Assembly: GCF_010211765.1 (NCBI RefSeq)
Contig: NZ_PDWO01000002.1
Location: 62,001 to 126,000 of the forward strand
DNA: 64,000 bases
Source: Pseudoxanthomonas kaohsiungensis
Lineage (GTDB): Bacteria > Pseudomonadota > Gammaproteobacteria > Xanthomonadales > Xanthomonadaceae
Reading direction: 5' to 3'
Shown piece after piece: positions 1 to 64,000 of this stretch (the first letter of the stretch is position 1; every line of letters begins with the position of its first letter). The notes below the pieces were generated by a model that had not been told where the DNA came from, searched no databases, and was given only the letters and a program-made list of their open reading frames with translations. Made by a program: the position numbers and the translations under genes.

Positions 1-1320
1 CTGGGGGGCGACCGGTTCGCCCGGCATCGCTCCGCCGAGCGCGGGATCGACCGGCGGATCGTCCGGGAACGGCTTGTACTCGAAGATGTCGAAGCCCAGC
101 TCGCGCACGTTGCGGCGCTTGTACTTGTAGGTGAGCGCATAGACGATCGGGTTGTCGGTCGCCGCCAGGCTGTTGGTCGACACCACCACGTGCGGCGGGA
201 CCTCGCGCGCGCGCAGGCCGCGGAAGATGTCCAGCGCGCTGTCGGACAGCACCAGGTAGGGCGTCTGCAGCAGGATCCGCTCCTGCGCGCCGGCCAGCAG
301 CCCTGCCAGGCCGGACGCACCGGCGCCTTCGCCATCCGGGCCCTCGCTGTGCTTCTGCGGCAGGTCCGCCAGGTACTCGACCTGGCCCACCGGCATCGCC
401 CGCGACACCAGGCGCTCGTGGACCAGCTGCGGATCGACCGCGGCCCGCGATATCCGCTCCACGCGCTCCGGCCGCAGCGCGGGCACCCCGGGCAGGGGCG
501 GCACCCCGCGCGCCAGCAGCAGCGCGGCCACGTCCTCCAGCCGCTCCACCGGAACGCTGCGCGGATCGATCCAGTACTCGGCGAAGTTGCGCTCCATCTC
601 GCGCACCACCGGCCCGGCCACCAGCACGTCGCGGTCGCGGAAGTTGTACTCCGCGTCCCAGTCGAAGTAGTCGTCCTGGTAGTTGCGGCCACCGGCGATG
701 CCCACCGCGTCGTCGATCACCAGCAGCTTGTTGTGCATGCGCTGGTTGAAGCGCCGGAAGCAGCAGATCACGCTGGCGGCGTAATCGAAGTAGCTGGGCA
801 TCGCCTCGCCGAAGGTCGGGTTGTAGATGCGCAGTTCCAGGTTGCGGTGGGCGCCGGACAGCGCCGCCAGGATCTCCAGGTCGGCGATCGCCGACAGCTG
901 GTCGATCAGCACCCGCACCTGGACCCCGCGCCGCGCCGCGGCCAGCAGTTCGTCCAGCACCAGCCGGGCGCTGTCGTCCTTGTCGAAGATGTAGGTCTGC
1001 AGGTCGATCTTGCGGGTCGCGCTGCGGATCAGGTTGATCCGCGCCAGCAGCGCGTCGCCGCCCTCGTCGAGGATCAGCGCGTAGTGGCGCGGCGGCCCTT
1101 CCGGTCCGGCCGCAGCCGTCTCGGCGAACGCGGTGCCGGCCAGGCCGCGCAGCTCCGACGGCACCGCGCAGCGGTCCGGGCGGCTGCAGTCGACCGCGTC
1201 ATCGCGCGCGGCCAGGGCGATGGCGGCGGCGCGGTCGCTGCGGGCCGCGCCCAGCGTGCCGCAGGCGGTGGTCGACAGCAGCAACGCGGCGATGGCGCAC
1301 AGGCGCAGCCAGCCGGTCAC
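1..1320 (-). CDS. Phospholipase D-like lipoprotein, 3' end outside window
   Basis: Open frame of 440 codons running off the left edge, so the C-terminus is missing. The N-terminus has a signal sequence ending in a lipobox (LLLSTTAC, Cys20), so the product is probably a lipoprotein of the cell envelope. One complete HKD motif is visible (HNKLLVIDD, with H196, K198 and D203), followed by GGRNY, typical of cardiolipin synthase/phospholipase D-like enzymes. A second PLD half begins near residue 355 (ERILLQTPY) and its HKD would lie outside the window. The GTG start overlaps the YceI-like stop by 4 bp (GTGA), indicating translational coupling. Whether it hydrolyses phospholipid or transfers phosphatidyl groups cannot be told. 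Confidence 0.88.
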   Translation of the reverse strand, partial: MTGWLRLCAIAALLLSTTACGTLGAARSDRAAAIALAARDDAVDCSRPDRCAVPSELRGLAGTAFAETAAAGPEGPPRHYALILDEGGDALLARINLIRSATRKIDLQTYIFDKDDSARLVLDELLAAARRGVQVRVLIDQLSAIADLEILAALSGAHRNLELRIYNPTFGEAMPSYFDYAASVICCFRRFNQRMHNKLLVIDDAVGIAGGRNYQDDYFDWDAEYNFRDRDVLVAGPVVREMERNFAEYWIDPRSVPVERLEDVAALLLARGVPPLPGVPALRPERVERISRAAVDPQLVHERLVSRAMPVGQVEYLADLPQKHSEGPDGEGAGASGLAGLLAGAQERILLQTPYLVLSDSALDIFRGLRAREVPPHVVVSTNSLAATDNPIVYALTYKYKRRNVRELGFDIFEYKPFPDDPPVDPALGGAMPGEPVAPQ

Positions 1321-1898
1321 TGCCCGTCCCCGCGCAGGCGCACGCGCACTTCGAGCCGGACCTCGCCGGTCAGCGCGAACTGCCACTCGCGCATGCCGTA
1401 ATCCGCACGCTCGATGGCACCGACCACCTGGATGTCGCAGTCGCGCCCCGGTTGCAGGCACGGCGCCGGTAGCACCCTGAGCTCTTCGTCGCGGGTCACG
1501 CCGCGCAGGCTCAGCCGGCCCTTCAGCGGCCCGCCCTCCCGCAGCAGCGCCGGCGAGTAGGGATCGGAGACGAACTCCATCCACGGGTACCGCACCGAGT
1601 CGAAGAAGCTCTGCCCGTGCATCCAGCTGGTATAGCGCGGCCGGTCGGGAATCACCGCCTCGCCCGTGGCCACGCGCAGGTGCACGCGATGGCGTCCGTC
1701 GGGCAGTGTCTCGACCCTGCCCTCGTAGCGCGGGAACTCGCCCATCAGCCGTTGGCCGAACCGGGTCCGGACCTCGAAGCCCAGCCAGCTGCGCTCGACG
1801 TCGAATCCCGCCCCGGCCAGTGGCTGGGCCACGCCGGACGGCAGGGCGCACAGCAGGGTCGCGCCCAACAGCCACGCATACCCCCGGAACTTCCACAT
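1317..1898 (-). CDS. YceI-like periplasmic protein
   Basis: A 193-aa protein with a signal peptide (about residues 1-24, ending GVAQP). The rest reads like a YceI lipocalin fold: FDVERSWLGFEVRTRFG at the start, a FFDSVRYPWMEF segment like the FFD.ckyP..F motif of the family, then a GxLxLRGVT strand. YceI proteins bind polyisoprenoid-like lipids in the periplasm; the ligand here is unknown. It lies 4 bp after sixA and overlaps the PLD-like gene, so it is part of the ParA-sixA-yceI-PLD transcription unit. Confidence 0.8.
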   Translation of the reverse strand: MWKFRGYAWLLGATLLCALPSGVAQPLAGAGFDVERSWLGFEVRTRFGQRLMGEFPRYEGRVETLPDGRHRVHLRVATGEAVIPDRPRYTSWMHGQSFFDSVRYPWMEFVSDPYSPALLREGGPLKGRLSLRGVTRDEELRVLPAPCLQPGRDCDIQVVGAIERADYGMREWQFALTGEVRLEVRVRLRGDGQ

Positions 1899-1902
1899 TG
1901 CT

Positions 1903-2388
1903 TCAGGGCCACCAGTACGCCGTCAGACGGCCGAGGCCGGGTTCGATCGCCGCGGACGCCGGAAGTTCCGGCAGCGCGAGCACCGCCACGCCGGCCGGGG
2001 GCATGCCGCGGTAATCGGTGGTCTGCCCGGTATCCAGCAGGGCCACCAGCCGCTCCAGCCCCGGGTTGTGGCCGACCAGCAGCAGCCGCTCGACCTCGCC
2101 CTGCTCCTGCAGCAGGCCGATGAGGGTGCCCGGGGTGGCCTCGTAGATCGCCGGCTCGAGCCGCTGCTCGGCGTAGCCGGTCACCGCCAGCACCGCTTCC
2201 AGTGTTTCCCGCGTGCGCCGCGAGGGCGAGCACAGGACCCGGTCAGGCTGCAGGCCCTGGGCCAGCAGCCAGCGGCCGGCGGCCTCGGCCTCGGCCAGGC
2301 CGACCGGCGACAGTGGACGGTCGATGTCTGCCTGCCCGGTGGACGCCGGTTCGGCGTGGGCATGGCGCAGCAGGATCACTTCTCGCAT
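1903..2388 (-). CDS. sixA: Phosphohistidine phosphatase SixA
   Basis: A 161-aa single-domain histidine phosphatase. The N-terminal RHAHAE (R8, H9) is the RHG-type phosphohistidine motif. Later CSPSRRTRET and LLLVGHNPGLE supply the second Arg and the second catalytic His. Length and motifs fit SixA, which removes phosphate from phosphohistidine on HPt or phosphotransferase proteins. It starts 40 bp after the ParA-like gene and ends 4 bp before the YceI-like gene on the same strand. Confidence 0.88.
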   Translation of the reverse strand: MREVILLRHAHAEPASTGQADIDRPLSPVGLAEAEAAGRWLLAQGLQPDRVLCSPSRRTRETLEAVLAVTGYAEQRLEPAIYEATPGTLIGLLQEQGEVERLLLVGHNPGLERLVALLDTGQTTDYRGMPPAGVAVLALPELPASAAIEPGLGRLTAYWWP

Positions 2389-2428
2389 GGCGGCCCCTGT
2401 GGTTCTTCGTTCGCGTGGGTGGCGTCGC

Positions 2429-3061
2429 TCAGGCCTTGGCCAGCCATTTCAGCAGCGGTTCCCAGTCGGCCTGGTGCTCGCGGACCTGGGCCGAGTGGTA
2501 GTCGAACAGGCTGCGGCCCAGGCCGACCAGGACCACGTAGGCCTGGGTGTCGCGCAGCTGCGCCACCACCGGGTACGGCCAGGTCTTGAGCATCTCCAGC
2601 GCCTGCTGGCTGGCATTGGTCCACGGCTTGCTGCGGTTGAGCACCAGCCCGACCGGCAGCTTGCGGTTGTGGACGCGCGGCACCTTGGCCAGGGTGTTGA
2701 GGAAGGCGACGGTGGCCTCGATGTCCAGCGCCGAAGGCTGCACCGGCACCACCACCGCATCGGCATGGTCCAGGAATCCGGAAAGATCGTCCGCCAGCGC
2801 GCCGGCCGGGGCATCGATGACCACCTGCTCCGCATCCTCCGGCAGCCAGGCCCGCCAGGCGCGGCGGCGGCTGGCGTCGAGCGGCAGCACGGCGCTGTCC
2901 AGTTCGGCGCGCCGTTCGGCCCAGCGCGTCGCCGAGCCTTGCGGATCGGCGTCGGCCAGCACCGTGCGCCTGCCCTGCAGCGCGGAATGCGCCGCCAGGT
3001 GCGTGGCGACCGTGGTCTTGCCCACGCCGCCCTTGGAACCGGCCACCAGGATCGTCTTCAT
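2429..3061 (-). CDS. ParA/MinD-like P-loop ATPase (orphan)
   Basis: A 210-aa soluble ATPase with a deviant Walker A (KGGVGKTT, residues 10-17), [10 protein letters not shown] (Walker A'), and VVIDAPAG as Walker B. This is the short ParA form with no N-terminal HTH. No ParB or centromere-like repeat is nearby, so a role in chromosome partition is not supported. Orphan ParAs of this size usually position protein cargo such as chemoreceptor arrays or other complexes. It is first in the unit leading to sixA and is divergent from the Ycf46-like ATPase across 130 bp. Confidence 0.85.
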
Positions 3062-3191
3062 GCGCGCTGCTGCCTCCGGATTGGCTTCCCGCAGGGTACA
3101 CCGGCCCCCGTGGAGGCGGTAGGAACGGCATCCGCCGGGAGCCGGGGCCCGCCGCTTGCTATCGTGCGCCGGCCCCCGTCACGGACGACCC

Positions 3192-4676
3192 ATGAGCCAG
3201 CTGCACGACCTGACCGCCCTGATCCGGGCCAACACCCCGTTGATCGTGATCGAGACCCGCGACGAGGAGCGGGTGGTGGAACTGTTCCGGCAGGCGCTGA
3301 TGCAGGTCTGGCGCGCCCTGCACCGCTGGACCATCACCGAGGGCCTGCGCCGGATGGACCTGGACCGCGAGGACGCGGCCGAAGGCCCGCCCGATGCCAG
3401 CTCGGTCCTGCACGCGATCCGCCAGGCCGACCAGCGCGGCATCTACCTGCTGCTCGATTTCCATCCCTACCTGGGCTACGCCAGCCACCAGCGCCTGCTG
3501 CGCGACATCGTCCAGCGCCGCGGCTGCGAGCCGCACGTGGTCGTGCTGGTCGGGGCCAAGGTCGAGCTGCCGTCCGGGCTGGACGCCATGGCCGTGCGCT
3601 TCAGCCCGCGCCTGCCCGACGCGGCGGCGCTGCTGAAACTGGTCAGGGAGGAAGCCACCGCCTATGCGCGCGAGCATGGCGGCCGCCGGGTCGAGGCCGA
3701 GGAGGACGCGGTGCGCCAGATCGTGCGCCACCTGCAGGGCCTGGACCTGCACGACGCGCGGCGCATCGCCCGCCAGCTGATCCATGCCGACGGCGCGCTC
3801 ACCGCCTCCGACCTGCCGCAGCTGGCCAGGCTGAAGTTCGAACTGCTCAACCGCAGCGGCCACCTGCACTACGAGTACGACACCGCCGGCTTCGACGACG
3901 TGGCCGGCGCGGCGCGGCTCAAGCGCTGGATCGGCCAGCGCCGCGCCGCGTTCGGCGGCGCCCCGCCGCCCGGGCTGGATCCGCCGCGCGGCGTGCTCCT
4001 GCTGGGCGTGCAGGGCTGCGGCAAATCCCTGCTGGCCAAGGCCATTGCCGGCGGCTTCGGCGTGCCATTGCTGCGCCTGGACTTCGGCACGCTCTACGCC
4101 AAGTACCACGGCGAAACCGAGCAGAACCTGCGCGCGGCGCTGGCCTCGGCCGAGCAGCTGGCGCCGTGCGTGCTGTGGATCGACGAGATCGAGAAGGGCG
4201 TGTCGGCCGATACCGGCGACGGCGACGGCGGCGTGTCGCGGCGCGTGCTCGGCTACCTGCTGACCTGGATGGCCGAGCGCCGCGCGCCGGTGTTCCTGGT
4301 CGCCACCGCCAACCAGGTCCAGCACCTGCCGGCCGAGCTGCTGCGCAAGGGCCGCTTCGACGAGATCTTCTTCGTCGATTTGCCGAACCCGGACACGCGG
4401 GTGGAGCTGCTGCGCATCCACCTGGCCGGGCGCGGCCTGGATCCGGCCGCGTTCGCGCTGCCGGCGCTGGCCGCGGCCGCGAACGGGTTCTCCGGCGCGG
4501 AGATCGAGCAGGCGATCGTCTCGGGCCTGTACGCGGCCCATGCCGAGCAACGCGCGCTGGACACCGACCTGCTGATGGCCGAGGTCCGCGGCACGCGGCC
4601 GCTGTCGGTGCTGATGGCCGAGCAGGTCGACGCGCTGCGCGCATGGGCGGCGGAGCGGACCGTGCCGGCGGACTGA
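3192..4676 (+). CDS. Ycf46-like AAA ATPase
   Basis: A 494-aa protein. About 220 N-terminal residues are without obvious motifs. A C-terminal AAA+ module follows, with Walker A GVQGCGKS, Walker B VLWIDEIEKG, an SRH-like segment (LRKGRFDEIFFVDLP) and a sensor-2 region (NGFSGAEIEQAI). Family resemblance is to chloroplast/cyanobacterial Ycf46 and bacterial relatives of unclear function. The ATG at 3192 is chosen because conservation begins at MSQLHDL; an upstream start would add a low-quality 12-residue extension. It stands alone, convergent with a lipoprotein gene across a REP pair. Confidence 0.85.
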   Translation: MSQLHDLTALIRANTPLIVIETRDEERVVELFRQALMQVWRALHRWTITEGLRRMDLDREDAAEGPPDASSVLHAIRQADQRGIYLLLDFHPYLGYASHQRLLRDIVQRRGCEPHVVVLVGAKVELPSGLDAMAVRFSPRLPDAAALLKLVREEATAYAREHGGRRVEAEEDAVRQIVRHLQGLDLHDARRIARQLIHADGALTASDLPQLARLKFELLNRSGHLHYEYDTAGFDDVAGAARLKRWIGQRRAAFGGAPPPGLDPPRGVLLLGVQGCGKSLLAKAIAGGFGVPLLRLDFGTLYAKYHGETEQNLRAALASAEQLAPCVLWIDEIEKGVSADTGDGDGGVSRRVLGYLLTWMAERRAPVFLVATANQVQHLPAELLRKGRFDEIFFVDLPNPDTRVELLRIHLAGRGLDPAAFALPALAAAANGFSGAEIEQAIVSGLYAAHAEQRALDTDLLMAEVRGTRPLSVLMAEQVDALRAWAAERTVPAD

Positions 4677-4687
4677 GGGCGCCATGG

Positions 4688-4715
4688 GCCCGTGAGCGGG
4701 CTTATCCGTTGTTCT
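4688..4715 (+). terminator. Weak hairpin after the AAA ATPase gene
   Basis: GCCCG-TGAG-CGGGC stem (4688-4701) followed by the T-rich TTATCCGTTGTTCTT, starting 12 bp after the stop. The stem is only 5 bp, so this is a weak candidate for an intrinsic terminator. Confidence 0.35.
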
Positions 4716-4743
4716 TCGAGGCGGCTGGCGGTGGCGGGAAAGC

Positions 4744-4803
4744 AGCGGGGCAGGCCCCGCTCTACGCGAGGCAGGGAAAGCGGCGGGGCAGGCCCCGCTC
4801 TAC
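4744..4803 (-). repeat. Two tandem GTAG REP palindromes
   Basis: Two copies (4744-4765 and 4782-4803) of a 22-bp element. On the minus strand each reads GTAG followed by a short palindrome AGCGGGGC-CTG-CCCCGCT (the second copy has one changed base). Both have the same orientation, unlike most other pairs in the window. They lie in a gap between convergent genes and resemble the GTAG-headed REPs (SMAG) known from Stenotrophomonas maltophilia. Confidence 0.85.
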
Positions 4804-4846
4804 GCGGCGCAGGGGAGGCGAACGCCGCGCCGGCGGAAGCGGCCGG

Positions 4847-6007
4847 TCAGCGGCGCGGCGCCCACGGCACCGCCTCGCCCTGGTCCAGGTATTTGATGCG
4901 GGTGGCGCCGCCGCTCTGCAGGATCAGGCCCTCGCGCAACGAGGGCAGCAGCACGGCGGTGGCATGGCTGGTATTGGCCTTGTACAGCCAGGACACGCCG
5001 CTGCGCAGGTCCACCAGTTCGATCTTGCCCTCGATCTTCGCCGTACCGCCGGCCACGCCGGCCAGCACCAGCCAGTCCTCGCCGCGGGTGAAGCCCGCCT
5101 GGTGCACGCCTGCCAACTGGCTGCCATATGCGTGCTCGCGCTTCCACGTGGCCAGGTCCCAGCGCACGGTCTCGTGCTGCAGGCCGCGGTAGAGCGCGGG
5201 AATTCCGTCCGCCATCGCCTGCGCCCGTGCCGGCGAGTACTGCACCGTGACCAGCTTGGTGCCGCCATCGAGCAGCATCACCGCCAGGAGGTCGTTGCGC
5301 GGGCCCAGGCCCTGCGGTGCGTGGCGGTCGAGCACCTCCAGCCGCGCACCCTCCGCCTCGCGGTGCAGCTTCATCAGCACCACCAGGCCCTTGTCCGTGC
5401 CGGCGGCGATCAGGCCGGAAGCGGCGTCCCAGTCGATCGATGTGATGCCGCCATCGCCCTGTAGCACCAGCGGCGCGCCGACCAGCGCGCGACGGGCATG
5501 GTCGTAGATGTGCAGCTGGTCGTAGCTGGCCAGCAGGTACAGGCCCGGCACCGGGGTGGCCGATACCGCGCCCGGCTGCCAGTCGTCCTCGCGGAAGGCG
5601 GCCAGCAGTTCGCCGCTGCGCGCGTCCCAGACCTTGGGGCCGTTCTCCAGCTCGACGATGTCGTCGAAGCGGACGTTGCCGCTGGCCGAATGGGTGATCA
5701 CGATCCCGTCGCGCGGACCGAAGGCCAGCCCCTGCGTCCGCAGCGCGTGCGCCTGCACGGCGATCCGCGCGTCGGTACGACGGGCGTCCCACAGTTCCAG
5801 CCGGCCCGAATCCCGGCCCACCGCCAGCAGTTCCATCTCCGGGGAGTAAGCCGCCGCCCAGGCATCCTCGTCCAGGCGGCGGTTGGCGTCGACGAACGCC
5901 TGGGTGAACTCCTTGTCGATGCCCGCGCAGGCGGCCAGCGCCAGCAGCAGCCATGCCGCGTGGTGGATCGTGCGTCGCCGCTTCCCGCGGCCGGCCCTGT
6001 CTTCCAT
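4847..6007 (-). CDS. Lipoprotein with beta-propeller-like repeats
   Basis: A 386-aa protein with a basic N-terminus, a hydrophobic stretch and the lipobox LLLALAAC, so probably membrane-anchored. The mature part has repeated blades of the WD40/quinoprotein type: AAAYSPEMELLAVGRDSGRLELWDA, then GITSIDWDAASGLIAAGTDKG and similar. It is likely a seven-bladed propeller used for binding rather than catalysis. No function can be assigned. The ATG at 6007 is chosen because the signal sequence follows directly; a longer in-frame extension upstream is antisense to the neighbouring permease. Monocistronic. Confidence 0.75.
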   Translation of the reverse strand: MEDRAGRGKRRRTIHHAAWLLLALAACAGIDKEFTQAFVDANRRLDEDAWAAAYSPEMELLAVGRDSGRLELWDARRTDARIAVQAHALRTQGLAFGPRDGIVITHSASGNVRFDDIVELENGPKVWDARSGELLAAFREDDWQPGAVSATPVPGLYLLASYDQLHIYDHARRALVGAPLVLQGDGGITSIDWDAASGLIAAGTDKGLVVLMKLHREAEGARLEVLDRHAPQGLGPRNDLLAVMLLDGGTKLVTVQYSPARAQAMADGIPALYRGLQHETVRWDLATWKREHAYGSQLAGVHQAGFTRGEDWLVLAGVAGGTAKIEGKIELVDLRSGVSWLYKANTSHATAVLLPSLREGLILQSGGATRIKYLDQGEAVPWAPRR

Positions 6008-6093
6008 TGCGCTCCCCGGATTGGCTGCAACGCCGGGCTGCAGGATAGCGCCGGCGCCGGCAGCCACGCGCCGCCGCCGCACGGAGCGCAGCC

Positions 6094-7008
6094 TCAGGCG
6101 ATGCGTGCCAGCAGCCAGGCCCAGGCCGGCAACGTCGCCAGGCACAGCACGATGCCGTAGCCGACCAGCGCGGCGGCCAGCCGCGGCGCCAGGCCGTGCG
6201 CCATCGCCAGCGCGGCGGCCGAGATCATGGTCGGCATCGCCGACTCGAGCACGTTGGCGCGCAGCATGATCGCGGGCATGCCGAATGCCAGCGAGATCGG
6301 CACCGCCAGTGCCGGCATCACCAGCAGCTTGAGCGCCAGCCCGGTCGCCAGCGGCCGCACCTCGTCGCGCGGCAGGCGCAGCTGGATCGACAGCCCCACC
6401 GCCAGCATCACCAGCGGCAGCATCGCCTCGGCCAGCCGGCGCAGGCCCGAAGCGATCCATTCCGGCGGCTGTTCCGGCATCACCGTCAGGCCCAGCAGCA
6501 GCGCCCAGGGCGGCGGGAAACGGGCGATGCGCAGCACGATTTCGCGCGCGGTCGGTGCCGCGTCGCCGCTGTAGCGGGCCACGACGTACAGCCCCACCGT
6601 CGACAGCAGGATGAAGGTGCCGAACTGGTCGTAGACTACCGCGTACTGCACGGCGTCCTCGCCCAGCAGCGCGCGCACCATCGGGTAGCCGATGAAGCTG
6701 GAATTGGACAGGCCCACGCACAGCAGCAGCACGGCGTACTCGTCGCGGCGGAAACGCCAGGCCCGCGCGGCCAGCGTCACCAGCAACCAGGTCGCGCCCA
6801 TCAGCAGCCACGGCGTCAGCGCCACGCCCAGCAGCGCCCATTCCATGCGCAGCGCCGGCACGTACAGCAGCACCGCCGCGGGCAGGCAGACATAGAGGAC
6901 GACCAGGTTGAGCGTTTCCGGCGCATTGGCCGGCAACAGCGAGGTCCGGCCCAGGGCCATGCCCAGGCCGAGCATGGCCAGGATCAGGGCGAACGCATCC
7001 CAGGCCAC
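6094..7008 (-). CDS. AEC-family permease
   Basis: A 304-aa integral membrane protein with about ten hydrophobic segments in two similar halves. The signature SNSSFIGYPMVRALLG in the first half and ANVLESAMPTMISAAALA in the second are typical of the auxin efflux carrier (AEC) family, which in bacteria exports or takes up malonate, malate and other organic anions. The substrate here is unknown. It begins 7 bp after the stop of the 2OG-Fe(II) oxygenase gene, so the two are probably cotranscribed. Confidence 0.87.
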   Translation of the reverse strand: MAWDAFALILAMLGLGMALGRTSLLPANAPETLNLVVLYVCLPAAVLLYVPALRMEWALLGVALTPWLLMGATWLLVTLAARAWRFRRDEYAVLLLCVGLSNSSFIGYPMVRALLGEDAVQYAVVYDQFGTFILLSTVGLYVVARYSGDAAPTAREIVLRIARFPPPWALLLGLTVMPEQPPEWIASGLRRLAEAMLPLVMLAVGLSIQLRLPRDEVRPLATGLALKLLVMPALAVPISLAFGMPAIMLRANVLESAMPTMISAAALAMAHGLAPRLAAALVGYGIVLCLATLPAWAWLLARIA

Positions 7009-7015
7009 GCGCGGA

Positions 7016-7720
7016 TCAGCCGCGGCGGAACCAGCCGGTGATGCTGTAGCGCGGCGAACCGGCCCACGGCGCCACCAGGCTGACCACGTGCGGCTGCGGC
7101 ACGCGGAACAGGCTCAGCGAATTCCACAGTGGCACGAAGGTGTCGACCACGCGCCGTTCGGCCGGGTCGAGGAACTGCAGCAGGCCACCCCAGTCCGGCA
7201 GCCACTCGCGGCTGAGGTTGATCACGTAGGCGTACGCACGGTCCTCGTTGCCGGCATGGTCGTTGTGCGCGCGCAGGAAGTGGCCGTGGCGGTAGCGCAC
7301 GGCGATCGCGCTGACCATGCGGATCGCCGGATCGCCGGTGAGGTGGCGGGCGAAGTCCAGGAACGGCGGGGTGTTAAGGAAGTCGACCACTGCGTGCAGC
7401 ACCAGCTCCGGGTCGAGCCCGTCGCGGCGCGCGTCGATCATGCGGTAGCGGTCGAAGTAGAACTCGAACCCGTGGCGCGCGCGCTCGGCCGCCGCCTGCA
7501 GCGCCGCGGCGTCTTCCCCGCTCCCCGGGCTGGCGCTGCGGAGCAGGCCCGGGGCCAGTTCGGCATCGGTGCGCTGCGCGGTCTCCCAGGGCACCTCGTC
7601 GCGGAGGCAGTCGTGCAGCCGGAGGGCTGCCCCGTCCTGCAGGAAACCGGGAACCTGCACCCGCCCGTGCGCGCGCAGGCGCGCCCGGAACGGTTCGATA
7701 TCGAGTTCGTTGCTGATCAT
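7016..7720 (-). CDS. 2OG-Fe(II) oxygenase (prolyl hydroxylase-like)
   Basis: A 234-aa cytosolic protein. The C-terminal half carries the double-stranded beta-helix metal site: HFLRAHNDHAGN gives the H-x-D pair, a distal His lies in RVPQPHVVSLV, and the 2-oxoglutarate-binding Arg is in YSITGWFRR. This matches the prolyl-4-hydroxylase-like 2OG-Fe(II) superfamily. The target may be a protein or a small molecule. The start at ATG 7720 avoids a GC-biased 13-residue extension. It sits directly upstream of the AEC permease. Confidence 0.83.
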   Translation of the reverse strand: MISNELDIEPFRARLRAHGRVQVPGFLQDGAALRLHDCLRDEVPWETAQRTDAELAPGLLRSASPGSGEDAAALQAAAERARHGFEFYFDRYRMIDARRDGLDPELVLHAVVDFLNTPPFLDFARHLTGDPAIRMVSAIAVRYRHGHFLRAHNDHAGNEDRAYAYVINLSREWLPDWGGLLQFLDPAERRVVDTFVPLWNSLSLFRVPQPHVVSLVAPWAGSPRYSITGWFRRG

Positions 7721-7816
7721 GGGCCGTGGAGCGCCGGCGCCGGCGTGGCGCCACCGCATTTTCGCACGGTCACGCTGGCGGCGGCGGCGTGCGGCCGCCG
7801 CGTGGGATCCGGTCCG

Positions 7817-8449
7817 CTACGGCCAGGCCGGCGGATTCGCCTGCCAGGCGGCCAGGACCTCGGCGAGCAGCGCCCGGTCTTCCTCGCGCCAGTCGGGCAG
7901 CAACTGCGGATAGCTCGCGGCGCTGCTCCACTGCTGCGGCTCGGTGCGCACCGCCGCCGCGTACCAGGCCACCGCTTCGGCCCTGCGGTCGAGCTTCCAC
8001 AGCGCCAGGGCCAGGGTCGGCGGCTGCCAGCCCGGCGTGCTCGGCCAGCCGCCGATCAGCTTCTGCCACTGCTCGAGCGCGCGCTGCGGCTCGCCGGCCC
8101 GGTACAGGTCCCAGCCGTAGTTCCAGGTCACCGCGCGCGACAGCCGCTGGTTGCTGCCGGCATTGCGCTGCGCGGCCTGGTAGAGCTCGTCGCCCAGCTC
8201 CAGGCGCCCGGACTGCATCGCCACGCGCGCCAGCTGCACGCGCGATTCGACGTCGTCCGGCCTGCGGGCAACCGTGGCGGCCAACCGGTCGACGACCTCC
8301 TGGCCTTCGCCGGACAAGGCCACGATCGCGCGCGTGGTCTGCGGATCGGCGTCGAAATAGAACTCCTTCGGTGCCGGCAGCGATTGCCCCTGGGCCAGCA
8401 ACGAACACAACGCCAGCCCGAGGGCGAGCGGAAAACGCAACTTCTTCAC
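7817..8449 (-). CDS. Secreted TPR-like protein
   Basis: A 210-aa protein with a clear signal peptide (KKLRFPLALGLALCSLLAQG) if the GTG at 8449 is used; GGGGAAA lies 7 bp upstream as a ribosome site. The mature part has helical repeats of tetratricopeptide character (ARRPDDVESRVQLARVAMQSG, LYRAGEPQRALEQWQKLIGG, LWKLDRRAEAVAWY), so it probably serves as a protein-protein adaptor in the periplasm. A longer form from ATG 8479 would bury the signal sequence. It is divergent from the indolepyruvate oxidoreductase gene. Confidence 0.7.
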   Translation of the reverse strand: MKKLRFPLALGLALCSLLAQGQSLPAPKEFYFDADPQTTRAIVALSGEGQEVVDRLAATVARRPDDVESRVQLARVAMQSGRLELGDELYQAAQRNAGSNQRLSRAVTWNYGWDLYRAGEPQRALEQWQKLIGGWPSTPGWQPPTLALALWKLDRRAEAVAWYAAAVRTEPQQWSSAASYPQLLPDWREEDRALLAEVLAAWQANPPAWP

Positions 8450-8595
8450 GACATTTCCCCGAAGCAACAGCCTCCCCACCGCATCCTAACCGCCGCAGCG
8501 CACAGTCGGGGAGTGCGGGCCATCACAGATTGGCGCTTGATATCATTTGCCACCGGGCCGGCGAGGCCCGCCCCCGCCAGCGCCAGGGCCCGACG

Positions 8596-11500
8596 ATGAC
8601 CAGCACCGCCGAACTGACCTCGCCCGCCTCCGCCAACCAGCCCGGGCTGGACTCGTTCGACCGCGACTACACCCTGGAGCACAAGTACACCCGCCGCGAC
8701 GGCCGCATCTACCTCAGCGGCGTGCAGGCGCTGGTGCGGCTGCCGCTGATGCAGCAGCTGCGCGACGCGGCCGCCGGGCTGGACACGGCCGGCTTCGTCA
8801 GCGGCTACCGCGGCAGCCCGCTCGGCGGCTTCGACCTGGAGCTCTGGCGCGCGCGCAAGCACCTGGAGGCGGCGAAGGTGCGCTTCCAGCCCGGTTTGAA
8901 CGAGGACCTGGGCGCGACCATGGTCTGGGGCACGCAGCAGACCAACCTGTTCCCCGGCGCGAAGGTCGATGGCGTCTACGCCATGTGGTACGGCAAGGGC
9001 CCGGGCGTGGACCGCTGCGGCGACGTGTTCAAGCACGGCAACGCGGCCGGCACCTGGAAGCACGGCGGGGTACTCGCGCTGGCCGCCGACGACCATGCCT
9101 GCCGCAGTTCGACCCTGCCGCACGGCAGCGAGGACGAGTTCGTCAGCGCGATGATGCCGGTGCTCAACCCGGCCGGCGTGCAGGACATCCTCGACCTGGG
9201 CCTGGTGGGCTGGGCGATGAGCCGCTACACCGGTCGCTGGATCGGCTTCAAGACCATCGCCGAGACGGTGGAATCGTCCGCGTCGGTGCAGGTCGATCCG
9301 TTCGCGCGCACGATCGTGCTGCCCGAGGATTTCGAGCTGCCCCCGGGCGGGCTCAACATCCGCTGGCCCGATCCGCCGCTGGACCAGGAGATGCGCCTGC
9401 ACCGCTACGCGGTGCGCGCGGCGCAGGCCTTCGCCCGCGCCAACGGCATCGACAAGGTGGTGATGGACGCGCCGAACGCGCGCCTGGGCATCGTCACCAC
9501 CGGCAAGAGCTACCTCGACGTGCTGCAGGCGCTGGAGTACCTGGGCCTGGACGAGCGCGCCTGCCGCGACATCGGCATCCGCGTCTACAAGGTCGGCATG
9601 ACCTGGCCGCTGGAGCCGGAAGGCATCGCCGGCTTCGCCCGGGGCCTGGAGGACATCGTCGTGGTCGAGGAGAAGCGCGCCTTCCTCGAGCGGCAGATGA
9701 AGGAACAGTTCTACAACTGGCCCAACGCCTGGGGCCGGCGCCCGAGCATCGTCGGCAAGTACGACGAGGCCGGCGAATGGATCCTGCCGTCCACCGGCGA
9801 GCTGACCCCGGCGACCATCGCCGGCGTGATCGGCCGGCGCATCCTGCGCCTGCTGCAGTCGAGTTCGATCAGCACCGATTCGATCGAGCAGCGGCTGCGC
9901 TGGATGGACGCGAAGGAAGCGGAAATGGCGCTGCCGCGCGCCAACTTCCCGCGCGTGCCGCACTACTGCTCCGGTTGCCCGCACAACACCTCCACGGTGG
10001 TGCCCGAGGGTTCGCGCGCGCTGGGCGGCATCGGCTGCCACTACATGGTCACCTGGATGGACCGCTCCACCGACACCTTCACCCACATGGGCGGCGAAGG
10101 CGTGACCTGGGCGGGGCAGGCGCCGTTCACCGACACCCCGCACGTGTTCCAGAACCTGGGCGACGGCACCTATTTCCACAGCGGTTCGCTGGCGATCCGC
10201 CAGGCGGTCGCGGCCAAGGTCAACATCACCTACAAGATCCTCTACAACGACGCGGTGGCCATGACCGGCGGCCAGCCGGTGGACGGCCAGCTCAGCGTGC
10301 CCGACATCGCCTGGCAGATGCGCGCCGAGGGCATCGACACCATCGTGCTGGTCAGCGACGACATCGCCCGCTGGCACAAGCGCGAGCTGTTCCCGTCGGG
10401 CATGGAGTTCTTCGACCGGGCCGAGCTGGACGCGGTGCAGAAGCGCCTGCGCGAGGTGAAAGGCGTCAGCATCCTGATCTACGACCAGACCTGCGCCACC
10501 GAGAAGCGGCGGCGGCGCAAGCGCGGCAAGCTCGAGGACCCGCAGAAGCGGGTGATGATCAACACCCTGGTCTGCGAAGGCTGCGGCGACTGCGGGCAGA
10601 AGAGCTTCTGCGTGTCGGTGCTGCCGAAGGAGACCGAGTTCGGCCGCAAGCGCGAGATCGACCAGTCCAACTGCAACAAGGACTACTCCTGCGTGTCGGG
10701 CTTCTGCCCGAGCTTCGTCACCGTGCACGGCGGCAAGCCGCGCAAGGGGCGCAAGGCCGAGGCGGCCGGGCGCCTGGCGAACCTGCCGGAACCGGCGTTC
10801 CGCTCGGCGTTGGAACAGCCCTGGAACATCCTGATCACCGGCGTGGGCGGCACCGGCGTGGTCACCATCGGCGCGCTGCTGGGGATGGCCGGCCACCTGG
10901 AGGGCAAGGGCGCGACCGTGCTCGACCAGACCGGACTGGCGCAGAAGGGCGGCGCGGTCACCACCCACATCCGCATCGCGCGCACGCCGGAGGACATCCA
11001 TGCCGTGCGCATTGCTGCCGGCGAGGCCGACCTGGTGCTGGGCTGCGACATGGTCGTGGTCAACGACTACTGGGCGCTGTCCAAGGTGCGTGCGGAGCGC
11101 TCGGAAGTGGTGCTCAACACCTACGAGGCGATGCCGGGCACCTTTACGATGCGCCCGGACCTGCACTTCCCCGCCGCCGACATCATCGCCGGCATCAGGC
11201 TGGCCCTGGGCGGGCGCGAGCCGCGCCTGCTCGATGCCACCCAGCTGGCCACCGCGCTGCTGGGCGACGCCATCGCCACCAACCTGTTCATGCTCGGCTA
11301 TGCCTGGCAGCTGGGCCTGGTGCCGATCTCGCACACCGCGCTGATGCGCGCCATCGAGCTCAACGGCGCGGCGGTGGAGATGAACCAGCAGGCGTTCGCC
11401 TGGGGCCGCCTGGCCGCGGTCGATCCGCAGGCGGTGGCCGCGGCCGCGGGCCTGGTCTCCAACCCGGTGACCGCCGACGAGCGCGTGCCCGACGGCCTGC

Positions 11501-12360
11501 GCCAGTTGCCGCCGGGCGACTGGGAAGGCAGCGAATGGGGCAGCACCAGCGCGCCGCGCCCGGTCCGCGCCGAGCGCGAGTGGCGCGGCCTGCCCGAGAG
11601 CGGCAGTGCCGAGGGCGACGCTCCGTCGTCGCCGCTGGACGTGGCCACCGGCGAGGTCGCCGCGCTGCCGCTGGACGACCTGCGCCTGTCGCGCAGCCTC
11701 GACGAACTGGTCGCGCGCCGCGGCAAGTTCCTGGCCGACTACCAGGACGCGGCTTACGCGCGCCGGTACACCGAGCTGGTGGCCAGGGTCCGCGGCGCCG
11801 AAGGATCGAGGGTTCCGGGTTCGACCGTGCTGGCCGAGGCGGTGGCCCGCTACGCGTTCAAGCTGATGGCGTACAAGGACGAGTACGAGGTCGCGCGCCT
11901 GTACACCAGCGGCGAGTTCCAGCGCCGCCTTCAACAGCAGTTCGAGGGCGACTACACCCTGCGCTTCCACCTGGCGCCGCCGCTGCTGGCGAAGAAGGAC
12001 GAACAGGGCCGCCTGCTCAAGCGCGAGTACGGACCGTGGATGCTCACCGCGTTCCGCTGGCTGGCCAAGCTCAAGTTCCTGCGCGGCACCGCCTTCGATC
12101 CGTTCGGCCGCACCGGGGAGCGGCGCATGGAGCGCCGGCTGGTCACCGATTATTTCGCCACCATCGAAGCCCTGCTGCCGAAGCTCGACGCCGGCAACAT
12201 CGCCCTGGCGGCACAGATCGCCAGCGTGCCCGAGCACATCCGCGGCTACGGCCACGTCAAGGAAGCGCACCTGGAGCAAGCCAAGGTCCGCGAGGCGGAA
12301 CTGCTGCGCGAGTGGGACAACCCGTTGCGGGTAGTCGTGGTGGGTCGCGACGCGGCCTGA
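8596..12360 (+). CDS. Indolepyruvate ferredoxin oxidoreductase, fused alpha-beta-gamma type
   Basis: A 1254-aa protein combining the subunits of 2-oxoacid:ferredoxin oxidoreductases. The N-terminal TPP/pyrimidine domain contains GYRGSPLGGFD; a second TPP domain around residues 455-650 contains CSGCPHNTS and GGEGVTW. A cysteine cluster (CEGCGDCGQKSFC, then CNKDYSCVSGFC, about residues 657-705) is the iron-sulphur site. A gamma-type domain follows from residue 740 (ITGVGGTGVVTIGALLGMAGH). These enzymes oxidatively decarboxylate aryl-pyruvates, or branched-chain oxoacids, to acyl-CoA and pass electrons to ferredoxin. Start chosen at MTSTAELT; upstream codons are non-conserved GC-rich sequence. 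Monocistronic, ending in a REP pair. Confidence 0.92.
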   Translation: MTSTAELTSPASANQPGLDSFDRDYTLEHKYTRRDGRIYLSGVQALVRLPLMQQLRDAAAGLDTAGFVSGYRGSPLGGFDLELWRARKHLEAAKVRFQPGLNEDLGATMVWGTQQTNLFPGAKVDGVYAMWYGKGPGVDRCGDVFKHGNAAGTWKHGGVLALAADDHACRSSTLPHGSEDEFVSAMMPVLNPAGVQDILDLGLVGWAMSRYTGRWIGFKTIAETVESSASVQVDPFARTIVLPEDFELPPGGLNIRWPDPPLDQEMRLHRYAVRAAQAFARANGIDKVVMDAPNARLGIVTTGKSYLDVLQALEYLGLDERACRDIGIRVYKVGMTWPLEPEGIAGFARGLEDIVVVEEKRAFLERQMKEQFYNWPNAWGRRPSIVGKYDEAGEWILPSTGELTPATIAGVIGRRILRLLQSSSISTDSIEQRLRWMDAKEAEMALPRANFPRVPHYCSGCPHNTSTVVPEGSRALGGIGCHYMVTWMDRSTDTFTHMGGEGVTWAGQAPFTDTPHVFQNLGDGTYFHSGSLAIRQAVAAKVNITYKILYNDAVAMTGGQPVDGQLSVPDIAWQMRAEGIDTIVLVSDDIARWHKRELFPSGMEFFDRAELDAVQKRLREVKGVSILIYDQTCATEKRRRRKRGKLEDPQKRVMINTLVCEGCGDCGQKSFCVSVLPKETEFGRKREIDQSNCNKDYSCVSGFCPSFVTVHGGKPRKGRKAEAAGRLANLPEPAFRSALEQPWNILITGVGGTGVVTIGALLGMAGHLEGKGATVLDQTGLAQKGGAVTTHIRIARTPEDIHAVRIAAGEADLVLGCDMVVVNDYWALSKVRAERSEVVLNTYEAMPGTFTMRPDLHFPAADIIAGIRLALGGREPRLLDATQLATALLGDAIATNLFMLGYAWQLGLVPISHTALMRAIELNGAAVEMNQQAFAWGRLAAVDPQAVAAAAGLVSNPVTADERVPDGLRQLPPGDWEGSEWGSTSAPRPVRAEREWRGLPESGSAEGDAPSSPLDVATGEVAALPLDDLRLSRSLDELVARRGKFLADYQDAAYARRYTELVARVRGAEGSRVPGSTVLAEAVARYAFKLMAYKDEYEVARLYTSGEFQRRLQQQFEGDYTLRFHLAPPLLAKKDEQGRLLKREYGPWMLTAFRWLAKLKFLRGTAFDPFGRTGERRMERRLVTDYFATIEALLPKLDAGNIALAAQIASVPEHIRGYGHVKEAHLEQAKVREAELLREWDNPLRVVVVGRDAA

Positions 12361-12396
12361 CCGCCACATGCCCCGGCCGCGTCCCGGCCTGGACCC

Positions 12397-12473
12397 GTAG
12401 AGCGGGGCTCTCCCCGCTGCTCCTGCGGTCATATGCCATGCACCCCGAAACAGCGGGGCGAGCCCCGCTCTAC
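12397..12473. repeat. Inverted pair of GTAG REPs
   Basis: Copy at 12397-12418 on the plus strand (GTAG then AGCGGGGC-TCT-CCCCGCT, one mismatched loop base) and copy at 12452-12473 on the minus strand. The GTAG heads face outward, so the two together could form a cruciform or a long RNA hairpin. It lies between the convergent indolepyruvate oxidoreductase and lacI genes. Confidence 0.88.
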
Positions 12474-12523
12474 CTGGACGAAGGCACGTGCATGGCCACC
12501 CGCGCCGCGGGTGCGGGCCCGCC

Positions 12524-13531
12524 TTACTTCGGCACCGGACCGGTCGACTGCCGCAGCTGCAGCGCGTACGGCATGCGCACCATGCGCCCGGCGCTGCGGT
12601 CGCGGATCGCGTTGAGCAACTGCACGGTCGCCACCTGGCCCATGTCACGGGTGGGCTGCTGCACGGTGGTCAGCGCGGGGAAGATCTGCTGCGAGATCGG
12701 CGTGTTGTCGAAGCCACACACCGACACGTCGCGCGGCACGCGCAGGCCCAGTTCGCTGGCCGCGCGCATCACGCCGGCGGCCATGTCGTCGTTGGCGGCG
12801 AAGATCGCGGTCGGGCGCTCGGCCAGCGCCAGCAGCTGGCGGCCGGCGGCCAGGCCGGAGTCGAACGAGAACTCGCCGTCCACCACCAGCGCCGGGTCGT
12901 AGCGCAGCCCGGCCCGGCGCAGCGCGCTGCGGTAGCCGGCCATGCGCCACTCGCTGGCACCGTGGTCGGGATGGCCGCGGACGTGGCCGATGCGGCGGTG
13001 GCCGAGTTCGATCAGGTGCGCCATCAGTTCGCACACCGCCTCGTGCTCGTCCATGGTCACGCCGATGCGGCCTTCGCGGCCCTTCGGCGAGATGCAGGAG
13101 AACGGCACGCCGCGCTGGTCCAGCCGGTCCAGCAGCGCGTCGCTGTCGGTCAGCGGCGGCGTCAGGATCAGGCCATCCAGGCGCGAGGACATGACCAGCG
13201 AATCGATCGCGTCGAGGAAGTCCGGGCTGTGGTAGCTGACCGGCTGCATCACCATGCCGTAGTGGTGGCTTTCGCAGGCCTCCACCACGCCGGTGAGTAT
13301 TTCCATCAGGTAGTTCGGCGACGGGTTGTCGTACAGCAGCGCGACCAAGTACGAGCGGTTGCCGGCCAGGCTGCGCGCGGACGGATCGGGCCGGTAGTTC
13401 ATCGCGGCCACGGTTTCCAGCACCTTCGCGCGGGTGGCCTCGCGCACGCCCGGCTCGTTGTTGAGCACGCGCGACACGGTCTTCATGGACACGCCGGCCT
13501 GGTTGGCGACGTCCTCGATCCTGACGCGCAT
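12524..13531 (-). CDS. LacI-family transcriptional regulator of the GH3/SSS cassette
   Basis: A 335-aa regulator. The N-terminal helix-turn-helix (IEDVANQAGVSMKTVSRVLNN, split here as IEDVANQAGVS and MKTVSRVLNN) is the LacI signature. The hinge YRPDPSARSLAGNRS is followed by a periplasmic-binding-protein-like effector domain (VALLYDNPSPNYL, FAANDDMAAGV, SVCGFDNTPIS). It lies 37 bp after the symporter gene and is the last gene of the GH3-symporter-lacI unit. It most likely represses this operon through the palindrome upstream of the GH3 gene and responds to a gluco-oligosaccharide or cellobiose-like sugar. The ATG at 13531 gives the standard LacI N-terminus. Confidence 0.9.
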   Translation of the reverse strand: MRVRIEDVANQAGVSMKTVSRVLNNEPGVREATRAKVLETVAAMNYRPDPSARSLAGNRSYLVALLYDNPSPNYLMEILTGVVEACESHHYGMVMQPVSYHSPDFLDAIDSLVMSSRLDGLILTPPLTDSDALLDRLDQRGVPFSCISPKGREGRIGVTMDEHEAVCELMAHLIELGHRRIGHVRGHPDHGASEWRMAGYRSALRRAGLRYDPALVVDGEFSFDSGLAAGRQLLALAERPTAIFAANDDMAAGVMRAASELGLRVPRDVSVCGFDNTPISQQIFPALTTVQQPTRDMGQVATVQLLNAIRDRSAGRMVRMPYALQLRQSTGPVPK

Positions 13532-13568
13532 CAGTCCCCCGCCTCCCGGTCCATGTCCGACACCGCCC

Positions 13569-15131
13569 TCACCAGAAGATCGCGTACAGCGCCGCCAGGA
13601 TGGCGACCACGCCGATCGCGGCGACATTGAAGCCCGCCGAGGTCGAATAGTCGACGTCGTCGGTGCGGATCAGGTCGCTGCCGGCCTGCTGCGGCTTCGT
13701 CGCCAGCGAGACGACCGCCGCCAGCGCCAGCGCCAGCAGGAACACCAGGCCGACGCGGTCGATGAACGGCAGCGACGGCCAGGCCAGCTTGAGCACGATC
13801 GACAGCGCGAACGAGCCGATCGCCGCGGCCAGCGCGCCGGCCTCGTTGGCGCGCTTCCAGAACAGGCCCAGTACGAAGATCACCACGATGCCCGGGGTGA
13901 AGAAGCCGGTGTATTCCTGGATGTACTGGAAAGCCTGGTCGAAGCTGCCCAGCAGCGGCCGCGCGGTCAGGATCGCCAGCAGCACCGAGGCCGCCGCGGC
14001 GATGCGCCCCACCCGCACCAGCCGGGCCTGGTCGGCCTGCGGCCTGGACTTGGCGTAGAAATCCAGGGTGAAGATCGTAGCCACCGAATTGATCTTGGAC
14101 GCCAGCGAGGCCACGATCGCCGCCACCAGCGCGGCGAAGACCAGGCCGAGGATGCCGCTGGGCAGCAGGCCCATCATCGTCGGGTAGGCCTGGTCGGGCT
14201 TGGCCAGGTCCGGCGCCAGCACGACCGCGGCGATGCCGGGCACCACCACCACCAGCGGCATCAGCAGCTTTAGGAACGCGGCGAACACCACGCCCTTCTG
14301 CGCCTCGCGGATGTCCTTGGCGGCCAGCGCGCGCTGGATGATGTACTGGTTGAAGCCCCAGTAGCTGACATTCATGATCCACATGCCGCCGATCAGCACG
14401 CTGATGCCCGGCAGGTCCTTGTAGAACGGGTTGTCCTTGCTGAGGATCATCTCGAAGTGGCCGGGATGGGCGTTCCACAGCTGCGTGAAGCCGCCGGCGA
14501 CGCTGCCGCCGCCGATGTGGCTCAGGGTGATCCCGGTGACCAGCAGGCCGCCCATCACCAGCAGCGTGACCTGGACGATGTCGGTCAGCGCCACCGCCTT
14601 CAGGCCGCCGTACAGCTGGTAGGCCAGCGCGAACAGGCCGAGCAGGGTGAGCGCCAGCATCTGGTCCATGCCGGTGACCTGGTTCACCGCGATCGATCCC
14701 AGCCACAGGATCGAGGTCAGGTTCACGAACACGTACAGGCCCAGCCAGAACACCGCCATCAGCGTGCGGATCCGCGTGCCGTACCGTTCCTCCAGGAACT
14801 GCGGCATGGTGTAGATGCGGTTGCGCAGGAAGATCGGCAGGAAGAACTTGCCGACGATCAGCAGGGTCGCCGCCGCCATCCACTCGTACGACGCGATCGC
14901 CAGGCCGATGGCGTAGCCGGAGCCGGACATGCCGATGATCTGCTCGGCCGAGATGTTGGCGGCGATTAGCGAGGCGCCGATCGCCCACCACGGCAGCGAG
15001 CGGCTGGCGAGGAAATAGTCGGTGGCCGACTTCTGGTGCCCGGCCTTCTCGCGCGACACCCATTGCGCCAGGGCGAAGATGCCCGCCAGGTACACGAGCA
15101 CGATCACCACATCGAGTGTTGCCAGCTTCAT
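13569..15131 (-). CDS. SSS-family sodium:sugar symporter
   Basis: A 520-aa membrane protein with about 14 hydrophobic segments, the usual vSGLT-like length. The pattern DYFLASRSLPWWAIGASLIAANIS is typical of the solute:sodium symporter family's first helices, and YGGLKAVALTDIVQ matches its conserved core. It is encoded between the GH3 glucosidase and the LacI gene, so it probably imports the glucose or disaccharide released by the glucosidase. The gene begins 134 bp after the GH3 stop; that gap holds a strong hairpin. Confidence 0.9.
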   Translation of the reverse strand: MKLATLDVVIVLVYLAGIFALAQWVSREKAGHQKSATDYFLASRSLPWWAIGASLIAANISAEQIIGMSGSGYAIGLAIASYEWMAAATLLIVGKFFLPIFLRNRIYTMPQFLEERYGTRIRTLMAVFWLGLYVFVNLTSILWLGSIAVNQVTGMDQMLALTLLGLFALAYQLYGGLKAVALTDIVQVTLLVMGGLLVTGITLSHIGGGSVAGGFTQLWNAHPGHFEMILSKDNPFYKDLPGISVLIGGMWIMNVSYWGFNQYIIQRALAAKDIREAQKGVVFAAFLKLLMPLVVVVPGIAAVVLAPDLAKPDQAYPTMMGLLPSGILGLVFAALVAAIVASLASKINSVATIFTLDFYAKSRPQADQARLVRVGRIAAAASVLLAILTARPLLGSFDQAFQYIQEYTGFFTPGIVVIFVLGLFWKRANEAGALAAAIGSFALSIVLKLAWPSLPFIDRVGLVFLLALALAAVVSLATKPQQAGSDLIRTDDVDYSTSAGFNVAAIGVVAILAALYAIFW

Positions 15132-15173
15132 CCACCCTCTCCCGGTCGCAGGCTGTCGTCATGCGGAGGGCAT

Positions 15174-15216
15174 GGCCTGCCGCCGGACGCGCTGTGAGCG
15201 TCCGGCAGGGCAGGCC
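15174..15216 (-). other. Long intercistronic hairpin between GH3 and symporter genes
   Basis: GGCCTGCC plus GCCGGACGC (15174-15190) pairs with GCGTCCGGC, a 2-nt bulge AG, and GGCAGGCC (15198-15216) around a 7-nt loop, giving 17 base pairs. No T tract follows on the minus strand, so it is more likely to stabilise the upstream GH3 message or reduce read-through than to terminate cleanly. It does not match the GTAG REPs. Confidence 0.65.
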
Positions 15217-15265
15217 CGGGGTGGTCCGCGCCGCCGCCCTCCCGGCGCGGCGCGGACGTGCGCGG

Positions 15266-17863
15266 CTACTGCGCGGTCGGGCAGGACAGGATCTGGCTGG
15301 CCTCGCTGACCGAACCGATCGCCACGCGCGAGACCGACAGCGTGGCCGCCGCGTCGCTGCGCAGCTTCACCAGGGTGTCGAGGCTGGCGGTGTCGGCGCC
15401 GGCGGCGACGAAGCACTTGAGCGGAATGCCCAGCGTCGTCCACTGCCCGGCCGGCAGCTTGGCCAGCGTGTCGCGCAACGGCAGCGGCTTGCCGGCGCCG
15501 GCACTGGCGGTGACCGAACCGGTGGCCGGCACCGCGTCCGGGCGCAGGGTGAGCACCAGCAGCAGGTCGCCGTTGGTCTCGCGGGTCAGTTCCTGCGGCG
15601 GCTCGGACACGATCGCCACGCTGGCCGGCTGGGTGCCCGACCAGGTGAAGCGGCGCGCGTCTTCCTGGCGCTCGTGGTCGACCGCGGACACGGCCAGGCT
15701 GTTGTCGGCCAGCGCCGCCGGCACGGTGGTGACCGCGGTCGCCGCTCCCGCGGCGTCTTCCAGGTTGAGCGACAGGCCCGGGGCGAGCTGGCCGCGGGCG
15801 AAGTACACGCCCGCCGGCGCCTGCAGGCCCTGGATGCCCGAGTCTTCCGGCAGCGCCGCCAGGTCGCCCTTGTCGGCGTAGGTCAGGCCGTAGCCGAATG
15901 CGAACTGGGGCTCGTACCCGGGCGCGTTGACCGCCGCGTCGACCGCGTTGCGCGGCCAGGAGAAGCTGAGCTTGCCCTTGAAGTCGTGGTTGACGCTGCC
16001 GTCGGCCTTGCGCAGCAGCACGTCGGCGACGCCGGCGCCTTCCGAGCCCGGCAGCCACGCAGCCACGAACGCGTCGGACGCGTTGATCTCGCGGTTCATC
16101 CACAGCGGGCGGCCGCTGATGAAGACCGCCACCACCGGGATGCCGTCGGCCTTGAGCTTGCGGATCAGCTCCAGGTCGCTGTCGTCGCCCGGATGGAACA
16201 GCAGGTTGGGGATGTCGCCCTGGAACTCGGCATAAGGGTTCTCGCCGAACACGACCACCGCCACGTCCGGCTTGGCCTTGTACTTGCCATCCACGGCCAG
16301 CTCGGCCTGGCCGCCGGCGCCCTTGACCGCCTCGGCGATACCTTCCCAGATGGTATTGGCGTTCGGGAAGTCGGCGCGGGTGGTGCCGGTGCCCTGCCAG
16401 TTGAGCGTCCAGCCGCCGGTCTGCTTGCTCATGTTGTCGGCGCCGTCGCCGGCGACCAGCACGCGCTGGTTGGCGCGCAGCGGCAGGATGCCACCCTGGT
16501 TCTTCAGCAGCACCAGCGATTCGCGCACGGCCTGGCGGGCGACCTCGCGGTGCTCCGGCGCGCCCAGCAACTCGAACTTGCCGCCCAGCGCGCGCTGCGA
16601 GGGCTTGGGCGCGTCGAACAGCTTCATCAGGAACTTGACCCGCAGGATCCGGCGCACCGCGTCGTCCAGCCGCTCCATCGACAGCGTGCCGTCCTTCGCT
16701 GCCGCCAGAGTGGTGTCGTACATGCCCTTCCAGCTGTCCGGCGCCATCGCCATGTCGAGGCCGGCGGTGAACGTGGCCGGGCAGTTGTCGTTGCTGCAGC
16801 CGGGAATCTGGCCGTGGCCGTTCCAGTCGCCGACGACGAAACCGCCGAAGTTCATCCGGTCCTTGAGCACGTCGGTCAGCAGCGGCTTGTGGCCATGCAT
16901 CTTGGTGCCGTGGAAACTGTTGAACGAGGCCATCACCGACTGCGCGCCGGCCTCGATCGCGGTCTTGTAGCCGGCGGCGTGCACGTCGCGCAGTTCGGCT
17001 TCGCTGACCACGGTGTCGCCCTGGTCGCGGCCGCCGCTGGTGCCGCCATCGCCGACGAAGTGCTTGACCGAGACCATCACGTGGCGGTCGTCGAGGAAGT
17101 CCGCCGCGCCGGGCTTGCCCTGCAGGCCTTCGACCATCGCTTTGGCGAACTCGGCCACCACCTGCGGGTTCTCGGAGTAGCCCTCGTAGGCGCGGCCCCA
17201 GCGCACGTCCTGCGGCACCGCCACGGTCGGCGCGAACGCCCACTCCATGCCGGTGGTGCGGGTCTCCATCGCGGTGATCTCGCCGATCCTGCGCAGCAGC
17301 TCCGCATTGCGGGTCGCGCCCAGGCCGACGTTGTGCGGGAACAGGGTCGCGCCCACGACATTGCTCTGGCCGTGCATCGCGTCGATGCCCCAGATCACCG
17401 GGATCGCCTTGCCGCCGCCGGAGGTGTCCATCGACGCTTCCCAGAACGCGTCGGACAGGGCCAGCCATTCGGCCGGGGTGGCGTTGTACTTGCCGCCCGG
17501 GTCGGAGCTGCCGCCGGCCAGGATCGAGCCGAGCCGGTACTTGCGCACGTCCTCGGGGGTGATGCTGCCGATGTCGCCCTGGATCAGCTGGCCAACCTTC
17601 TCTTCCAGCGTCATGCTCGCCAGCAGTTCGTCGATGCGCTTCTCGATCGCCGGGTCGGTCGCCACCGGCCAGGCCAGCTCGGGCCACTGGTCCGGATGGA
17701 TGGCGCCGTCGCCCGTCGCAGCCTGGGTGGCGGCATCGGCAGCAGGCGCGTCGGCCGGCGCCGGGGCGCGGTTGCAGGCGGCCAGCACGGCCAGCGCCAG
17801 CGCGGCGGCCAGGGTGGTGCGGAAACGGGCGGCGGGCGCGGGCGCGCCGGCGAGGATGCTCAT
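15266..17863 (-). CDS. Glycoside hydrolase family 3 exo-beta-glucosidase
   Basis: An 865-aa exported enzyme. The signal sequence ends in LAVLAACN, a lipobox, so it is probably a periplasmic or outer-membrane lipoprotein. The GH3 N-terminal barrel contains MTLEEKVGQLIQ, IPVIWGIDAMHGQ, KHFVGDGGT and the nucleophile segment FVVGDWNGHGQ. The C-terminal sandwich (VLVAGDGADNMSKQTGGW) and a third C-terminal domain follow. It resembles exo-1,3/1,4-beta-glucosidases of Xanthomonas and Pseudoalteromonas. The ATG at 17863 is preceded by AGGAAGAC. It is the first gene of the GH3-SSS-lacI operon. Confidence 0.93.
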   Translation of the reverse strand: MSILAGAPAPAARFRTTLAAALALAVLAACNRAPAPADAPAADAATQAATGDGAIHPDQWPELAWPVATDPAIEKRIDELLASMTLEEKVGQLIQGDIGSITPEDVRKYRLGSILAGGSSDPGGKYNATPAEWLALSDAFWEASMDTSGGGKAIPVIWGIDAMHGQSNVVGATLFPHNVGLGATRNAELLRRIGEITAMETRTTGMEWAFAPTVAVPQDVRWGRAYEGYSENPQVVAEFAKAMVEGLQGKPGAADFLDDRHVMVSVKHFVGDGGTSGGRDQGDTVVSEAELRDVHAAGYKTAIEAGAQSVMASFNSFHGTKMHGHKPLLTDVLKDRMNFGGFVVGDWNGHGQIPGCSNDNCPATFTAGLDMAMAPDSWKGMYDTTLAAAKDGTLSMERLDDAVRRILRVKFLMKLFDAPKPSQRALGGKFELLGAPEHREVARQAVRESLVLLKNQGGILPLRANQRVLVAGDGADNMSKQTGGWTLNWQGTGTTRADFPNANTIWEGIAEAVKGAGGQAELAVDGKYKAKPDVAVVVFGENPYAEFQGDIPNLLFHPGDDSDLELIRKLKADGIPVVAVFISGRPLWMNREINASDAFVAAWLPGSEGAGVADVLLRKADGSVNHDFKGKLSFSWPRNAVDAAVNAPGYEPQFAFGYGLTYADKGDLAALPEDSGIQGLQAPAGVYFARGQLAPGLSLNLEDAAGAATAVTTVPAALADNSLAVSAVDHERQEDARRFTWSGTQPASVAIVSEPPQELTRETNGDLLLVLTLRPDAVPATGSVTASAGAGKPLPLRDTLAKLPAGQWTTLGIPLKCFVAAGADTASLDTLVKLRSDAAATLSVSRVAIGSVSEASQILSCPTAQ

Positions 17864-17944
17864 GCGGGGTCTTCCTCCGATCGGTGGAGCGCCCGCGTCC
17901 CCGGGCGCCTTGCGGCAGTCACGGGCGCAGAGGCTTGTCAGAAA

Positions 17945-17958
17945 TGGCAGCGCTGTCA
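17945..17958. promoter_or_regulatory. LacI-type operator upstream of the GH3 gene
   Basis: TGGCAGCGCTGTCA is a 14-bp palindrome, perfect except for one position in the outer arms, with the central CG typical of LacI-family operators. It lies 82-95 bp before the GH3 start and would fit overlap with the operon promoter. The natural binder is the LacI protein encoded at the end of the same operon. Confidence 0.7.
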
Positions 17959-18269
17959 ACCGAAGCGGCCGTCCGCCCGGTCCGCGCCCCCGCGCCGCTT
18001 CGGCGCCGCGCACCGCGGCGGACCGGGGACCGATGCGCAAAACGCCGCGCTGGCGGGCGATTGCCACGGCTGGAGCGGTGGCAACGCCCCGCCGGCGGGC
18101 CACCGGGCAGCGAGCCCGACCTGCTGCATCGCAGCAGCCCATTTGCGGCGCCTCGAGCCGCCCGCGGCGGGGGCGCCCGTACCCCCGAAGCCATGACCCG
18201 GCGCCGGCCGCGGGCAGCAAATGCCCACCGCCCAAGGCTTCCGGCTTCCGAAGCCGAGGCAACCCTCTC

Positions 18270-18275
18270 TATAAT
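18270..18275 (+). promoter_or_regulatory. Consensus -10 box for the cytochrome c gene
   Basis: TATAAT stands out in otherwise GC-rich sequence, 45 bp upstream of the GTG start. The -35 candidate TTCCGA (18246-18251, 18-bp spacer) is poor. Confidence 0.5.
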
Positions 18276-18320
18276 CGGCGCCAGCTGTGGCCTGCCGCGC
18301 CACTCGCCATAGGATGCGAT

Positions 18321-18839
18321 GTGCGTAATTACGACCTGGAATTCCTGAAGCGGTTCTCGATGGTGATCGGCCTGCTGGCCCTGGTCACGCTGGGCCTGAT
18401 CCTGCTGGCCCTGTACCTGCACCGCCAGCTGCCGCCGGAAGTCTCGCCGACGGCCGCCAGCCGCACCGCGGCACGCATCCACCCGGCCGGGTCGGTCTAC
18501 GCGGGCGATACCGGCGCCGCCGCCCAGGCCGCCGCGGCCGCCGCAGCCGTCGCCAAGGCCGCCTCGCAGGTCGCCTACGGCGGCACCACCGATGGCGCGG
18601 TGATCTACCAGAACCTCTGCGGCGCCTGCCACACCAATGGCGTGGGCAAGGCCCCGACCCTGGACCACGCGCACTGGGATGCGCGCATCGCCCAGGGCAA
18701 CGAGACCCTCTACAAGCACGCGATCGAGGGCTTCACCGGCCCGGACGGCGGCATCATGCCGCCGCGCGGCGGCAATCCCGCGCTCACCGACGAGCAGGTC
18801 AAGGCCACGGTCGACTGGATGCTGGCCAACCTGAAGTAA
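18321..18839 (+). CDS. Membrane-anchored c-type cytochrome
   Basis: A 172-aa protein with one N-terminal membrane helix (about residues 13-33), an Ala-rich linker and a class I cytochrome c domain. The heme site is CGACH (C100, C103, H104) and the axial Met is probably in GGIMPPRGG near residue 134. It resembles the cytochrome c5 family that shuttles electrons to terminal oxidases. The GTG at 18321 is the only in-frame start giving the full anchor; AGGA lies 6-9 bp upstream. A strong terminator follows. Confidence 0.85.
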   Translation: MRNYDLEFLKRFSMVIGLLALVTLGLILLALYLHRQLPPEVSPTAASRTAARIHPAGSVYAGDTGAAAQAAAAAAAVAKAASQVAYGGTTDGAVIYQNLCGACHTNGVGKAPTLDHAHWDARIAQGNETLYKHAIEGFTGPDGGIMPPRGGNPALTDEQVKATVDWMLANLK

Positions 18840-18855
18840 CCCCCGCCCCGATCCA

Positions 18856-18887
18856 GACAACGCCGCCTCCGGGCGGCGTTGTCGTTT
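18856..18887 (+). terminator. Strong intrinsic terminator
   Basis: A perfect 12-bp stem, GACAACGCCGCC (18856-18867) with GGCGGCGTTGTC (18872-18883), around a TCCG tetraloop and followed by GTTT. It separates the cytochrome gene from the downstream nuclease gene. Confidence 0.85.
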
Positions 18888-18906
18888 CCGCCACCGGACT
18901 CCCGCC

Positions 18907-20646
18907 ATGACCGTCGCGACCGTGTTTCGCTCCCTGCCCCTGCTGCTGGCCGCTGCCCTGCCCGGGCCGGCTGCTGCCGCCGACGCGGTGCCGATCGGCC
19001 AGGTGCAGGGGGCCGCGGCACGCAGCCCGCTGGCCGGCCAGCAGGTCCTGGTCGCCGGCGTCGTCAGCGCGGACTTCCGCGACGGCCTGGGCGGGCTCTA
19101 CGTCCAGGACGGCGGTGACGGCGACCCGGCGACGTCCGACGCGCTGTTCGTGCAGGCCGCCGATGGTTTCGCATTCCCCGCGGCGCTGGAAACCGGCACG
19201 CGGTGCCGGTTCCACGGCCGGGTGGTCGAGCTGGAAAGCCGCGGCGGCGGGAGCGTGACCGCGCTGCAGGTGGACCACATCGACCGCTGCACCCCGGCCG
19301 ACCCGGTGCAGGCACGGCCACTGGCTGCGCTGCCGGCCGACTGGGAAGCGCTGGAAGGCATGCGCGTGCGCATCGAGGCGCCGCTCACCGTCACCGGCAG
19401 CGACGCGCTGGCGCGTTTCGGCGAGCTGGCGGTGTCCTTCGACGGACGACAGTGGCAGCCGAGCGAACTCGCCCGCCCCGGTTCGGAGGCGCATGCCGCG
19501 CTGGTCCGCGGCAACGCCCGCCAGCGCCTGCTGCTCGACGACGGCAGCCACCAGCGCGACCCGGACACCATCGCATGGCTCGACGGCCGCGACACGCCGC
19601 GCACCGGCAGCGTCGTCCACGGCGCCGAAGGCATCGTCGACCATCGGCATGGGGGCTGGCGCCTGCAACTGGTGTCGCCGCCACGCATCGACGCAGCGCC
19701 GCGGCCCGCGCCGCCGCAGGTGCCGGGCAACGTGAGGGTGGCCGCGTTCAACCTGGAAAACCTGTTCAACGGCGACGGCCGCGGCGGCGGCTTCCCGACC
19801 GAGCGCGGTGCGAAGACGCCGCAGGCGCTGGACGCGCAGCTGGCCAAGCTGGTCGCCGCGATCCGCGGCCTGGACCCGGACGTGGCCGCGCTGATGGAAC
19901 TGGAGAACGACGGCTACGGCGAGGCGTCGAGCCTGGCGCGACTGGTGCGCGAGCTCAATGCCGACGGTGCGCGCTGGCGCTACGTGGACGCCGGTCGCGG
20001 CCCGGGCGTGGACACGATCCGGGTGGGAATGATCTACCGCGACGACCGCGTGCTCGCGCGCGGCGCACCGGCGGTACTGGAAGGCGGCCCGTTCGGCGAA
20101 CGCAGCCGGGTGCCGCTGGCGCAGGCGTTCCAGCGCCGCGGCGGTGGCAAGGACTTCGTGGTCGTCGCCAACCACTTCAAGTCCAAGGGTTGCAGCGAAG
20201 CCGAAGGCGCCGACACCGACCAGAAGGATGGACAGGGCTGCTGGAATGCGCTGCGCGTGGACTCGGCGCAACGGCTGCATGCCTGGCTGCAGTCGGCACC
20301 GCTGGGCGCAGGCCGCGAGCGGGTGGTGATCCTCGGCGACTTCAACGCCTATGCGATGGAGGACCCGGTGCGCTGGCTGCGCGAGGAGGGTGGCTGGACC
20401 GACGCCTTCGCCCCCGACGGCGAGACGCCGGCCGGGGCCCGCCCGTACAGCTACGTCTACCAGGGCCTCAGCGGCCGGCTCGACCACGCCCTGCTGAGCC
20501 CGGCGCTGCGGCCGCACTTGCGCGGCGCGGCCGAGTGGCACGTCAACGCCGACGAACCGGACGATGCCGGCTATGCCGCGCGCAATGTCCCCGGCCCGTG
20601 GCGCAGCTCGGACCACGACCCGCTACGGCTGGGTTTCGACCTGTAA
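18907..20646 (+). CDS. Secreted endonuclease/exonuclease/phosphatase-family nuclease
   Basis: A 579-aa protein with a signal peptide (cleaved near AAAADA). The N-terminal half is an OB-like region seen in ExeM/NucH extracellular nucleases. The C-terminal half is an EEP domain: FNLENLF, LMELENDGYG, VVVANHFKSKG, ILGDFNAYAMEDP and the terminal SSDHDPL carry the metal-binding Asn, Glu, Asp and His residues. It is likely an extracellular DNase used in nutrient scavenging or biofilm turnover. Monocistronic; it starts 24 bp after the cytochrome terminator. Confidence 0.87.
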   Translation: MTVATVFRSLPLLLAAALPGPAAAADAVPIGQVQGAAARSPLAGQQVLVAGVVSADFRDGLGGLYVQDGGDGDPATSDALFVQAADGFAFPAALETGTRCRFHGRVVELESRGGGSVTALQVDHIDRCTPADPVQARPLAALPADWEALEGMRVRIEAPLTVTGSDALARFGELAVSFDGRQWQPSELARPGSEAHAALVRGNARQRLLLDDGSHQRDPDTIAWLDGRDTPRTGSVVHGAEGIVDHRHGGWRLQLVSPPRIDAAPRPAPPQVPGNVRVAAFNLENLFNGDGRGGGFPTERGAKTPQALDAQLAKLVAAIRGLDPDVAALMELENDGYGEASSLARLVRELNADGARWRYVDAGRGPGVDTIRVGMIYRDDRVLARGAPAVLEGGPFGERSRVPLAQAFQRRGGGKDFVVVANHFKSKGCSEAEGADTDQKDGQGCWNALRVDSAQRLHAWLQSAPLGAGRERVVILGDFNAYAMEDPVRWLREEGGWTDAFAPDGETPAGARPYSYVYQGLSGRLDHALLSPALRPHLRGAAEWHVNADEPDDAGYAARNVPGPWRSSDHDPLRLGFDL

Positions 20647-20679
20647 CCACGACGACGGCGCAGCGATACCGATGCCGTC

Positions 20680-20747
20680 GTAGAGCGGGGCTCGCCCCGC
20701 TGGCTGTTTCGGGTTTCGCGGACGCAGCGGGGCAAGCCCCGCTCTAC
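20680..20747. repeat. Inverted pair of GTAG REPs
   Basis: Copies at 20680-20701 (plus; GTAG, AGCGGGGC-TCG-CCCCGCT) and 20726-20747 (minus), heads outward, 24 bp apart. They lie between the convergent nuclease and amidohydrolase genes. Confidence 0.9.
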
Positions 20748-20790
20748 GAAATACCAGGGGCGATTCCGCTGCCGCCCCGTCATCCGATCC

Positions 20791-22119
20791 TCAGCCGGTC
20801 GTGCCGTGCAGGTAATCCAGGCTCACCTGCAACAGCGCGCGGAAGCCGACGTCCAGCGCCTTCTCGTCGAGCAGGAACTCGGGCGAATGGTTGCCCGGCG
20901 CGGTCGCCGGGTCGATGCCCGCGCCGGTCGCGCCGACGAAGAAGAACAGCGCCGGCGCCTTCTGGCCGTACAGCGAGAAATCCTCGGCGCCCATCTGCAG
21001 CGGCGGCTCGAACACGTTGCCGGCGCCGACCACCGCCTGCAGGCTCGGCAGCATCTTCGCGGTCAGCGCCGGATCGTTGACCGTCGGCGGATTGCCTTCG
21101 CTGTCGGGCACCTGGGCCTCGACCCTGGCGCCGTGGGCGGCGGCGACGTGCTCGGAGACATTGCGCAGGTCGGCGAAGATCTTCTGGCGCATGCCTTCGT
21201 CGAAGGTACGGATGGTGCCGACCATCTCCACGTCGTCGGGGATGATGTTGTAGCGGATGCCGCCCTTGATCGCGCCGAAGGTGACCACCGCCGGCAGCTT
21301 GGCCAGGTCGGTGCGGCGGCTGACGATCGTCTGCGCGGTGCCGACCAGGTCGGCGGCGGCCACGATCGGGTCGACGCCGCCCCACGGCCGCGAGCCGTGG
21401 GTCTGGCGACCGACCACCTTGATGCTGAACCGGTCCGAGGCCGCCATCAGCGGTCCGCTGCGCACCGCTATCTGACCGGCCGGCACGGTCGAGAACACGT
21501 GCAGGCCGAACACCGCCTCCGGCTTGAAGCCGTCGAACAGTCCCTGCGCCAGCATCAGCGAGGCGCCGCCTTCCTCGCCGACCGGCGGACCTTCCTCGGC
21601 CGGCTGGAAGACCAGCATCACCTCGCCCGGCAGCGTGGCCCGCATGTCGACCAGCGCCTGGGCGACGCCGAGCAGGATCCCGGTATGCGCGTCGTGGCCG
21701 CAGGCGTGCATCACCCCGACCGTCTCGCCGCGGAACTGCGCGGTGGCCTTGGACGCGAACGGCAGGCCGGTGCGTTCGGTCACCGGCAGCGCGTCCATGT
21801 CGGCGCGCAGCGCGATCCTCGGGCCCGGCCTGCCGCCCTTGATGATCGCCACCACGCCGTGGTGGGCAATGCCGGTCTTCGGGTCCAAGCCCATGCGCCG
21901 CAATTCTTCGGCGACCACCCTGGCGGTGCGCTCCTCGCGGTTGGACAGTTCCGGGTGCTGGTGGAAGTCGCGGCGCCAGTCGACGACCTGCTGCTGCAGC
22001 TTCTGCGCGGCGGCCGCCACTTCAGGACGCTGGGCCGGATCGGCGAGCGCCGGCACGGCCAGGGACAGCGACATGGCGCCGGCGAGCAGGGAAACCGCGG
22101 AACGGAAGGGCAGCGACAT
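20791..22119 (-). CDS. M20-family amidohydrolase, exported
   Basis: A 442-aa protein with a signal peptide (SLLAGAMSLSLAVPALA). It carries the M20D pattern: DFHQHPELSNRE, ALRADMDALPV, MHACGHDAHTG, VFQPAEEGP, and a C-terminal MGAEDFSLY. These are the metal ligands and catalytic Glu of the IAA-amino-acid hydrolase/hippuricase/aminoacylase group. It probably releases amino acids from N-acyl conjugates in the periplasm. The ATG at 22119 is chosen as the codon heading the signal peptide. It is divergent from the TSUP permease gene across 124 bp. Confidence 0.9.
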   Translation of the reverse strand: MSLPFRSAVSLLAGAMSLSLAVPALADPAQRPEVAAAAQKLQQQVVDWRRDFHQHPELSNREERTARVVAEELRRMGLDPKTGIAHHGVVAIIKGGRPGPRIALRADMDALPVTERTGLPFASKATAQFRGETVGVMHACGHDAHTGILLGVAQALVDMRATLPGEVMLVFQPAEEGPPVGEEGGASLMLAQGLFDGFKPEAVFGLHVFSTVPAGQIAVRSGPLMAASDRFSIKVVGRQTHGSRPWGGVDPIVAAADLVGTAQTIVSRRTDLAKLPAVVTFGAIKGGIRYNIIPDDVEMVGTIRTFDEGMRQKIFADLRNVSEHVAAAHGARVEAQVPDSEGNPPTVNDPALTAKMLPSLQAVVGAGNVFEPPLQMGAEDFSLYGQKAPALFFFVGATGAGIDPATAPGNHSPEFLLDEKALDVGFRALLQVSLDYLHGTTG

Positions 22120-22243
22120 CGAGCGACTCCACCAGGGGATGGCACCGATGCTACCGGTTGCCGCGCGAACGTGCGGCACCGGGCCGTAGAATGGCGACGC
22201 ACGCCACGTCCCCGCGCCGGCGTTGTTCCTTCGCCGGTGGCCC

Positions 22244-23029
22244 ATGCCCGACCTCGCCCTGCAGCTGTTGCTGCTGCTGTTCCTCGCCGGCCTGCTGGCC
22301 GGCTTCATCGACTCGATCGCCGGCGGCGGCGGCATGATCACCCTGCCGGCGATGCTGCTGGCCGGGATCCCGCCGCTGCAGGCGCTGGGCACCAACAAGC
22401 TGCAGTCGCTGTTCGGCTCGGCCTCGGCGAGCTGGTCGTACGCGCGCCACGGCCACGTCGACCTGCGCGCGCAACTGCCGATGGCGCTTACCGCCGCCCT
22501 CGGCGCGGTCGCCGGCGCGCTGCTGGCCACGGTCGTGCCCGGCAGCTGGCTGCGCGCGGTGCTGCCGTTCCTGCTGGTCGGCATCGCGCTGTACTTCGCG
22601 CTCAAGCCCGACATCGGCGCGGTCGAGCGCCACCACCGGATCAGCCCACGCGTGTTCGGGCTGACCTTCGTCCCGGCGATCGGCTTCTACGACGGCGTGT
22701 TCGGCCCGGGCACCGGTTCGTTCCTGATGCTGGGCTTCGTCGGCCTGGCCGGCTTCGGCCTGCTCAAGGCCACCGCGCACACCAAGTTCCTCAACTTCGG
22801 CTCGAACGTGGGCGCGTTCGGCGTGTTCCTGGCCAGCGGCGCGGTGCTGTGGAAGGTCGGCCTGGCGATGGGCGCCGGCCAGTTCCTCGGCGCGCAGCTG
22901 GGCTCGCGCTTCGCCATGCGGCACGGCACGCGGGTGATCAAGCCGCTGCTGGTGACGGTGTCGCTGCTGCTGGCGCTGAAGCTGCTGGCCGAGCCGGCGC
23001 ATCCGCTGCGGGCGTGGCTGGGCTACTGA
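22244..23029 (+). CDS. TSUP (TauE/SafE/YfcA-like) permease
   Basis: A 261-aa membrane protein with about eight hydrophobic segments in two related halves. The hallmark FIDSIAGGGGMITLPAMLLAG in the first half and GFYDGVFGPGTGSFLMLGF in the second are typical of the TauE/SafE superfamily, which moves sulphite, sulphonates and other small organic anions. It is closest in style to YfcA. The ATG at 22244 is preferred over an upstream in-frame TTG that adds a basic non-conserved stretch. Confidence 0.88.
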   Translation: MPDLALQLLLLLFLAGLLAGFIDSIAGGGGMITLPAMLLAGIPPLQALGTNKLQSLFGSASASWSYARHGHVDLRAQLPMALTAALGAVAGALLATVVPGSWLRAVLPFLLVGIALYFALKPDIGAVERHHRISPRVFGLTFVPAIGFYDGVFGPGTGSFLMLGFVGLAGFGLLKATAHTKFLNFGSNVGAFGVFLASGAVLWKVGLAMGAGQFLGAQLGSRFAMRHGTRVIKPLLVTVSLLLALKLLAEPAHPLRAWLGY

Positions 23030-23065
23030 ACGGCGGGCCATGCGACGCCGCGCCGGTCGCTCCCC

Positions 23066-23198
23066 GTAGAGCGGGGCTCGCCCCGCTGCCTTTTATCCGC
23101 ATCGCACCCGGCCGCACCCGCAACCCGGGGCTTTGCCCTTGGCACGGGATCCGGTTCGTACCGTGGCGCAGGAAGCAGCGGGGCAAGCCCCGCTCTAC
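23066..23198. repeat. Inverted pair of GTAG REPs with a long spacer
   Basis: Copies at 23066-23087 (plus) and 23177-23198 (minus), heads outward, about 90 bp apart, between the convergent TSUP and purU genes. The spacer holds no gene. Confidence 0.88.
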
Positions 23199-23236
23199 GG
23201 GATCGCGCCTGCGTCCGCGGGCCGGACCGTGCAGGC

Positions 23237-24088
23237 TCAGCGGAACACGACGGTCTTGTGCCCGTTGAGCAGGATCCGGTGCTCGACGTGTCGGCGCACC
23301 GCGCGCGCCAGCACCTGCGATTCGATGTCGCTGCCGGTGCGGACCAGGTCGCGCGGGGTCATGGCATGGTCCACGCGGGCCACGTCCTGCTCGATGATCG
23401 GGCCCTCGTCCAGGTCCGGGGTGACGTAGTGCGCGGTGGCGCCGATGATCTTGACCCCGCGCGCGTGCGCCTGGTGGTACGGCTGCGCGCCCTTGAAGCT
23501 GGGCAGGAAGCTGTGGTGGATGTTGATCGCGCGCCCGGACAGCGCCTCGCACAGGCGCGGCGAAAGGATCTGCATGTAGCGCGCCAGCACCACCAGGTCG
23601 ATGCGCTCCTTCTCCACCAGGTCGATGATCGCCTGCTCCTGCGTCGCGCGGTTCGATGCATCCACCGGCAGGTGGTGGAACGGGACCCGGTACGACGCGG
23701 ACAACGCGGCGAAATCGTCGTGGTTGGATGCGACCGCGGCGATGTCCACCCGCAGCTGCCCGCTGTGGGCGCGGAACAGCAGGTCGTTGAGGCAATGGCC
23801 CTGCTTGCTCACCAGCACCAGCAACCGCGCGCGCCGGCGTGCGTCGTGGATCTGCCAGTCCATGTCGAACTCCTCGGCCAGGTGGCCGAAGCGCTCGCGT
23901 ACCACCGGCAGCACGCCCGGTTCGGGTACCTCGAAATGCACGCGCAGGAAGAAGCGGCCGGTCTCGTCGTCGCCGAACTGCTGGGCGTCGACGATGTTGC
24001 AGCCCTGGCCGAACAGCAGGCCGGACACGCGATAGACGATGCCGGTGCGATCCGGGCACGACAGGGCGAGGATGTGGTCGTTGCGCAT
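23237..24088 (-). CDS. purU: Formyltetrahydrofolate deformylase
   Basis: A 283-aa enzyme. The N-terminal ACT domain starts at LALSCPDRTGIVYRVS. The C-terminal formyltransferase-fold domain has NIHHSFLPSFKGA and a HYVTPDLDEGPIIEQD segment with the catalytic Asn, His and Asp. PurU hydrolyses 10-formyl-THF to THF and formate, balancing one-carbon pools and supplying formate to PurT. Full length for the family; the start is ATG 24088. Confidence 0.95.
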   Translation of the reverse strand: MRNDHILALSCPDRTGIVYRVSGLLFGQGCNIVDAQQFGDDETGRFFLRVHFEVPEPGVLPVVRERFGHLAEEFDMDWQIHDARRRARLLVLVSKQGHCLNDLLFRAHSGQLRVDIAAVASNHDDFAALSASYRVPFHHLPVDASNRATQEQAIIDLVEKERIDLVVLARYMQILSPRLCEALSGRAINIHHSFLPSFKGAQPYHQAHARGVKIIGATAHYVTPDLDEGPIIEQDVARVDHAMTPRDLVRTGSDIESQVLARAVRRHVEHRILLNGHKTVVFR

Positions 24089-24196
24089 AGGAGCGCCATG
24101 GTAGGCGACGCCCGCCCCGGCGTGGCGCGTCGGTTGCAGCCGATACCGCAGCAGACGGTTTCGCGGCGGCCGCTCTCCCCCCGCGCCCCAGCCGCC

Positions 24197-24218
24197 GTAG
24201 AGCGGGGCTTGCCCCGCT
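24197..24218 (+). repeat. Single GTAG REP
   Basis: A lone copy: GTAG followed by AGCGGGGC-TTG-CCCCGCT. It sits between purU and the OYE-family gene (same strand) and is the only unpaired copy seen in the window. Confidence 0.85.
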
Positions 24219-24270
24219 GCCTCCAGGGCGCTCGCCCACGGCGCCATGCGAAGCGCGGCGGAGCGATCCC

Positions 24271-25371
24271 CTACGCGGCAGCGAACACGCCGCGCGCTTC
24301 CCGCGGCTCGCAGCGCAGGAACTGCGGCGCGGGCACCACGCTGGCGCCGAGTTCGGCCGCCGCGTGCCAGGGCCAGCGCGGGTCGTAGAGGATGCCGCGG
24401 GCCAGCGCGACCGCGTCGGCGCGGCCCTCGGCGAGCACCGCCTCGGCCTGCCTGGGCTGGGTGATCATGCCCACCGCGATCACCGGCATCGCCACCTGCG
24501 CCTTGATCGCCTCGGCGAACGGCACCTGGTAGCCGGGGCCCGCGCCGATCTGCTGCCGGGGATCCAGGCCGCCGCTGGAGACGTGGATGAAGTGGCAGCC
24601 CCGCGCATCCAGCGCGCGCGCCAGGGCCAGGCTCTGCGCCAGGTCCCAGCCACCCTCGACCCAGTCGGTGGCGGAGATGCGCACCCCGACCGCGACCGAC
24701 GACGGCACGGCGGCCCGGACCGCGTCGAACACGCGCAACACCAGCCGCATCCGGTTCTCGAGGCTGCCGCCGTACGCGTCGTCGCGCGCGTTGCTCAGCG
24801 GCGACAGGAACTGGTGCAGCAGGTAACCGTGCGCTGCGTGGATCTCGATGAGGTCCAGGCCCACGCGTACCGCGCGGCGCGCGGCCTGCACGAAATCCTC
24901 GACCAGGGCGTCGATGCCGGCCGCATCCAGGGCCTGCGGTCGTTCGTGGCGCTCGTCGTAGGCCAGCGCCGATGCCGAGACCGTGGCCCAGCCATGCGGA
25001 TCGTCGGCCGCGATCGCGCCACCGCCTTCCCAGGGCCGCGCGGTGGACGCCTTGCGCCCGGCATGGGCGAGCTGGATGCCCAGCGCCATCGGCGACCAGC
25101 GCCTGACCGAGGCCAGCAGCGCGGCCAGCGCGGCCTCCTGGTCGTCGTTCCACAGGCCGAGGTCGGCATGGCTGATGCGTCCGCGCGGCTCCACCGCCGT
25201 CGCCTCCAGCACCAGCAGGCCGGCGCCGGACAGGGCCAGGTTGCCGAGGTGGATGTGGTGCCAGTCGCTGACGCAGCCGTCGTGCGCCGAGTACTGGCAC
25301 ATCGGCGCGATGACGATCCGGTTGGGCAGTTGCAGCGGGCCGAAGGAGATCGGCGAGAACAGCAGGCTCAT
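24271..25371 (-). CDS. Old yellow enzyme-family NADH:flavin oxidoreductase (YqjM/NamA-like)
   Basis: A 366-aa FMN barrel. Features are FGPLQLPNRIVIAPMCQYSA (with the Cys of the YqjM-like class), QLAHAGRKAST, IEIHAAHGYLLHQFLSPLSN (His/Tyr active site) and the C-terminal FMN-binding ALARGILYDPRW. These enzymes reduce activated alkenes, quinones and nitro compounds. The ATG at 25371 fits the family start. It follows the BASS transporter gene by 107 bp on the same strand; a functional link is not evident. Confidence 0.92.
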   Translation of the reverse strand: MSLLFSPISFGPLQLPNRIVIAPMCQYSAHDGCVSDWHHIHLGNLALSGAGLLVLEATAVEPRGRISHADLGLWNDDQEAALAALLASVRRWSPMALGIQLAHAGRKASTARPWEGGGAIAADDPHGWATVSASALAYDERHERPQALDAAGIDALVEDFVQAARRAVRVGLDLIEIHAAHGYLLHQFLSPLSNARDDAYGGSLENRMRLVLRVFDAVRAAVPSSVAVGVRISATDWVEGGWDLAQSLALARALDARGCHFIHVSSGGLDPRQQIGAGPGYQVPFAEAIKAQVAMPVIAVGMITQPRQAEAVLAEGRADAVALARGILYDPRWPWHAAAELGASVVPAPQFLRCEPREARGVFAAA

Positions 25372-25478
25372 GGGGGCGCGGCATGACGGCGGGGGAGCCG
25401 CATTGCACCCGGCGCCGGCGCCGGCATCAAGCCGCATGGGTGGATCAGTGCGTCGTGGTGGCGGCGGGCGTGGCCGGC

Positions 25479-26330
25479 TCAGGCGCGCACGCGCCGGACC
25501 AGACGAAGGAAGGGAATGCCGACCAGCACGTTGAGTACGACCGGGATCAGCACCGCGGCCAGGGCCAGCCGGTGGCCCGGGAAAGCTGCCGCAACGACGC
25601 CCAGGGCCACGCCCGGGTGGCGGGTAGCCGCCGCCAGCGCCAGCGCGGCGCGGTGCTCCTTGACCGGCCCACCGAGCAGGTAGCCGGTGGCGAGTCCGGC
25701 CAGGATCATCGCCAGCACCGCCGCAAGCGTGCCGCCACCGAGCAACCGCCACATGTCCGGCGCCATGGCCAGCAGCAGCACCGCGGCGCATCCGAGCAGC
25801 AGCACCAGGGCAAACCGACCCACCACGGCCGCCACCGCGGTCGCGCGCGCGTCGCCGAGCAGCCGCCCGGCGGCCAGGCCCAGCAGCATCGGCGCGACGA
25901 CGGTGGTGGCCAAGGGAAGGGCCACGCTGGCGGCCGGCACCTCCCGCGCGCCGCCTGACAGGTGGCCCAGCAGGTGCAGCCCCAGCGGCATGACCAGCAG
26001 CGAGGCCAGGGCGGCGGCCACCAGCAGGCCGACGATGTACGAACCGCCGGCCCCAGCCTGCAGTTGCTTGGCCGGCAGCATCGGCGGCACCGGCGACAGC
26101 GACAGCACCAGCAACGCCACCTCCACCTCCGGCTTGAGGTCGAAGGCGGCGACCACGGCCACGGTGATCGCCGGGACCACCAGGAACATCGCGGCGAACG
26201 CGCGCAGGCCGGCGTGCCAGCGGCGGAACAGGTGGGCCAGGTCGCCGGCGCGTGCCCGCAGTGCCAGCGCGAACACGTACAGGAACGCGCTGAGCATGAT
26301 CGACACCTTCAACACGGCGACCGGTGACAT
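25479..26330 (-). CDS. Bile acid:sodium symporter (BASS) family transporter
   Basis: A 283-aa protein with eight to ten hydrophobic segments. Conserved-looking cores are LVLSLSPVPPMLPAKQL and ALALAAATRHPGVALGVVAA, which match the crossover regions of BASS-type sodium symporters. The substrate is unknown. The ATG at 26330 has AGGAGA 5 bp upstream; the ATG 13 codons earlier has no such site. Confidence 0.75.
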   Translation of the reverse strand: MSPVAVLKVSIMLSAFLYVFALALRARAGDLAHLFRRWHAGLRAFAAMFLVVPAITVAVVAAFDLKPEVEVALLVLSLSPVPPMLPAKQLQAGAGGSYIVGLLVAAALASLLVMPLGLHLLGHLSGGAREVPAASVALPLATTVVAPMLLGLAAGRLLGDARATAVAAVVGRFALVLLLGCAAVLLLAMAPDMWRLLGGGTLAAVLAMILAGLATGYLLGGPVKEHRAALALAAATRHPGVALGVVAAAFPGHRLALAAVLIPVVLNVLVGIPFLRLVRRVRA

Positions 26331-26470
26331 GCGCTCTCCTGGAGGGCTCCACTCCGATACCTCATCCATGGCGAGGACTGGTCCGGAGCCGGGTATCGCT
26401 AGGACCGGGCTGCGCAGGGCGTGCCGGCGCGGCCGTGGCAGAGGATCCTAGGCCTGGAGCGGGGATCGCG

Positions 26471-27337
26471 TCATCCCTGCCCGGATCCGGTGCGCCCCGG
26501 GCGCGCGAGCGCCAGCGCGCAATCGGCGTGGATCTTGAGCGTGGCCAGGCCGTCGGCTCGGGTACGGCCCAGGTTGAGCACGGCCAGCGGTATCCCGGCC
26601 TCCGCCGCCATCCGCGCGAAGCGGAAGCCGGAATACACCATCAGCGACGACCCGACCACGAGCATGCCGTCGCTGCGGTGCAGGTGCGCCACCGCCGCCT
26701 CCACCCGCGCCCGCGGCACGCTTTCACCATAGAACACGACATCGGGCTTGAGCAGGCCGCCGCACCGCGGGCATGCCGGCACGGCGAAGCCGGCGAAGTC
26801 CACGCCGTCCAGGTCCGCGTCGCCATCCGGCGCCGTCACCGCCGCGTACCGGTCCCAACCGGGATTGCGGTGCACCAGCTCGTGCTGGAAGTCGGCGCGC
26901 GGCGACAGCGCGCCGCATCCCAGGCAGACGATCCGGTCCAGGCGCCCGTGCAGGTCGATCACGGTGCGGCTGCCGGCCTGCTGGTGCAGGCCGTCGACGT
27001 TCTGGGTGACCAGCGCTTCGATCCGTCCATCGTCCTCGATTGCGGCCAGCGCCTGGTGTGCCGCGTTCGCGCGCGCGGCGGCGAAGCGCGGCCAGCCGGC
27101 CAGGCTGCGGGCCCAGTAGCGACGGCGGATGGCGGCATCGCCGGTGAACGCCTGGAACGTCACCGGCTGGACCCGTTTCCAGCCGCCCTCGGCATCGCGG
27201 TAGTCGGGGATGCCCGACGCGGTGCTGCAGCCGGCGCCGGTCAGCACGAACAGGCGCCGGTGGCGCGCGAGGAATTCGTGCAGCGCGCCGGGCCGGTCGC
27301 TGCCGGCGACGGGCGCGGGGTGCGGGATTGCGTCCAT
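26471..27337 (-). CDS. NAD-dependent protein deacylase (sirtuin)
   Basis: A 288-aa Sir2-family protein. NAD-binding motifs are LTGAGCSTASGIPDYR and VTQNVDGLH; the catalytic His is H130 in DLHGRLD. A zinc site is formed by CLGC (C138, C141) and CPRC. It resembles sirtuins that remove acyl groups from lysines, such as CobB, with the Zn-bearing small domain complete. The start is placed at ATG 27337; the preceding GTG is also possible. It is divergent from the aldolase gene. Confidence 0.92.
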   Translation of the reverse strand: MDAIPHPAPVAGSDRPGALHEFLARHRRLFVLTGAGCSTASGIPDYRDAEGGWKRVQPVTFQAFTGDAAIRRRYWARSLAGWPRFAAARANAAHQALAAIEDDGRIEALVTQNVDGLHQQAGSRTVIDLHGRLDRIVCLGCGALSPRADFQHELVHRNPGWDRYAAVTAPDGDADLDGVDFAGFAVPACPRCGGLLKPDVVFYGESVPRARVEAAVAHLHRSDGMLVVGSSLMVYSGFRFARMAAEAGIPLAVLNLGRTRADGLATLKIHADCALALARPGRTGSGQG

Positions 27338-27497
27338 GACACAGGTCGATGGGGCCGGGGCCGCACGCGCGCAAGCCCCCGTGGGCACGCCGGAAGCGCA
27401 TGGCGGCCGTCCACCGCGTTGACAGCGTTGTCTCGTACCGGTGGAACGGGCCTCGCGCTACCATCGCGGCCCTTGCCCGCAGACAGGAACGCCAACC

Positions 27498-28391
27498 GTG
27501 TCGATCAACCAGGACCAGAAGAACCGCATCGCCGCCGGCCAGGGCTTCATCGCCGCGCTCGACCAGAGCGGTGGCAGCACGCCCAAGGCGCTCAAGCTGT
27601 ACGGGATCGACGAATCGGCCTATTCCGGCGACGCGGAGATGTTCGCGCTGGTCCACCAGATGCGCAGCCGCATCGTCACCAGCCCGGCCTTCACCGGCGA
27701 GCGCGTGGTCGGCGCGATCCTGTTCGAGCGCACGATGGACGACCGCTTCGGCGGCAAGGACGCGGTCGCCTACCTGTGGGAAGACAAGGGCGTGGTGCCG
27801 TTCCTGAAGATCGACAAGGGCCTGGAGGACGAGGCCGACGGCGTGCAGCTGCTCAAGCCGATCCCCGGCCTGGACGCGCTGCTGGCGCGGGCCAAGGCCA
27901 AGGGCGTGTTCGGCACCAAGGAGCGCTCGGTGATCAAGGCCAACAATCCGGCCGGCATCGCCAGGGTGCTGGACCAGCAGTTCGAACTGGCGCGGCAGGT
28001 GCTGGCCGCCGGCCTGGTGCCGATCGTCGAGCCGGAAGTGGACATCAAGGCCGCCGACAAGGAGGCGATCGAGGTCGAGCTGAAGAAAGGCCTGCTCGCG
28101 CGCCTGGACCAGCTCGATCCCTCGACCCCGGTCGTGCTCAAGCTGACCCTGCCCAGCGTCGACGGCTATTTCCAGGAGCTGGTCGACCACCCGGCCGTGC
28201 TCAAGGTCGTGGCGCTGTCCGGCGGCTACAGCCGCGACGAGGCCAACGCCAGGCTGGCGCGGAATCCGGGCGTCATCGCCAGCTTCAGCCGCGCCCTGAC
28301 CGAGGGCCTGAGCGCGCAGCAGGGCGACGCCGAGTTCAACCAGGCGCTCGACGCCACGATCGAATCGATCTACCGCGCCTCGATCGCCTGA
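27498..28391 (+). CDS. Class I fructose-bisphosphate aldolase
   Basis: A 297-aa enzyme of the short bacterial class I type, close in length to the Staphylococcus aureus enzyme. Landmarks are FIAALDQSGGSTPKAL, ILFERTMD, VPIVEPEVDI, VVLKLTLPS (probable Schiff-base Lys) and VALSGGYSRDEA. It cleaves fructose-1,6-bisphosphate without a metal. The start is GTG 27498 with AGGAA about 10 bp upstream. It probably serves glycolysis and gluconeogenesis; no other glycolytic gene is adjacent. Confidence 0.92.
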   Translation: MSINQDQKNRIAAGQGFIAALDQSGGSTPKALKLYGIDESAYSGDAEMFALVHQMRSRIVTSPAFTGERVVGAILFERTMDDRFGGKDAVAYLWEDKGVVPFLKIDKGLEDEADGVQLLKPIPGLDALLARAKAKGVFGTKERSVIKANNPAGIARVLDQQFELARQVLAAGLVPIVEPEVDIKAADKEAIEVELKKGLLARLDQLDPSTPVVLKLTLPSVDGYFQELVDHPAVLKVVALSGGYSRDEANARLARNPGVIASFSRALTEGLSAQQGDAEFNQALDATIESIYRASIA

Positions 28392-28398
28392 GCCGGCA

Positions 28399-28432
28399 CC
28401 GCCGCCGTGCGCAGGCGCGGCGGCGGTTGTTC
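28399..28432 (+). terminator. Hairpin after the aldolase gene
   Basis: ACCGCCGCCG (28399-28408) pairs with CGGCGGCGGT (28419-28428) around a 10-nt loop, followed by TGTTC. The stem is strong but the T tract is poor. Confidence 0.55.
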
Positions 28433-28522
28433 AAGGGGCGCGGCACCTTCGCCTCCCCCCTGTCCTGTTTGCCGCGGCACCGCCGATGCCGACTAGCGGA
28501 TACCGCTGCTAGGCTGTGCGTC

Positions 28523-28723
28523 GTGAACGACGATCCTTCCCGCTCCGCGGCTTCCCTCCCGGACGATCCGCGACCGCAGCCCCCGGAAAAGCCGTTGCCG
28601 CAGGAATGCTGCGAGAGCGGTTGCCCGATCTGCGTCTACGACCTGTATGCCGACGCGCTGGAGCAGTACCGGCAGGCGCTGGCGGCATGGGAACAACGCC
28701 ACCCGCAGGCGCCACCGGCGTAG
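28523..28723 (+). CDS. Small oxidoreductase-like domain protein
   Basis: A 66-aa protein. The core LPQECCESGCPICVYDLYADAL matches the short Oxidoreductase-like family (P.EC C.SGC..CV.D.Y), with four Cys arranged CC-x3-C-x2-C. It is probably cytosolic and may bind metal; its function is unknown. The GTG start at 28523 is required by the frame. The stop TAG lies inside a repeat arm (GTAGGAGCC), so the 3' end of the gene is set by the repeat. Confidence 0.78.
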   Translation: MNDDPSRSAASLPDDPRPQPPEKPLPQECCESGCPICVYDLYADALEQYRQALAAWEQRHPQAPPA

Positions 28724-28812
28724 GAGCCGGATTTGCCCGCGACCCGGCGCGCCGGCACAGGCGACGCGCTCGCGGTTCCGCGGCACGGGTCGCCAGCAAG
28801 CTGGGCTCCTAC
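28720..28812. repeat. Inverted repeat pair of the GTAGGAGCC type
   Basis: GTAGGAGCC at 28720-28728 and its inverse GGCTCCTAC at 28804-28812, with partly complementary interior (CGCGACCCG facing CGGGTCGC). This is a second REP family, unlike the AGCGGGGC type. Both arms contain a TAG that serves as the stop codon of the flanking convergent genes. Confidence 0.75.
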
Positions 28813-29216
28813 AGGGGCAAGGGCGGCGCGGCGGTGGGCTGGCCCAGCGGATCGAGCGCGATCATCACGAAGCGGCCGCGCGTGCACAGCTTGCGCTCGC
28901 CGCTGAGCAGGTTCTCGGTGATGACTTCGACCTCGACGTTCATCGAACTGCGCCCGACCTTGACGATCGTGGCGACCACCTCGACCAGGTCGCCCTTGTG
29001 GATGGGCTGGTTGAAGTCGACCTGTTCCGAGCGCGCGGTCACCACCGTGGTGCGCGCCCAGCGCGAGGCGACGATGAAGGCGGCCATGTCCATCCACGCC
29101 AGCGCCTGGCCGCCGAACAGCGTGCCCAGGTGGTTGGTGTGGTCGGGGAAGACCATGTGCAGCAGCCGCGCCTGGGTCGGGCGTGCTTCGGCGGTAGGGA
29201 CTTCGGACATCGACAT
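28809..29216 (-). CDS. Acyl-CoA thioesterase, hotdog fold (YciA-like)
   Basis: A 135-aa protein. Hotdog motifs are HTNHLGTLFGGQALAWMDMAA (the N/D-G-x-x-F-G-G helix, with catalytic Asn and Asp region) and QVDFNQPIHKGDLVEVVATI. It resembles broad-range acyl-CoA thioesterases of the YciA/BACH group. The last codons and the TAG stop lie in a REP arm. The gene follows nrdB on the same strand after 190 bp. Confidence 0.88.
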   Translation of the reverse strand: MSMSEVPTAEARPTQARLLHMVFPDHTNHLGTLFGGQALAWMDMAAFIVASRWARTTVVTARSEQVDFNQPIHKGDLVEVVATIVKVGRSSMNVEVEVITENLLSGERKLCTRGRFVMIALDPLGQPTAAPPLPL

Positions 29217-29407
29217 GCTCCTGCGCGGAAGGGCCTCCCGGGTCCAGCCTAGCGCAAGCCCGGATCACGATGGGGTCGCGGGGCTGCGGATACGGTGAAC
29301 GCCTGGTCGTGGCCCGGCGCCCGGCCAGCGCCGGGCTTCGTGCGTACCTGCTGTCACGCATGCGGGCCGGTTCGCCCGCAGCTGCGATCCCGCAACCGGG
29401 CGACGGC

Positions 29408-30424
29408 TCAGAACGCGTGGTCGAAGCCCACCTCGCCCTGCACGCCGACCTGGTAGGCCGAGACGCGTCGCTCGAAGAAGTTGGTCAGTTCCTGCACGTC
29501 CTGCAGTTCCATGAACGGCAGCGGGTTGCGTGCGTGGTAGCGGCGCGCCATGCCCAGCTTGGCGAAGTGGTTGTCGGCGCAGTGCTGCAGGTACTGGCGC
29601 ATGTCGCGGGTGGAGATGCCGGCGACGCCGCCGGACAGCACGTCCTCGGCGAATTGCAGCTCGCATTCGATCGCCTCGTCCAGCATGTCGTACACCTGCC
29701 GCTGCATGGCCTCGTCGAACAGGTCAGGCTCCTCCTCGCGCACCGTGCGCACGCATTCGAAGGCGAACTCCATGTGGCAGCTCTCGTCGCGGAACACCCA
29801 GTTGGTGCCCGATGCCAGGCCCGGCAGCAGGCCGCGCGAGCGGAAGTAGTAGACGTAGGCGAAGGCGGCGAAGAAGAACAGCCCCTCGATGCAGGCGGCG
29901 AAGCAGATCTGGTTGAGCAGGAACTGGCGGCGCTGCTCGCGGGTTTCGATCCTGCGCAGGCCGTGGATCGAATCGATCCACTTGAAGCAGAAGTCGGCCT
30001 TCTTCTTGATCGACGGGATGTTCTCCACCGCGGCGAAGGCCTTGGCCCGCTCGCCGGGGTCGGGCAGGTAGTTGTCGAGCAGGGTCAGGTAGAACTGCAC
30101 GTGCAGCGCCTCCTCGTAGAGCTGGCGCGACAGGTACATCCGCGCCTCGGGCGCGTTGAGGTGCTGGTAGAGGTTCAGCACCAGGTTGTTGGACACGATC
30201 GAATCGCCGGTGGCGAAGAACGCGACCAGGCGGTGGATCAGGTGCCGGTCGGCCGGCGTCATCTTCGCGTGCAGGTCGGAGATGTCGATCTGGAAATTGA
30301 TCTCCTCCACCGTCCAGGTGTTCTTGATCGCGTCGCGGTACATGTCGTAGAACTGCGGGTAGCGCATCGGCCGCAGGGTCAGTTCGAAGCCGGGGTCGAG
30401 CAGGAGCTGGCGATGGGTGGACAT
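29408..30424 (-). CDS. nrdB: Class I ribonucleotide reductase, beta subunit
   Basis: A 338-aa ferritin-like protein. Metal ligands align by spacing with E. coli NrdB: D74, E105, H108, E180, E214 and H217. Y112 lies four residues after H108, the place of the radical tyrosine, so this is a tyrosyl-radical type rather than the Phe-substituted Mn/Fe type. With NrdA it makes dNDPs from NDPs under oxic conditions. The start is ATG 30424, 103 bp after the small KTSC-like gene. It probably shares the riboswitch-controlled nrdA transcript. Confidence 0.95.
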   Translation of the reverse strand: MSTHRQLLLDPGFELTLRPMRYPQFYDMYRDAIKNTWTVEEINFQIDISDLHAKMTPADRHLIHRLVAFFATGDSIVSNNLVLNLYQHLNAPEARMYLSRQLYEEALHVQFYLTLLDNYLPDPGERAKAFAAVENIPSIKKKADFCFKWIDSIHGLRRIETREQRRQFLLNQICFAACIEGLFFFAAFAYVYYFRSRGLLPGLASGTNWVFRDESCHMEFAFECVRTVREEEPDLFDEAMQRQVYDMLDEAIECELQFAEDVLSGGVAGISTRDMRQYLQHCADNHFAKLGMARRYHARNPLPFMELQDVQELTNFFERRVSAYQVGVQGEVGFDHAF

Positions 30425-30478
30425 GGCGCGGGTCTCGGTGCGTTGGGAGGCGGCGCGGGTCGGCACGTCCTTGTGCCC

Positions 30479-30493
30479 GGAACATCCTGTTCC
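30479..30493. other. Palindrome in the nrdB leader
   Basis: GGAACA-TCC-TGTTCC, a perfect 6-bp inverted repeat with a 3-bp centre, 55-69 bp upstream of nrdB. It could be a protein site or an RNA hairpin. It does not resemble the NrdR box. Confidence 0.35.
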
Positions 30494-30527
30494 CGCGTCC
30501 TGCCCGCTCCAGGGGACGGTGTGGCGG

Positions 30528-30752
30528 TCAGCGCTCGAAGTCGTCGTGCGCGTACCGGCTGATGTAGGTGGCCAGGCCCCGGCCGGCCTCGGCCAGGGCT
30601 TTCATCCGCGCGACCTTTTCCGGGCCGGCGCGGCCGGTGCTGCGGTACTCGTAGGGTTCGGGTCGGTTGCGGAAGCGGACGAAGATGGAACCCGCGGTGG
30701 TCCGGTAGGCCTCCACGCCCGAGTCGCCGGAATGGTTGGCGTACCGCTTCAT
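30528..30752 (-). CDS. KTSC-like small protein between nrdA and nrdB
   Basis: A 74-aa soluble protein. The segment GSIFVRFRNRPEPYEYRS followed by KALAEAGRGLATYIS resembles the KTSC domain found in lysyl-tRNA synthetase-related and stand-alone small proteins. The ribosome site is AGGAG, 5 bp before ATG 30752, which is good for the region. The gene starts 53 bp after nrdA stops and ends 103 bp before nrdB starts, so it is probably cotranscribed with both. Function unknown; the position suggests a link to reductase control or nucleotide metabolism, but this is inference. Confidence 0.75.
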   Translation of the reverse strand: MKRYANHSGDSGVEAYRTTAGSIFVRFRNRPEPYEYRSTGRAGPEKVARMKALAEAGRGLATYISRYAHDDFER

Positions 30753-30805
30753 CCGTTCTCCTCTTCTTGCCAGGGCGGGCGGCCTCGCGGCGACCCGCCG
30801 TCTGG

Positions 30806-33247
30806 CTACTGGCAGGCCTCGCACGCCTCCGGGTTCTCCAGCGAGCAGGCCACCGCTTCGGCCGGGGTGTAGTCCGGCTTCGGCGCCGCCGACGTCGCGT
30901 GGCCGACGGTGGTCTTGGCGATCCGGGTGGCCGGCCGCGAGCGCAGGTAGTAGGTGGTCTTGATGCCCTGCTTCCAGGCGTACATGTACATCGACGACAT
31001 CGCGCCGATGTTCGGGCTTTCCATGAACAGGTTGAGCGAGGCGGACTGGTCGATGAACGCGCCGCGGCCGGCGGCCATGTCGATCAGCGCGCGCATCGGC
31101 AGCTCCCAGGCGGTGCGGTAGACCTGGCGCAGCGCTTCGGGGATCTGCGCCACGCCCTGGATCGAGCCCTCGGCCAGCTTGATCGCGTCGCGCACCTCGT
31201 CGGTCCACAGCCCGAGCTTCTTCAGCTCGGCGACCAGGTAGCGGTTGACCTGCAGGAAGTCGCCCGACAGCGTCTCGCGCTTGAACAGGTTCGACACCTG
31301 CGGCTCGACGCACTCGTAGCAGCCGGCGATCGAGGCGATGGTGGCGGTCGGGGCGATGGCGACCAGCAGCGAGTTGCGCAGGCCGTGCTCGCGGATGCGC
31401 TCGCGCAGCGCGTCCCAGCGCTCCACGTCCTCCGGCACCACGCCCCAGGCGTCGAACTGCAACTCGCCGTTCGCCGCCCGCGTATCGGCGAACGACGGAT
31501 GCCGGCCGCGCTCCTGCGCCAGTTCGACCGAGGTTTCCAGCGCATGGAAGTAGATGGTCTCTGCGATCTTCGCCGACAGCGCCCGGGCCTGCTCGCTGTC
31601 GAACGGCAGGCGCAGGCGGAAGAACACGTCCTGCAGGCCCATGCAGCCCAGCCCGACCGGCCGCCAGCGCAGGTTGCCGCGGCGCGCGGTCTCGATCGGG
31701 TAGAAGTTCAGGTCGATCACCCGGTCGAGCTGGCGCACGGCCAGGCGCACGGTCTCGGCCAGCTTGTCGAAGTCGAACGTGCCTGTGCCGGCGGGGCCGT
31801 CGTCGTCGAAGTGGTTGGCCAGGTTGATCGAGCCCAGGTTGCACACCGCGGTTTCTTCGGCCGAAGTGACCTCCAGGATCTCGGTGCACAGGTTGGACAG
31901 GTGGATGACGTTGCCGCTGCGCAGGGTCTGGTTGCTGGCGCGGTTGCACTTGTCCTTGAAGGTCATCCAGCCGTTGCCGGTCTCGGCCAGGGTGCGCATC
32001 ATCCGCGCATAGAGCTTGCGTGCCGGCAACGTCCTGACCGCCTTGCCCTGCGCCTCGGCCTGCAGGTAGGCCTGCGCGAAGTCCTCGCCGTACAGGTCGA
32101 CCAGCTCCGGCACCACGCGCGGGTCGAACAGCGACCATTCCTGGTCGGCCTCCACCCGCTGCATGAACAGGTCAGGCACCCAGTTGGCCAGGTTGAGGTT
32201 GTGGGTGCGCCGGGCCTCGTCGCCGGTGTTGTCGCGCAGTTCGAGGAAATCCTCGATGTCCGCGTGCCAGGTTTCCAGGTAGACGCAGGCGGCGCCCTTG
32301 CGCTTGCCGCCCTGGTTGACCGCCGCGACCGAGGAGTCGAGCGTCTTCAGCCACGGCACGATGCCGTTGCTGTGGCCGTTGGTGGACCGGATCAGCGAGC
32401 CGCGCGAGCGCACCCGGCTGTAGCTCACGCCGATGCCGCCGCTGAACTTGGACAGCTGGGCGATGTCGCCGTACCTGGCATAGATCGATTCCAGCGTGTC
32501 CTGCGGCGAATCGAGCAGGAAGCACGAGGACAGCTGCTCGTGGGTGGTGCCGCTGTTGAACAGCGTCGGCGAGGACGGCAGGTAGTCGAGCTGGCCCATG
32601 CGCCGGTACAGCGCCAGCGCCTCGGGCACGTCCTCGCTCAGCGCGCAGGCGATGCGCAGGAAGAACTGCTGCGGGGTCTCGATCACCTTGCGCGTGTGCG
32701 GGTGGCGCAGCAGGTAGCGGTCGTACAGCGTGCGCAGGCCGAAGTAGTCGAAGCCCAGGTCCAGGGAGGGGTCGAGCGCGTCGTTGAGCTTGCGCGCATT
32801 GGTCTGGACGAAGCTCAGCAGCCGATCGTTGATCAGGCCCACCTCGTGGCCACGGGCCACCGACTGTGAGAACGCATGGATCTCCTGGCCGGCCACCTCC
32901 TTGGCGATGTAGCCGGCCAGCAGGCGCGCGGCCAGGCGGCTGTATTCGGGCTCCTCGCCGGTGAGCAGCGCGGCGGTGCGGATCGACAGTTCGTCCAGCT
33001 CGCGGGTGCTGGCGCCGTCGTACAGGCCGGAGATGGTGCGGGTGGCCACGCGCATCGGATCGACCGCGTGCAGCCCCTCGCAGCTGCGCTGCACCGCGCG
33101 CACGATCTTGTTCAGGTCCACCGGCTCGCGGCTGCCGTTGCGCTTGGTCACGCTCATCGCGGTGGCCGTCGGCGGCGGGGTCAGCTGGAATGCGTCGTCC
33201 GGGGACGCGGCGGCGGCGCCGGCGACGGCGGTATCGGTCTGGCTCAC
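30806..33247 (-). CDS. nrdA: Class I ribonucleotide reductase, alpha subunit
   Basis: An 813-aa catalytic subunit. An N-terminal ATP-cone (VTKRNGSREPVDLNKIVRAV, residues 33-52) implies dATP/ATP overall control. The active site is C242 (SSCFLLD), N452/C454/E456 (SNLCTEI) and C469. The C-terminal CEAC (C809, C812) is the redox-relay pair recharged by thioredoxin or glutaredoxin. The start is GTG 33247 with GGAG 5 bp upstream. The long leader holds a cobalamin riboswitch and a terminator-like hairpin, so expression should fall when adenosylcobalamin is abundant. Confidence 0.95.
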   Translation of the reverse strand: MSQTDTAVAGAAAASPDDAFQLTPPPTATAMSVTKRNGSREPVDLNKIVRAVQRSCEGLHAVDPMRVATRTISGLYDGASTRELDELSIRTAALLTGEEPEYSRLAARLLAGYIAKEVAGQEIHAFSQSVARGHEVGLINDRLLSFVQTNARKLNDALDPSLDLGFDYFGLRTLYDRYLLRHPHTRKVIETPQQFFLRIACALSEDVPEALALYRRMGQLDYLPSSPTLFNSGTTHEQLSSCFLLDSPQDTLESIYARYGDIAQLSKFSGGIGVSYSRVRSRGSLIRSTNGHSNGIVPWLKTLDSSVAAVNQGGKRKGAACVYLETWHADIEDFLELRDNTGDEARRTHNLNLANWVPDLFMQRVEADQEWSLFDPRVVPELVDLYGEDFAQAYLQAEAQGKAVRTLPARKLYARMMRTLAETGNGWMTFKDKCNRASNQTLRSGNVIHLSNLCTEILEVTSAEETAVCNLGSINLANHFDDDGPAGTGTFDFDKLAETVRLAVRQLDRVIDLNFYPIETARRGNLRWRPVGLGCMGLQDVFFRLRLPFDSEQARALSAKIAETIYFHALETSVELAQERGRHPSFADTRAANGELQFDAWGVVPEDVERWDALRERIREHGLRNSLLVAIAPTATIASIAGCYECVEPQVSNLFKRETLSGDFLQVNRYLVAELKKLGLWTDEVRDAIKLAEGSIQGVAQIPEALRQVYRTAWELPMRALIDMAAGRGAFIDQSASLNLFMESPNIGAMSSMYMYAWKQGIKTTYYLRSRPATRIAKTTVGHATSAAPKPDYTPAEAVACSLENPEACEACQ

Positions 33248-33326
33248 GGTTGCTCCTCCATGCGTGGCGCACGCGGCGGCCCCATCCCTCGCGGGGCAGC
33301 GGATGGCCGGTGGATCCGGAGGATGG

Positions 33327-33387
33327 AAAAGCGGCGTCGCAGGGGGCGAGAACCGGCAGGCGGACTGCGGACTGGCCCTGCGTCGCC
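33327..33387 (-). terminator. Terminator-like hairpin in the nrdA leader (expression platform candidate)
   Basis: On the minus strand GGCGACGCAGGG (33387-33376) pairs with CCCTGCGACGCC (33344-33333) with one mismatch, followed by GC and a TTTT run (33330-33327). It lies about 80 bp before the nrdA start and about 50 bp after the riboswitch core. It would allow premature termination when the aptamer is occupied. The loop is about 30 nt. Confidence 0.55.
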
Positions 33388-33439
33388 AGCCATCTCCCCC
33401 CGGAGATTCCGCGGCCGGCACCGCGCGGTGTGCATCGCG

Positions 33440-33645
33440 CGGCTGTCGGCAGGTCTTCGGACTCATGGGCGCGGAAGGCCGGGGCCGTCCTCCTACTTCC
33501 GCCGCTTCCCGGGGCCAGGCGCCCCAGTGCTCGATGGCGGGTTCGTTCCCAATTACCGCTGCGGGGCAGTGCCGGACTGGCGCGAGGCGCGTCACCGGCT
33601 TCCCTTTTGATCCGGTGGCGAGCAGGCCACCGGAACCGACAACCA
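33440..33645 (-). ncRNA. Adenosylcobalamin riboswitch upstream of nrdA
   Basis: Read on the minus strand, the conserved elements of the B12 riboswitch occur in order: AAAAGGGAAGCCGGTG, then GCACTGCCCCGCAGCGGTAA (close to the family GCTGCCCCCGCAACTGTAA), a CACTGG/GGGAA helix region, and the 3' box GAGTCCGAAGACCTGCC followed by GACAG. A promoter lies just upstream. The downstream gene is nrdA, a B12-independent enzyme, so the switch is expected to turn the operon off when cofactor is present. Confidence 0.9.
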
Positions 33646-33646
33646 C

Positions 33647-33675
33647 AAGATATGGGGGCGGCACCGGCCCGTCAA
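33647..33675 (-). promoter_or_regulatory. Sigma-70 promoter for the riboswitch-nrdA transcript
   Basis: On the minus strand TTGACG (33675-33670) and TATCTT (33652-33647) are separated by exactly 17 bp. Transcription would begin around 33640, at the first bases of the riboswitch, which supports both calls. Confidence 0.65.
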
Positions 33676-33790
33676 TACGCGATGTGGTGTCCGCCTCGCT
33701 TGACATCCGGCGCTCGCACCCGCAGCGGCAGCGGTCAACCCGGGCCTGCCCGGCGCGTTTCCCAGCGGGTCCCGAACCGGAGGTGGAGCC

Positions 33791-34705
33791 ATGCCGACCG
33801 TCCCTGCGGGCCTTTCCGCCGCCCTGCTCGCCCTGGCGCTGGTCGCCGGCGATGCGTCCGCCCAGGGCTGGCGGGAGCGCCTGCAACAGGCGCGCCAGGC
33901 CTCCCGCGAACCGGCCACGCAGCCGCCCCAGCTTCCCGCCGGCTCCCGCGCATTGGTGGACATCGCCTACGGCGACGATGCCCGGCAACGGTTCGACGCC
34001 TACCTGCCGGCCCGGCCGGTGCCCGGTGCCCCGGTGATCCTGTTCGTGCACGGTGGCGGCTGGGCCAACGGCAACAAGGACAATCCTGGCGTGGTCGAGG
34101 GCAAGGCCGGGCAGTGGCTGCCGAAGGGCAGCGTGCTGGTGTCGACCAACTACCGCCTGCGCCCGGCCACCGCACCGCTGGACCAGGCCCGCGACGTGGC
34201 GCGCGCGCTGGCGCAGGTGCAGCGCATGGCCCCGGACTGGGGTGCCGATCCGGCGCGCGTGGTGCTGATGGGGCACTCGGCCGGCGCCCACCTGGCCGCA
34301 CTGGTGGGCGCCTCGCCGGTGCTCTGGCGCGAGGCCGGCGCGCGGCCGCCGCTGGGGGTGGTGTCGCTCGACAGCGGCGCGCTCGACGTGCCGGACATGA
34401 TGCGGCGGCCGCGCCTGCCGCCGCTGTACGACCGCGCGTTCGGCGCCGATCCGGACGATTGGGTCGCCGCATCGCCGCAGCACCAGCTCACCGCGCAAGC
34501 GGTGCCGATGCTGCTGGTCTGCTCGACCCGTCGCAACGACGCCTGCCCCCAGGCGCGCGCCTTCCAGGCCAAGGCCGCGACGCTGGGCGTCGCGATGGAA
34601 GTGCTGCCGCAGGCGCTGTCGCACCGCCAGCTCAACCGCGAGCTCGGCCTGCCCTCGGACTACACCGCCGCGGTGGACCGCTGGCTGGATGCGCTGGCGC
34701 GCTGA
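33791..34705 (+). CDS. Secreted alpha/beta-hydrolase (carboxylesterase type)
   Basis: A 304-aa protein with a signal peptide (about residues 1-24, ending DASAQG). It has the esterase/lipase pattern HGGGW (oxyanion hole) and GHSAG (nucleophile Ser); a C-terminal Asp and the His in LSHRQLN may complete the triad. It resembles the kynurenine-formamidase/BD-FAE-like esterase group. It is divergent from the riboswitch-nrdA promoter, about 115 bp away. Substrate unknown. Confidence 0.82.
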   Translation: MPTVPAGLSAALLALALVAGDASAQGWRERLQQARQASREPATQPPQLPAGSRALVDIAYGDDARQRFDAYLPARPVPGAPVILFVHGGGWANGNKDNPGVVEGKAGQWLPKGSVLVSTNYRLRPATAPLDQARDVARALAQVQRMAPDWGADPARVVLMGHSAGAHLAALVGASPVLWREAGARPPLGVVSLDSGALDVPDMMRRPRLPPLYDRAFGADPDDWVAASPQHQLTAQAVPMLLVCSTRRNDACPQARAFQAKAATLGVAMEVLPQALSHRQLNRELGLPSDYTAAVDRWLDALAR

Positions 34706-34752
34706 GCACGGCGCCCCTCCAACCGCGGGCCGGCTTCGGCCACACTGCGCCC

Positions 34753-35370
34753 ATGCGCCCGCCAGTCCCCACTCCCGCCCGTCTCGGCACGCTCGTCTTC
34801 GGCCTGGTCCTGGTGTTCTGCGCCAGCGCGGTCGCGGTACAGGCCGCACGCCCGGAGTACGACTGGTGGCAGGCGCCACTGAGCTTCTACCTGGCCGGCC
34901 CCAACAGCGCGTGGCTGCAGGCTGCCTACTACGGCCTGGCGCTGGCGACCGTCCTGCTCGCCGCCGCCCTGCAGCGTTCGCTGGTGGCCTCCGCGCGCTA
35001 CATCCTGGTGCCGGTGCTGCTGGTCGGCGGCGGGCTGGCGCTGGCCGTCACCGCGACCTGGCCCGGCGCCAGTCCCGGGTATCCGGCCAGCGATGCCGGC
35101 GCGTTCATCCACGGCGTGTCGGCGATCGCCGCCTTCCTGCTGGTCGGCACGGCGATGCTCTTGCAGTCCGCCTCGCTGCACCGCGACCCGCACTGGCGTG
35201 CCGTCGCCAGGCCGCTGCTGGTCCTGGCCGCGCTGGCGTTCGCCGGACTGTGGCTGCATGCGCTGTGGAAGGCGCTGCCGCGGGGCGGATCGCAGAAGGT
35301 CGTGATCGCCCTCTACCTGGCGTGGCTGGGATTGGCGGGATGGCACCTGCGGCGCGCGCCGCGGCGCTGA
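34753..35370 (+). CDS. DUF998-like membrane protein
   Basis: A 205-aa protein with six hydrophobic segments. The first loop YDWWQAPLSFYLAGPNSAWLQ and the charged turn in FIHGVSAIAAFLLVG fit the DUF998 family of six-helix proteins of unknown role. It starts 47 bp after the esterase and is probably in the same unit. Confidence 0.72.
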   Translation: MRPPVPTPARLGTLVFGLVLVFCASAVAVQAARPEYDWWQAPLSFYLAGPNSAWLQAAYYGLALATVLLAAALQRSLVASARYILVPVLLVGGGLALAVTATWPGASPGYPASDAGAFIHGVSAIAAFLLVGTAMLLQSASLHRDPHWRAVARPLLVLAALAFAGLWLHALWKALPRGGSQKVVIALYLAWLGLAGWHLRRAPRR

Positions 35371-35385
35371 TCCCGCCCTGCCCAC

Positions 35386-35622
35386 ATGGAGCCGCGCATG
35401 ACACCGCCAACCCGGGGAACGCTTCGAACCGCGGGCCGCGTGCTGGCGCTGGTGCTCGGCCTGGCGTTCGCCGCCAGCGCTTTGCACGTGGCGACCATCG
35501 CCGGGGACGGCCTGATGCGGCTCGGGGCGGGGCTCATCGCGCTGCTGGCGCTGGACCTGCTGGTCGCGGCGGTCCGTGCGCGGCATCCGGTCATCACCGG
35601 CTGGCTGGGTCCGTTGCCCTGA
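35386..35622 (+). CDS. Small two-helix membrane protein, unknown
   Basis: A 78-aa protein with two hydrophobic helices (VLALVLGLAFAASALHVATIA and LMRLGAGLIALLALDLLVAAV). No family recognised. It starts 15 bp after the DUF998-like gene; an ATG at 35398 would give 74 residues. Spacing and direction suggest one transcript with the two genes upstream. Confidence 0.5.
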   Translation: MEPRMTPPTRGTLRTAGRVLALVLGLAFAASALHVATIAGDGLMRLGAGLIALLALDLLVAAVRARHPVITGWLGPLP

Positions 35623-35631
35623 AACACCGCC

Positions 35632-36735
35632 TCAGCCGCGGTGCGTGCGCGCCAGGTACTCCGCGCTCTGCATCTCGATCAGCCGCGAGGCGGTGCGTTC
35701 GAACGCACCGGCCAGGCGCTTGCCCTCGTACAGCGCCACCGGCGGCGCGGCGGCGGTGCAGACCAGGGTCACCTGGCGATCGTAGAACTCGTCGACCAGG
35801 TTGACGAAGCGGCGCGCGGCATCCTCGCTGTTCGCATCGAAGCGCGGGATGCCGCCGAGCAGCACGATCTGGAACTCGCGCGCGATCTCGATGTAGTCGT
35901 CGGTCGAGCGTGGTCCCTCGCACAGCTCGGCGAAGTCGAACCAGGCCGCGCCATGGCCGCGGCCGCGCACGCCGATGCGACGGCCCTCGATCCGGATGCT
36001 GCCGTCGCGCGCCGGCGCACCGGAGGCCAGCGCCTGCCAGCGCTCGGCCAGCCAGGCCTCGCTGCCGGCGTCCAGCGGCGTGCGGTACACCGGCGAGCGG
36101 GTCAGCGCGCGCAGGCGGTAGTCCTCGCGGCCATCCGCGGCCAGCTCCACGCAGTGTTCGCGCAGCTGGGCGATCGCCGGCAGGAAGCGCTCGCGCTGCA
36201 GGCCATCCTTGTACAGGTTCTGCGGCGCGGTATTGGAGGTGGTGACCAGGGTCACGCCCTCGGCGAACAGCCGTTCCAGCAGCCGGCCCAGCAGCATCGC
36301 GTCGCCGATATCGGTGACGAAGAACTCGTCCAGCACCAGCACGCGCAGCCGTTCGCGCCATTCGCGCGCGATCTTCGCCAGCGGATCGGACTGCCCGGCG
36401 TGTTCGCGCAACTGCTCGTGCACGCCGCGCATGAACCGGTGGAAATGCGTGCGCCGCTTCTGCTCCAGCGGCAGGCCTTCGTAGAAGAGGTCGACCAGGA
36501 AGGTCTTGCCGCGGCCGACGCCGCCCCACAGGTACAACCCCTTTACCGGCGCCGGGCGTCCGCCCAGCCCCAGCCGCGCCCGCCAGCCGGTCGGCGTGGC
36601 CGCCAGCAGCTCGCGCTGGACGCGGTCGAGTTCCCGCAACGCCGGGTGCTGCGCCGGATCGTCGCGCCAGCGCCCGGCGGCGGCGCCGTCGGCGTAGGCC
36701 TGCGAGGGCGTGCGGACCGCGTCGGCCTGGCTCAT
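35632..36735 (-). CDS. zapE: Cell-division ATPase ZapE (AFG1 family)
   Basis: A 367-aa P-loop ATPase of the AFG1/ZapE family: Walker A GGVGRGKT, FHRFMRGVHEQL, Walker B LVLDEFFVTDIGDAM, and TSNTAPQNLYKDGLQR. The C-terminal FAELCEGPRSTDDYIEIA and YDRQVTLVC regions are typical. In E. coli ZapE binds FtsZ and acts at constricting division sites under stress. The ATG at 36735 overlaps the upstream hydrolase stop by 4 bp (ATGA), indicating translational coupling. Confidence 0.93.
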   Translation of the reverse strand: MSQADAVRTPSQAYADGAAAGRWRDDPAQHPALRELDRVQRELLAATPTGWRARLGLGGRPAPVKGLYLWGGVGRGKTFLVDLFYEGLPLEQKRRTHFHRFMRGVHEQLREHAGQSDPLAKIAREWRERLRVLVLDEFFVTDIGDAMLLGRLLERLFAEGVTLVTTSNTAPQNLYKDGLQRERFLPAIAQLREHCVELAADGREDYRLRALTRSPVYRTPLDAGSEAWLAERWQALASGAPARDGSIRIEGRRIGVRGRGHGAAWFDFAELCEGPRSTDDYIEIAREFQIVLLGGIPRFDANSEDAARRFVNLVDEFYDRQVTLVCTAAAPPVALYEGKRLAGAFERTASRLIEMQSAEYLARTHRG

Positions 36736-37397
36736 GCCGGCGGCAGCCACGCCTTCACTTCGTGCTGGATCGCGCCACGCAGGTCGATCAGCTTGCGGTG
36801 GAAGAAGTGGCTGGTGTCGACCATGCGCACCAGCTGCGGCTTGCGCGGCAGCGAGTCGACCCAGTCGTAGACCGATTGCGCGTCGACGATCTCGTCGGCA
36901 TCACCCTGCACGACCAGCCACGGCACCTCGGGAATCTCGATGTCGTCGAACTCCCAGCCGCGGCCGGCGACCGGCGGGGCGATCGAGATCAGCGCATCCG
37001 GCCGCAGCGCGGCGGCGGCGGACAGGCTGACATAGGCGCCGAAGCTGAAACCCGCCAGCCACAGTGCGTGGCCCGGGTGCCCGGCCCGCGCCCACTCCAC
37101 CACCGCGCGCAGGTCCTCGCGCTCGCCCTTGCCATGGTCGAACGCGCCGGCCGAGCCGCCGGTACCGCGGAAGTTGAAGCGCACCGTGGTCGCGCCGAGT
37201 TCGCGCAGCGCGCGGGCGACCATGGTCACGACCTTGTTGTGCATGGTGCCGCCTTCGGTCGGCAGTGGATGGCAGACCACCGCCAGCAACGGGCGCGCGT
37301 CGGCGGGCTCCGGGAGGTCGATGGCGACCTCGAGCGCACCGGCGGGGCCGTCGAGCAGCAGGGTGGTGGATTCGGCGGGGAAAGCAGGCTGTGTCAT
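36732..37397 (-). CDS. Alpha/beta-hydrolase of the dienelactone hydrolase-like/YpfH-like type
   Basis: A 221-aa cytosolic hydrolase. CHPLPTEGGTMHNKVV, RFNFRGTGGS, and the nucleophile elbow GFSFGAYVS are followed by VQGDADEIVD (Asp) and TSHFFHRKL (His). This short family, common in proteobacteria, has no settled substrate. It is coupled by a 4-bp overlap to zapE. The start at ATG 37397 excludes an upstream extension that would run into a REP. Confidence 0.85.
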   Translation of the reverse strand: MTQPAFPAESTTLLLDGPAGALEVAIDLPEPADARPLLAVVCHPLPTEGGTMHNKVVTMVARALRELGATTVRFNFRGTGGSAGAFDHGKGEREDLRAVVEWARAGHPGHALWLAGFSFGAYVSLSAAAALRPDALISIAPPVAGRGWEFDDIEIPEVPWLVVQGDADEIVDAQSVYDWVDSLPRKPQLVRMVDTSHFFHRKLIDLRGAIQHEVKAWLPPA

Positions 37398-37406
37398 CGG
37401 CGCATT

Positions 37407-37499
37407 GTAGAGCGGGGCCTGCCCCGCTGCTTTGGCCCGGGCTTCGGGCCCCGGCACCGACTGCGATCACCGGGAGCAGCGGAGCGAGCCCCGCTCTAC
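37407..37499. repeat. Inverted pair of GTAG REPs between divergent genes
   Basis: Copies at 37407-37428 (plus) and 37478-37499 (minus; one base differs, AGCGGAGC), heads outward. This is the only pair between divergent genes, just 9 and 30 bp from the two start codons, so it overlaps the promoter or 5' leader region of both. Confidence 0.87.
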
Positions 37500-37529
37500 A
37501 ATCCGCGGCTTCCTCCTGCGCGGACTCCC

Positions 37530-38387
37530 ATGCATTTCATCCTGCTCAGCGTGGCCTGCAGCGTGCTCGTCTCGGTGCTTCTGAAGCTGGCACCGCGCCG
37601 CGGCTGGGACGTGGCGCAGATGGTGACCTGGAACTACCTGGCCGCCGCGCTGCTGTGCGCCTGGCTGCTGCAGCCGCCCCCGGCGGCGCTGCGCCAGCCC
37701 GGCGCGCCGTGGATCGAGCTGCTGGCCCTCGCGCTTGTGCTGCCCACGCTGTTCCTGGTGCTGGCCGCGTCGGTGCGGCAGGCCGGCATCGTCCGCACCG
37801 ACATCGCCCAGCGCCTGTCGCTGCTGCTCTCGCTGGCGGCGGCGTTCCTGTTCTTCGGCGAACAGGCCGGGCCGTTGAAGCTGGCCGGACTGGCGCTGGG
37901 ACTGCTCGCGGTGACCGGCATCCTCGCCCGCCCGGTGCGGGGCGAGGCCGGCCCGCGCGCCTGGGTCCTGCTGCTGGCGGTATGGGCCGGGTTCGCCGTG
38001 GTCGATGTCCTGCTCAAGCGCGTGGCGTTGTCCGGGACCCCGGCCACCGCGGCGCTGATGGTCGCCTTCGTCATGGCCTTCGCCGGGATGCTCGCCTGGC
38101 AGGGCTGGCGCCGGGTTCGCCATGGCGTGCGCCCCGGCCTGCGCCATGTCGCCGCCGGCCTGCTCCTGGGCCTGCTCAATTTCGGCAACATCCTCTTCTA
38201 CGTGCGCGCGCACCAGGCGCTGCCGGACAGCCCTGCGGTGGTGTTCGCGACGATGAACATCGGCGTGGTCGTGCTCGGCACCGCGGTGGGCGTGCTGGCA
38301 TTCGGCGAGCGGACCTCGGCACTGAACCGCGTGGCGATCGTCGCGGCGGTGGCGGCGATCGGGCTGATCGCGCTGGCGCAGGGGTAG
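37530..38387 (+). CDS. EamA/DMT-type transporter
   Basis: A 285-aa membrane protein with about ten hydrophobic segments. Two halves each carry an EamA-like end: FFGEQAGPLKLAGLALGLLAV and AFGERTSALNRVAIVAAVAAI. These drug/metabolite transporters export small metabolites; the substrate is not predictable. The ATG at 37530 directly heads the first helix. Confidence 0.85.
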   Translation: MHFILLSVACSVLVSVLLKLAPRRGWDVAQMVTWNYLAAALLCAWLLQPPPAALRQPGAPWIELLALALVLPTLFLVLAASVRQAGIVRTDIAQRLSLLLSLAAAFLFFGEQAGPLKLAGLALGLLAVTGILARPVRGEAGPRAWVLLLAVWAGFAVVDVLLKRVALSGTPATAALMVAFVMAFAGMLAWQGWRRVRHGVRPGLRHVAAGLLLGLLNFGNILFYVRAHQALPDSPAVVFATMNIGVVVLGTAVGVLAFGERTSALNRVAIVAAVAAIGLIALAQG

Positions 38388-38504
38388 CGTTGCGGGCACG
38401 ACGGGCACCGCAACGGCCGCGACGGGTCGGCCGCCCATGAACGGGCGCCTGCGGCAGGATCGGCCTGGCGGGTCGCGGCGCGCACCCGGCCCTAGAATGC
38501 ACGC

Positions 38505-39329
38505 ATGACTACCGCGCAAGACTCCAGCCTGGGCCGCGAGGTCGCCTATCCCAAGGGCTACGACCCCACCCTGCTGTTCCCGATCCCGCGTGCCGGCGCG
38601 CGTTCCGAGCTCGGCCTGGCCGCTGCCGCGCCGCTGCCGTTCACCGGCCACGACCGCTGGATGGCGTACGAACTGTCCTGGCTCGACGCGCGCGGCAAGC
38701 CGCAGGTGGCCACCGCCACCCTGCAGGTGCCCCACGATTCCCCCAGCCTGATCGAATCCAAGTCGCTCAAGCTCTATCTCAACTCGCTCAACGGCGAGCG
38801 TTTCGAAGATGCCAGGGCAGTGCTCGAGCGCATCGCCGGCGACCTGTCGCGCAGCGCCGGGGCGCCGGTGGCGGTCGCCATCGGCCTGCCGCCGATGGCG
38901 GAGGACGCGGCCGGCGACGGCGAATCGATCGACGCCGTCGAAGCGGATTTCGACGACTACGGTCCGCCGAATGCGGCGTACCTGGACGCCGACGACGCGG
39001 CGCATACCGAAGAACACCTGGCCTCGGCCCTGCTCAAGTCCAACTGCCCGGTCACCGGCCAACCCGACTGGGCCAGCCTGCACCTGCGCTACCGGGGGCC
39101 GCGCATCGACCGTGCCGGACTGCTGCGCTACATCGTCAGCTTCCGCGAGCATGCGGGCTTCCACGAGCAGTGCGTCGAGCAGATCTTCCTCGACGTGCTG
39201 CATCGCTGCCGCCCGGCCAGCCTGTCGGTGGAGGCGCGGTATACCCGCCGCGGCGGGCTGGACATCAATCCCTGGCGCGCGACCGCGGACATGCCGCCGC
39301 CGCCGCCGTTGCGTGACCTGCGTCAGTGA
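38505..39329 (+). CDS. queF: NADPH-dependent 7-cyano-7-deazaguanine reductase
   Basis: A 274-aa enzyme of the long, two-domain QueF class. The [15 protein letters not shown] and [17 protein letters not shown] segments are diagnostic; [11 protein letters not shown] holds the catalytic Cys. It reduces preQ0 to preQ1 in queuosine tRNA modification. No other queuosine gene is near. Monocistronic by spacing. Confidence 0.95.
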
Positions 39330-39434
39330 ACCGGCACGCGGGGCGGCCGGTCCAATAAAGGCTTCACGAGCTTCAGATGCTTTGTTAACAGGCGCTGTGA
39401 GACGGTGGCCGCGCCTCCAGAGCAGGTCACGCGC

Positions 39435-39734
39435 ATGGGTACCGGAAACAAGCCGGACTTCTCCAACGTGCAGGGCGGAGTCCGCAGCACCGAGGCCGAG
39501 CGCCCGGATTTCAGCAACGTGCAGGGCGGCGTCCGCTCCACCGAGGAGATGGTCGATCCCCCGGTGCAGACCTACACCGTGGAAAAGGGCGACACGCTGT
39601 CGGCGATCGCCAAGCAGTTCTACGGCAAGGCCAGCGCCTGGCCCCGGATCTTCGAGGCCAACCGCGACCAGCTCGACGACCCGGACCGGATCAAGCCGGG
39701 CCAGGTGCTGAAGATCCCCGCCGACCCGGCCTGA
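39435..39734 (+). CDS. LysM-domain protein with a duplicated N-terminal peptide
   Basis: A 99-aa protein. Residues 7-20 and 24-37 are the same 14-residue peptide, [14 protein letters not shown], followed by a LysM domain ([18 protein letters not shown] to [10 protein letters not shown], residues 47-96) of the YgaU/Kbp type. It has no signal peptide. LysM binds peptidoglycan, or in YgaU potassium. The start could also be GTG 39405. The next gene is a lipoprotein 35 bp downstream, probably in the same unit. Confidence 0.82.
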
Positions 39735-39769
39735 GCGCCCCGCTCCCCATCCTCCAGAAGGATCCCCTC

Positions 39770-40258
39770 ATGAGCCGTACCCGCCTGCTGTATCCGCTGT
39801 CGGCCGCACTGGCTGCCGCGCTCGTGCTGTCCGCCTGCAAGAAGCCCGAGCCCACGCCGCCGCCGGCACCGCCTGCGACCAGCGAACCCACGCCGATGAC
39901 GCCCCCCGCCGCCGCCGCGACCGCCGCGGTGACCTCGCTCGAGCTTGGCAACGCGGTCGGCGCCGACAACCGCGTCGCCGCGCCGGCGACCACGTTCGCG
40001 CCGAAGGACACGATCTTCGCCTCGGTCGCCACCCGCACCAGCGACGCGATGGCTACCGTGCCCGGCAAGCTCGCGGCCAAGTGGACCTTCCAGGACGGCC
40101 AGACCGTTCACGAGGAAGCCCGCGACCTGAGCCTCACCGGCGACGGCACCACCGCCTTCCAGATCAGCAAGCCGGACGGGTTCCCCGTCGGCCGCTACAA
40201 GGTCGAAATCTCCCTCGACGGCTCGGTCGTCCAGTCGAAGGAGTTCGAGGTGAAGTAG
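39770..40258 (+). CDS. Lipoprotein, unknown function
   Basis: A 162-aa protein with a signal sequence and lipobox (LVLSAC, Cys24), a Pro-rich linker (KKPEPTPPPAPPATSEPTP), and a beta-rich domain (AKWTFQDGQTVHEEARDL, FPVGRYKVEISLDG). The last part looks like an immunoglobulin-like sandwich. It follows the LysM gene; both end at a strong terminator. Function unknown, perhaps envelope-related. Confidence 0.78.
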   Translation: MSRTRLLYPLSAALAAALVLSACKKPEPTPPPAPPATSEPTPMTPPAAAATAAVTSLELGNAVGADNRVAAPATTFAPKDTIFASVATRTSDAMATVPGKLAAKWTFQDGQTVHEEARDLSLTGDGTTAFQISKPDGFPVGRYKVEISLDGSVVQSKEFEVK

Positions 40259-40301
40259 GGAAGCTCTCTCTCTGTCTCTCTCCCAGCAGGGTGAGCTAGT
40301 T

Positions 40302-40331
40302 GGGCGCGGTGCGAACCGCGCCCGTTTTTTT
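40302..40331 (+). terminator. Intrinsic terminator after the LysM/lipoprotein genes
   Basis: GGGCGCGGT (40302-40310) pairs with ACCGCGCCC (40315-40323) around a GCGA tetraloop, followed by G and seven Ts. A textbook rho-independent terminator. Confidence 0.92.
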
Positions 40332-40390
40332 GCCGCGCGCTTGATTCGGGCTCCAGGCGCCGCCATGGTCATCCCGACCCTGGAGGAAAC

Positions 40391-41170
40391 ATGAGCCCCG
40401 ACGAACCGGCTTCCACCACCGCCGAGCGCGACCGCCGCCGGCTGCTGCTCGCCTTCAACCTGAGCCTGGCCTTCGTCGCTTTGCTGGTCGTGGTGTTCGC
40501 ACTGCAGCCGCGCTTGCCGGTACCCGCGATGGCGGTGTCGCCGCGTGACTGGACCGCGCTGCTGGGACTGCTGACCGCGCCGCTGGTGCACGGCTCGGTC
40601 GCGCACCTGGCCGCCAACGCGACCGCCTTGCTGATCCTCGGCACCCTCGCTGGCAGCGTGTATCCACGCGCCACCCTGCGCGCGATCCCGCTGCTGTGGA
40701 TCTGTTCCGGCCTGGGCGCCTGGCTGCTGGGCGAGGAAGGCACCCGCCACCTCGGCGCCAGCGGCGTGACCCATGGGTTGATGTTCCTGGTAACCACCCT
40801 GGGCCTGCTGCGCCGCGACCGCCCGTCCATCGCCGCCGGCATGATCGCGATGCTGTTCTACGGCGGCTCGGTGCTGACCGTGCTGCCGCACGGCGACGGC
40901 ATTTCATGGCAGTCGCACCTGGGCGGGGCGGTCGGTGGCATCCTCGCCGGCATCCTGTTCCGGCGACTGGACCCGGAGCCGCCACGCAAGCGCTACAGCT
41001 GGGAAATCGAAGAGGAAAAGGCGCAGCGCAGCGCCGGCGAACGCGACAGCCTCGAACCTCCCTCGCCGGACGAAGTCCCGGTGCTGTGGCACCGCGACGG
41101 CGGCGACGAAGACCCGCGCGGCAAGGTCGTCGCCTTCCCGCCGCGACGGCCGCAGGCACCGCGGGACTGA
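40391..41170 (+). CDS. Rhomboid-family intramembrane serine protease
   Basis: A 259-aa protein with about six membrane helices and a long hydrophilic C-terminal tail. HGSVAHLAAN (H67 to N75) is the rhomboid H-x3-H-x3-N-like motif; S124 in LGASGVTHG and H176 in QSHLGGAVGG form the catalytic dyad. It cleaves substrates within or near the membrane. The tail (about 190-259) is charged and Pro-rich. Monocistronic. Confidence 0.9.
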   Translation: MSPDEPASTTAERDRRRLLLAFNLSLAFVALLVVVFALQPRLPVPAMAVSPRDWTALLGLLTAPLVHGSVAHLAANATALLILGTLAGSVYPRATLRAIPLLWICSGLGAWLLGEEGTRHLGASGVTHGLMFLVTTLGLLRRDRPSIAAGMIAMLFYGGSVLTVLPHGDGISWQSHLGGAVGGILAGILFRRLDPEPPRKRYSWEIEEEKAQRSAGERDSLEPPSPDEVPVLWHRDGGDEDPRGKVVAFPPRRPQAPRD

Positions 41171-41361
41171 AGCGCGGCCAGCGACGCGACAGGCCATGGC
41201 GCGTCGCGTGGCCTGGAGCGGACCGGCGCGACCGGAGGCTGTCGCACGATGCGACTCGAAGGACACGCGCATGACATTCCTGGCGCCAGCACGGTGGTGC
41301 AGGCCTTCGCAGGCAACTGCGCGCTTATAGTGGCCGGCCCTTTGCATCGCCGGGCCACTGC

Positions 41362-42537
41362 ATGATCCGCACACGCTTCAGGTTCGCCGCACGCCTGCTT
41401 TGCGCCGCGCTCGCCATCGCTGCGCTGCTCCCGTTCGCCAGCCCGGCCGCGCCGGTGCCCGTCGGCCACGCGCGGCTGGGGGTGATCGGCTATGTGATGG
41501 ACGGCCCCGCGCTGCCGCCGATCAGCGCCGGCAAGCTCGACGCGATCAACTTCGCTTTCGCCCTGGTGAACCCCACCGGCGAGGTCTACCTGCCCGGCAC
41601 CACCGCCGCGGCGTCGCTGGCCGGCCTGACCGCGCTGCGCCAGGAAAATCCCGACCTCAAGGTGCTGGTCTCGATCGGCGGCTGGGGCGCGGACCATTTC
41701 TCCGAAGCGGCGTTGACCGAACAATCGCGCGCGCGCTTCACCGACAGCGCCGTGCGGCTGATGCGCGAGCACCGGCTCGACGGGATCGACATCGACTGGG
41801 AGTACCCGACCCTGCCCGGACCGGGCATCAGCCACCGCCCCGAAGACCGCGGGAACTTCAGCCTGATGCTGGAGGACGTCCGGTCAAAGCTCGATGAGCT
41901 GGGCCGCACCGACGGCCGCCACTACCTGCTGACCATCGCCGCGGCCGATGGCGAGGCCGCGCGCGGGCTGGAGCTGGCGCGGATCGTCCAGGTGCTCGAC
42001 TGGATCAACCTGATGACCTACGACTTCTACGGCAGCCTGGCCGACACCACCGGCCACCACACCGGCCTGGGGCGCTCGGCGCTGGCGCCGCCCGGCAGCC
42101 GCACCACCGTGCAGGCGGTCGACGAGTTCCTGGCCGCCGGCGTACCGGCGGCCAAGCTCAATGTCGGCGTGGCGTTCTACGGGCGCGAGTTCGCGCAGGT
42201 CGAACCTGCCAATCGGGGCCTGTACCAGCGCTACGGCCGCTTCGTCGATTCGCTGGCGTGGTGCGAGCTGCGCGGCATGTCCGGACGCGACGGCTACGTG
42301 CGTTACTGGGACGGGCAGGCGCAGGCGCCGTACCTGTGGAACGCCGCCACGCGCCACTTCATCAGCTACGACGATCCGCAATCGCTGGCGGCCAAGGCCG
42401 CTTTCGTACGCGAGCGCGGCCTGGGCGGCATGATGTACTGGGAACACCGGCACGACATCGACGACGAGCTGCTCGATGCGCTGCGCGATGGACTGGATGC
42501 GCCGGCCGCGACCGCGCGCGCGGAGACGACACGATGA
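41362..42537 (+). CDS. Glycoside hydrolase family 18 chitinase-like protein
   Basis: A 391-aa exported enzyme (signal peptide about residues 1-30). The family motif DGIDIDWEYP is intact, with D140, D143, D145 and the catalytic acid E147; SIGGWG and the C-terminal GGMMYWEHRHD complete the barrel. It has no chitin-binding domain. It may cut chitin or related N-acetylglucosamine polymers. Its stop overlaps the start of the phosphatase gene by 4 bp (ATGA). Confidence 0.92.
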   Translation: MIRTRFRFAARLLCAALAIAALLPFASPAAPVPVGHARLGVIGYVMDGPALPPISAGKLDAINFAFALVNPTGEVYLPGTTAAASLAGLTALRQENPDLKVLVSIGGWGADHFSEAALTEQSRARFTDSAVRLMREHRLDGIDIDWEYPTLPGPGISHRPEDRGNFSLMLEDVRSKLDELGRTDGRHYLLTIAAADGEAARGLELARIVQVLDWINLMTYDFYGSLADTTGHHTGLGRSALAPPGSRTTVQAVDEFLAAGVPAAKLNVGVAFYGREFAQVEPANRGLYQRYGRFVDSLAWCELRGMSGRDGYVRYWDGQAQAPYLWNAATRHFISYDDPQSLAAKAAFVRERGLGGMMYWEHRHDIDDELLDALRDGLDAPAATARAETTR

Positions 42538-43418
42538 CGATACTGCGTTCATTCCCCAACCCGCTCCGCCTGCTGGCGCTGGCTTGCTCCGCGACGATGC
42601 TGGCCGCGTGCGCGGCCACGCCGGTCGCGGACACGCCACGCGGCAGCTCGCCGGCCGCTTCCACCACCGCGCCGGTGCCCGAGTTGCGCCCGGGAATCCT
42701 GGCCGGCTACCTGGCCGCGGACGCCATTCCGGACAGTCTGGCGCTGGCGCCGCCGCCGCCGGCAGCCGGCAGTGCCGCGCTCGCCCAGGACCATGCGGTG
42801 ATGCGTGCGGCGCTGGCCCTGCGCGGGACGCCACGTTTCGAGCAGGCCGCGCGCGACGCCGACCTCGACTTCCCGTTCGCCGCCGGCACTTTCGCCTGCA
42901 CGCTGGGCGTACGCATCGATGCCGAACGCACCCCGGCGACCTACCGCCTGCTGCGCCGCAGCCTGGTCGATGCGGCGATGGCCACCCGTGCAGCCAAGGA
43001 GCGCTACCAGCGCGCGCGCCCGTTCGTCGAGAACGGCGCACCGACCTGCACGCCGGACGACGAAGCGGCGCTGCGCGGCAATGGTTCCTACCCCTCCGGC
43101 CACGTGGCGATCGGCTGGATGTGGGCGCTGGTGCTGACCCAGGCGGTGCCCGCGCACACCGAAGCGCTGCTGGCGCGCGGACGTTCGTTCGGCGAAAGCC
43201 GGGCGGTGTGCAACGTGCACTGGCAGAGCGATATCCTCGCGGGACGCTTCATGGCCGCGGGCACGTTCGCGCGGCTGCAGTCCGATGCCGCGTTCCGTGC
43301 CGATGTCGCCGCCGCGTCCGTCGAACTGGCCGCGGCGCGCACGCAGGGGCAGGCGCCGGACCGCGACTGCGCGGCCGAAGCCGCGGCCCTGGCGATTCCG
43401 CTGCCCGGCGTGCTCTGA
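42534..43418 (+). CDS. PAP2-type acid phosphatase lipoprotein (class A-like)
   Basis: A 294-aa protein with a lipobox (LAAC). The three phosphatase motifs are present: K-x6-RP in KERYQRARPF, GSYPSGH, and SRAVCNVHWQSD (SR-x5-H-x3-D). It resembles bacterial class A acid phosphatases (PhoN/PhoC-like), acting in the periplasm on phosphomonoesters. It is coupled to the GH18 gene by an ATGA overlap, which suggests a shared purpose in nutrient capture. Confidence 0.9.
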   Translation: MTILRSFPNPLRLLALACSATMLAACAATPVADTPRGSSPAASTTAPVPELRPGILAGYLAADAIPDSLALAPPPPAAGSAALAQDHAVMRAALALRGTPRFEQAARDADLDFPFAAGTFACTLGVRIDAERTPATYRLLRRSLVDAAMATRAAKERYQRARPFVENGAPTCTPDDEAALRGNGSYPSGHVAIGWMWALVLTQAVPAHTEALLARGRSFGESRAVCNVHWQSDILAGRFMAAGTFARLQSDAAFRADVAAASVELAAARTQGQAPDRDCAAEAAALAIPLPGVL

Positions 43419-43516
43419 GCCCATCACGCACCGAGGTGCGGCCACCGGCGGAGCCATAGCTAACCGGAGGCCCGGGCTCGGCGCTCTCGCGGTTTCCCGG
43501 CCCGCGGCCGCGCAGC

Positions 43517-43843
43517 TCAGCCCTTCGGATCCTCGATCTCGATCGTCGCGTAGCGCTCGCGAGCGCCGCGGGCGATCCGGCAGGTCACCGCGACGTCCCG
43601 GCCTTCCACGCGCAGCCGCCCTTCCACCGACAAGGCGTTGCCGCGGTCGCTGTAGGACGCGCTCCACTGGTAGGTGCGCTCGCCGCGCGCGACGAAGCGC
43701 GCCTCGGCTTCCTGGCGGCACCAGGGCACCAGTTCGCTGGCCTGGCGGATCTCGCGTTCATGCGGGTCGTATCCGGCCGGATCGCTGGCCAGCGCCGGCA
43801 GCGTGGCCAGCCCCAGCAGACCCATTCCGATCGCATTGCGCAT
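43517..43843 (-). CDS. Small secreted protein, unknown
   Basis: A 108-aa protein with a signal peptide (MRNAIGMGLLGLATLPALAS). The mature part has two Cys (CRQEAEARF and VTCRIARG) and a beta-strand-like pattern ending YATIEIEDPKG. No family recognised. It follows the cupin gene on the same strand after 48 bp. Confidence 0.65.
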   Translation of the reverse strand: MRNAIGMGLLGLATLPALASDPAGYDPHEREIRQASELVPWCRQEAEARFVARGERTYQWSASYSDRGNALSVEGRLRVEGRDVAVTCRIARGARERYATIEIEDPKG

Positions 43844-43891
43844 GGCCGGCTCCGGTGACGATGTCCGCCGATCTTACGTCCCCCCGGTGCG

Positions 43892-44473
43892 CTAGGGCGT
43901 CGACATGCCCGGTGGCGGCTCCGCCGGCTGCAGCCACCGGCCATGGCGCATGGCCAGCCCGGTCATCCGCTCCTGGAAGTCCGGATCGCCGCGCTTCACG
44001 GTCTTGTACAACTCGGCCCGATCGACGAAGAACTGCTCGAATCCCCCGGGTGTGATCGTGAGCAGCAGCTTCACCGGCTGCTGGGTGCGGTTGCCCTGCG
44101 CATGCGCCGCGCCGGCCGGAATGGTGATGTAGGAACCCGCGGGATAGTCCCGCACGCCTTCCGCGCCGCTCACCGTAAGCGTGCCCTCGGCGACGTAGTA
44201 GCGCTCCTCCATCGTGTCGTGCCGGTGCCAGGGAGTCTGGTAGCCGGGGCCTTCGGTCAGTTCGATCACCGAGTACCGGCCGCCGGTCGCCTCGCCCGGC
44301 ACCAGCAACCGGTACGACGAGCCGGCATCGTAGGGCACCGCCGCGACTTCGCTGGCCGCCCGGGCCACGACCTTGGCCGCCGTTGCCGGTGGCAGCGCCT
44401 GCGCCGGCAATGCCGTCGCCGTGAGGCCCGTTGCGACCGCTGCCCACACAAGCGCCGTCCGCGTGATTGTCAT
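43892..44473 (-). CDS. Exported cupin-domain protein
   Basis: A 193-aa protein with a signal peptide (ending LPAQA). The cupin motif 1 is PWHRHDTMEERYYVAEGTL (His, His, Glu) and motif 2 is YPAGSYITIPAGAAHAQGN. A single-cupin metal site is likely. About 50 C-terminal residues follow (FFVDRAELYKTVKRGDPDF). Substrate unknown. It precedes the small secreted protein gene. Confidence 0.8.
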   Translation of the reverse strand: MTITRTALVWAAVATGLTATALPAQALPPATAAKVVARAASEVAAVPYDAGSSYRLLVPGEATGGRYSVIELTEGPGYQTPWHRHDTMEERYYVAEGTLTVSGAEGVRDYPAGSYITIPAGAAHAQGNRTQQPVKLLLTITPGGFEQFFVDRAELYKTVKRGDPDFQERMTGLAMRHGRWLQPAEPPPGMSTP

Positions 44474-44575
44474 CAGGTGCTCCCGTGGTTGATCAGTGGT
44501 GACAACGCAGGGACTTCCGCTGGCGGGCCAGGCGGCACTGCTGGCGGGAGGCAGCCGGCGAACCGCCGCTTCCGC

Positions 44576-45052
44576 TCAGGCAGGCAATGGCAGGCCGGCG
44601 AATCCCTTCACCGTGCGCAGCACGAAACTGGAATTGACGTCGGCCACGCCGGAATCATTGAGCAGGCGGTCGAGCAGGAAGTGGGAGAAGTGCTCGAGGT
44701 CGCGGACGTAGACATGCAGCAGGTAGTCCATGTCGCCGGTCAGCGCATGGCAGGCGACCACCTCGTCCCAGCCCTGCACGCGCTCGACGAAGCGGTCGAT
44801 GCCGGCGCTGCCGTGCTTTTCCAGCTGCACCCGGACGAACGCCTGCAGGCCCAGGCCCAGCACCTGCGGGTCCAGCCGCGCGGCATAGCCGGACACCACC
44901 CCGGTGGCCTCCAGCCGCTGGATCCGTCGCAGGCAGGCCGAGGGCGACAGGTTCACCTGCGCGGCCAGCTCGGCGTTGGTGGCCCGACCTTGGCGCTGCA
45001 GCAGCGCCAGCAGGCGCAGGTCGGTGCGGTCGAACTCGGCGGCAGCGGCCAT
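44576..45052 (-). CDS. Lrp/AsnC-family regulator
   Basis: A 158-aa regulator. The N-terminal HTH reads TDLRLLALLQRQGRATNAEL then VNLSPSACLRRIQRLEATGVV; the C-terminal RAM domain binds an amino acid (VVACHALTGDMDYLLHVYV). It is divergent from phhA with 125 bp between starts, so it likely senses phenylalanine or tyrosine and controls phhA. The ATG at 45052 has GAGG upstream, inside a TGTTGC/GCAACA palindrome, suggesting autoregulation. Confidence 0.9.
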   Translation of the reverse strand: MAAAAEFDRTDLRLLALLQRQGRATNAELAAQVNLSPSACLRRIQRLEATGVVSGYAARLDPQVLGLGLQAFVRVQLEKHGSAGIDRFVERVQGWDEVVACHALTGDMDYLLHVYVRDLEHFSHFLLDRLLNDSGVADVNSSFVLRTVKGFAGLPLPA

Positions 45053-45053
45053 T

Positions 45054-45131
45054 TGTTGCCTCGCAACATTGCATTCACGCAACAAGATTGCATCCATCCA
45101 CGCGGGTGGCGCAACTTTGCAATCCCGTTGC
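45054..45131. promoter_or_regulatory. TTGC/GCAA operator cluster between lrp and phhA
   Basis: Several inverted repeats with the same half-site occur in 78 bp: TGTTGC-CTC-GCAACA (45054-45068), TTGC-x6-GCAA (45069-45082), GCAA-x5-TTGC (45079-45091), GCAA-x4-GCAA (45111-45122) and GCAA-x5-TTGC (45119-45131). The array fits cooperative binding by an Lrp-type octamer, probably the regulator encoded on the left. Confidence 0.65.
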
Positions 45132-45177
45132 GCGGAATAGCGCATACGCTGGGGCCGAACGCACGTCGAGCACCGCC

Positions 45178-46086
45178 ATGTCCGAATCCACCCCCCGCCG
45201 CGTCGAATCCACGCCCGTCCAGGGCAGTCAGACCGACAAGGGCTACGTGCCGGTCTACACCACCGCCGTGGTCGAACAGCCCTGGCTGGACTACAGCGCC
45301 GACGACCATGCCACCTGGGGCACGCTGTACGCGCGCCAGCGCGAACTGCTCGCCGGCCGCGCCTGCGACGAGTTCCTGCAGGCGCAGGACGCGATGGGCA
45401 TGGACGCGCGCGCCATCCCGCGCTTCGACCAGCTCAACGAAGTCCTCGGCGCGGCCAACGGCTGGACCCTGGTAGGCGTGGAAGGCCTGCTGCCGGAACT
45501 GGACTTCTTCGACCACCTGGCCAACCGCCGCTTCCCGGTGACCTGGTGGATCCGCCGCCCGGACCAGATCGACTACATCGCCGAACCGGACCTGTTCCAC
45601 GACCTGTTCGGCCACGTGCCGCTGCTGATGGACCCGATGTTCGCCGACTACATGCAGGCCTACGGCGCCGGCGGGGTGAAGGCGCACGCGATCGGCCCCG
45701 ACGCGCTGCAGAACCTGACCCGGCTGTACTGGTACACGGTCGAGTTCGGCCTGATCCGCCAGCACGACGGCCTGCGCATCTACGGCGCCGGCATCGTCTC
45801 GTCCAAGGGCGAATCGCTGCATTCGCTGGAGTCGGCCGCGCCGAACCGGCTTGGTTTCGACCTGGAGCGGATCATGCGCACCCGCTACCGGATCGATACC
45901 TTCCAGAAGACCTATTTCGTCATCGACAGCTTCGAGCAGCTGATGCAGGCCACCGCGCCGGACTTCGCACCTATCTACGCGCGCCTGGCGACGCAGGAGA
46001 CGATCCCGGCGGGCGACGTGCGCGAGGGCGACCTCGTGCACCAGCGCGGCAGCGGCGAGGGCTGGGCGAGCGACGGCGACGTGTGA
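45178..46086 (+). CDS. phhA: Phenylalanine 4-monooxygenase
   Basis: A 302-aa enzyme of the bacterial aromatic amino acid hydroxylase type. Iron ligands are H141 and H146 in HDLFGH and E189 in WYTVEFG. With tetrahydropterin and O2 it converts Phe to Tyr. The ATG at 45178 is chosen; the frame stays open upstream into the lrp promoter only by chance. It is divergent from the Lrp-type gene and about 4.4 kb from an aromatic-type aminotransferase. Confidence 0.95.
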   Translation: MSESTPRRVESTPVQGSQTDKGYVPVYTTAVVEQPWLDYSADDHATWGTLYARQRELLAGRACDEFLQAQDAMGMDARAIPRFDQLNEVLGAANGWTLVGVEGLLPELDFFDHLANRRFPVTWWIRRPDQIDYIAEPDLFHDLFGHVPLLMDPMFADYMQAYGAGGVKAHAIGPDALQNLTRLYWYTVEFGLIRQHDGLRIYGAGIVSSKGESLHSLESAAPNRLGFDLERIMRTRYRIDTFQKTYFVIDSFEQLMQATAPDFAPIYARLATQETIPAGDVREGDLVHQRGSGEGWASDGDV

Positions 46087-46167
46087 TCCCGGTACCGGCC
46101 CGGTGCGGGCTCGGCTAACCTGTCTCGTCAGGCGGTCGGTTGCCGCCAATGGCATGCCACGGAGCGG

Positions 46168-47007
46168 ATGACGGAATTCTTTGCCGGCTTGCTGGTGCTG
46201 TGCCTGGGGCTTGCTGTTCCCGGGATGATTTCCATGCGCCATCGCGCGAGCTGGCTGACGGTCGAGGAGTCGCTTGACCATCCGCAGCGCGGGCCTCGCT
46301 ATTGGTACCGGTTCTGGTGCTGGTGCTTCTGGTATGCCCTATCGCTGCTTCTAACCGCTGCCGCCTTCGGTCTAATGTCGGACTTGGCGCCGATGCAGGC
46401 CCTGTTACAAAGCCTTGGCGTACTCAAGCCTGTGTTGCTGTTCATCGCCGCGATTCCGCTCGCGCTGCTTGGGTGCTGGCTGGACTACCGACTCACCGCC
46501 TGGGGCAGCCCCCGAAAGCGTAACGCCCGCCGGAAGTTGGGTTTACCGGGCTGGCAAGTGCCCCCGCGCCCGAACCCGGGCGCGCGCCTGCATGTGGCTT
46601 TCGCCACCTCACTTCCACCTCTCCCTGGAAACGTCTCGGCAGCCGAACCGGCACTGGATCCGGGCGACCCGGAGCTGGTACGCGAGCTGGCCCGCAAGCA
46701 CTGGGACGCGATCAACTTCGCCATCGCGTCGAACGGTGACGTGGCTGGCGCGCATGCACGCCAGTCGGCATTCCTCGACGGCCTCGACGAGCGCTTGGAC
46801 GGCGAGGACGCCGCGCGGGTGCGCGCGATCTATTCGCAGGAGAGTGTCGCTCACGCCAGAACGATGGCTTCAGTCAGCGCTCGCCGGGACGCGCTCCTGC
46901 TCGAACAGGCAACACTGCGCTCACGCGTGCATCGCAATCTCAAGATACTGGGCTGGATCTTGGGCGCGCTGTTCCTTCTGAACCTGCTAATTCGTGCGAT
47001 CGAATGA
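46168..47007 (+). CDS. Membrane protein of unknown function, slightly lower GC
   Basis: A 279-aa protein with helices near residues 4-22, 50-70 and 83-103, a soluble middle region (about 120-255) with HWDAINFAIASNGDVAGAHARQ and an alpha-helical RDALLLEQATLRSRVHR stretch, then a C-terminal helix. No family recognised. Codon use is less GC-biased than its neighbours (TTG, CTA and CTT leucines), hinting at later acquisition. It stands alone between phhA and a TonB receptor gene. Confidence 0.6.
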   Translation: MTEFFAGLLVLCLGLAVPGMISMRHRASWLTVEESLDHPQRGPRYWYRFWCWCFWYALSLLLTAAAFGLMSDLAPMQALLQSLGVLKPVLLFIAAIPLALLGCWLDYRLTAWGSPRKRNARRKLGLPGWQVPPRPNPGARLHVAFATSLPPLPGNVSAAEPALDPGDPELVRELARKHWDAINFAIASNGDVAGAHARQSAFLDGLDERLDGEDAARVRAIYSQESVAHARTMASVSARRDALLLEQATLRSRVHRNLKILGWILGALFLLNLLIRAIE

Positions 47008-47287
47008 GCTCCCGATCCACTGCTCACCCGCGGACCAGACGCGGCTGATGCTTCGTGCGGCGCATTCGATTACGCATCGTCCCGCCTTTCGCTGATTCGA
47101 CGCAGGGGCCGTCGAGCAACGCAGACTGTGGAGCCGGTAGAATGCGCAGCGTTCGGGCCGCTTCTGTGTCAATCGCCGGCGAATTCGTACGGACAAATAG
47201 TGTCGATTGGCTCCTAGGCATCTATGCCTGCGGCGACGTGGCTCGCGCGTGGATGTATGCGGAACACGCGGGCATTACACTGTCGGC

Positions 47288-49411
47288 ATGACGTTCCATT
47301 CCCGGATCCGCGCCGCCGGCGTGGTCCTCGCCACGCTATCCACTTCCGTTGGTGCCCAGGACACGCCCACGCTGCCGCAGGTGGTGGTGACCGCGCGGGT
47401 GGATTCCGCCTCCGCCTTCGACCTGCCGGCATCGCTGGACGTGGTGGAGCTCGGCGACGGCTCGGCCCGGCCGCAAGTGAACCTGTCCGAGGCCCTGGGC
47501 GGCGTGCCAGGCCTGCTGGCGCGCGACCGGCAGAACCATGCACAGGACACCCAGCTGTCGATCCGCGGATTCGGCGCGCGCGCCACCTTCGGCGTGCGCG
47601 GCGTGCGCCTGTATGCCGACGGCATCCCGGCGACGATGCCCGACGGCCAGGGCCAGCTCTCCCACTTCGCCCTGGCCGCCGGCGACCGGATCGAGGTGAT
47701 GCGCGGGCCGTTCTCGGCGCTGTACGGCAATTCCTCCGGCGGCGTCGTGCAGCTGTGGAGCGCGGACGGCGGCGAGCCCACCCGGGTGGACCTGCGCGCC
47801 ACCGCCGCGGCCTACGACAGCCTGTCCGCCAGTGCTCGCGTGCTCGGCAGGGCCGCCGGCACCGGCTACCACCTGGCGGCCTCGGTGTTCGACACCGGCG
47901 GCTACCGCGAGCACAGCGCGGCGCGGCGCGAGTCGGCCAACCTCAAGCTGCACCGTGACTTCGCCGGCGGTGGCCGGCTGGAGCTGGTCGGCAACCACTT
48001 CCGCGCGCCCGACGCGCAGGACCCGCTGGGCCTGACCAGGGCGCAGGTGCGCGAGGATCCGCGGCAGGCCACGGCGGCCGCGCTGCAGTTCAATACCCGC
48101 AAGTCGGCGGCGCAGGACCAGCTCGGCGCGAGCTGGCGGCAGCCGCTGGGCGATTCCGCGCAGCTGCGGCTCACCGGCTATGGCGGCAGCCGCAGCGTGG
48201 TGCAGTACCTGTCGGTCCCCGTGGCCGCGCAGGCCAGTCCGCTCAGCGCCGGCGGCGTGGTCGACCTGGACAACGGCTACGGCGGCGCCGACGCGCGGGC
48301 GAGCTGGCAGGGCCGGGTCGGCGATGGCGATTTCGAGTTCACGATCGGCACCAGCGCCGACCGCCAGCGGCAATGGCGGCGCGGCTACGAGAACTTCCGC
48401 GCCGACGGCGCCGGCGGGGTCGCGCTGGGCGTGCGCGGCGCGCTGCGCCGCGACCAGCGCGACGTGGTCGACAACTTCGACCAGTACGCGCAGGCGTGGT
48501 GGGAATTCGCGCCGCGCTGGTCGCTGCAGGCCGGCGCGCGCCACAGCGTGGTGCGCTTCCGCTCCGACGACCGTTACGTCACCGCGACCAATCCCGACGA
48601 CAGCGGCCGGGTCGAGTATTCGCAGACCACGCCGGTGGCCGGGCTGGTGTTCGCCGCCGCCGACGACCTGCGCCTGTATGCATCGGCCGGGCGCGGGTTC
48701 GAGACGCCGACCTTCAACGAACTGGCGTATCGCGCCGACGGCGGCGCCGGCCTGGCCTTCGACCTGGCGCCCGCCGTCAGCGGCAACGTCGAACTCGGCG
48801 CGAAGTGGCGCAACGATGCCGGCGCCGCCATCGAGGCGGCCCTGTTCCGAGCCGACACCGAGGACGAACTGGCGGTGGCGCGCAACAGCGGTGGCCGCAG
48901 CAGCTACCGCAACGTCGGCCGTGCGCGCCGGCAGGGCGCCGAGCTGGCGGCCGACGTGCCCATCGGCCCGGCCTGGTCGTTGCGCGTGGCGGCCACCTGG
49001 CTGGACGCCTACTTCCGCGACGGCTTCCCGCTGTGCACCGGCGCCTGCCCCGTGCCGGCGGTGGCGGTGGCCGCCGGCACGCCGATCCCCGGCGTGCCGC
49101 GGCACTTCGGCCAGCTCCGCCTGCAATGGCAGGGCGGTCCATGGGAAGCGGCACTGGAGGCCTGGGCCAACAGCGCGGTGAACGTGGACGACCGCGGCAC
49201 CGCCTCGGCGCCGGGCTACGGGCTGGTCCATGTCGAGCTGGCGCGCCAGTGGCGCGCAGGCGATGGCCGCCTGCGCGGCTTCGCCCGGGTCGACAACCTG
49301 TTCGACCGCCAGTACATCGGCTCAGTGATCGTCAACGAGGGCAACGGCCGCTACTACGAACCAGGCCCCGGGCGCGCGGTGCTGCTCGGCCTGGAGTGGC
49401 AGCTGCGCTAG
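47288..49411 (+). CDS. TonB-dependent outer-membrane receptor
   Basis: A 707-aa receptor with a signal peptide (ending TSVGA), a TonB-box-like segment (LPQVVVTARVDS), a plug domain (LSIRGFGARATFGVRGVRLY, IEVMRGPFSALYGNSSGGVV) and a barrel ending in LEWQLR. The ligand may be a siderophore, haem, B12 or other small compound; no Fur-box-like sequence was found upstream. About 280 bp without a supported gene precede it. The ATG at 47288 directly heads the signal peptide. Confidence 0.9.
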   Translation: MTFHSRIRAAGVVLATLSTSVGAQDTPTLPQVVVTARVDSASAFDLPASLDVVELGDGSARPQVNLSEALGGVPGLLARDRQNHAQDTQLSIRGFGARATFGVRGVRLYADGIPATMPDGQGQLSHFALAAGDRIEVMRGPFSALYGNSSGGVVQLWSADGGEPTRVDLRATAAAYDSLSASARVLGRAAGTGYHLAASVFDTGGYREHSAARRESANLKLHRDFAGGGRLELVGNHFRAPDAQDPLGLTRAQVREDPRQATAAALQFNTRKSAAQDQLGASWRQPLGDSAQLRLTGYGGSRSVVQYLSVPVAAQASPLSAGGVVDLDNGYGGADARASWQGRVGDGDFEFTIGTSADRQRQWRRGYENFRADGAGGVALGVRGALRRDQRDVVDNFDQYAQAWWEFAPRWSLQAGARHSVVRFRSDDRYVTATNPDDSGRVEYSQTTPVAGLVFAAADDLRLYASAGRGFETPTFNELAYRADGGAGLAFDLAPAVSGNVELGAKWRNDAGAAIEAALFRADTEDELAVARNSGGRSSYRNVGRARRQGAELAADVPIGPAWSLRVAATWLDAYFRDGFPLCTGACPVPAVAVAAGTPIPGVPRHFGQLRLQWQGGPWEAALEAWANSAVNVDDRGTASAPGYGLVHVELARQWRAGDGRLRGFARVDNLFDRQYIGSVIVNEGNGRYYEPGPGRAVLLGLEWQLR

Positions 49412-49491
49412 CGCCGCGGCGGTTCAGCGGCATATTCGCTTGGCGACGAACCCGCCCGCGCGGATCGCCGCGTCACCACCAGGGGGATCGC

Positions 49492-50323
49492 ATGGGGCGT
49501 TCGGTTCGTCGCTTGACCGGCTTGTCCGCCGTCGCCGCGGTGCTGGCGGCCATTCCGGCCGCCGCCGCCGCGGTCGAGCCGCTGGACACCTTCAGCGTCA
49601 GCATCGGCGGCTACGTCACCCGCTTCGACACGCGGGTGCGCGCCGATGGCGAGCTCTTCGGCGGCACCACCATCGACCTGTCGCGCGACCTGGGCCTGGA
49701 CAAGGACGACATGATCGGCTTCCTGGGCGTGAGCTGGCGGCCATTCGCGCGGCACGAGGTCGGCCTGCTCTATTTCCAGAACGGCGTGGACAGCGAGAAG
49801 CGGCTGGAACGCGACATCGTGTTCGAGGACCACCTGTACCAGACCGCGGCCACCGTGCGCGGCCGCTACGACGTCGATGCGGTCGCGGCCTACTACACCT
49901 GGTGGGGCTTCTCCGAGGAGAACTGGGCGCTGGGGCCGCGGCTCGGCCTCACCTGGTACCGCATCGAGCTGGGCATCGAGCTGGAGGCGGACGTCAACGG
50001 CGACCCGGTGGGCAGCGGCGCGCTGGAAGACTCGGTCAGCGCCGACCTGCCGGCGCCGACCCTCGGCGCAGCCTGGCGCTGGACCCCCGCGGAGGACTGG
50101 CGGATCGTCGCCGACGCCGGCTGGTTCTCCACCGAGATCAACGACATCGACGGCAGCATCACCTACGCGCGCGCCGGCGTCGAATGGCATCCGTGGGCGC
50201 GGTTCGGGGTGCTGGTGGACTACACCCTCAGCAACATCGATGCGCGTACCGAGCGCGACGCCTTCACCGGGCTCCTGGAGATGCAACAGCGGGCTGCGCC
50301 TGGGCCTGCTCTACCGGTTCTGA
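49492..50323 (+). CDS. Outer-membrane beta-barrel protein with an apparent frameshift near the 3' end
   Basis: A secreted barrel protein (signal peptide about 1-27; FSVSIGGYVTRFDTRVRA onward), rich in alternating amphipathic strands with a WWGFSEENW turn. In the start frame it reads well to DAFTGLLE near 50280, then turns to poor sequence that runs into the next gene. The +1 frame at 50282 reads CNSGLRLGLLYRF and stops at 50323, an ideal last strand with terminal Phe. One extra base, or two missing, near 50281 explains this. It may be a real mutation or a sequencing error. Confidence 0.72.
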
Positions 50324-50462
50324 GGCCTGCGCGCCGTCGTCACAGCGGAAACGGTCGAGCCCCCGGCGGCGGCCTGATAGCATGGCGCGCGCGATTCGCG
50401 GGCGTTCCGGCAAGGCCGGCCGCCGGCGCATGCCGCCTCCCCCCACCGAACAGAGCCAAGCC

Positions 50463-51665
50463 GTGTCCTTCTTCTCGAACGTCGAACGGGTCCCGGGCGA
50501 TCCGATCCTGGGCCTGACCGAGGCCTACAACGCCGACTCCCGCACCACCAAGGTCAACCTGGGCGTGGGCATCTACTACGACGAACAGGGGCGGATCCCG
50601 CTGCTCAAGGCGGTGCAGCAGGTCGAGCAGTCGCTGGCCGCCGCCGCGCGCCCGCGCGGCTACCTGCCGATCGACGGCCTGCCGGCCTACACCCAGGCCA
50701 CCCGCGAGCTGCTGTTCGGCAAGGACTCGCCGCTGCTGGCGGCAGGCCGCGTCGCCACCACCCAGACCGTGGGCGGTTCCGGCGCGCTGCGCGTGGGCGC
50801 CGAGCTGCTGCGCAAGGCGCTGCCGCACGCGACCCTGGCGTTGAGCAACCCGAGCTGGGAGAACCACCGCGCGGTGTTCACCGCCGCCGGTTTCGAGATC
50901 GTCGACTACACCTACTTCGACGCCGCCAGCCACGGCGTGGACTTCGACGGCATGCTCGCCGACCTGGGCAGGCTGAAGCCGGGCACCACCGTGCTGCTGC
51001 ACGCGTGCTGCCACAACCCCACCGGCGCCGACCTGACCGTGGCGCAGTGGAAGCAGGTCGCCGCGCTGCTCAAGGAACGGCAGCTGTTCCCGTTCATCGA
51101 CATGGCCTACCAGGGCTTCGACAAGGGCATCGCCGAGGACGCGGTCGCCATCCGCCTGCTGGTCGAGGCGGGGATCGATTCGTTCGTGGTCGCCAGCTCG
51201 TACTCCAAGTCGTTCTCGCTGTACGGCGAGCGCGTGGGCGCACTGTCGATCGTGGCCGGCACCGCCGACCAGGCGCAGGCGGTGCAGTCGCAGGTCAAGC
51301 GGATCATCCGCACCATCTACTCCAGCCCGTCGGCCCATGGCGCCGCGCTGGTCGCCGGCGTGCTGACGAGCCCGGAGCTGCGCGCGGTTTGGGAAGCGGA
51401 ACTCACCGCCATGCGCGAGCGCATCCACGCCCTGCGCGAAGGCCTGGTGCAGAAGCTGGCCGAGCAGGGCCACCCGGAATATGACTTCATCCGCCAGCAG
51501 GCCGGCATGTTCTCGTATTCGGGCCTGAGCAAGGCCCAGGTCGATCGCCTGCGCGACGAGTTCGGCATCTACGCCGTCGGCACCGGCCGCATCTGCGTGG
51601 CCGCGCTCAACCAGGGCAACCTGGAGTACGTGGCCAAGGCGGTGGCGGCGGTCAGCCGCGGCTGA
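50463..51665 (+). CDS. Aromatic/aspartate-type amino acid aminotransferase
   Basis: A 400-aa class I PLP enzyme of the AspC/TyrB type. Markers are KVNLGVGIYYDEQG, SNPSWENHRAVF, HACCHNPTGADL, and the PLP lysine in ASSYSKSFSLYGERVG. It interconverts aspartate or aromatic amino acids with their oxoacids. The start is GTG 50463 (VSFFSNVERVPGDP), giving the standard N-terminus; an ATG 11 codons earlier is also in frame. A strong terminator follows. Confidence 0.92.
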   Translation: MSFFSNVERVPGDPILGLTEAYNADSRTTKVNLGVGIYYDEQGRIPLLKAVQQVEQSLAAAARPRGYLPIDGLPAYTQATRELLFGKDSPLLAAGRVATTQTVGGSGALRVGAELLRKALPHATLALSNPSWENHRAVFTAAGFEIVDYTYFDAASHGVDFDGMLADLGRLKPGTTVLLHACCHNPTGADLTVAQWKQVAALLKERQLFPFIDMAYQGFDKGIAEDAVAIRLLVEAGIDSFVVASSYSKSFSLYGERVGALSIVAGTADQAQAVQSQVKRIIRTIYSSPSAHGAALVAGVLTSPELRAVWEAELTAMRERIHALREGLVQKLAEQGHPEYDFIRQQAGMFSYSGLSKAQVDRLRDEFGIYAVGTGRICVAALNQGNLEYVAKAVAAVSRG

Positions 51666-51689
51666 TGCCGCCTCGCGGTCGCATAAGCG

Positions 51690-51717
51690 AAGGCCCGGCA
51701 TCGCCGGGCCTTTTTTT
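51690..51717 (+). terminator. Intrinsic terminator after the aminotransferase gene
   Basis: AAGGCCCGGC (51690-51699) pairs with GCCGGGCCTT (51703-51712) around an ATC loop, with a run of seven Ts at 51711-51717. Confidence 0.92.
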
Positions 51718-51750
51718 GTTGCGAGGCGCTTCTGCGCGGCTTGCGAGGCG

Positions 51751-52092
<342 letters not shown>

Positions 52093-52094
52093 TC

Positions 52095-53033
52095 ATGGCC
52101 CGCCCGATCTGGACCGGCACCCTGTCCTTCGGCCTGCTCAACGTGCCGGTATCGCTGATGTCCGGCGAGCGCCGCACCGACCTCCACTTCCGCATGCTCG
52201 ACTCGCGCGACCGCAAGCCGGTCCGCTACGAGCGGGTCAACGCCGAGACCGGCGAGGAGGTGCCGTGGAAGGACGTGGTGAAGGCCTATGAGTACGACAA
52301 GGGCAGCTACGTCGTGCTGGAGGAATCGGACATCAAGGCCGCCGCGCCGGAGAGCCACGAGACGGTGGAGGTCGAGACCTTCATCGACGCCGCCGCCATC
52401 GACCCGCGCTACTACGAGAAGCCGTACGTGCTGGTGCCGGCGAAGAAGGCCGAGAAGGGGTACGTGCTGCTGCGCGAGACCCTGCGCAAGGGCAACCGCG
52501 TCGGCATCGCGCGGGTGGTGATCCGCACCCGCGAGTACCTGGCCGCGGTGATGCCGCAGGGCGATGCCCTGATCCTGATGCTGCTGCGCTATCCGCAGGA
52601 ACTGGTGGATCCGGCCGACTATGCGCTGCCCGAGGGCAAGGCGGCCGATTACCGGGTCACGGCCAAGGAACTGCAGATGGCCGAGCAGCTGATCGACTCG
52701 ATGAGCGGGAGCTGGAACCCCGACGACTACAAGGACGAGTTCCGCGACCGGTTGCAGGCCATCATCCGAAAGCGGATCAAGAGCAAGGAAGGCACCGCGC
52801 AGATCGAGGACGAAGCGGAGGCGCCGGAGGAGGCGACGACGAACGTGGTCGACTTCATGTCCCTGCTGCAGCAGAGCCTGGATGCGAAGAAGCGCACCCC
52901 GGCGAAGAAGGCCGCGGCCAGCCCTCGCGCGCCGGCCAAGGCAGCCAAGGCGCCGGCGAAGAAGGCCGCGCGCAAGGCGGCGGCCAAGAAGGCGCCGGCA
53001 CGCAAGGCGGCCAGCAGGCGCAAGGCCGGATAG
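52095..53033 (+). CDS. ku: Bacterial non-homologous end-joining protein Ku
   Basis: A 312-aa protein. The Ku core runs from IWTGTLSFGLLNVPVSL to about residue 255. Residues 275-312 are a Lys/Ala/Pro-rich tail (KKAAASPRAPAKAAKAPAKK and similar), as seen in extended-tail bacterial Kus that bind DNA through the tail. Ku dimers encircle DNA ends and recruit LigD. The gene is 6 bp upstream of ligD, so they form one operon. Confidence 0.95.
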   Translation: MARPIWTGTLSFGLLNVPVSLMSGERRTDLHFRMLDSRDRKPVRYERVNAETGEEVPWKDVVKAYEYDKGSYVVLEESDIKAAAPESHETVEVETFIDAAAIDPRYYEKPYVLVPAKKAEKGYVLLRETLRKGNRVGIARVVIRTREYLAAVMPQGDALILMLLRYPQELVDPADYALPEGKAADYRVTAKELQMAEQLIDSMSGSWNPDDYKDEFRDRLQAIIRKRIKSKEGTAQIEDEAEAPEEATTNVVDFMSLLQQSLDAKKRTPAKKAAASPRAPAKAAKAPAKKAARKAAAKKAPARKAASRRKAG

Positions 53034-53039
53034 GCCGCG

Positions 53040-55709
53040 ATGTCGCTGCACGACTACGCCCGCAAGCGCGACTTCGGCGCGACCCCGGAACCGCAGAGCG
53101 CGACGCGGCGGCGCGGGTCGAAGCGGCAGCCGATATTCGTCGTCCAGCTGCACCATGCATCGCGGCGCCACTACGACTTCCGGCTGGAGGCCGATGGCGT
53201 GCTCAAGAGCTGGGCGGTACCGAAGGGCCCGTCGTTGCGCGCCGGCGACAAGCGGCTGGCGGTGGAGGTCGAGGACCATCCGCTGGATTACGCCGGCTTC
53301 GAAGGCGACATCCCGGAAGGCCACTACGGCGCCGGCCACGTGGACATCTTCGACCAGGGCACCTGGACCACGGATGGCGAGCCGCTGGCGGCGATCGCCA
53401 GGGGCTCGCTGGATTTCGAACTGCATGGCGACAAGCTCAAGGGCGCCTGGAAGCTGGTCCGCACCGGCAAGCCGGCGCGGCAGCCGCAGTGGCTGCTGAT
53501 CAAGCGCAGCGACGACCACGCCGCCGACGTGGAGGCGGACGATCTGGTCGGGACTCCATCACGGACGGGCCGGCCGAGGGGCGAGGCCAGGGCACCAATC
53601 GCCGCCAAGAGCGCCAAGGCTGCCAAGGCTGCCATGGGCACGGCTGCCACGGGCGGGCATGCCAAGGCGCGCGCAGCGGCGAGAGAAAGCGCGCCTTCGC
53701 GCAAGTCCCCGCGACGGGAGGCCGCCTGGCGTGAGCGTGCGCTGGCGCTCGAGGGCGCGCGCGACCGTCCGCATCCCAGCGGCTTCGCCGCCGAACTGTG
53801 CACCCTGCGCGAGGCCCCGCCGTCCGGCGACGCCTGGCTGCACGAGATCAAGTGGGACGGCTACCGGTTGCTCGCCGACCTGGTCGATGGCCAGGCGAAA
53901 CTGCGCTCGCGCAACGACCTGGACTGGACCGCGCGCGTGCCGGCCATCGCCCGGGCCGTCGAGGCGCTGCCGGTCTCCGACGCGCACCTGGACGGCGAGC
54001 TGGTCGTGCTCGACGACCAGGGCCACAGCGACTTCTCCGCCTTGCAGCGCGTGCTGGAGGGCAGTTCGCGGCAGCCACTGCGATACGTGGTGTTCGACCT
54101 GCCCGGCGTGGCCGGCGTCGACCTGTCGCGCACGGCGCTGGTCGAGCGCAAGCGGCTGCTGCGCGAGCTGCTGGGCAGCACGCCCGGCGTGCTCGCCTAC
54201 AGCGACCACGTGGTGGGGCACGGAGCCGAGGTGTTCGCCGCCAGTGGCCGGGCCGGCTTCGAGGGCATCATCAGCAAGCGCGTGGACGCGCGGTACCGCG
54301 GCGGCCGCGGCCAGGACTGGATCAAGGTCAAGCACGAGGACGGCGACGAGTTCGTCGTGGTCGGCTACACCGCGCCGAAGGGCGCCCGGGGCCACTTCGG
54401 CTCGCTGCTGCTGGCGCGACCCGGGCAGGACGGCCTGAGGTACGTCGGCCGCGTCGGCAGCGGGTTCGGCGACGCGATGCTGCGCGACCTGTTCAAGCGC
54501 ATGCGGCCGCTGGAAACCGCTGGACCCACGGTCGAACTGCCGGCCCACGTCCCGCTGCGCCCGCGCAACGTACAGTGGCTGCAGCCCCGCCTGGTCGTGG
54601 AAGTGGCCTTCCGCGGCTGGGCCAAGGAAGGCCTGCTGCGCCAGGCCAGCTTCCGTGGACTGAGGGAGGACAAGGACATGGCCGACCTGATGCCGGAGAA
54701 GCCGGCCGCATCCCGGACGACGAAAGCACCCGCGCGAACGAAAGCCGGCAAGGGCGTGGCCACGGCGAAAGCAGGCAAGCGCGCGGCCGTGGCGAAGACG
54801 GCCGCGGTCAAGGCCAAGGCCAAGGCCGCGCCGAAGGCCGGCACCGCCGACGGTACCGACGTCGTGATCACCCATCCCGAACGGGTCGTGTATCCGGCCG
54901 ACGGCATGACCAAGGGCGACGTTGCGGCGTACTACCGCGCGATCGCACCATGGCTGCTGCGCGACATCGCCGGGCGGCCGCTGTCGCTGGTGCGCTGCCC
55001 CGACGGCGCGACCGGCCAGTGCTTCTTCCAGAAGCACCATGGCGCCGGCTTCGGCGAGGCGGTGCATGCGCTGCCACTGCGGCAGAAGAGCGGGATCGAG
55101 GACTACGTCTGGATCGACGACGCGACCGGCCTAATGCAGCTGGTGCAGATGAACGTGCTCGAGTTCCATCCGTGGGGCGCGACCGTGGAGGACCCCGAAC
55201 GCGCCGACCGGCTGGTGTTCGACCTGGATCCGGGGGAAGGCGTGCCGTGGAAAGCCGTGTGCGACGGCGCGCGCGAGGTTCGCGGCCGCCTGCGCGAGGC
55301 CGGCCTGGAAAGCTTCCTGCGCATGAGCGGCGGCAAGGGCCTGCACGTGGTGGTGCCGCTCGCGCCGGCGGTGCCATGGGAGCAGGCGCGCGACTTCTGC
55401 GAGGCCTTCGCCAGGGCGATGGAGGCGCATGCGCCGGATCGGTGGCTGGCCAACGCGCGCAAGGCGAAGCGGACCGGGCGGATCTTCCTGGACTGGCTGC
55501 GCAACACCCGCGGCGCGACCAGCGTGGCGAGCTGGTCGCTGCGTGCGCGCGAACACGCGACGGTGGCCATGCCGCTGCGATGGGAGGAGCTGGGCAAGTT
55601 CGACCGGCCGGGCGCGTTCAACCCGGACAAGGCGCTGCAGCGCGCGTCGCGGCTGCGCAAGGACCCGTGGGACGGGATCGACCGGTTGCGTCAGTCGCTG
55701 CCCGGCTGA
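53040..55709 (+). CDS. ligD: Multifunctional NHEJ DNA ligase D (PE-LIG-POL order)
   Basis: An 889-aa protein. The phosphoesterase domain is residues 30-155 (HHASRRHYDFRLE, DHPLDYAGFEGDIPEGHYGAG). The ATP-dependent ligase domain is about 245-545 with the adenylated Lys in EIKWDGYR (K271). The polymerase/primase domain is about 605-889 (FDLDPGEGVPW with the metal Asp pair, SGGKGLHVVVPL). Two Lys/Ala-rich linkers, about residues 175-235 and 545-600, join the domains. It processes and seals double-strand breaks with Ku. Confidence 0.95.
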   Translation: MSLHDYARKRDFGATPEPQSATRRRGSKRQPIFVVQLHHASRRHYDFRLEADGVLKSWAVPKGPSLRAGDKRLAVEVEDHPLDYAGFEGDIPEGHYGAGHVDIFDQGTWTTDGEPLAAIARGSLDFELHGDKLKGAWKLVRTGKPARQPQWLLIKRSDDHAADVEADDLVGTPSRTGRPRGEARAPIAAKSAKAAKAAMGTAATGGHAKARAAARESAPSRKSPRREAAWRERALALEGARDRPHPSGFAAELCTLREAPPSGDAWLHEIKWDGYRLLADLVDGQAKLRSRNDLDWTARVPAIARAVEALPVSDAHLDGELVVLDDQGHSDFSALQRVLEGSSRQPLRYVVFDLPGVAGVDLSRTALVERKRLLRELLGSTPGVLAYSDHVVGHGAEVFAASGRAGFEGIISKRVDARYRGGRGQDWIKVKHEDGDEFVVVGYTAPKGARGHFGSLLLARPGQDGLRYVGRVGSGFGDAMLRDLFKRMRPLETAGPTVELPAHVPLRPRNVQWLQPRLVVEVAFRGWAKEGLLRQASFRGLREDKDMADLMPEKPAASRTTKAPARTKAGKGVATAKAGKRAAVAKTAAVKAKAKAAPKAGTADGTDVVITHPERVVYPADGMTKGDVAAYYRAIAPWLLRDIAGRPLSLVRCPDGATGQCFFQKHHGAGFGEAVHALPLRQKSGIEDYVWIDDATGLMQLVQMNVLEFHPWGATVEDPERADRLVFDLDPGEGVPWKAVCDGAREVRGRLREAGLESFLRMSGGKGLHVVVPLAPAVPWEQARDFCEAFARAMEAHAPDRWLANARKAKRTGRIFLDWLRNTRGATSVASWSLRAREHATVAMPLRWEELGKFDRPGAFNPDKALQRASRLRKDPWDGIDRLRQSLPG

Positions 55710-55911
55710 ACCTTGCCGCATCTCCGGATGCTCGCAGGCGGGATGCGGGCCGGCGACGCAGGCGATGCACCCGGAGCCAGAGCGCCGCTGGCGTAACCCT
55801 CGCCAAGCCGCCGCCTGGGTTGGCGCTAGCGGACGGGTGCCCGACCTGCCGGAAGTCACTTTCGGCGCCCTGGCCATTGCCACGCGCCTCCGCGCGCCGG
55901 AGCATGCCCGC

Positions 55912-57030
55912 ATGCTCTCGTCGCTCAGAACCGCGCTGCAGCCGTTGCTCCAGCCGCTCGGCCTGGCCGGCCTGCTGACCATCCTCACCGTCGGCTATTC
56001 GATGCGCTTCGTCGAGGCGCCGTCGCGGGTGGCGGCCCACCTGCTGCTCGCGGCCTACCTGGCCCTGTTCGTCCTGCTCCAGTTCCTTCCCGAGCACCGG
56101 CGCGGCTGGCGCCATGCGGCGCTGCTGGCCATGCCGCTGGTGGTGCTGGCGCTATGCCGCCTCAGCGTCGAGGTCGGCGCATCCCAGGTGCTGCTGGTCA
56201 TCTGGGCCGCCTGTACCGTGGCGGCCTGGCCGGTGCGGCTGGCGGCGCCGGTGGTGCTGCTGGTCAACGTCGCCTTCTTCCTCGTCCTGCGCAGCCTCGG
56301 ATTCCATGATCCGCTGCCGATGGTGCTGATCAACCTCGGCTTCCAGGCACTCGGCGCCATCTGCGTGTACTACGCCGAATCGGCCGAGCGCGCCCGGGCG
56401 GCGCTGGCACGGGTCAACGCCGACCTGCTCGCGACGCGCGCCCTGCTCGCCGACAGCGCCCGCGACGCCGAGCGGCTGCGGATGGCGCGCGAGCTGCACG
56501 ACGTGGCCGGGCACAAGCTCACCGCCATGCGCCTGAACCTGCGCGCGCTGGCCGCCGACCCGGCGCTGGCCGGGCGGGCCGACGTCGCCCTGGCCGACCG
56601 CCTGGCCGGCGAACTGCTCGGCGACATCCGCCAGGTGGTGCAGTCGCTGCGCGACGACCGTGGCCTGGACCTGGCCACGGCCTTGCGCGCGCTCGCCGCC
56701 CCCTTCCCGCGGCCCTCGCTGCATCTCACAATCGCACCCGGGGTACGCATCACCGACCCGGCCGTGGCCGAGACGGTGCTGCGGCTGGCGCAGGAGGCGC
56801 TGACCAACTCGGCACGCCATGCCGGCGCGGAGCGCGTGTGGCTGCGGATCGACCACGGGGAAGACGGCTTGCGCATCGAGATCCACGACGACGGGCAGTG
56901 CGGCGCCGACCTGCGCGAGGGCAACGGCATCGCAGGCATGCGCGAACGCCTGGCCGCACTGGACGGCGCACTCATGGTCGGCCGTACCGAGCGCGGCGGC
57001 CTGCGGCTGCTGGCCAGGCTGCCGGCGTGA
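55912..57030 (+). CDS. NarL-type sensor histidine kinase
   Basis: A 372-aa kinase. The N-terminal third has about six hydrophobic segments. The dimerisation/phosphoacceptor region (ARELHDVAGHKLTAM, with His near residue 196) is of the HisKA_3 type, and the C-terminal ATPase domain has LRLAQEALTNSARHAGA and GNGIAGMRERL. No periplasmic sensor domain is visible, so sensing may occur in the membrane. Its stop overlaps the regulator start by 4 bp. Signal unknown. Confidence 0.88.
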   Translation: MLSSLRTALQPLLQPLGLAGLLTILTVGYSMRFVEAPSRVAAHLLLAAYLALFVLLQFLPEHRRGWRHAALLAMPLVVLALCRLSVEVGASQVLLVIWAACTVAAWPVRLAAPVVLLVNVAFFLVLRSLGFHDPLPMVLINLGFQALGAICVYYAESAERARAALARVNADLLATRALLADSARDAERLRMARELHDVAGHKLTAMRLNLRALAADPALAGRADVALADRLAGELLGDIRQVVQSLRDDRGLDLATALRALAAPFPRPSLHLTIAPGVRITDPAVAETVLRLAQEALTNSARHAGAERVWLRIDHGEDGLRIEIHDDGQCGADLREGNGIAGMRERLAALDGALMVGRTERGGLRLLARLPA

Positions 57031-57671
57031 ACGGCCCGGAACGGCCGCTGCGGGTCGCGCTGGCCGACGACCAGGCATTGGTGCGCGCCGGACTGCGGGC
57101 GCTGCTGGAACGGCTCGGCATCGAGGTCGCGTTCGAGGCCGAGGACGGCCAGGGCCTGCTGGACGCATTGCAGCTGCAGCCGGTGGACGTGGTCCTGAGC
57201 GACATCCGCATGCCGGGCCTGGACGGCATCGCCGCCCTGCGGGAACTGCGCGACGAAGGCGACCGCACGCCGGTACTGCTGCTGACCACCTTCGACGACA
57301 GCGACCTGCTGCTGCACGCGCGCGACGCCGGCGCCCAGGGCTTCCTGCTCAAGGACGCCGCCCCGGACGACCTGCACGAGGCGATCCTGCGCGTGGCCGC
57401 CGGCGAAACCCTGCTGGCCCCGGTCAGCACCGACCCGGTGCGCGCGCGCTACCGCTTCCACGACGAGGCCCCGCCGACCGACACCTTCGGCGAGCGCGAA
57501 GTCGCGATCCTGCGCCTGCTCGCCGGCGGCTACTCCAACAGGGAAATCGCCCGCAGCCTGTTCCTGGCCGAGGGCACGGTGAAGAACTACGTCTCCACCA
57601 TCCTCGACAAGCTCGGCACCCGCGACCGCACGCGGGCGGTGCTGAAGGCGATCACGTTGCGGATCATCTGA
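57027..57671 (+). CDS. NarL/FixJ-family response regulator
   Basis: A 214-aa regulator. The receiver domain has the acidic pair D14/D15, phosphoacceptor D59 (LSDIRMPG) and K109 (LLKDAAP). The C-terminal LuxR-type HTH is EREVAILRLLAGGYSNREIA, then VKNYVSTILDKLG. The start is GTG 57027, inside the last codons of the kinase gene, giving tight coupling. Target genes are unknown. Confidence 0.92.
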   Translation: MNGPERPLRVALADDQALVRAGLRALLERLGIEVAFEAEDGQGLLDALQLQPVDVVLSDIRMPGLDGIAALRELRDEGDRTPVLLLTTFDDSDLLLHARDAGAQGFLLKDAAPDDLHEAILRVAAGETLLAPVSTDPVRARYRFHDEAPPTDTFGEREVAILRLLAGGYSNREIARSLFLAEGTVKNYVSTILDKLGTRDRTRAVLKAITLRII

Positions 57672-57857
57672 GCCAACACGCTAAAGTGATTCCAGCCTTT
57701 CCAGACAAAGATTGGACATAGGGCGCAGTTTCGAATCGGAATTTGCTTGAGATGGTCTCGATCGATCCATGACCCTCTTGAATCTGGCCCGCTTCCCTGC
57801 AAGTTATCGTTTAGCTTGATGGGCTAATTCAGCCCGCCTAGCTTAAGCAGGTGTTCC

Positions 57858-58076
57858 ATGAATTCGTTAAAGATCGCATGCATGGCAGTGGTAGGCTTTG
57901 CCGCCATGATGGGTGCTCCGCAGGCCAAGGCTGACGGCGAGATTGTCGATACGGTTCATCATTGCACACAGAACAGCTGTCTGGTCACACGCTGCATCCA
58001 CTATGCCGGCTTTTATGACTGTGCTACTGGTTGGTATCCCCGCTTTATGTTCCCCGACTACCGCGAGGAGCCGTAG
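57858..58076 (+). CDS. Small secreted Cys-containing protein
   Basis: A 72-aa precursor. The signal peptide runs to about residue 25 (APQAKA). The mature peptide of about 47 residues has four Cys (C36, C41, C46, C55), probably two disulphides, and an aromatic end (WYPRFMFPDY). No family recognised. GC content is lower than the flanks. It may be a periplasmic or secreted peptide. A Sel1-like protein gene follows after a hairpin. Confidence 0.6.
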   Translation: MNSLKIACMAVVGFAAMMGAPQAKADGEIVDTVHHCTQNSCLVTRCIHYAGFYDCATGWYPRFMFPDYREEP

Positions 58077-58087
58077 CTCCCACGATC

Positions 58088-58114
58088 CTCGCCACCCGGT
58101 AATCAGGTGGCGAG
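58088..58114 (+). terminator. Intergenic hairpin
   Basis: CTCGCCACC (58088-58096) pairs with GGTGGCGAG (58106-58114) around a 9-nt loop, lying between the small secreted protein and the Sel1-like gene. It is a perfect 9-bp stem but lacks a T tract, so it may attenuate rather than terminate. Confidence 0.5.
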
Positions 58115-58131
58115 TCTGGAGCCAATGATCG

Positions 58132-58830
58132 ATGAATCGATATCCAGGTTTCATTGCTGGCCTGTTCCTCCTTGTCAGCGGCCATCTTTTGGCAGGGGAG
58201 GAGCCGCTGATCGATACGGAAGACCAGAAGGTCATGAGTTCGCGCAGCTTCCTCGAGGCGCACCCGGACATGAAGTACCGCACGGAAGGCTGGCTTGCCT
58301 ACGATGAAGGCAGATACGAGGACGCGCGGAAGCTCTTCACGAAGGCTGCAGGCTTCGGCGACAAGCTGTCCCAGGCGATGTTGGCCGAGATGGCATGGAA
58401 GGGCATCGGCCAGCCGGTGGATCGCCCTCTTGGTTACGCATGGGCCGATATCTCTGCCGAGCGTGGCTATCGGCAGTTCGTCGCTCTGCGGGAGCAGTAC
58501 TGGAGGCAGCTGAGCGACGCGGAACGGATGCGCGCCATCGAGATCGGCCAGCCGCTCCTGGACAAGTACACCCATGCGGTGACCGGGGCAGCCCTGAAGA
58601 AGGAACTGCGCAAGGCGCGGCGCTACATGATCAGCGGACGGATCAACCGCGGTGCGGATGTGGTGGTGCCTGGTCCGTATGGCATGGCCACGGTCATCCG
58701 CGGCCACGATTTCTACGCGGAGAAGTTCTGGAACGCGGGGCGCTATCAGGAGTGGGTGGACGAAGTGTGGACGGATCCACCCAGGGAAAATGTCGATGTT
58801 GGGGCACCGATCACCATTGGTGCGGAGTAG
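58132..58830 (+). CDS. Exported Sel1-like repeat protein
   Basis: A 232-aa protein with a signal peptide (FIAGLFLLVSGHLLAGEE). The part GRYEDARKLFTKAAGFGDKLSQAMLAEM then GIGQPVDRPLGYAWADISAERGY follows the Sel1/TPR-like pattern of about two repeats. The C-terminus (residues 165-232) has no known motif. It is probably a periplasmic adaptor. It begins 55 bp after the small Cys protein gene and may share its transcript. Confidence 0.72.
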   Translation: MNRYPGFIAGLFLLVSGHLLAGEEPLIDTEDQKVMSSRSFLEAHPDMKYRTEGWLAYDEGRYEDARKLFTKAAGFGDKLSQAMLAEMAWKGIGQPVDRPLGYAWADISAERGYRQFVALREQYWRQLSDAERMRAIEIGQPLLDKYTHAVTGAALKKELRKARRYMISGRINRGADVVVPGPYGMATVIRGHDFYAEKFWNAGRYQEWVDEVWTDPPRENVDVGAPITIGAE

Positions 58831-58900
58831 CGCGAGAAGGACTGCCCTCTGCCGCGACTCCGATGGCTGCTCCTCCTGTACCTGTCGCCGTGTACCCCGC

Positions 58901-59917
58901 TCAACGCCTGACGTCGTACCGCCCCTCGCCCACCAGCGCCTCCACGTCCGCCTCCGACACCAGGTTGAAGTCGCCCGGGATCGAATGCTTGAGGCAGCCG
59001 GCGGCCAGGCCGAAGCGGATCGTGCGCTCCGGCGCCCAGCCGTGGACCAGGCCATGCAGCACGCCGGCGGCGAAGGCGTCGCCGCCTCCTATGCGGTCGA
59101 CGATCGGGCCGACTTCCTCCTGCGGCGCCAGTGCGGTGCCGCTGTCGCGGCCGACCAGCACGCCCGATAGCGCATGGGCATCGACATTGCGCGGCGCGCG
59201 GATGGTGCAGGCCATCCATCGCAGGTGCGGGAAGGCGGCGAAGGCATCGGCCGCCGCCGCCTCGATGCGGGCAAGCGGCTCGGCCTGCGGGTACTGGCCG
59301 CCGAGCACCACGCCCATGTCGCGGTAGTCGGCGAACAGCAGGTCGGCCTCGGCCATCAGCTCGGAGAGGATCGCCCTGGCGTCGCCCTGCCATACCTCCC
59401 AGAGCTTCGGACGGAAGTTGCCGTCGAACGACACCTTCACTCCTGCCCTGCGCGCGGCGCGGGCGGCGGCCAGCGCGGTGGCAGCAGTGTTGGCACCCAG
59501 CGCCGGCGTCACCCCGGACAGGTGCAGCCAGTCGGCGCCCTGCAGCAGTGCCGGCCAGTCGTAGGCGTCGGCCGGGGCCAGGGCGAAGGCCGAGCTGGCG
59601 CGGTCGTACAGCACCTCGGCCGGGCGGTGGATCGCGCCTGGGGCTAGGAAGTACAGGCCCATGCGGCCGGCGACCTTGCGCACGCCGGCGGTATCGAGGC
59701 CATGGCGCCGCAGTTCACCGGCGGCCGCCTCGCCCAGCGCGTTGTCGGCCACCGTGCTGACGGCCGCGACCTGGTGGCCGAAATGGGCGAGGGAAACGCC
59801 GACGTTGGCTTCCGCGCCGCCAATCCGCGCGTCCAGTTGCGGACTCTGCAGCAGCTTTTCGCGACCTGGCGCGCTCAGGCGCAGCAGCAGTTCACCGAAA
59901 CACACGACACGCGCCAT
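58901..59917 (-). CDS. kdgK: 2-keto-3-deoxygluconate kinase (PfkB family)
   Basis: A 338-aa sugar kinase. The RIGGAEANVGVSLAHFG start and the DRIGGGDAFAAG catalytic loop (D280) mark the PfkB/ribokinase family; neighbours and length favour KdgK, which phosphorylates KDG from pectin and alginate breakdown to feed the Entner-Doudoroff route. The start is ATG 59917, preceded by GGGAGGGG. It is divergent from a large TonB receptor gene and part of a pectin-use locus. A fructokinase role is the alternative. Confidence 0.85.
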   Translation of the reverse strand: MARVVCFGELLLRLSAPGREKLLQSPQLDARIGGAEANVGVSLAHFGHQVAAVSTVADNALGEAAAGELRRHGLDTAGVRKVAGRMGLYFLAPGAIHRPAEVLYDRASSAFALAPADAYDWPALLQGADWLHLSGVTPALGANTAATALAAARAARRAGVKVSFDGNFRPKLWEVWQGDARAILSELMAEADLLFADYRDMGVVLGGQYPQAEPLARIEAAAADAFAAFPHLRWMACTIRAPRNVDAHALSGVLVGRDSGTALAPQEEVGPIVDRIGGGDAFAAGVLHGLVHGWAPERTIRFGLAAGCLKHSIPGDFNLVSEADVEALVGEGRYDVRR

Positions 59918-59981
59918 TTTCCCCTCCCAGGCCCGGTGCGGGCGGCACCGATGGTGGCATGCCGCCCCGGCGGAGTGCCGT

Positions 59982-59996
59982 TGGCTAGCGGTGTCA
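59982..59996. promoter_or_regulatory. Operator-like site A, kdgK side
   Basis: TGGCTAGCGGTGTCA, 65 bp upstream of kdgK. It matches site B at 13 of 15 positions in the same orientation and has the half-inverted TG-C/G-CA ends seen in LacI-type operators. Confidence 0.5.
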
Positions 59997-60094
59997 ATTC
60001 TAGCGGTCCGGTCGATTGTTGCCAGCGCGCCCACCCCGGGTTCCGTGCTGCGCTGCAAGATGCCAAGCCGCCATGCCACTGTTACGGTTCCGTT

Positions 60095-60109
60095 TGACTA
60101 TCGGTGTCA
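60095..60109. promoter_or_regulatory. Operator-like site B, receptor side
   Basis: TGACTATCGGTGTCA, 85 bp upstream of the receptor start. The outer TGAC/GTCA form an inverted repeat. The distance between the centres of the two sites is 113 bp, close to a whole number of helical turns, which would allow looping. Confidence 0.5.
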
Positions 60110-60193
60110 TCGACATCGGCAGCATCCGGCAGGGCGAGGCCCCCGGGTACCAATCCCGCAGTACCGATAAACGCCCTGGGAGGGGATCGAGTG

Positions 60194-63100
60194 ATGCAAC
60201 AGCGCACTTTCTGCAGGAAGACACCGGTTACCATGCTAGCCACCGCGATCGCGCTGGCGCTTTCCGCGCCGCTGGCGGCACAGGAAGCAGGCGAGGCACC
60301 GGCGGCGAGCAGCCAGGACATCGCCGACCTCGACAAGGTCACCGTCACCGGCTACCGCCAGAGCCTGCAGAAGTCCCTGGACGAGAAGCGCTACTCCACC
60401 GAGCAGGTCGACGCGATCTTCGCCGAGGACATCGGCAAGTTCCCGGACCAGAACCTGGCCGAATCGCTGCAGCGCATCGCCGGCGTGTCGATCGACCGCG
60501 AAGGCGGCGAAGGCCAACGCATCTCGATCCGGGGCCTGGGCTCGGACTTCACCCGCGTGCGCCTGAACGGCCTGGAGGCGCTGGCCACCGCCGGCACCGG
60601 TACCGGCGGCGTCAACCGCAGCCGCGGCTTCGACTTCAACACCTTCGCCTCCGAGCTCTTCAGCCAGGTCAAGGTCAACAAGACCCAGTCGGCGCAGATG
60701 GACGAGGGCTCGCTAGGCTCGACCGTGGACCTGCGCGCGTCGCGCCCGTTCGACTACGACGGCTTCCGCGCCTCGGCCAGCGCCCAGGCCGGGTATGGCG
60801 AGCTGACCGAGAAGTTCGATCCGCGCGTGTCGGGCCTGGTCTCCAACACCTGGGGCGACGGCACCTTCGGCGCGCTGCTGTCGGCCTCCTACAGCAAACG
60901 CAACGTCTACGAGGAAGGCTACAACCCGGTGCGCTGGGAGCACGGCAACCACCGCAACTCCAACCAGTCCAATGCGGCCAACAACGGCACCTACGGCTTC
61001 TGCTCGCCGGTCGGCTACAACCCGCAGACTCCGCGCAATCCCGCCTCCAACGAGACCCCGGCGGGCAGTGGTTCGCAGGCCAACCAGGACCGCAACAACG
61101 GCTGGGGCAGCTTCGGCATCAGCCCGACCATGTGCGGCACCGGCCTGCCGCGCCCGGCCAACACCCCGGAGAACATCGCCGCCTACGAGACGGCGACCAA
61201 TGCGTGGCATCCGCGCTACCCGCGCTACATCCGCACCGCGCACGAGATCGAGCGCCTGGGCGTGACCGGTGCCCTGCAGTGGCGGGTCTCCGATGACACC
61301 CTGCTCAGCTTCGATGCGATGTACTCGGAGCTGTCCAAGGACCAGCGCGAGGATTCGCTGGGCGCCAACCTGCACCGCGCCGCCAACCTCGGCGGCAAGA
61401 CCCAGATCGTGGTGCGCGAAGCCGAGGTCGACAGCATGAACCGGCTCACCTACGGCGTGTTCGACAACGTCGACTTCCGTACCGAATCGACCGCCATCGA
61501 GGAGACCACCGAGTTCCAGCAGTACAGCCTGACCCTCGAGCAGCACATCAACGATTCAGTAAGACTCGACGCGCAGGTCGGTCATTCGCGCTCGGACTAC
61601 GAACGCCCGGTGTTCTCGCTGGTGAGCTTCGACAACCAGAACCTGGACGGTTTCGTGCTGGACATGCGGGGCAACCCGGACATGCCGCGGATGACCTTCC
61701 CGTTCGACCTCAACAGTGCCTCGTCCTGGTCCTGGCTGGGCTACGGCGCCGTGCCGGTCAACAGCAACGGGACCGCGCGCGGCAGCAACATCAGCGAAGT
61801 CCGGCTCAATCCGCAGTACGTGGATAACTCGTTCGACACCGCCAAGGTGGACCTGGAGTTCAACCTCAACCCGACCTTCGCCCTGCGCGGCGGCCTGGCC
61901 TACAAGAGCTACGACATGAGCTCGGAGGAATACCGGCACATCAGCTACGGCCGCCTGGCCCAGGCGCTGCCGGCCGGGGTGACAGTGGGCGACCTGAGCA
62001 CCTCGCTGGACGGCTTCGGCGCCAACCTGTCGGGGGCGCCGTCGAGCTGGCTGGTGCCCGACTTCGACCAGGTCGCGCAGCTGCTGGACATCTACTGCAA
62101 CTGCGACAGCGGCGCGCGCGGCGGCGACTACCGCCTGGCCAGCGTCGGCCACTTCGGCGCGTCGAACAACAACTTCGAGGTCAACGAGCGCAGCCTGGGT
62201 AGCTACCTGCAGCTGGATTTCAACACGGACCTGATGGCGCGGTCGTTCCGTGGCAACGTGGGCGTGCGTGTGGTCAACACCCAGATCACCGCTTCCGGCT
62301 GGGCGCCGTGCGCGGCCAGCAACCCGGCCAACAATTCCGAGAACTGCCAGGCGTTCTTCGGCGTGGCCAACGCCACCTCCGCACCCGGTGACCGCTACCT
62401 GGTCGGCACAGAGGTCACCCACGACTACCAGGACGTGCTGCCGGCGATGAACCTGGCGTGGGACCTGACCGACGAGCTGGTGCTGCGCTTCGGCGCGGCC
62501 AAGACCATGGCCCGCCCCGCGCTGCTGTACCTGTCGCCGGGCGTCAGCGGCGGACCGACGCAGTACTTCGACGACGGCCGCACCTACTCGATCAACCTCG
62601 GCAACCCGCAGCTGGAGCCCTTCCGCTCGACCAACTACGACCTGATCGCCGAGTGGTACTTCGCCGAAGGCGCCCTGCTTTCGGGCGCGATCTTCTATAA
62701 GGACATCGAAAGCTACATCCAGCGCACCCGCCTGCTCAGCACCTGGGAGGACATGGGTTATTCGCTGGACCTGCTGCCGGCCGGCTTCGGCCCGGACACG
62801 GTGTTCAACGTGCAGAGCTACTTCAACACCCCCGGCGGCCCGCTCAAGGGCTACGAGCTGACCTACCAGCAGCCGTTCACCTTCCTGCCGGGGGCGTGGC
62901 GCAACTTCGGCGTGCAGCTGAACTACACCCACGTAGAGTCCGAGATCACCTACCTGTTCAGCACCGCGGCCAACAGCAACACCACCGTGGTCACCGAGTA
63001 CACCAACAACGACCTGATCAACCTCTCGCCGAATTCCTACAACGCCACGCTCTACTACGACGATGGCCGCTTCAGCGCGCGCCTGTCGACCAGCTACCGC

Positions 63101-63373
63101 GACGGCTACATAAGCGAGATCCTGACCCGCGAGAACGTCTGGGACCTGGACGGCAACCAGCTGATCACCCCCGACGTGACCGGCAAGGACTCGGTGCAGA
63201 ACGTGGACTTCAACATGGCCTACCGCTTCGGCGACAACCTGACGCTCACCTTCGAGGCGATCAACCTGACCGATACGGCGGACTCGCGCTACGTCGACTC
63301 CACCCTGTCGATGCCTGACCGCTACACCGTCAACGGCCGCCAGTACTTCGTCGGCGCCCGCTACACGTTCTGA
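60194..63373 (+). CDS. Large TonB-dependent receptor of the pectin locus
   Basis: A 1059-aa receptor with a signal peptide (ending SAPLAAQ), the TonB-box-like DKVTVTGYRQSLQKSLDEKR, a plug domain (LAESLQRIAGVSIDREGGE, RISIRGLGSDFTRVRLNGLE) and a long barrel ending YFVGARYTF. This YRxSL-type N-terminus with a plug that starts with IAGVSIDR is typical of Xanthomonas/Caulobacter carbohydrate-type receptors. With kdgK and the PL10 lyase as neighbours it probably imports oligogalacturonides. The ATG at 60194 follows GGAGGGGATCGAGTG. Confidence 0.92.
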   Translation: MQQRTFCRKTPVTMLATAIALALSAPLAAQEAGEAPAASSQDIADLDKVTVTGYRQSLQKSLDEKRYSTEQVDAIFAEDIGKFPDQNLAESLQRIAGVSIDREGGEGQRISIRGLGSDFTRVRLNGLEALATAGTGTGGVNRSRGFDFNTFASELFSQVKVNKTQSAQMDEGSLGSTVDLRASRPFDYDGFRASASAQAGYGELTEKFDPRVSGLVSNTWGDGTFGALLSASYSKRNVYEEGYNPVRWEHGNHRNSNQSNAANNGTYGFCSPVGYNPQTPRNPASNETPAGSGSQANQDRNNGWGSFGISPTMCGTGLPRPANTPENIAAYETATNAWHPRYPRYIRTAHEIERLGVTGALQWRVSDDTLLSFDAMYSELSKDQREDSLGANLHRAANLGGKTQIVVREAEVDSMNRLTYGVFDNVDFRTESTAIEETTEFQQYSLTLEQHINDSVRLDAQVGHSRSDYERPVFSLVSFDNQNLDGFVLDMRGNPDMPRMTFPFDLNSASSWSWLGYGAVPVNSNGTARGSNISEVRLNPQYVDNSFDTAKVDLEFNLNPTFALRGGLAYKSYDMSSEEYRHISYGRLAQALPAGVTVGDLSTSLDGFGANLSGAPSSWLVPDFDQVAQLLDIYCNCDSGARGGDYRLASVGHFGASNNNFEVNERSLGSYLQLDFNTDLMARSFRGNVGVRVVNTQITASGWAPCAASNPANNSENCQAFFGVANATSAPGDRYLVGTEVTHDYQDVLPAMNLAWDLTDELVLRFGAAKTMARPALLYLSPGVSGGPTQYFDDGRTYSINLGNPQLEPFRSTNYDLIAEWYFAEGALLSGAIFYKDIESYIQRTRLLSTWEDMGYSLDLLPAGFGPDTVFNVQSYFNTPGGPLKGYELTYQQPFTFLPGAWRNFGVQLNYTHVESEITYLFSTAANSNTTVVTEYTNNDLINLSPNSYNATLYYDDGRFSARLSTSYRDGYISEILTRENVWDLDGNQLITPDVTGKDSVQNVDFNMAYRFGDNLTLTFEAINLTDTADSRYVDSTLSMPDRYTVNGRQYFVGARYTF

Positions 63374-63512
63374 CCTGATGGCCCGGACGTTCCGCCCTCT
63401 CCACGGAGCGACCGGTTCTTCCGCCCGCCTGCATCCCGCGCGCCCCGGCGCCCCGGGACGCAGCGCGGGCGGCTTCTTTTCTGCGCTGCGGCCCCTGCCG
63501 GAGATCGTCCGA

Positions 63513-64000
63513 ATGAGCCCTGTAATTCCCCTGCGACTGCTGCTGGCGCTGTCGATGACCCTGCCCGCCGCCTGCGCGACCGCGGCGCCCGCGCCCGCGG
63601 CCGCCACCGATCCGGTCGCCGAGAACATGCTCCTGCTGCAGACCCCGTCCGGGGGCTGGTCCAAGCACTACCAGGGCAGGAAGGTCGACTACGCGCGCAC
63701 CTATGACGACGGCGAACGCTCCGCGCTGCGCGCGCCGGACCGCCACGACGACGCCACCATCGACAACAAGGCCACCACCAGCGAGATCGTCGCCCTGGCC
63801 GAAGCCCACGCGCGCACGGGCAACCCCGCCTACCTCGATGGAGCGCGGCGCGGCGTGGAGTACCTGCTGCGCGCGCAGTATCCGAACGGTGGCTGGCCGC
63901 AGTTCCATCCCGACCTGTCCTCCTACCGGCACCAGATCACCCTCAACGACGACGCGATGGTCCGCGTGATCGGCCTGCTGCAGGACGTGGCCACGGCGGA
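63513..64000 (+). CDS. Pectate lyase family PL10, 3' end outside window
   Basis: At least 162 residues, cut by the right edge. The signal sequence ends in a lipobox-like LPAAC. The mature start NMLLLQTPSGGWSKHY, then TIDNKATTSEIVALAEAH, LLRAQYPNGGWPQFHP and ITLNDDAMVRVIGLL match PL10 pectate lyases. It would cleave polygalacturonate in the periplasm or outside, producing the unsaturated oligomers whose KDG end-product KdgK uses. It starts 140 bp after the receptor stop and is probably in the same transcript. Confidence 0.92.
   Translation, partial: MSPVIPLRLLLALSMTLPAACATAAPAPAAATDPVAENMLLLQTPSGGWSKHYQGRKVDYARTYDDGERSALRAPDRHDDATIDNKATTSEIVALAEAHARTGNPAYLDGARRGVEYLLRAQYPNGGWPQFHPDLSSYRHQITLNDDAMVRVIGLLQDVATA

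Follow-up and report, generated by a model that had tools for sequence, protein, structure and literature searches.

A class Ia ribonucleotide reductase (RNR) operon under a B12 riboswitch is reportedly known from Streptomyces, where Borovok et al. 2006, on the cobalamin riboswitch of nrdABS, are said to state control of transcription in their title. The locus described here shares this arrangement and is set apart from nrdABS by description only, in that no terminator was found and the Shine-Dalgarno (SD) sequence is the apparent target. Portions of PMC9110341 describe class I and class II RNR operons together with NrdR in S. coelicolor, as well as NrdR operators in which a pair of palindromic boxes, spaced by about three helical turns, may overlap the promoter. 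In delta-proteobacteria, B12 elements are placed on the B12-independent nrdDG genes, with B12 repression proposed where NrdJ is present (passages of PMC545781); a B12-independent RNR and a proposed repression alongside NrdJ are features shared with the present case, whereas that enzyme is of class III and the one considered here of class I. For the adenosylcobalamin riboswitch of E. coli btuB, sections of PMC11162775 describe P13 as part of a pseudoknot, with another helix governing how accessible the SD is. A P13-type element and an SD-governing helix are predicted here as well, but btuB controls B12 uptake, and the present platform spans about 180 nt with its anti-SD strand about 70 nt upstream of the SD. 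More broadly, isozymes of B12-dependent enzymes form a category of the cobalamin regulon (parts of PMC3766115; general background in parts of PMC8123684, PMC6461909, PMC2211319, PMC5962746, PMC3848588 and PMC2864759). At the level of titles and abstract beginnings, with most subscription papers outside the search, no report of a riboswitch before nrdA in Xanthomonadaceae was found. B12 control of a B12-independent RNR is a known principle, of which nrdA in the Xanthomonadaceae is a new member, with unusually clear evolutionary traces.

Leader, operon and genome context

We analysed a 64 kb stretch of Pseudoxanthomonas kaohsiungensis DNA (the window), in which the operon and the upstream part of its leader comprise the following features:

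33675..33690 (-): NrdR-like box 1 (ACACCACATCGCGTAT), sharing one base with the -35 hexamer; score 10/16 to an assumed NrdR consensus
33647..33675 (-): sigma-70 type promoter TTGACG-17-TATCTT, from promoter scoring
33643..33658 (-): NrdR-like box 2 (CCCCCATATCTTGTGG), overlapping the -10 hexamer; score 11/16, at a spacing of 32 bp to box 1
33431..33655 (-): cobalamin riboswitch aptamer (RF00174), Rfam match
30806..33247 (-): nrdA, class I RNR large subunit with ATP-cone, 813 aa, GTG start, from Pfam/NCBIfam
30528..30752 (-): 74-aa ORF lying between nrdA and nrdB, from the ORF list
29408..30466 (-): nrdB, class I small subunit, 352 aa (Ribonuc_red_sm, 264.2 bits)
28809..29216 (-): hotdog thioesterase (4HBT, YciA-like) bordering the operon downstream, from a profile match

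A sequence-only reading of this DNA had placed the core elements of a B12 riboswitch at 33645-33440 on the minus strand, with a sigma-70 promoter directly ahead of it, and a cobalamin riboswitch upstream of nrdA is confirmed: RF00174 aligns to 33655-33431 (-) along the whole model (positions 1-189 of 189) with 113.1 bits and E 1.5e-27, the gathering score being 31.5, between the promoter at 33675-33647 and class I nrdA/nrdB, as the single match at gathering threshold within the window. The promoter agrees with the consensus at 9/12 positions (shuffles of the region, mean 0.0, sd 0.2) and one of like form recurs in 73/82 riboswitch-bearing leaders. The first bases of the RF00174 model fall inside the promoter, and the transcript probably starts near 33640, as read from the -10 position, which would leave just the final bases of the P1 5' strand (GUCGG) in the RNA.

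The class I assignment of nrdA, likewise proposed from sequence, is borne out by profile matches to the large subunit (Ribonuc_red_lgC, 665.6 bits; ATP-cone, 48.2 bits) and by the adjoining operon partner nrdB, both Pfam matches lying above cut-off. TIGR02506 is matched at 724.8 against a cut-off of 341.05, while the finer models (NF005544, NF005550, NF007186) remain below their cut-offs; the 74-aa ORF between the two genes matches nothing in NCBIfam or Pfam at E 0.001. The assembly (3.76 Mb, 85 contigs) contains two PF02867 genes, nrdA and the class II nrdJ that had been predicted to lie elsewhere in the genome (C8:73156-75309, 718 aa, TIGR02504 581.8 bits against 399.95). It also holds two RF00174 matches, the nrdA leader and one before a TonB-dependent receptor gene, which we read as btuB. 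A 63-aa ORF at 33435-33244 in the ORF list is a candidate leader peptide.

Flanking the riboswitch on its upstream side, the promoter carries a tandem NrdR-like operator, scored with an assumed NrdR consensus. Among 73 promoter-bearing leaders the boxes lie 32 bp apart in 57 and 31 bp apart in 8 (65/73 together), and with this consensus box 1 scores at least 10 in 64/73 and box 2 in 72/73, compared with about 3% and 1% of shuffles. nrdJ is also preceded by an NrdR-like pair, 31 bp apart, whose summed score of 21 was reached by 1/300 shuffles, and nrdR itself is present (TIGR00244, 197.2 bits against 124.65). An nrdR gene together with a promoter that bears two boxes spaced by about three turns is the arrangement of an NrdR-regulated RNR promoter and is shared with the operators described in portions of PMC9110341, the difference here being its association with a riboswitch whose transcript would start at the end of box 2. 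Were NrdR to bind at these predicted boxes, the operon would combine two inputs, dNTP supply acting on its DNA and B12 supply acting on its RNA.

Expression platform and proposed Shine-Dalgarno pairing

Downstream of the aptamer, the leader contains the following elements:

33420..33443 (-): P13-type hairpin GCCGCGCG/CGCGCGGU, loop with GCAC, from the leader alignment
33386..33418 (-): P14-type hairpin CCGGCC[UCUCC..GGAGA]GGCUGG, with pairs changed on both sides
33333..33387 (-): possible stem GGCGACGCAGGG (33387-33376) / CCCUGCGACGCC (33344-33333), from sequence and leader alignment
33323..33332 (-): anti-SD strand GCUUUUCCAU, from its duplex with the SD region and from own versus swapped SDs
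33252..33261 (-): SD region AUGGAGGAGC of nrdA, from sequence and leader comparison

The hairpin immediately after the aptamer (33443-33420) had been described as terminator-like, a description that the scan does not support: no intrinsic terminator was found in 33100-33900, the hairpin lacks a U tract, and what comes after it is a second conserved hairpin. Intrinsic termination at this site was rejected on these grounds, and the hairpin is, judged from the aligned leaders, a conserved P13-type element at the start of a putatively structured platform of about 180 nt. The GCAC in its loop complements GUG(C) of aptamer loop L5, as expected of a kissing loop. GCAC is found in 52/52 parsed P13 loops (30/82 leaders did not parse), and the GUG of the L5 site in at least 45/52 leaders, a count to be read in light of a search pattern that itself favoured GUG, of bases that hardly vary and of the 30/82 unparsed leaders. 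P13 and P14 are paired in 99.1% of alignment cells, with 16 cells changed on both sides compared with 3.9 in shuffles; the pairs so changed number four and all lie in P14, whereas six of the eight P13 pairs are invariant and so uninformative either way on covariation.

Further downstream, GCUUUUCCAU (33332-33323) can pair with AUGGAGGAGC (33261-33252), which contains the SD. A usable start was available in 77/82 riboswitch leaders (L055, L083, L101, L107 and L111 were left out), 55 of which contained the anchor for the anti-SD comparison, the 22/77 without it being left out as well. In these 55 leaders the anti-SD strand forms a stronger duplex with the SD of the same leader than with those of others (-14.94 versus -13.06 kcal/mol, 0 of 20,000 permutations), and the advantage persists when each genus contributes a single leader (n=28, 27 of 20,000 permutations). 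In an unanchored scan over ten intervals, -90 to -60 was the sole one with a significant excess (p 0.0013), and at -60 to -30 the effect was significant in the opposite direction (p 0.00045). The anti-SD of nrdJ-less leaders, several of which have poorly placed start codons, is not significantly weaker (p 0.18); the minimum-energy fold of the leader is no stabler than that of shuffles (z 0.01 and 0.36) and does not include the proposed SD/anti-SD helix. Taken with the covariation, translational control via SD/anti-SD pairing is favoured, not proven.

We also built a covariance model of P13-P14, R1, from 37 intact leaders. At E 0.01, R1 has one match in its own genome, at nrdA; it is present in 16/17 genomes searched within the genus and in 3/16 genomes of the other families of the order, each time before nrdA. 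A platform held in common with the riboswitch of the TonB-dependent receptor was rejected given that single match, and nothing below E 0.1 was obtained in L002 and L006.

Distribution of the riboswitch and nrdJ across the family

In a family sample of 119 genomes, 118 have at least one RF00174 match and 103 have nrdJ. The class I count comprises the 94 genomes with class I rows among the PF02867 matches listed; the remaining 25/119 have no such row among the matches listed, 15 of them having a single, class-II-scoring match. Rfam searches of the regions upstream of 95 class I nrdA genes in 93 relatives found RF00174 in 81 and none in 14. With the window included, the 94 genomes divide into 79 with both nrdJ and riboswitch, 11 with neither, three with the riboswitch in which nrdJ was not found (G007, G024 and G030, with completeness of 72, 83 and 87%) and one with nrdJ alone. 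When restricted to the 89 class I genomes at least 90% complete, the counts become 77 with both, 11 with neither, none with the riboswitch alone and one with nrdJ alone (Fisher p 3.3e-13, not corrected for kinship). In the one exception, G034, the class Ia operon is of the E. coli type (NF006578, 1471.1 bits; NF006576, 670.5 bits), the rpoB branch is long and the base composition unusual; it therefore represents a different class I operon within an atypical genome.

An rpoB tree of 60 chosen genomes, including all 11 nrdJ-less ones at least 90% complete, has 26/57 inner branches well supported. On it nrdJ changes at least four times, changes that we read as losses, and across four independent pairs the aptamer follows nrdJ in 4.0 of 4 on average (sign test p 0.125, the lowest value reachable with four pairs).

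A set of 80 named nrdA loci, which overlaps the family sample, was classified with an aptamer pattern whose agreement with Rfam in that sample came to 80 hits with one miss and one false positive. It gave 48 hits among the named loci, of which L151 and L194 were unconfirmed by Rfam and were moved to the aptamer-less group, leaving 46 with the aptamer and 34 without; Rfam found the aptamer in 4/4 of the former that were run and in none of 22 of the latter. nrdJ was searched for in 79 of the named genomes (L183 was left out) and occurs in 45/46 with the aptamer, the exception being a 2.5 Mb metagenome assembly (L188), and is absent in 31/33 without it. The two that keep nrdJ without an aptamer are Stenotrophomonas sp. 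ISL-67 (L144) and a record filed as Bacillus subtilis with a Stenotrophomonas-like nrdA (L139). The nrdJ of L144 looks native, because the contigs bearing nrdJ and nrdA are of the same length (250,956) and because its nrdJ adjoins relatives of the genes that flank nrdJ in P. kaohsiungensis; it may also have been regained by recombination. Both records show the pattern expected if the switch breaks first.

Remnant leaders and a proposed operon replacement

Loss of the aptamer leaves recognisable traces. A promoter of the TTGACG-17-TATCTT form is kept in 13/13 regions ahead of nrdA in the 11 sample genomes lacking nrdJ and in 28/31 named nrdJ-less loci, the pattern being a loose one that was not run on shuffles. 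GTCGG of the P1 5' strand follows within 16 nt of the promoter in 8/13 sample and 24/31 named nrdJ-less regions, compared with 61/73 riboswitch-bearing leaders. The distance from promoter to start is 169-365 in the 13 aptamer-less regions, against a median of 403 (157-582) in riboswitch-bearing ones. R1 matches at E 0.01 or better in 19/47 aptamer-less leader sources (17 distinct genomes), including the nrdJ-bearing L139 and L144. At E 0.01 it fails to match 12 named S. maltophilia-group loci (L152-L154, L156-L158, L160, L161, L163-L166) as well as L038, L040, L074, L113, L119, L125 and L126. In L167 and L171 part of the aptamer is still visible by eye, with no Rfam match. From these matches, the platform appears to outlive the aptamer in some lineages.

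The leader is also found ahead of a different enzyme, since in some genomes NrdA is only about 30% identical to that of the window. In G060, from the same genus, the operon of this type (type B) consists of nrdA, nrdB and an RNR-associated flavodoxin; on its upstream side it is bordered by the riboswitch leader (L124, RF00174 96.2 bits, also matched by R1) and on its other side by a thioesterase 87% identical to that of the window. NrdA type changes at least seven times on the rpoB tree.

Discussion

We favour, with a probability of roughly 0.6, a cobalamin OFF riboswitch in the leader of class I nrdA-nrdB that would act by hiding the SD, with NrdJ as the replacement enzyme. In the presence of B12, its ligand probably being adenosylcobalamin, the aptamer would fold and its L5 loop dock on the P13 loop, and the platform would let the upstream pyrimidine-rich strand hide the nrdA SD; NrdAB would be made sparingly while B12-dependent NrdJ does the work, and in the absence of B12 nrdA would be translated. 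We infer the OFF direction, the translational step and any coupling to Rho from sequence. Repression of nrdA by B12, with nrdJ taking over, is supported by the co-occurrence of aptamer and nrdJ across the family and by their joint loss, and a B12 OFF switch, whether translational or terminating, is highly probable.

It is rather unlikely, though by no means far-fetched, that this same OFF switch works mainly by premature transcription termination, intrinsic at P13 or Rho-dependent in the leader. Control of transcription is what the Streptomyces nrdABS paper reportedly announces in its title. Translational repression is moreover coupled to Rho in the E. coli btuB riboswitch, as set out in parts of PMC11162775. 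Set against this route are the scan without a terminator-like site, the second hairpin standing where a U tract would follow P13, and the SD/anti-SD covariation. The tolerated loss of control in the nrdJ-bearing L139 and L144, which have no recognisable aptamer, would fit a relic that regulates little and leaves nrdA effectively constitutive, yet such a relic is improbable given that 79/81 riboswitch-bearing upstream loci score 66.7-117.5 bits, with only two lower (50.4 and 52.9), and that aptamer retention tracks nrdJ. Sequence by itself does not give the direction of the response, but an ON switch would need no nrdJ, so that the co-loss of aptamer and nrdJ speaks for OFF: 0/11 nrdJ-less genomes at least 90% complete keep the aptamer, and what remains in nrdJ-less leaders is the promoter and, in part, the platform. 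Activation of nrdA by B12 is, on this evidence, very improbable indeed.

If B12 turns the operon off, the aptamer may make nrdJ conditionally indispensable, as B12 would shut the only other reductase. nrdJ would then be lost only after the switch breaks, through a stage with nrdJ and a broken aptamer, leaving a fossil leader with the promoter and, at first, the platform without the sensor; the intact leader would be a portable control cassette under which the whole of nrdAB is replaced in place by the NrdA type of about 30% identity. We hold this wider proposal to be evenly poised. The broken leaders make its order of loss testable, sensor first and enzyme second, and the intact ones provide a long, partly covarying expression platform outside the aptamer model of Rfam. 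For the family, the locus amounts to a natural experiment on a rule proposed about twenty years ago, that B12 switches off B12-independent isozymes beside a B12-dependent twin: well-sequenced relatives keep the sensor only where a B12-using RNR can take over.

Ribonucleotide reductase complements in the family

Two of the 119 sampled Xanthomonadaceae genomes, G071 and G098, each carry two class I operons (loci L038, L040, L119 and L125), one of type A and one of type B, the latter being the type whose NrdA is only about 30% identical to that of the window, and the search for nrdJ in the family sample found no copy in either genome. A promoter of the same form is retained in the leaders of both operon types at these loci, and the Rfam search returned no match to the cobalamin riboswitch model RF00174 in the leaders of either operon. 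G029, assigned to the same genus (g29), nevertheless lies apart from both on the rpoB tree.

Two small open reading frames accompany class I operons:
Window 30752-30528, minus strand: 74-aa ORF between nrdA and nrdB
L277 3425-3907, minus strand: RNR-associated flavodoxin (TIGR01754, 182.2 bits, cut-off 163.8)

The former has no match in NCBIfam or Pfam. The latter, which follows type B nrdB in locus L277, may be a sign that this operon is supplied with its metal cofactor in a different way.

The nrdJ gene is itself interrupted in frame near residue 327 in 10 of the 119 genomes (G020, G027, G031, G036, G047, G056, G059, G065, G076 and G085), by an insert of about 340-375 codons that yields open frames of 1100-1191 aa and is probably an intein. 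A record titled Bacillus subtilis SK7B5 (L139) is probably mislabelled or mixed, since its nrdA resembles that of Stenotrophomonas (87% identity to the nrdA of the window) and it also contains nrdJ.

Finally, in 15 family-sample genomes (e.g., G002, G025 and G033) the PF02867 matches listed comprise a single one, scoring as class II, and include no class I enzyme, so that DNA synthesis in these species would need B12, unless a class III reductase is present.
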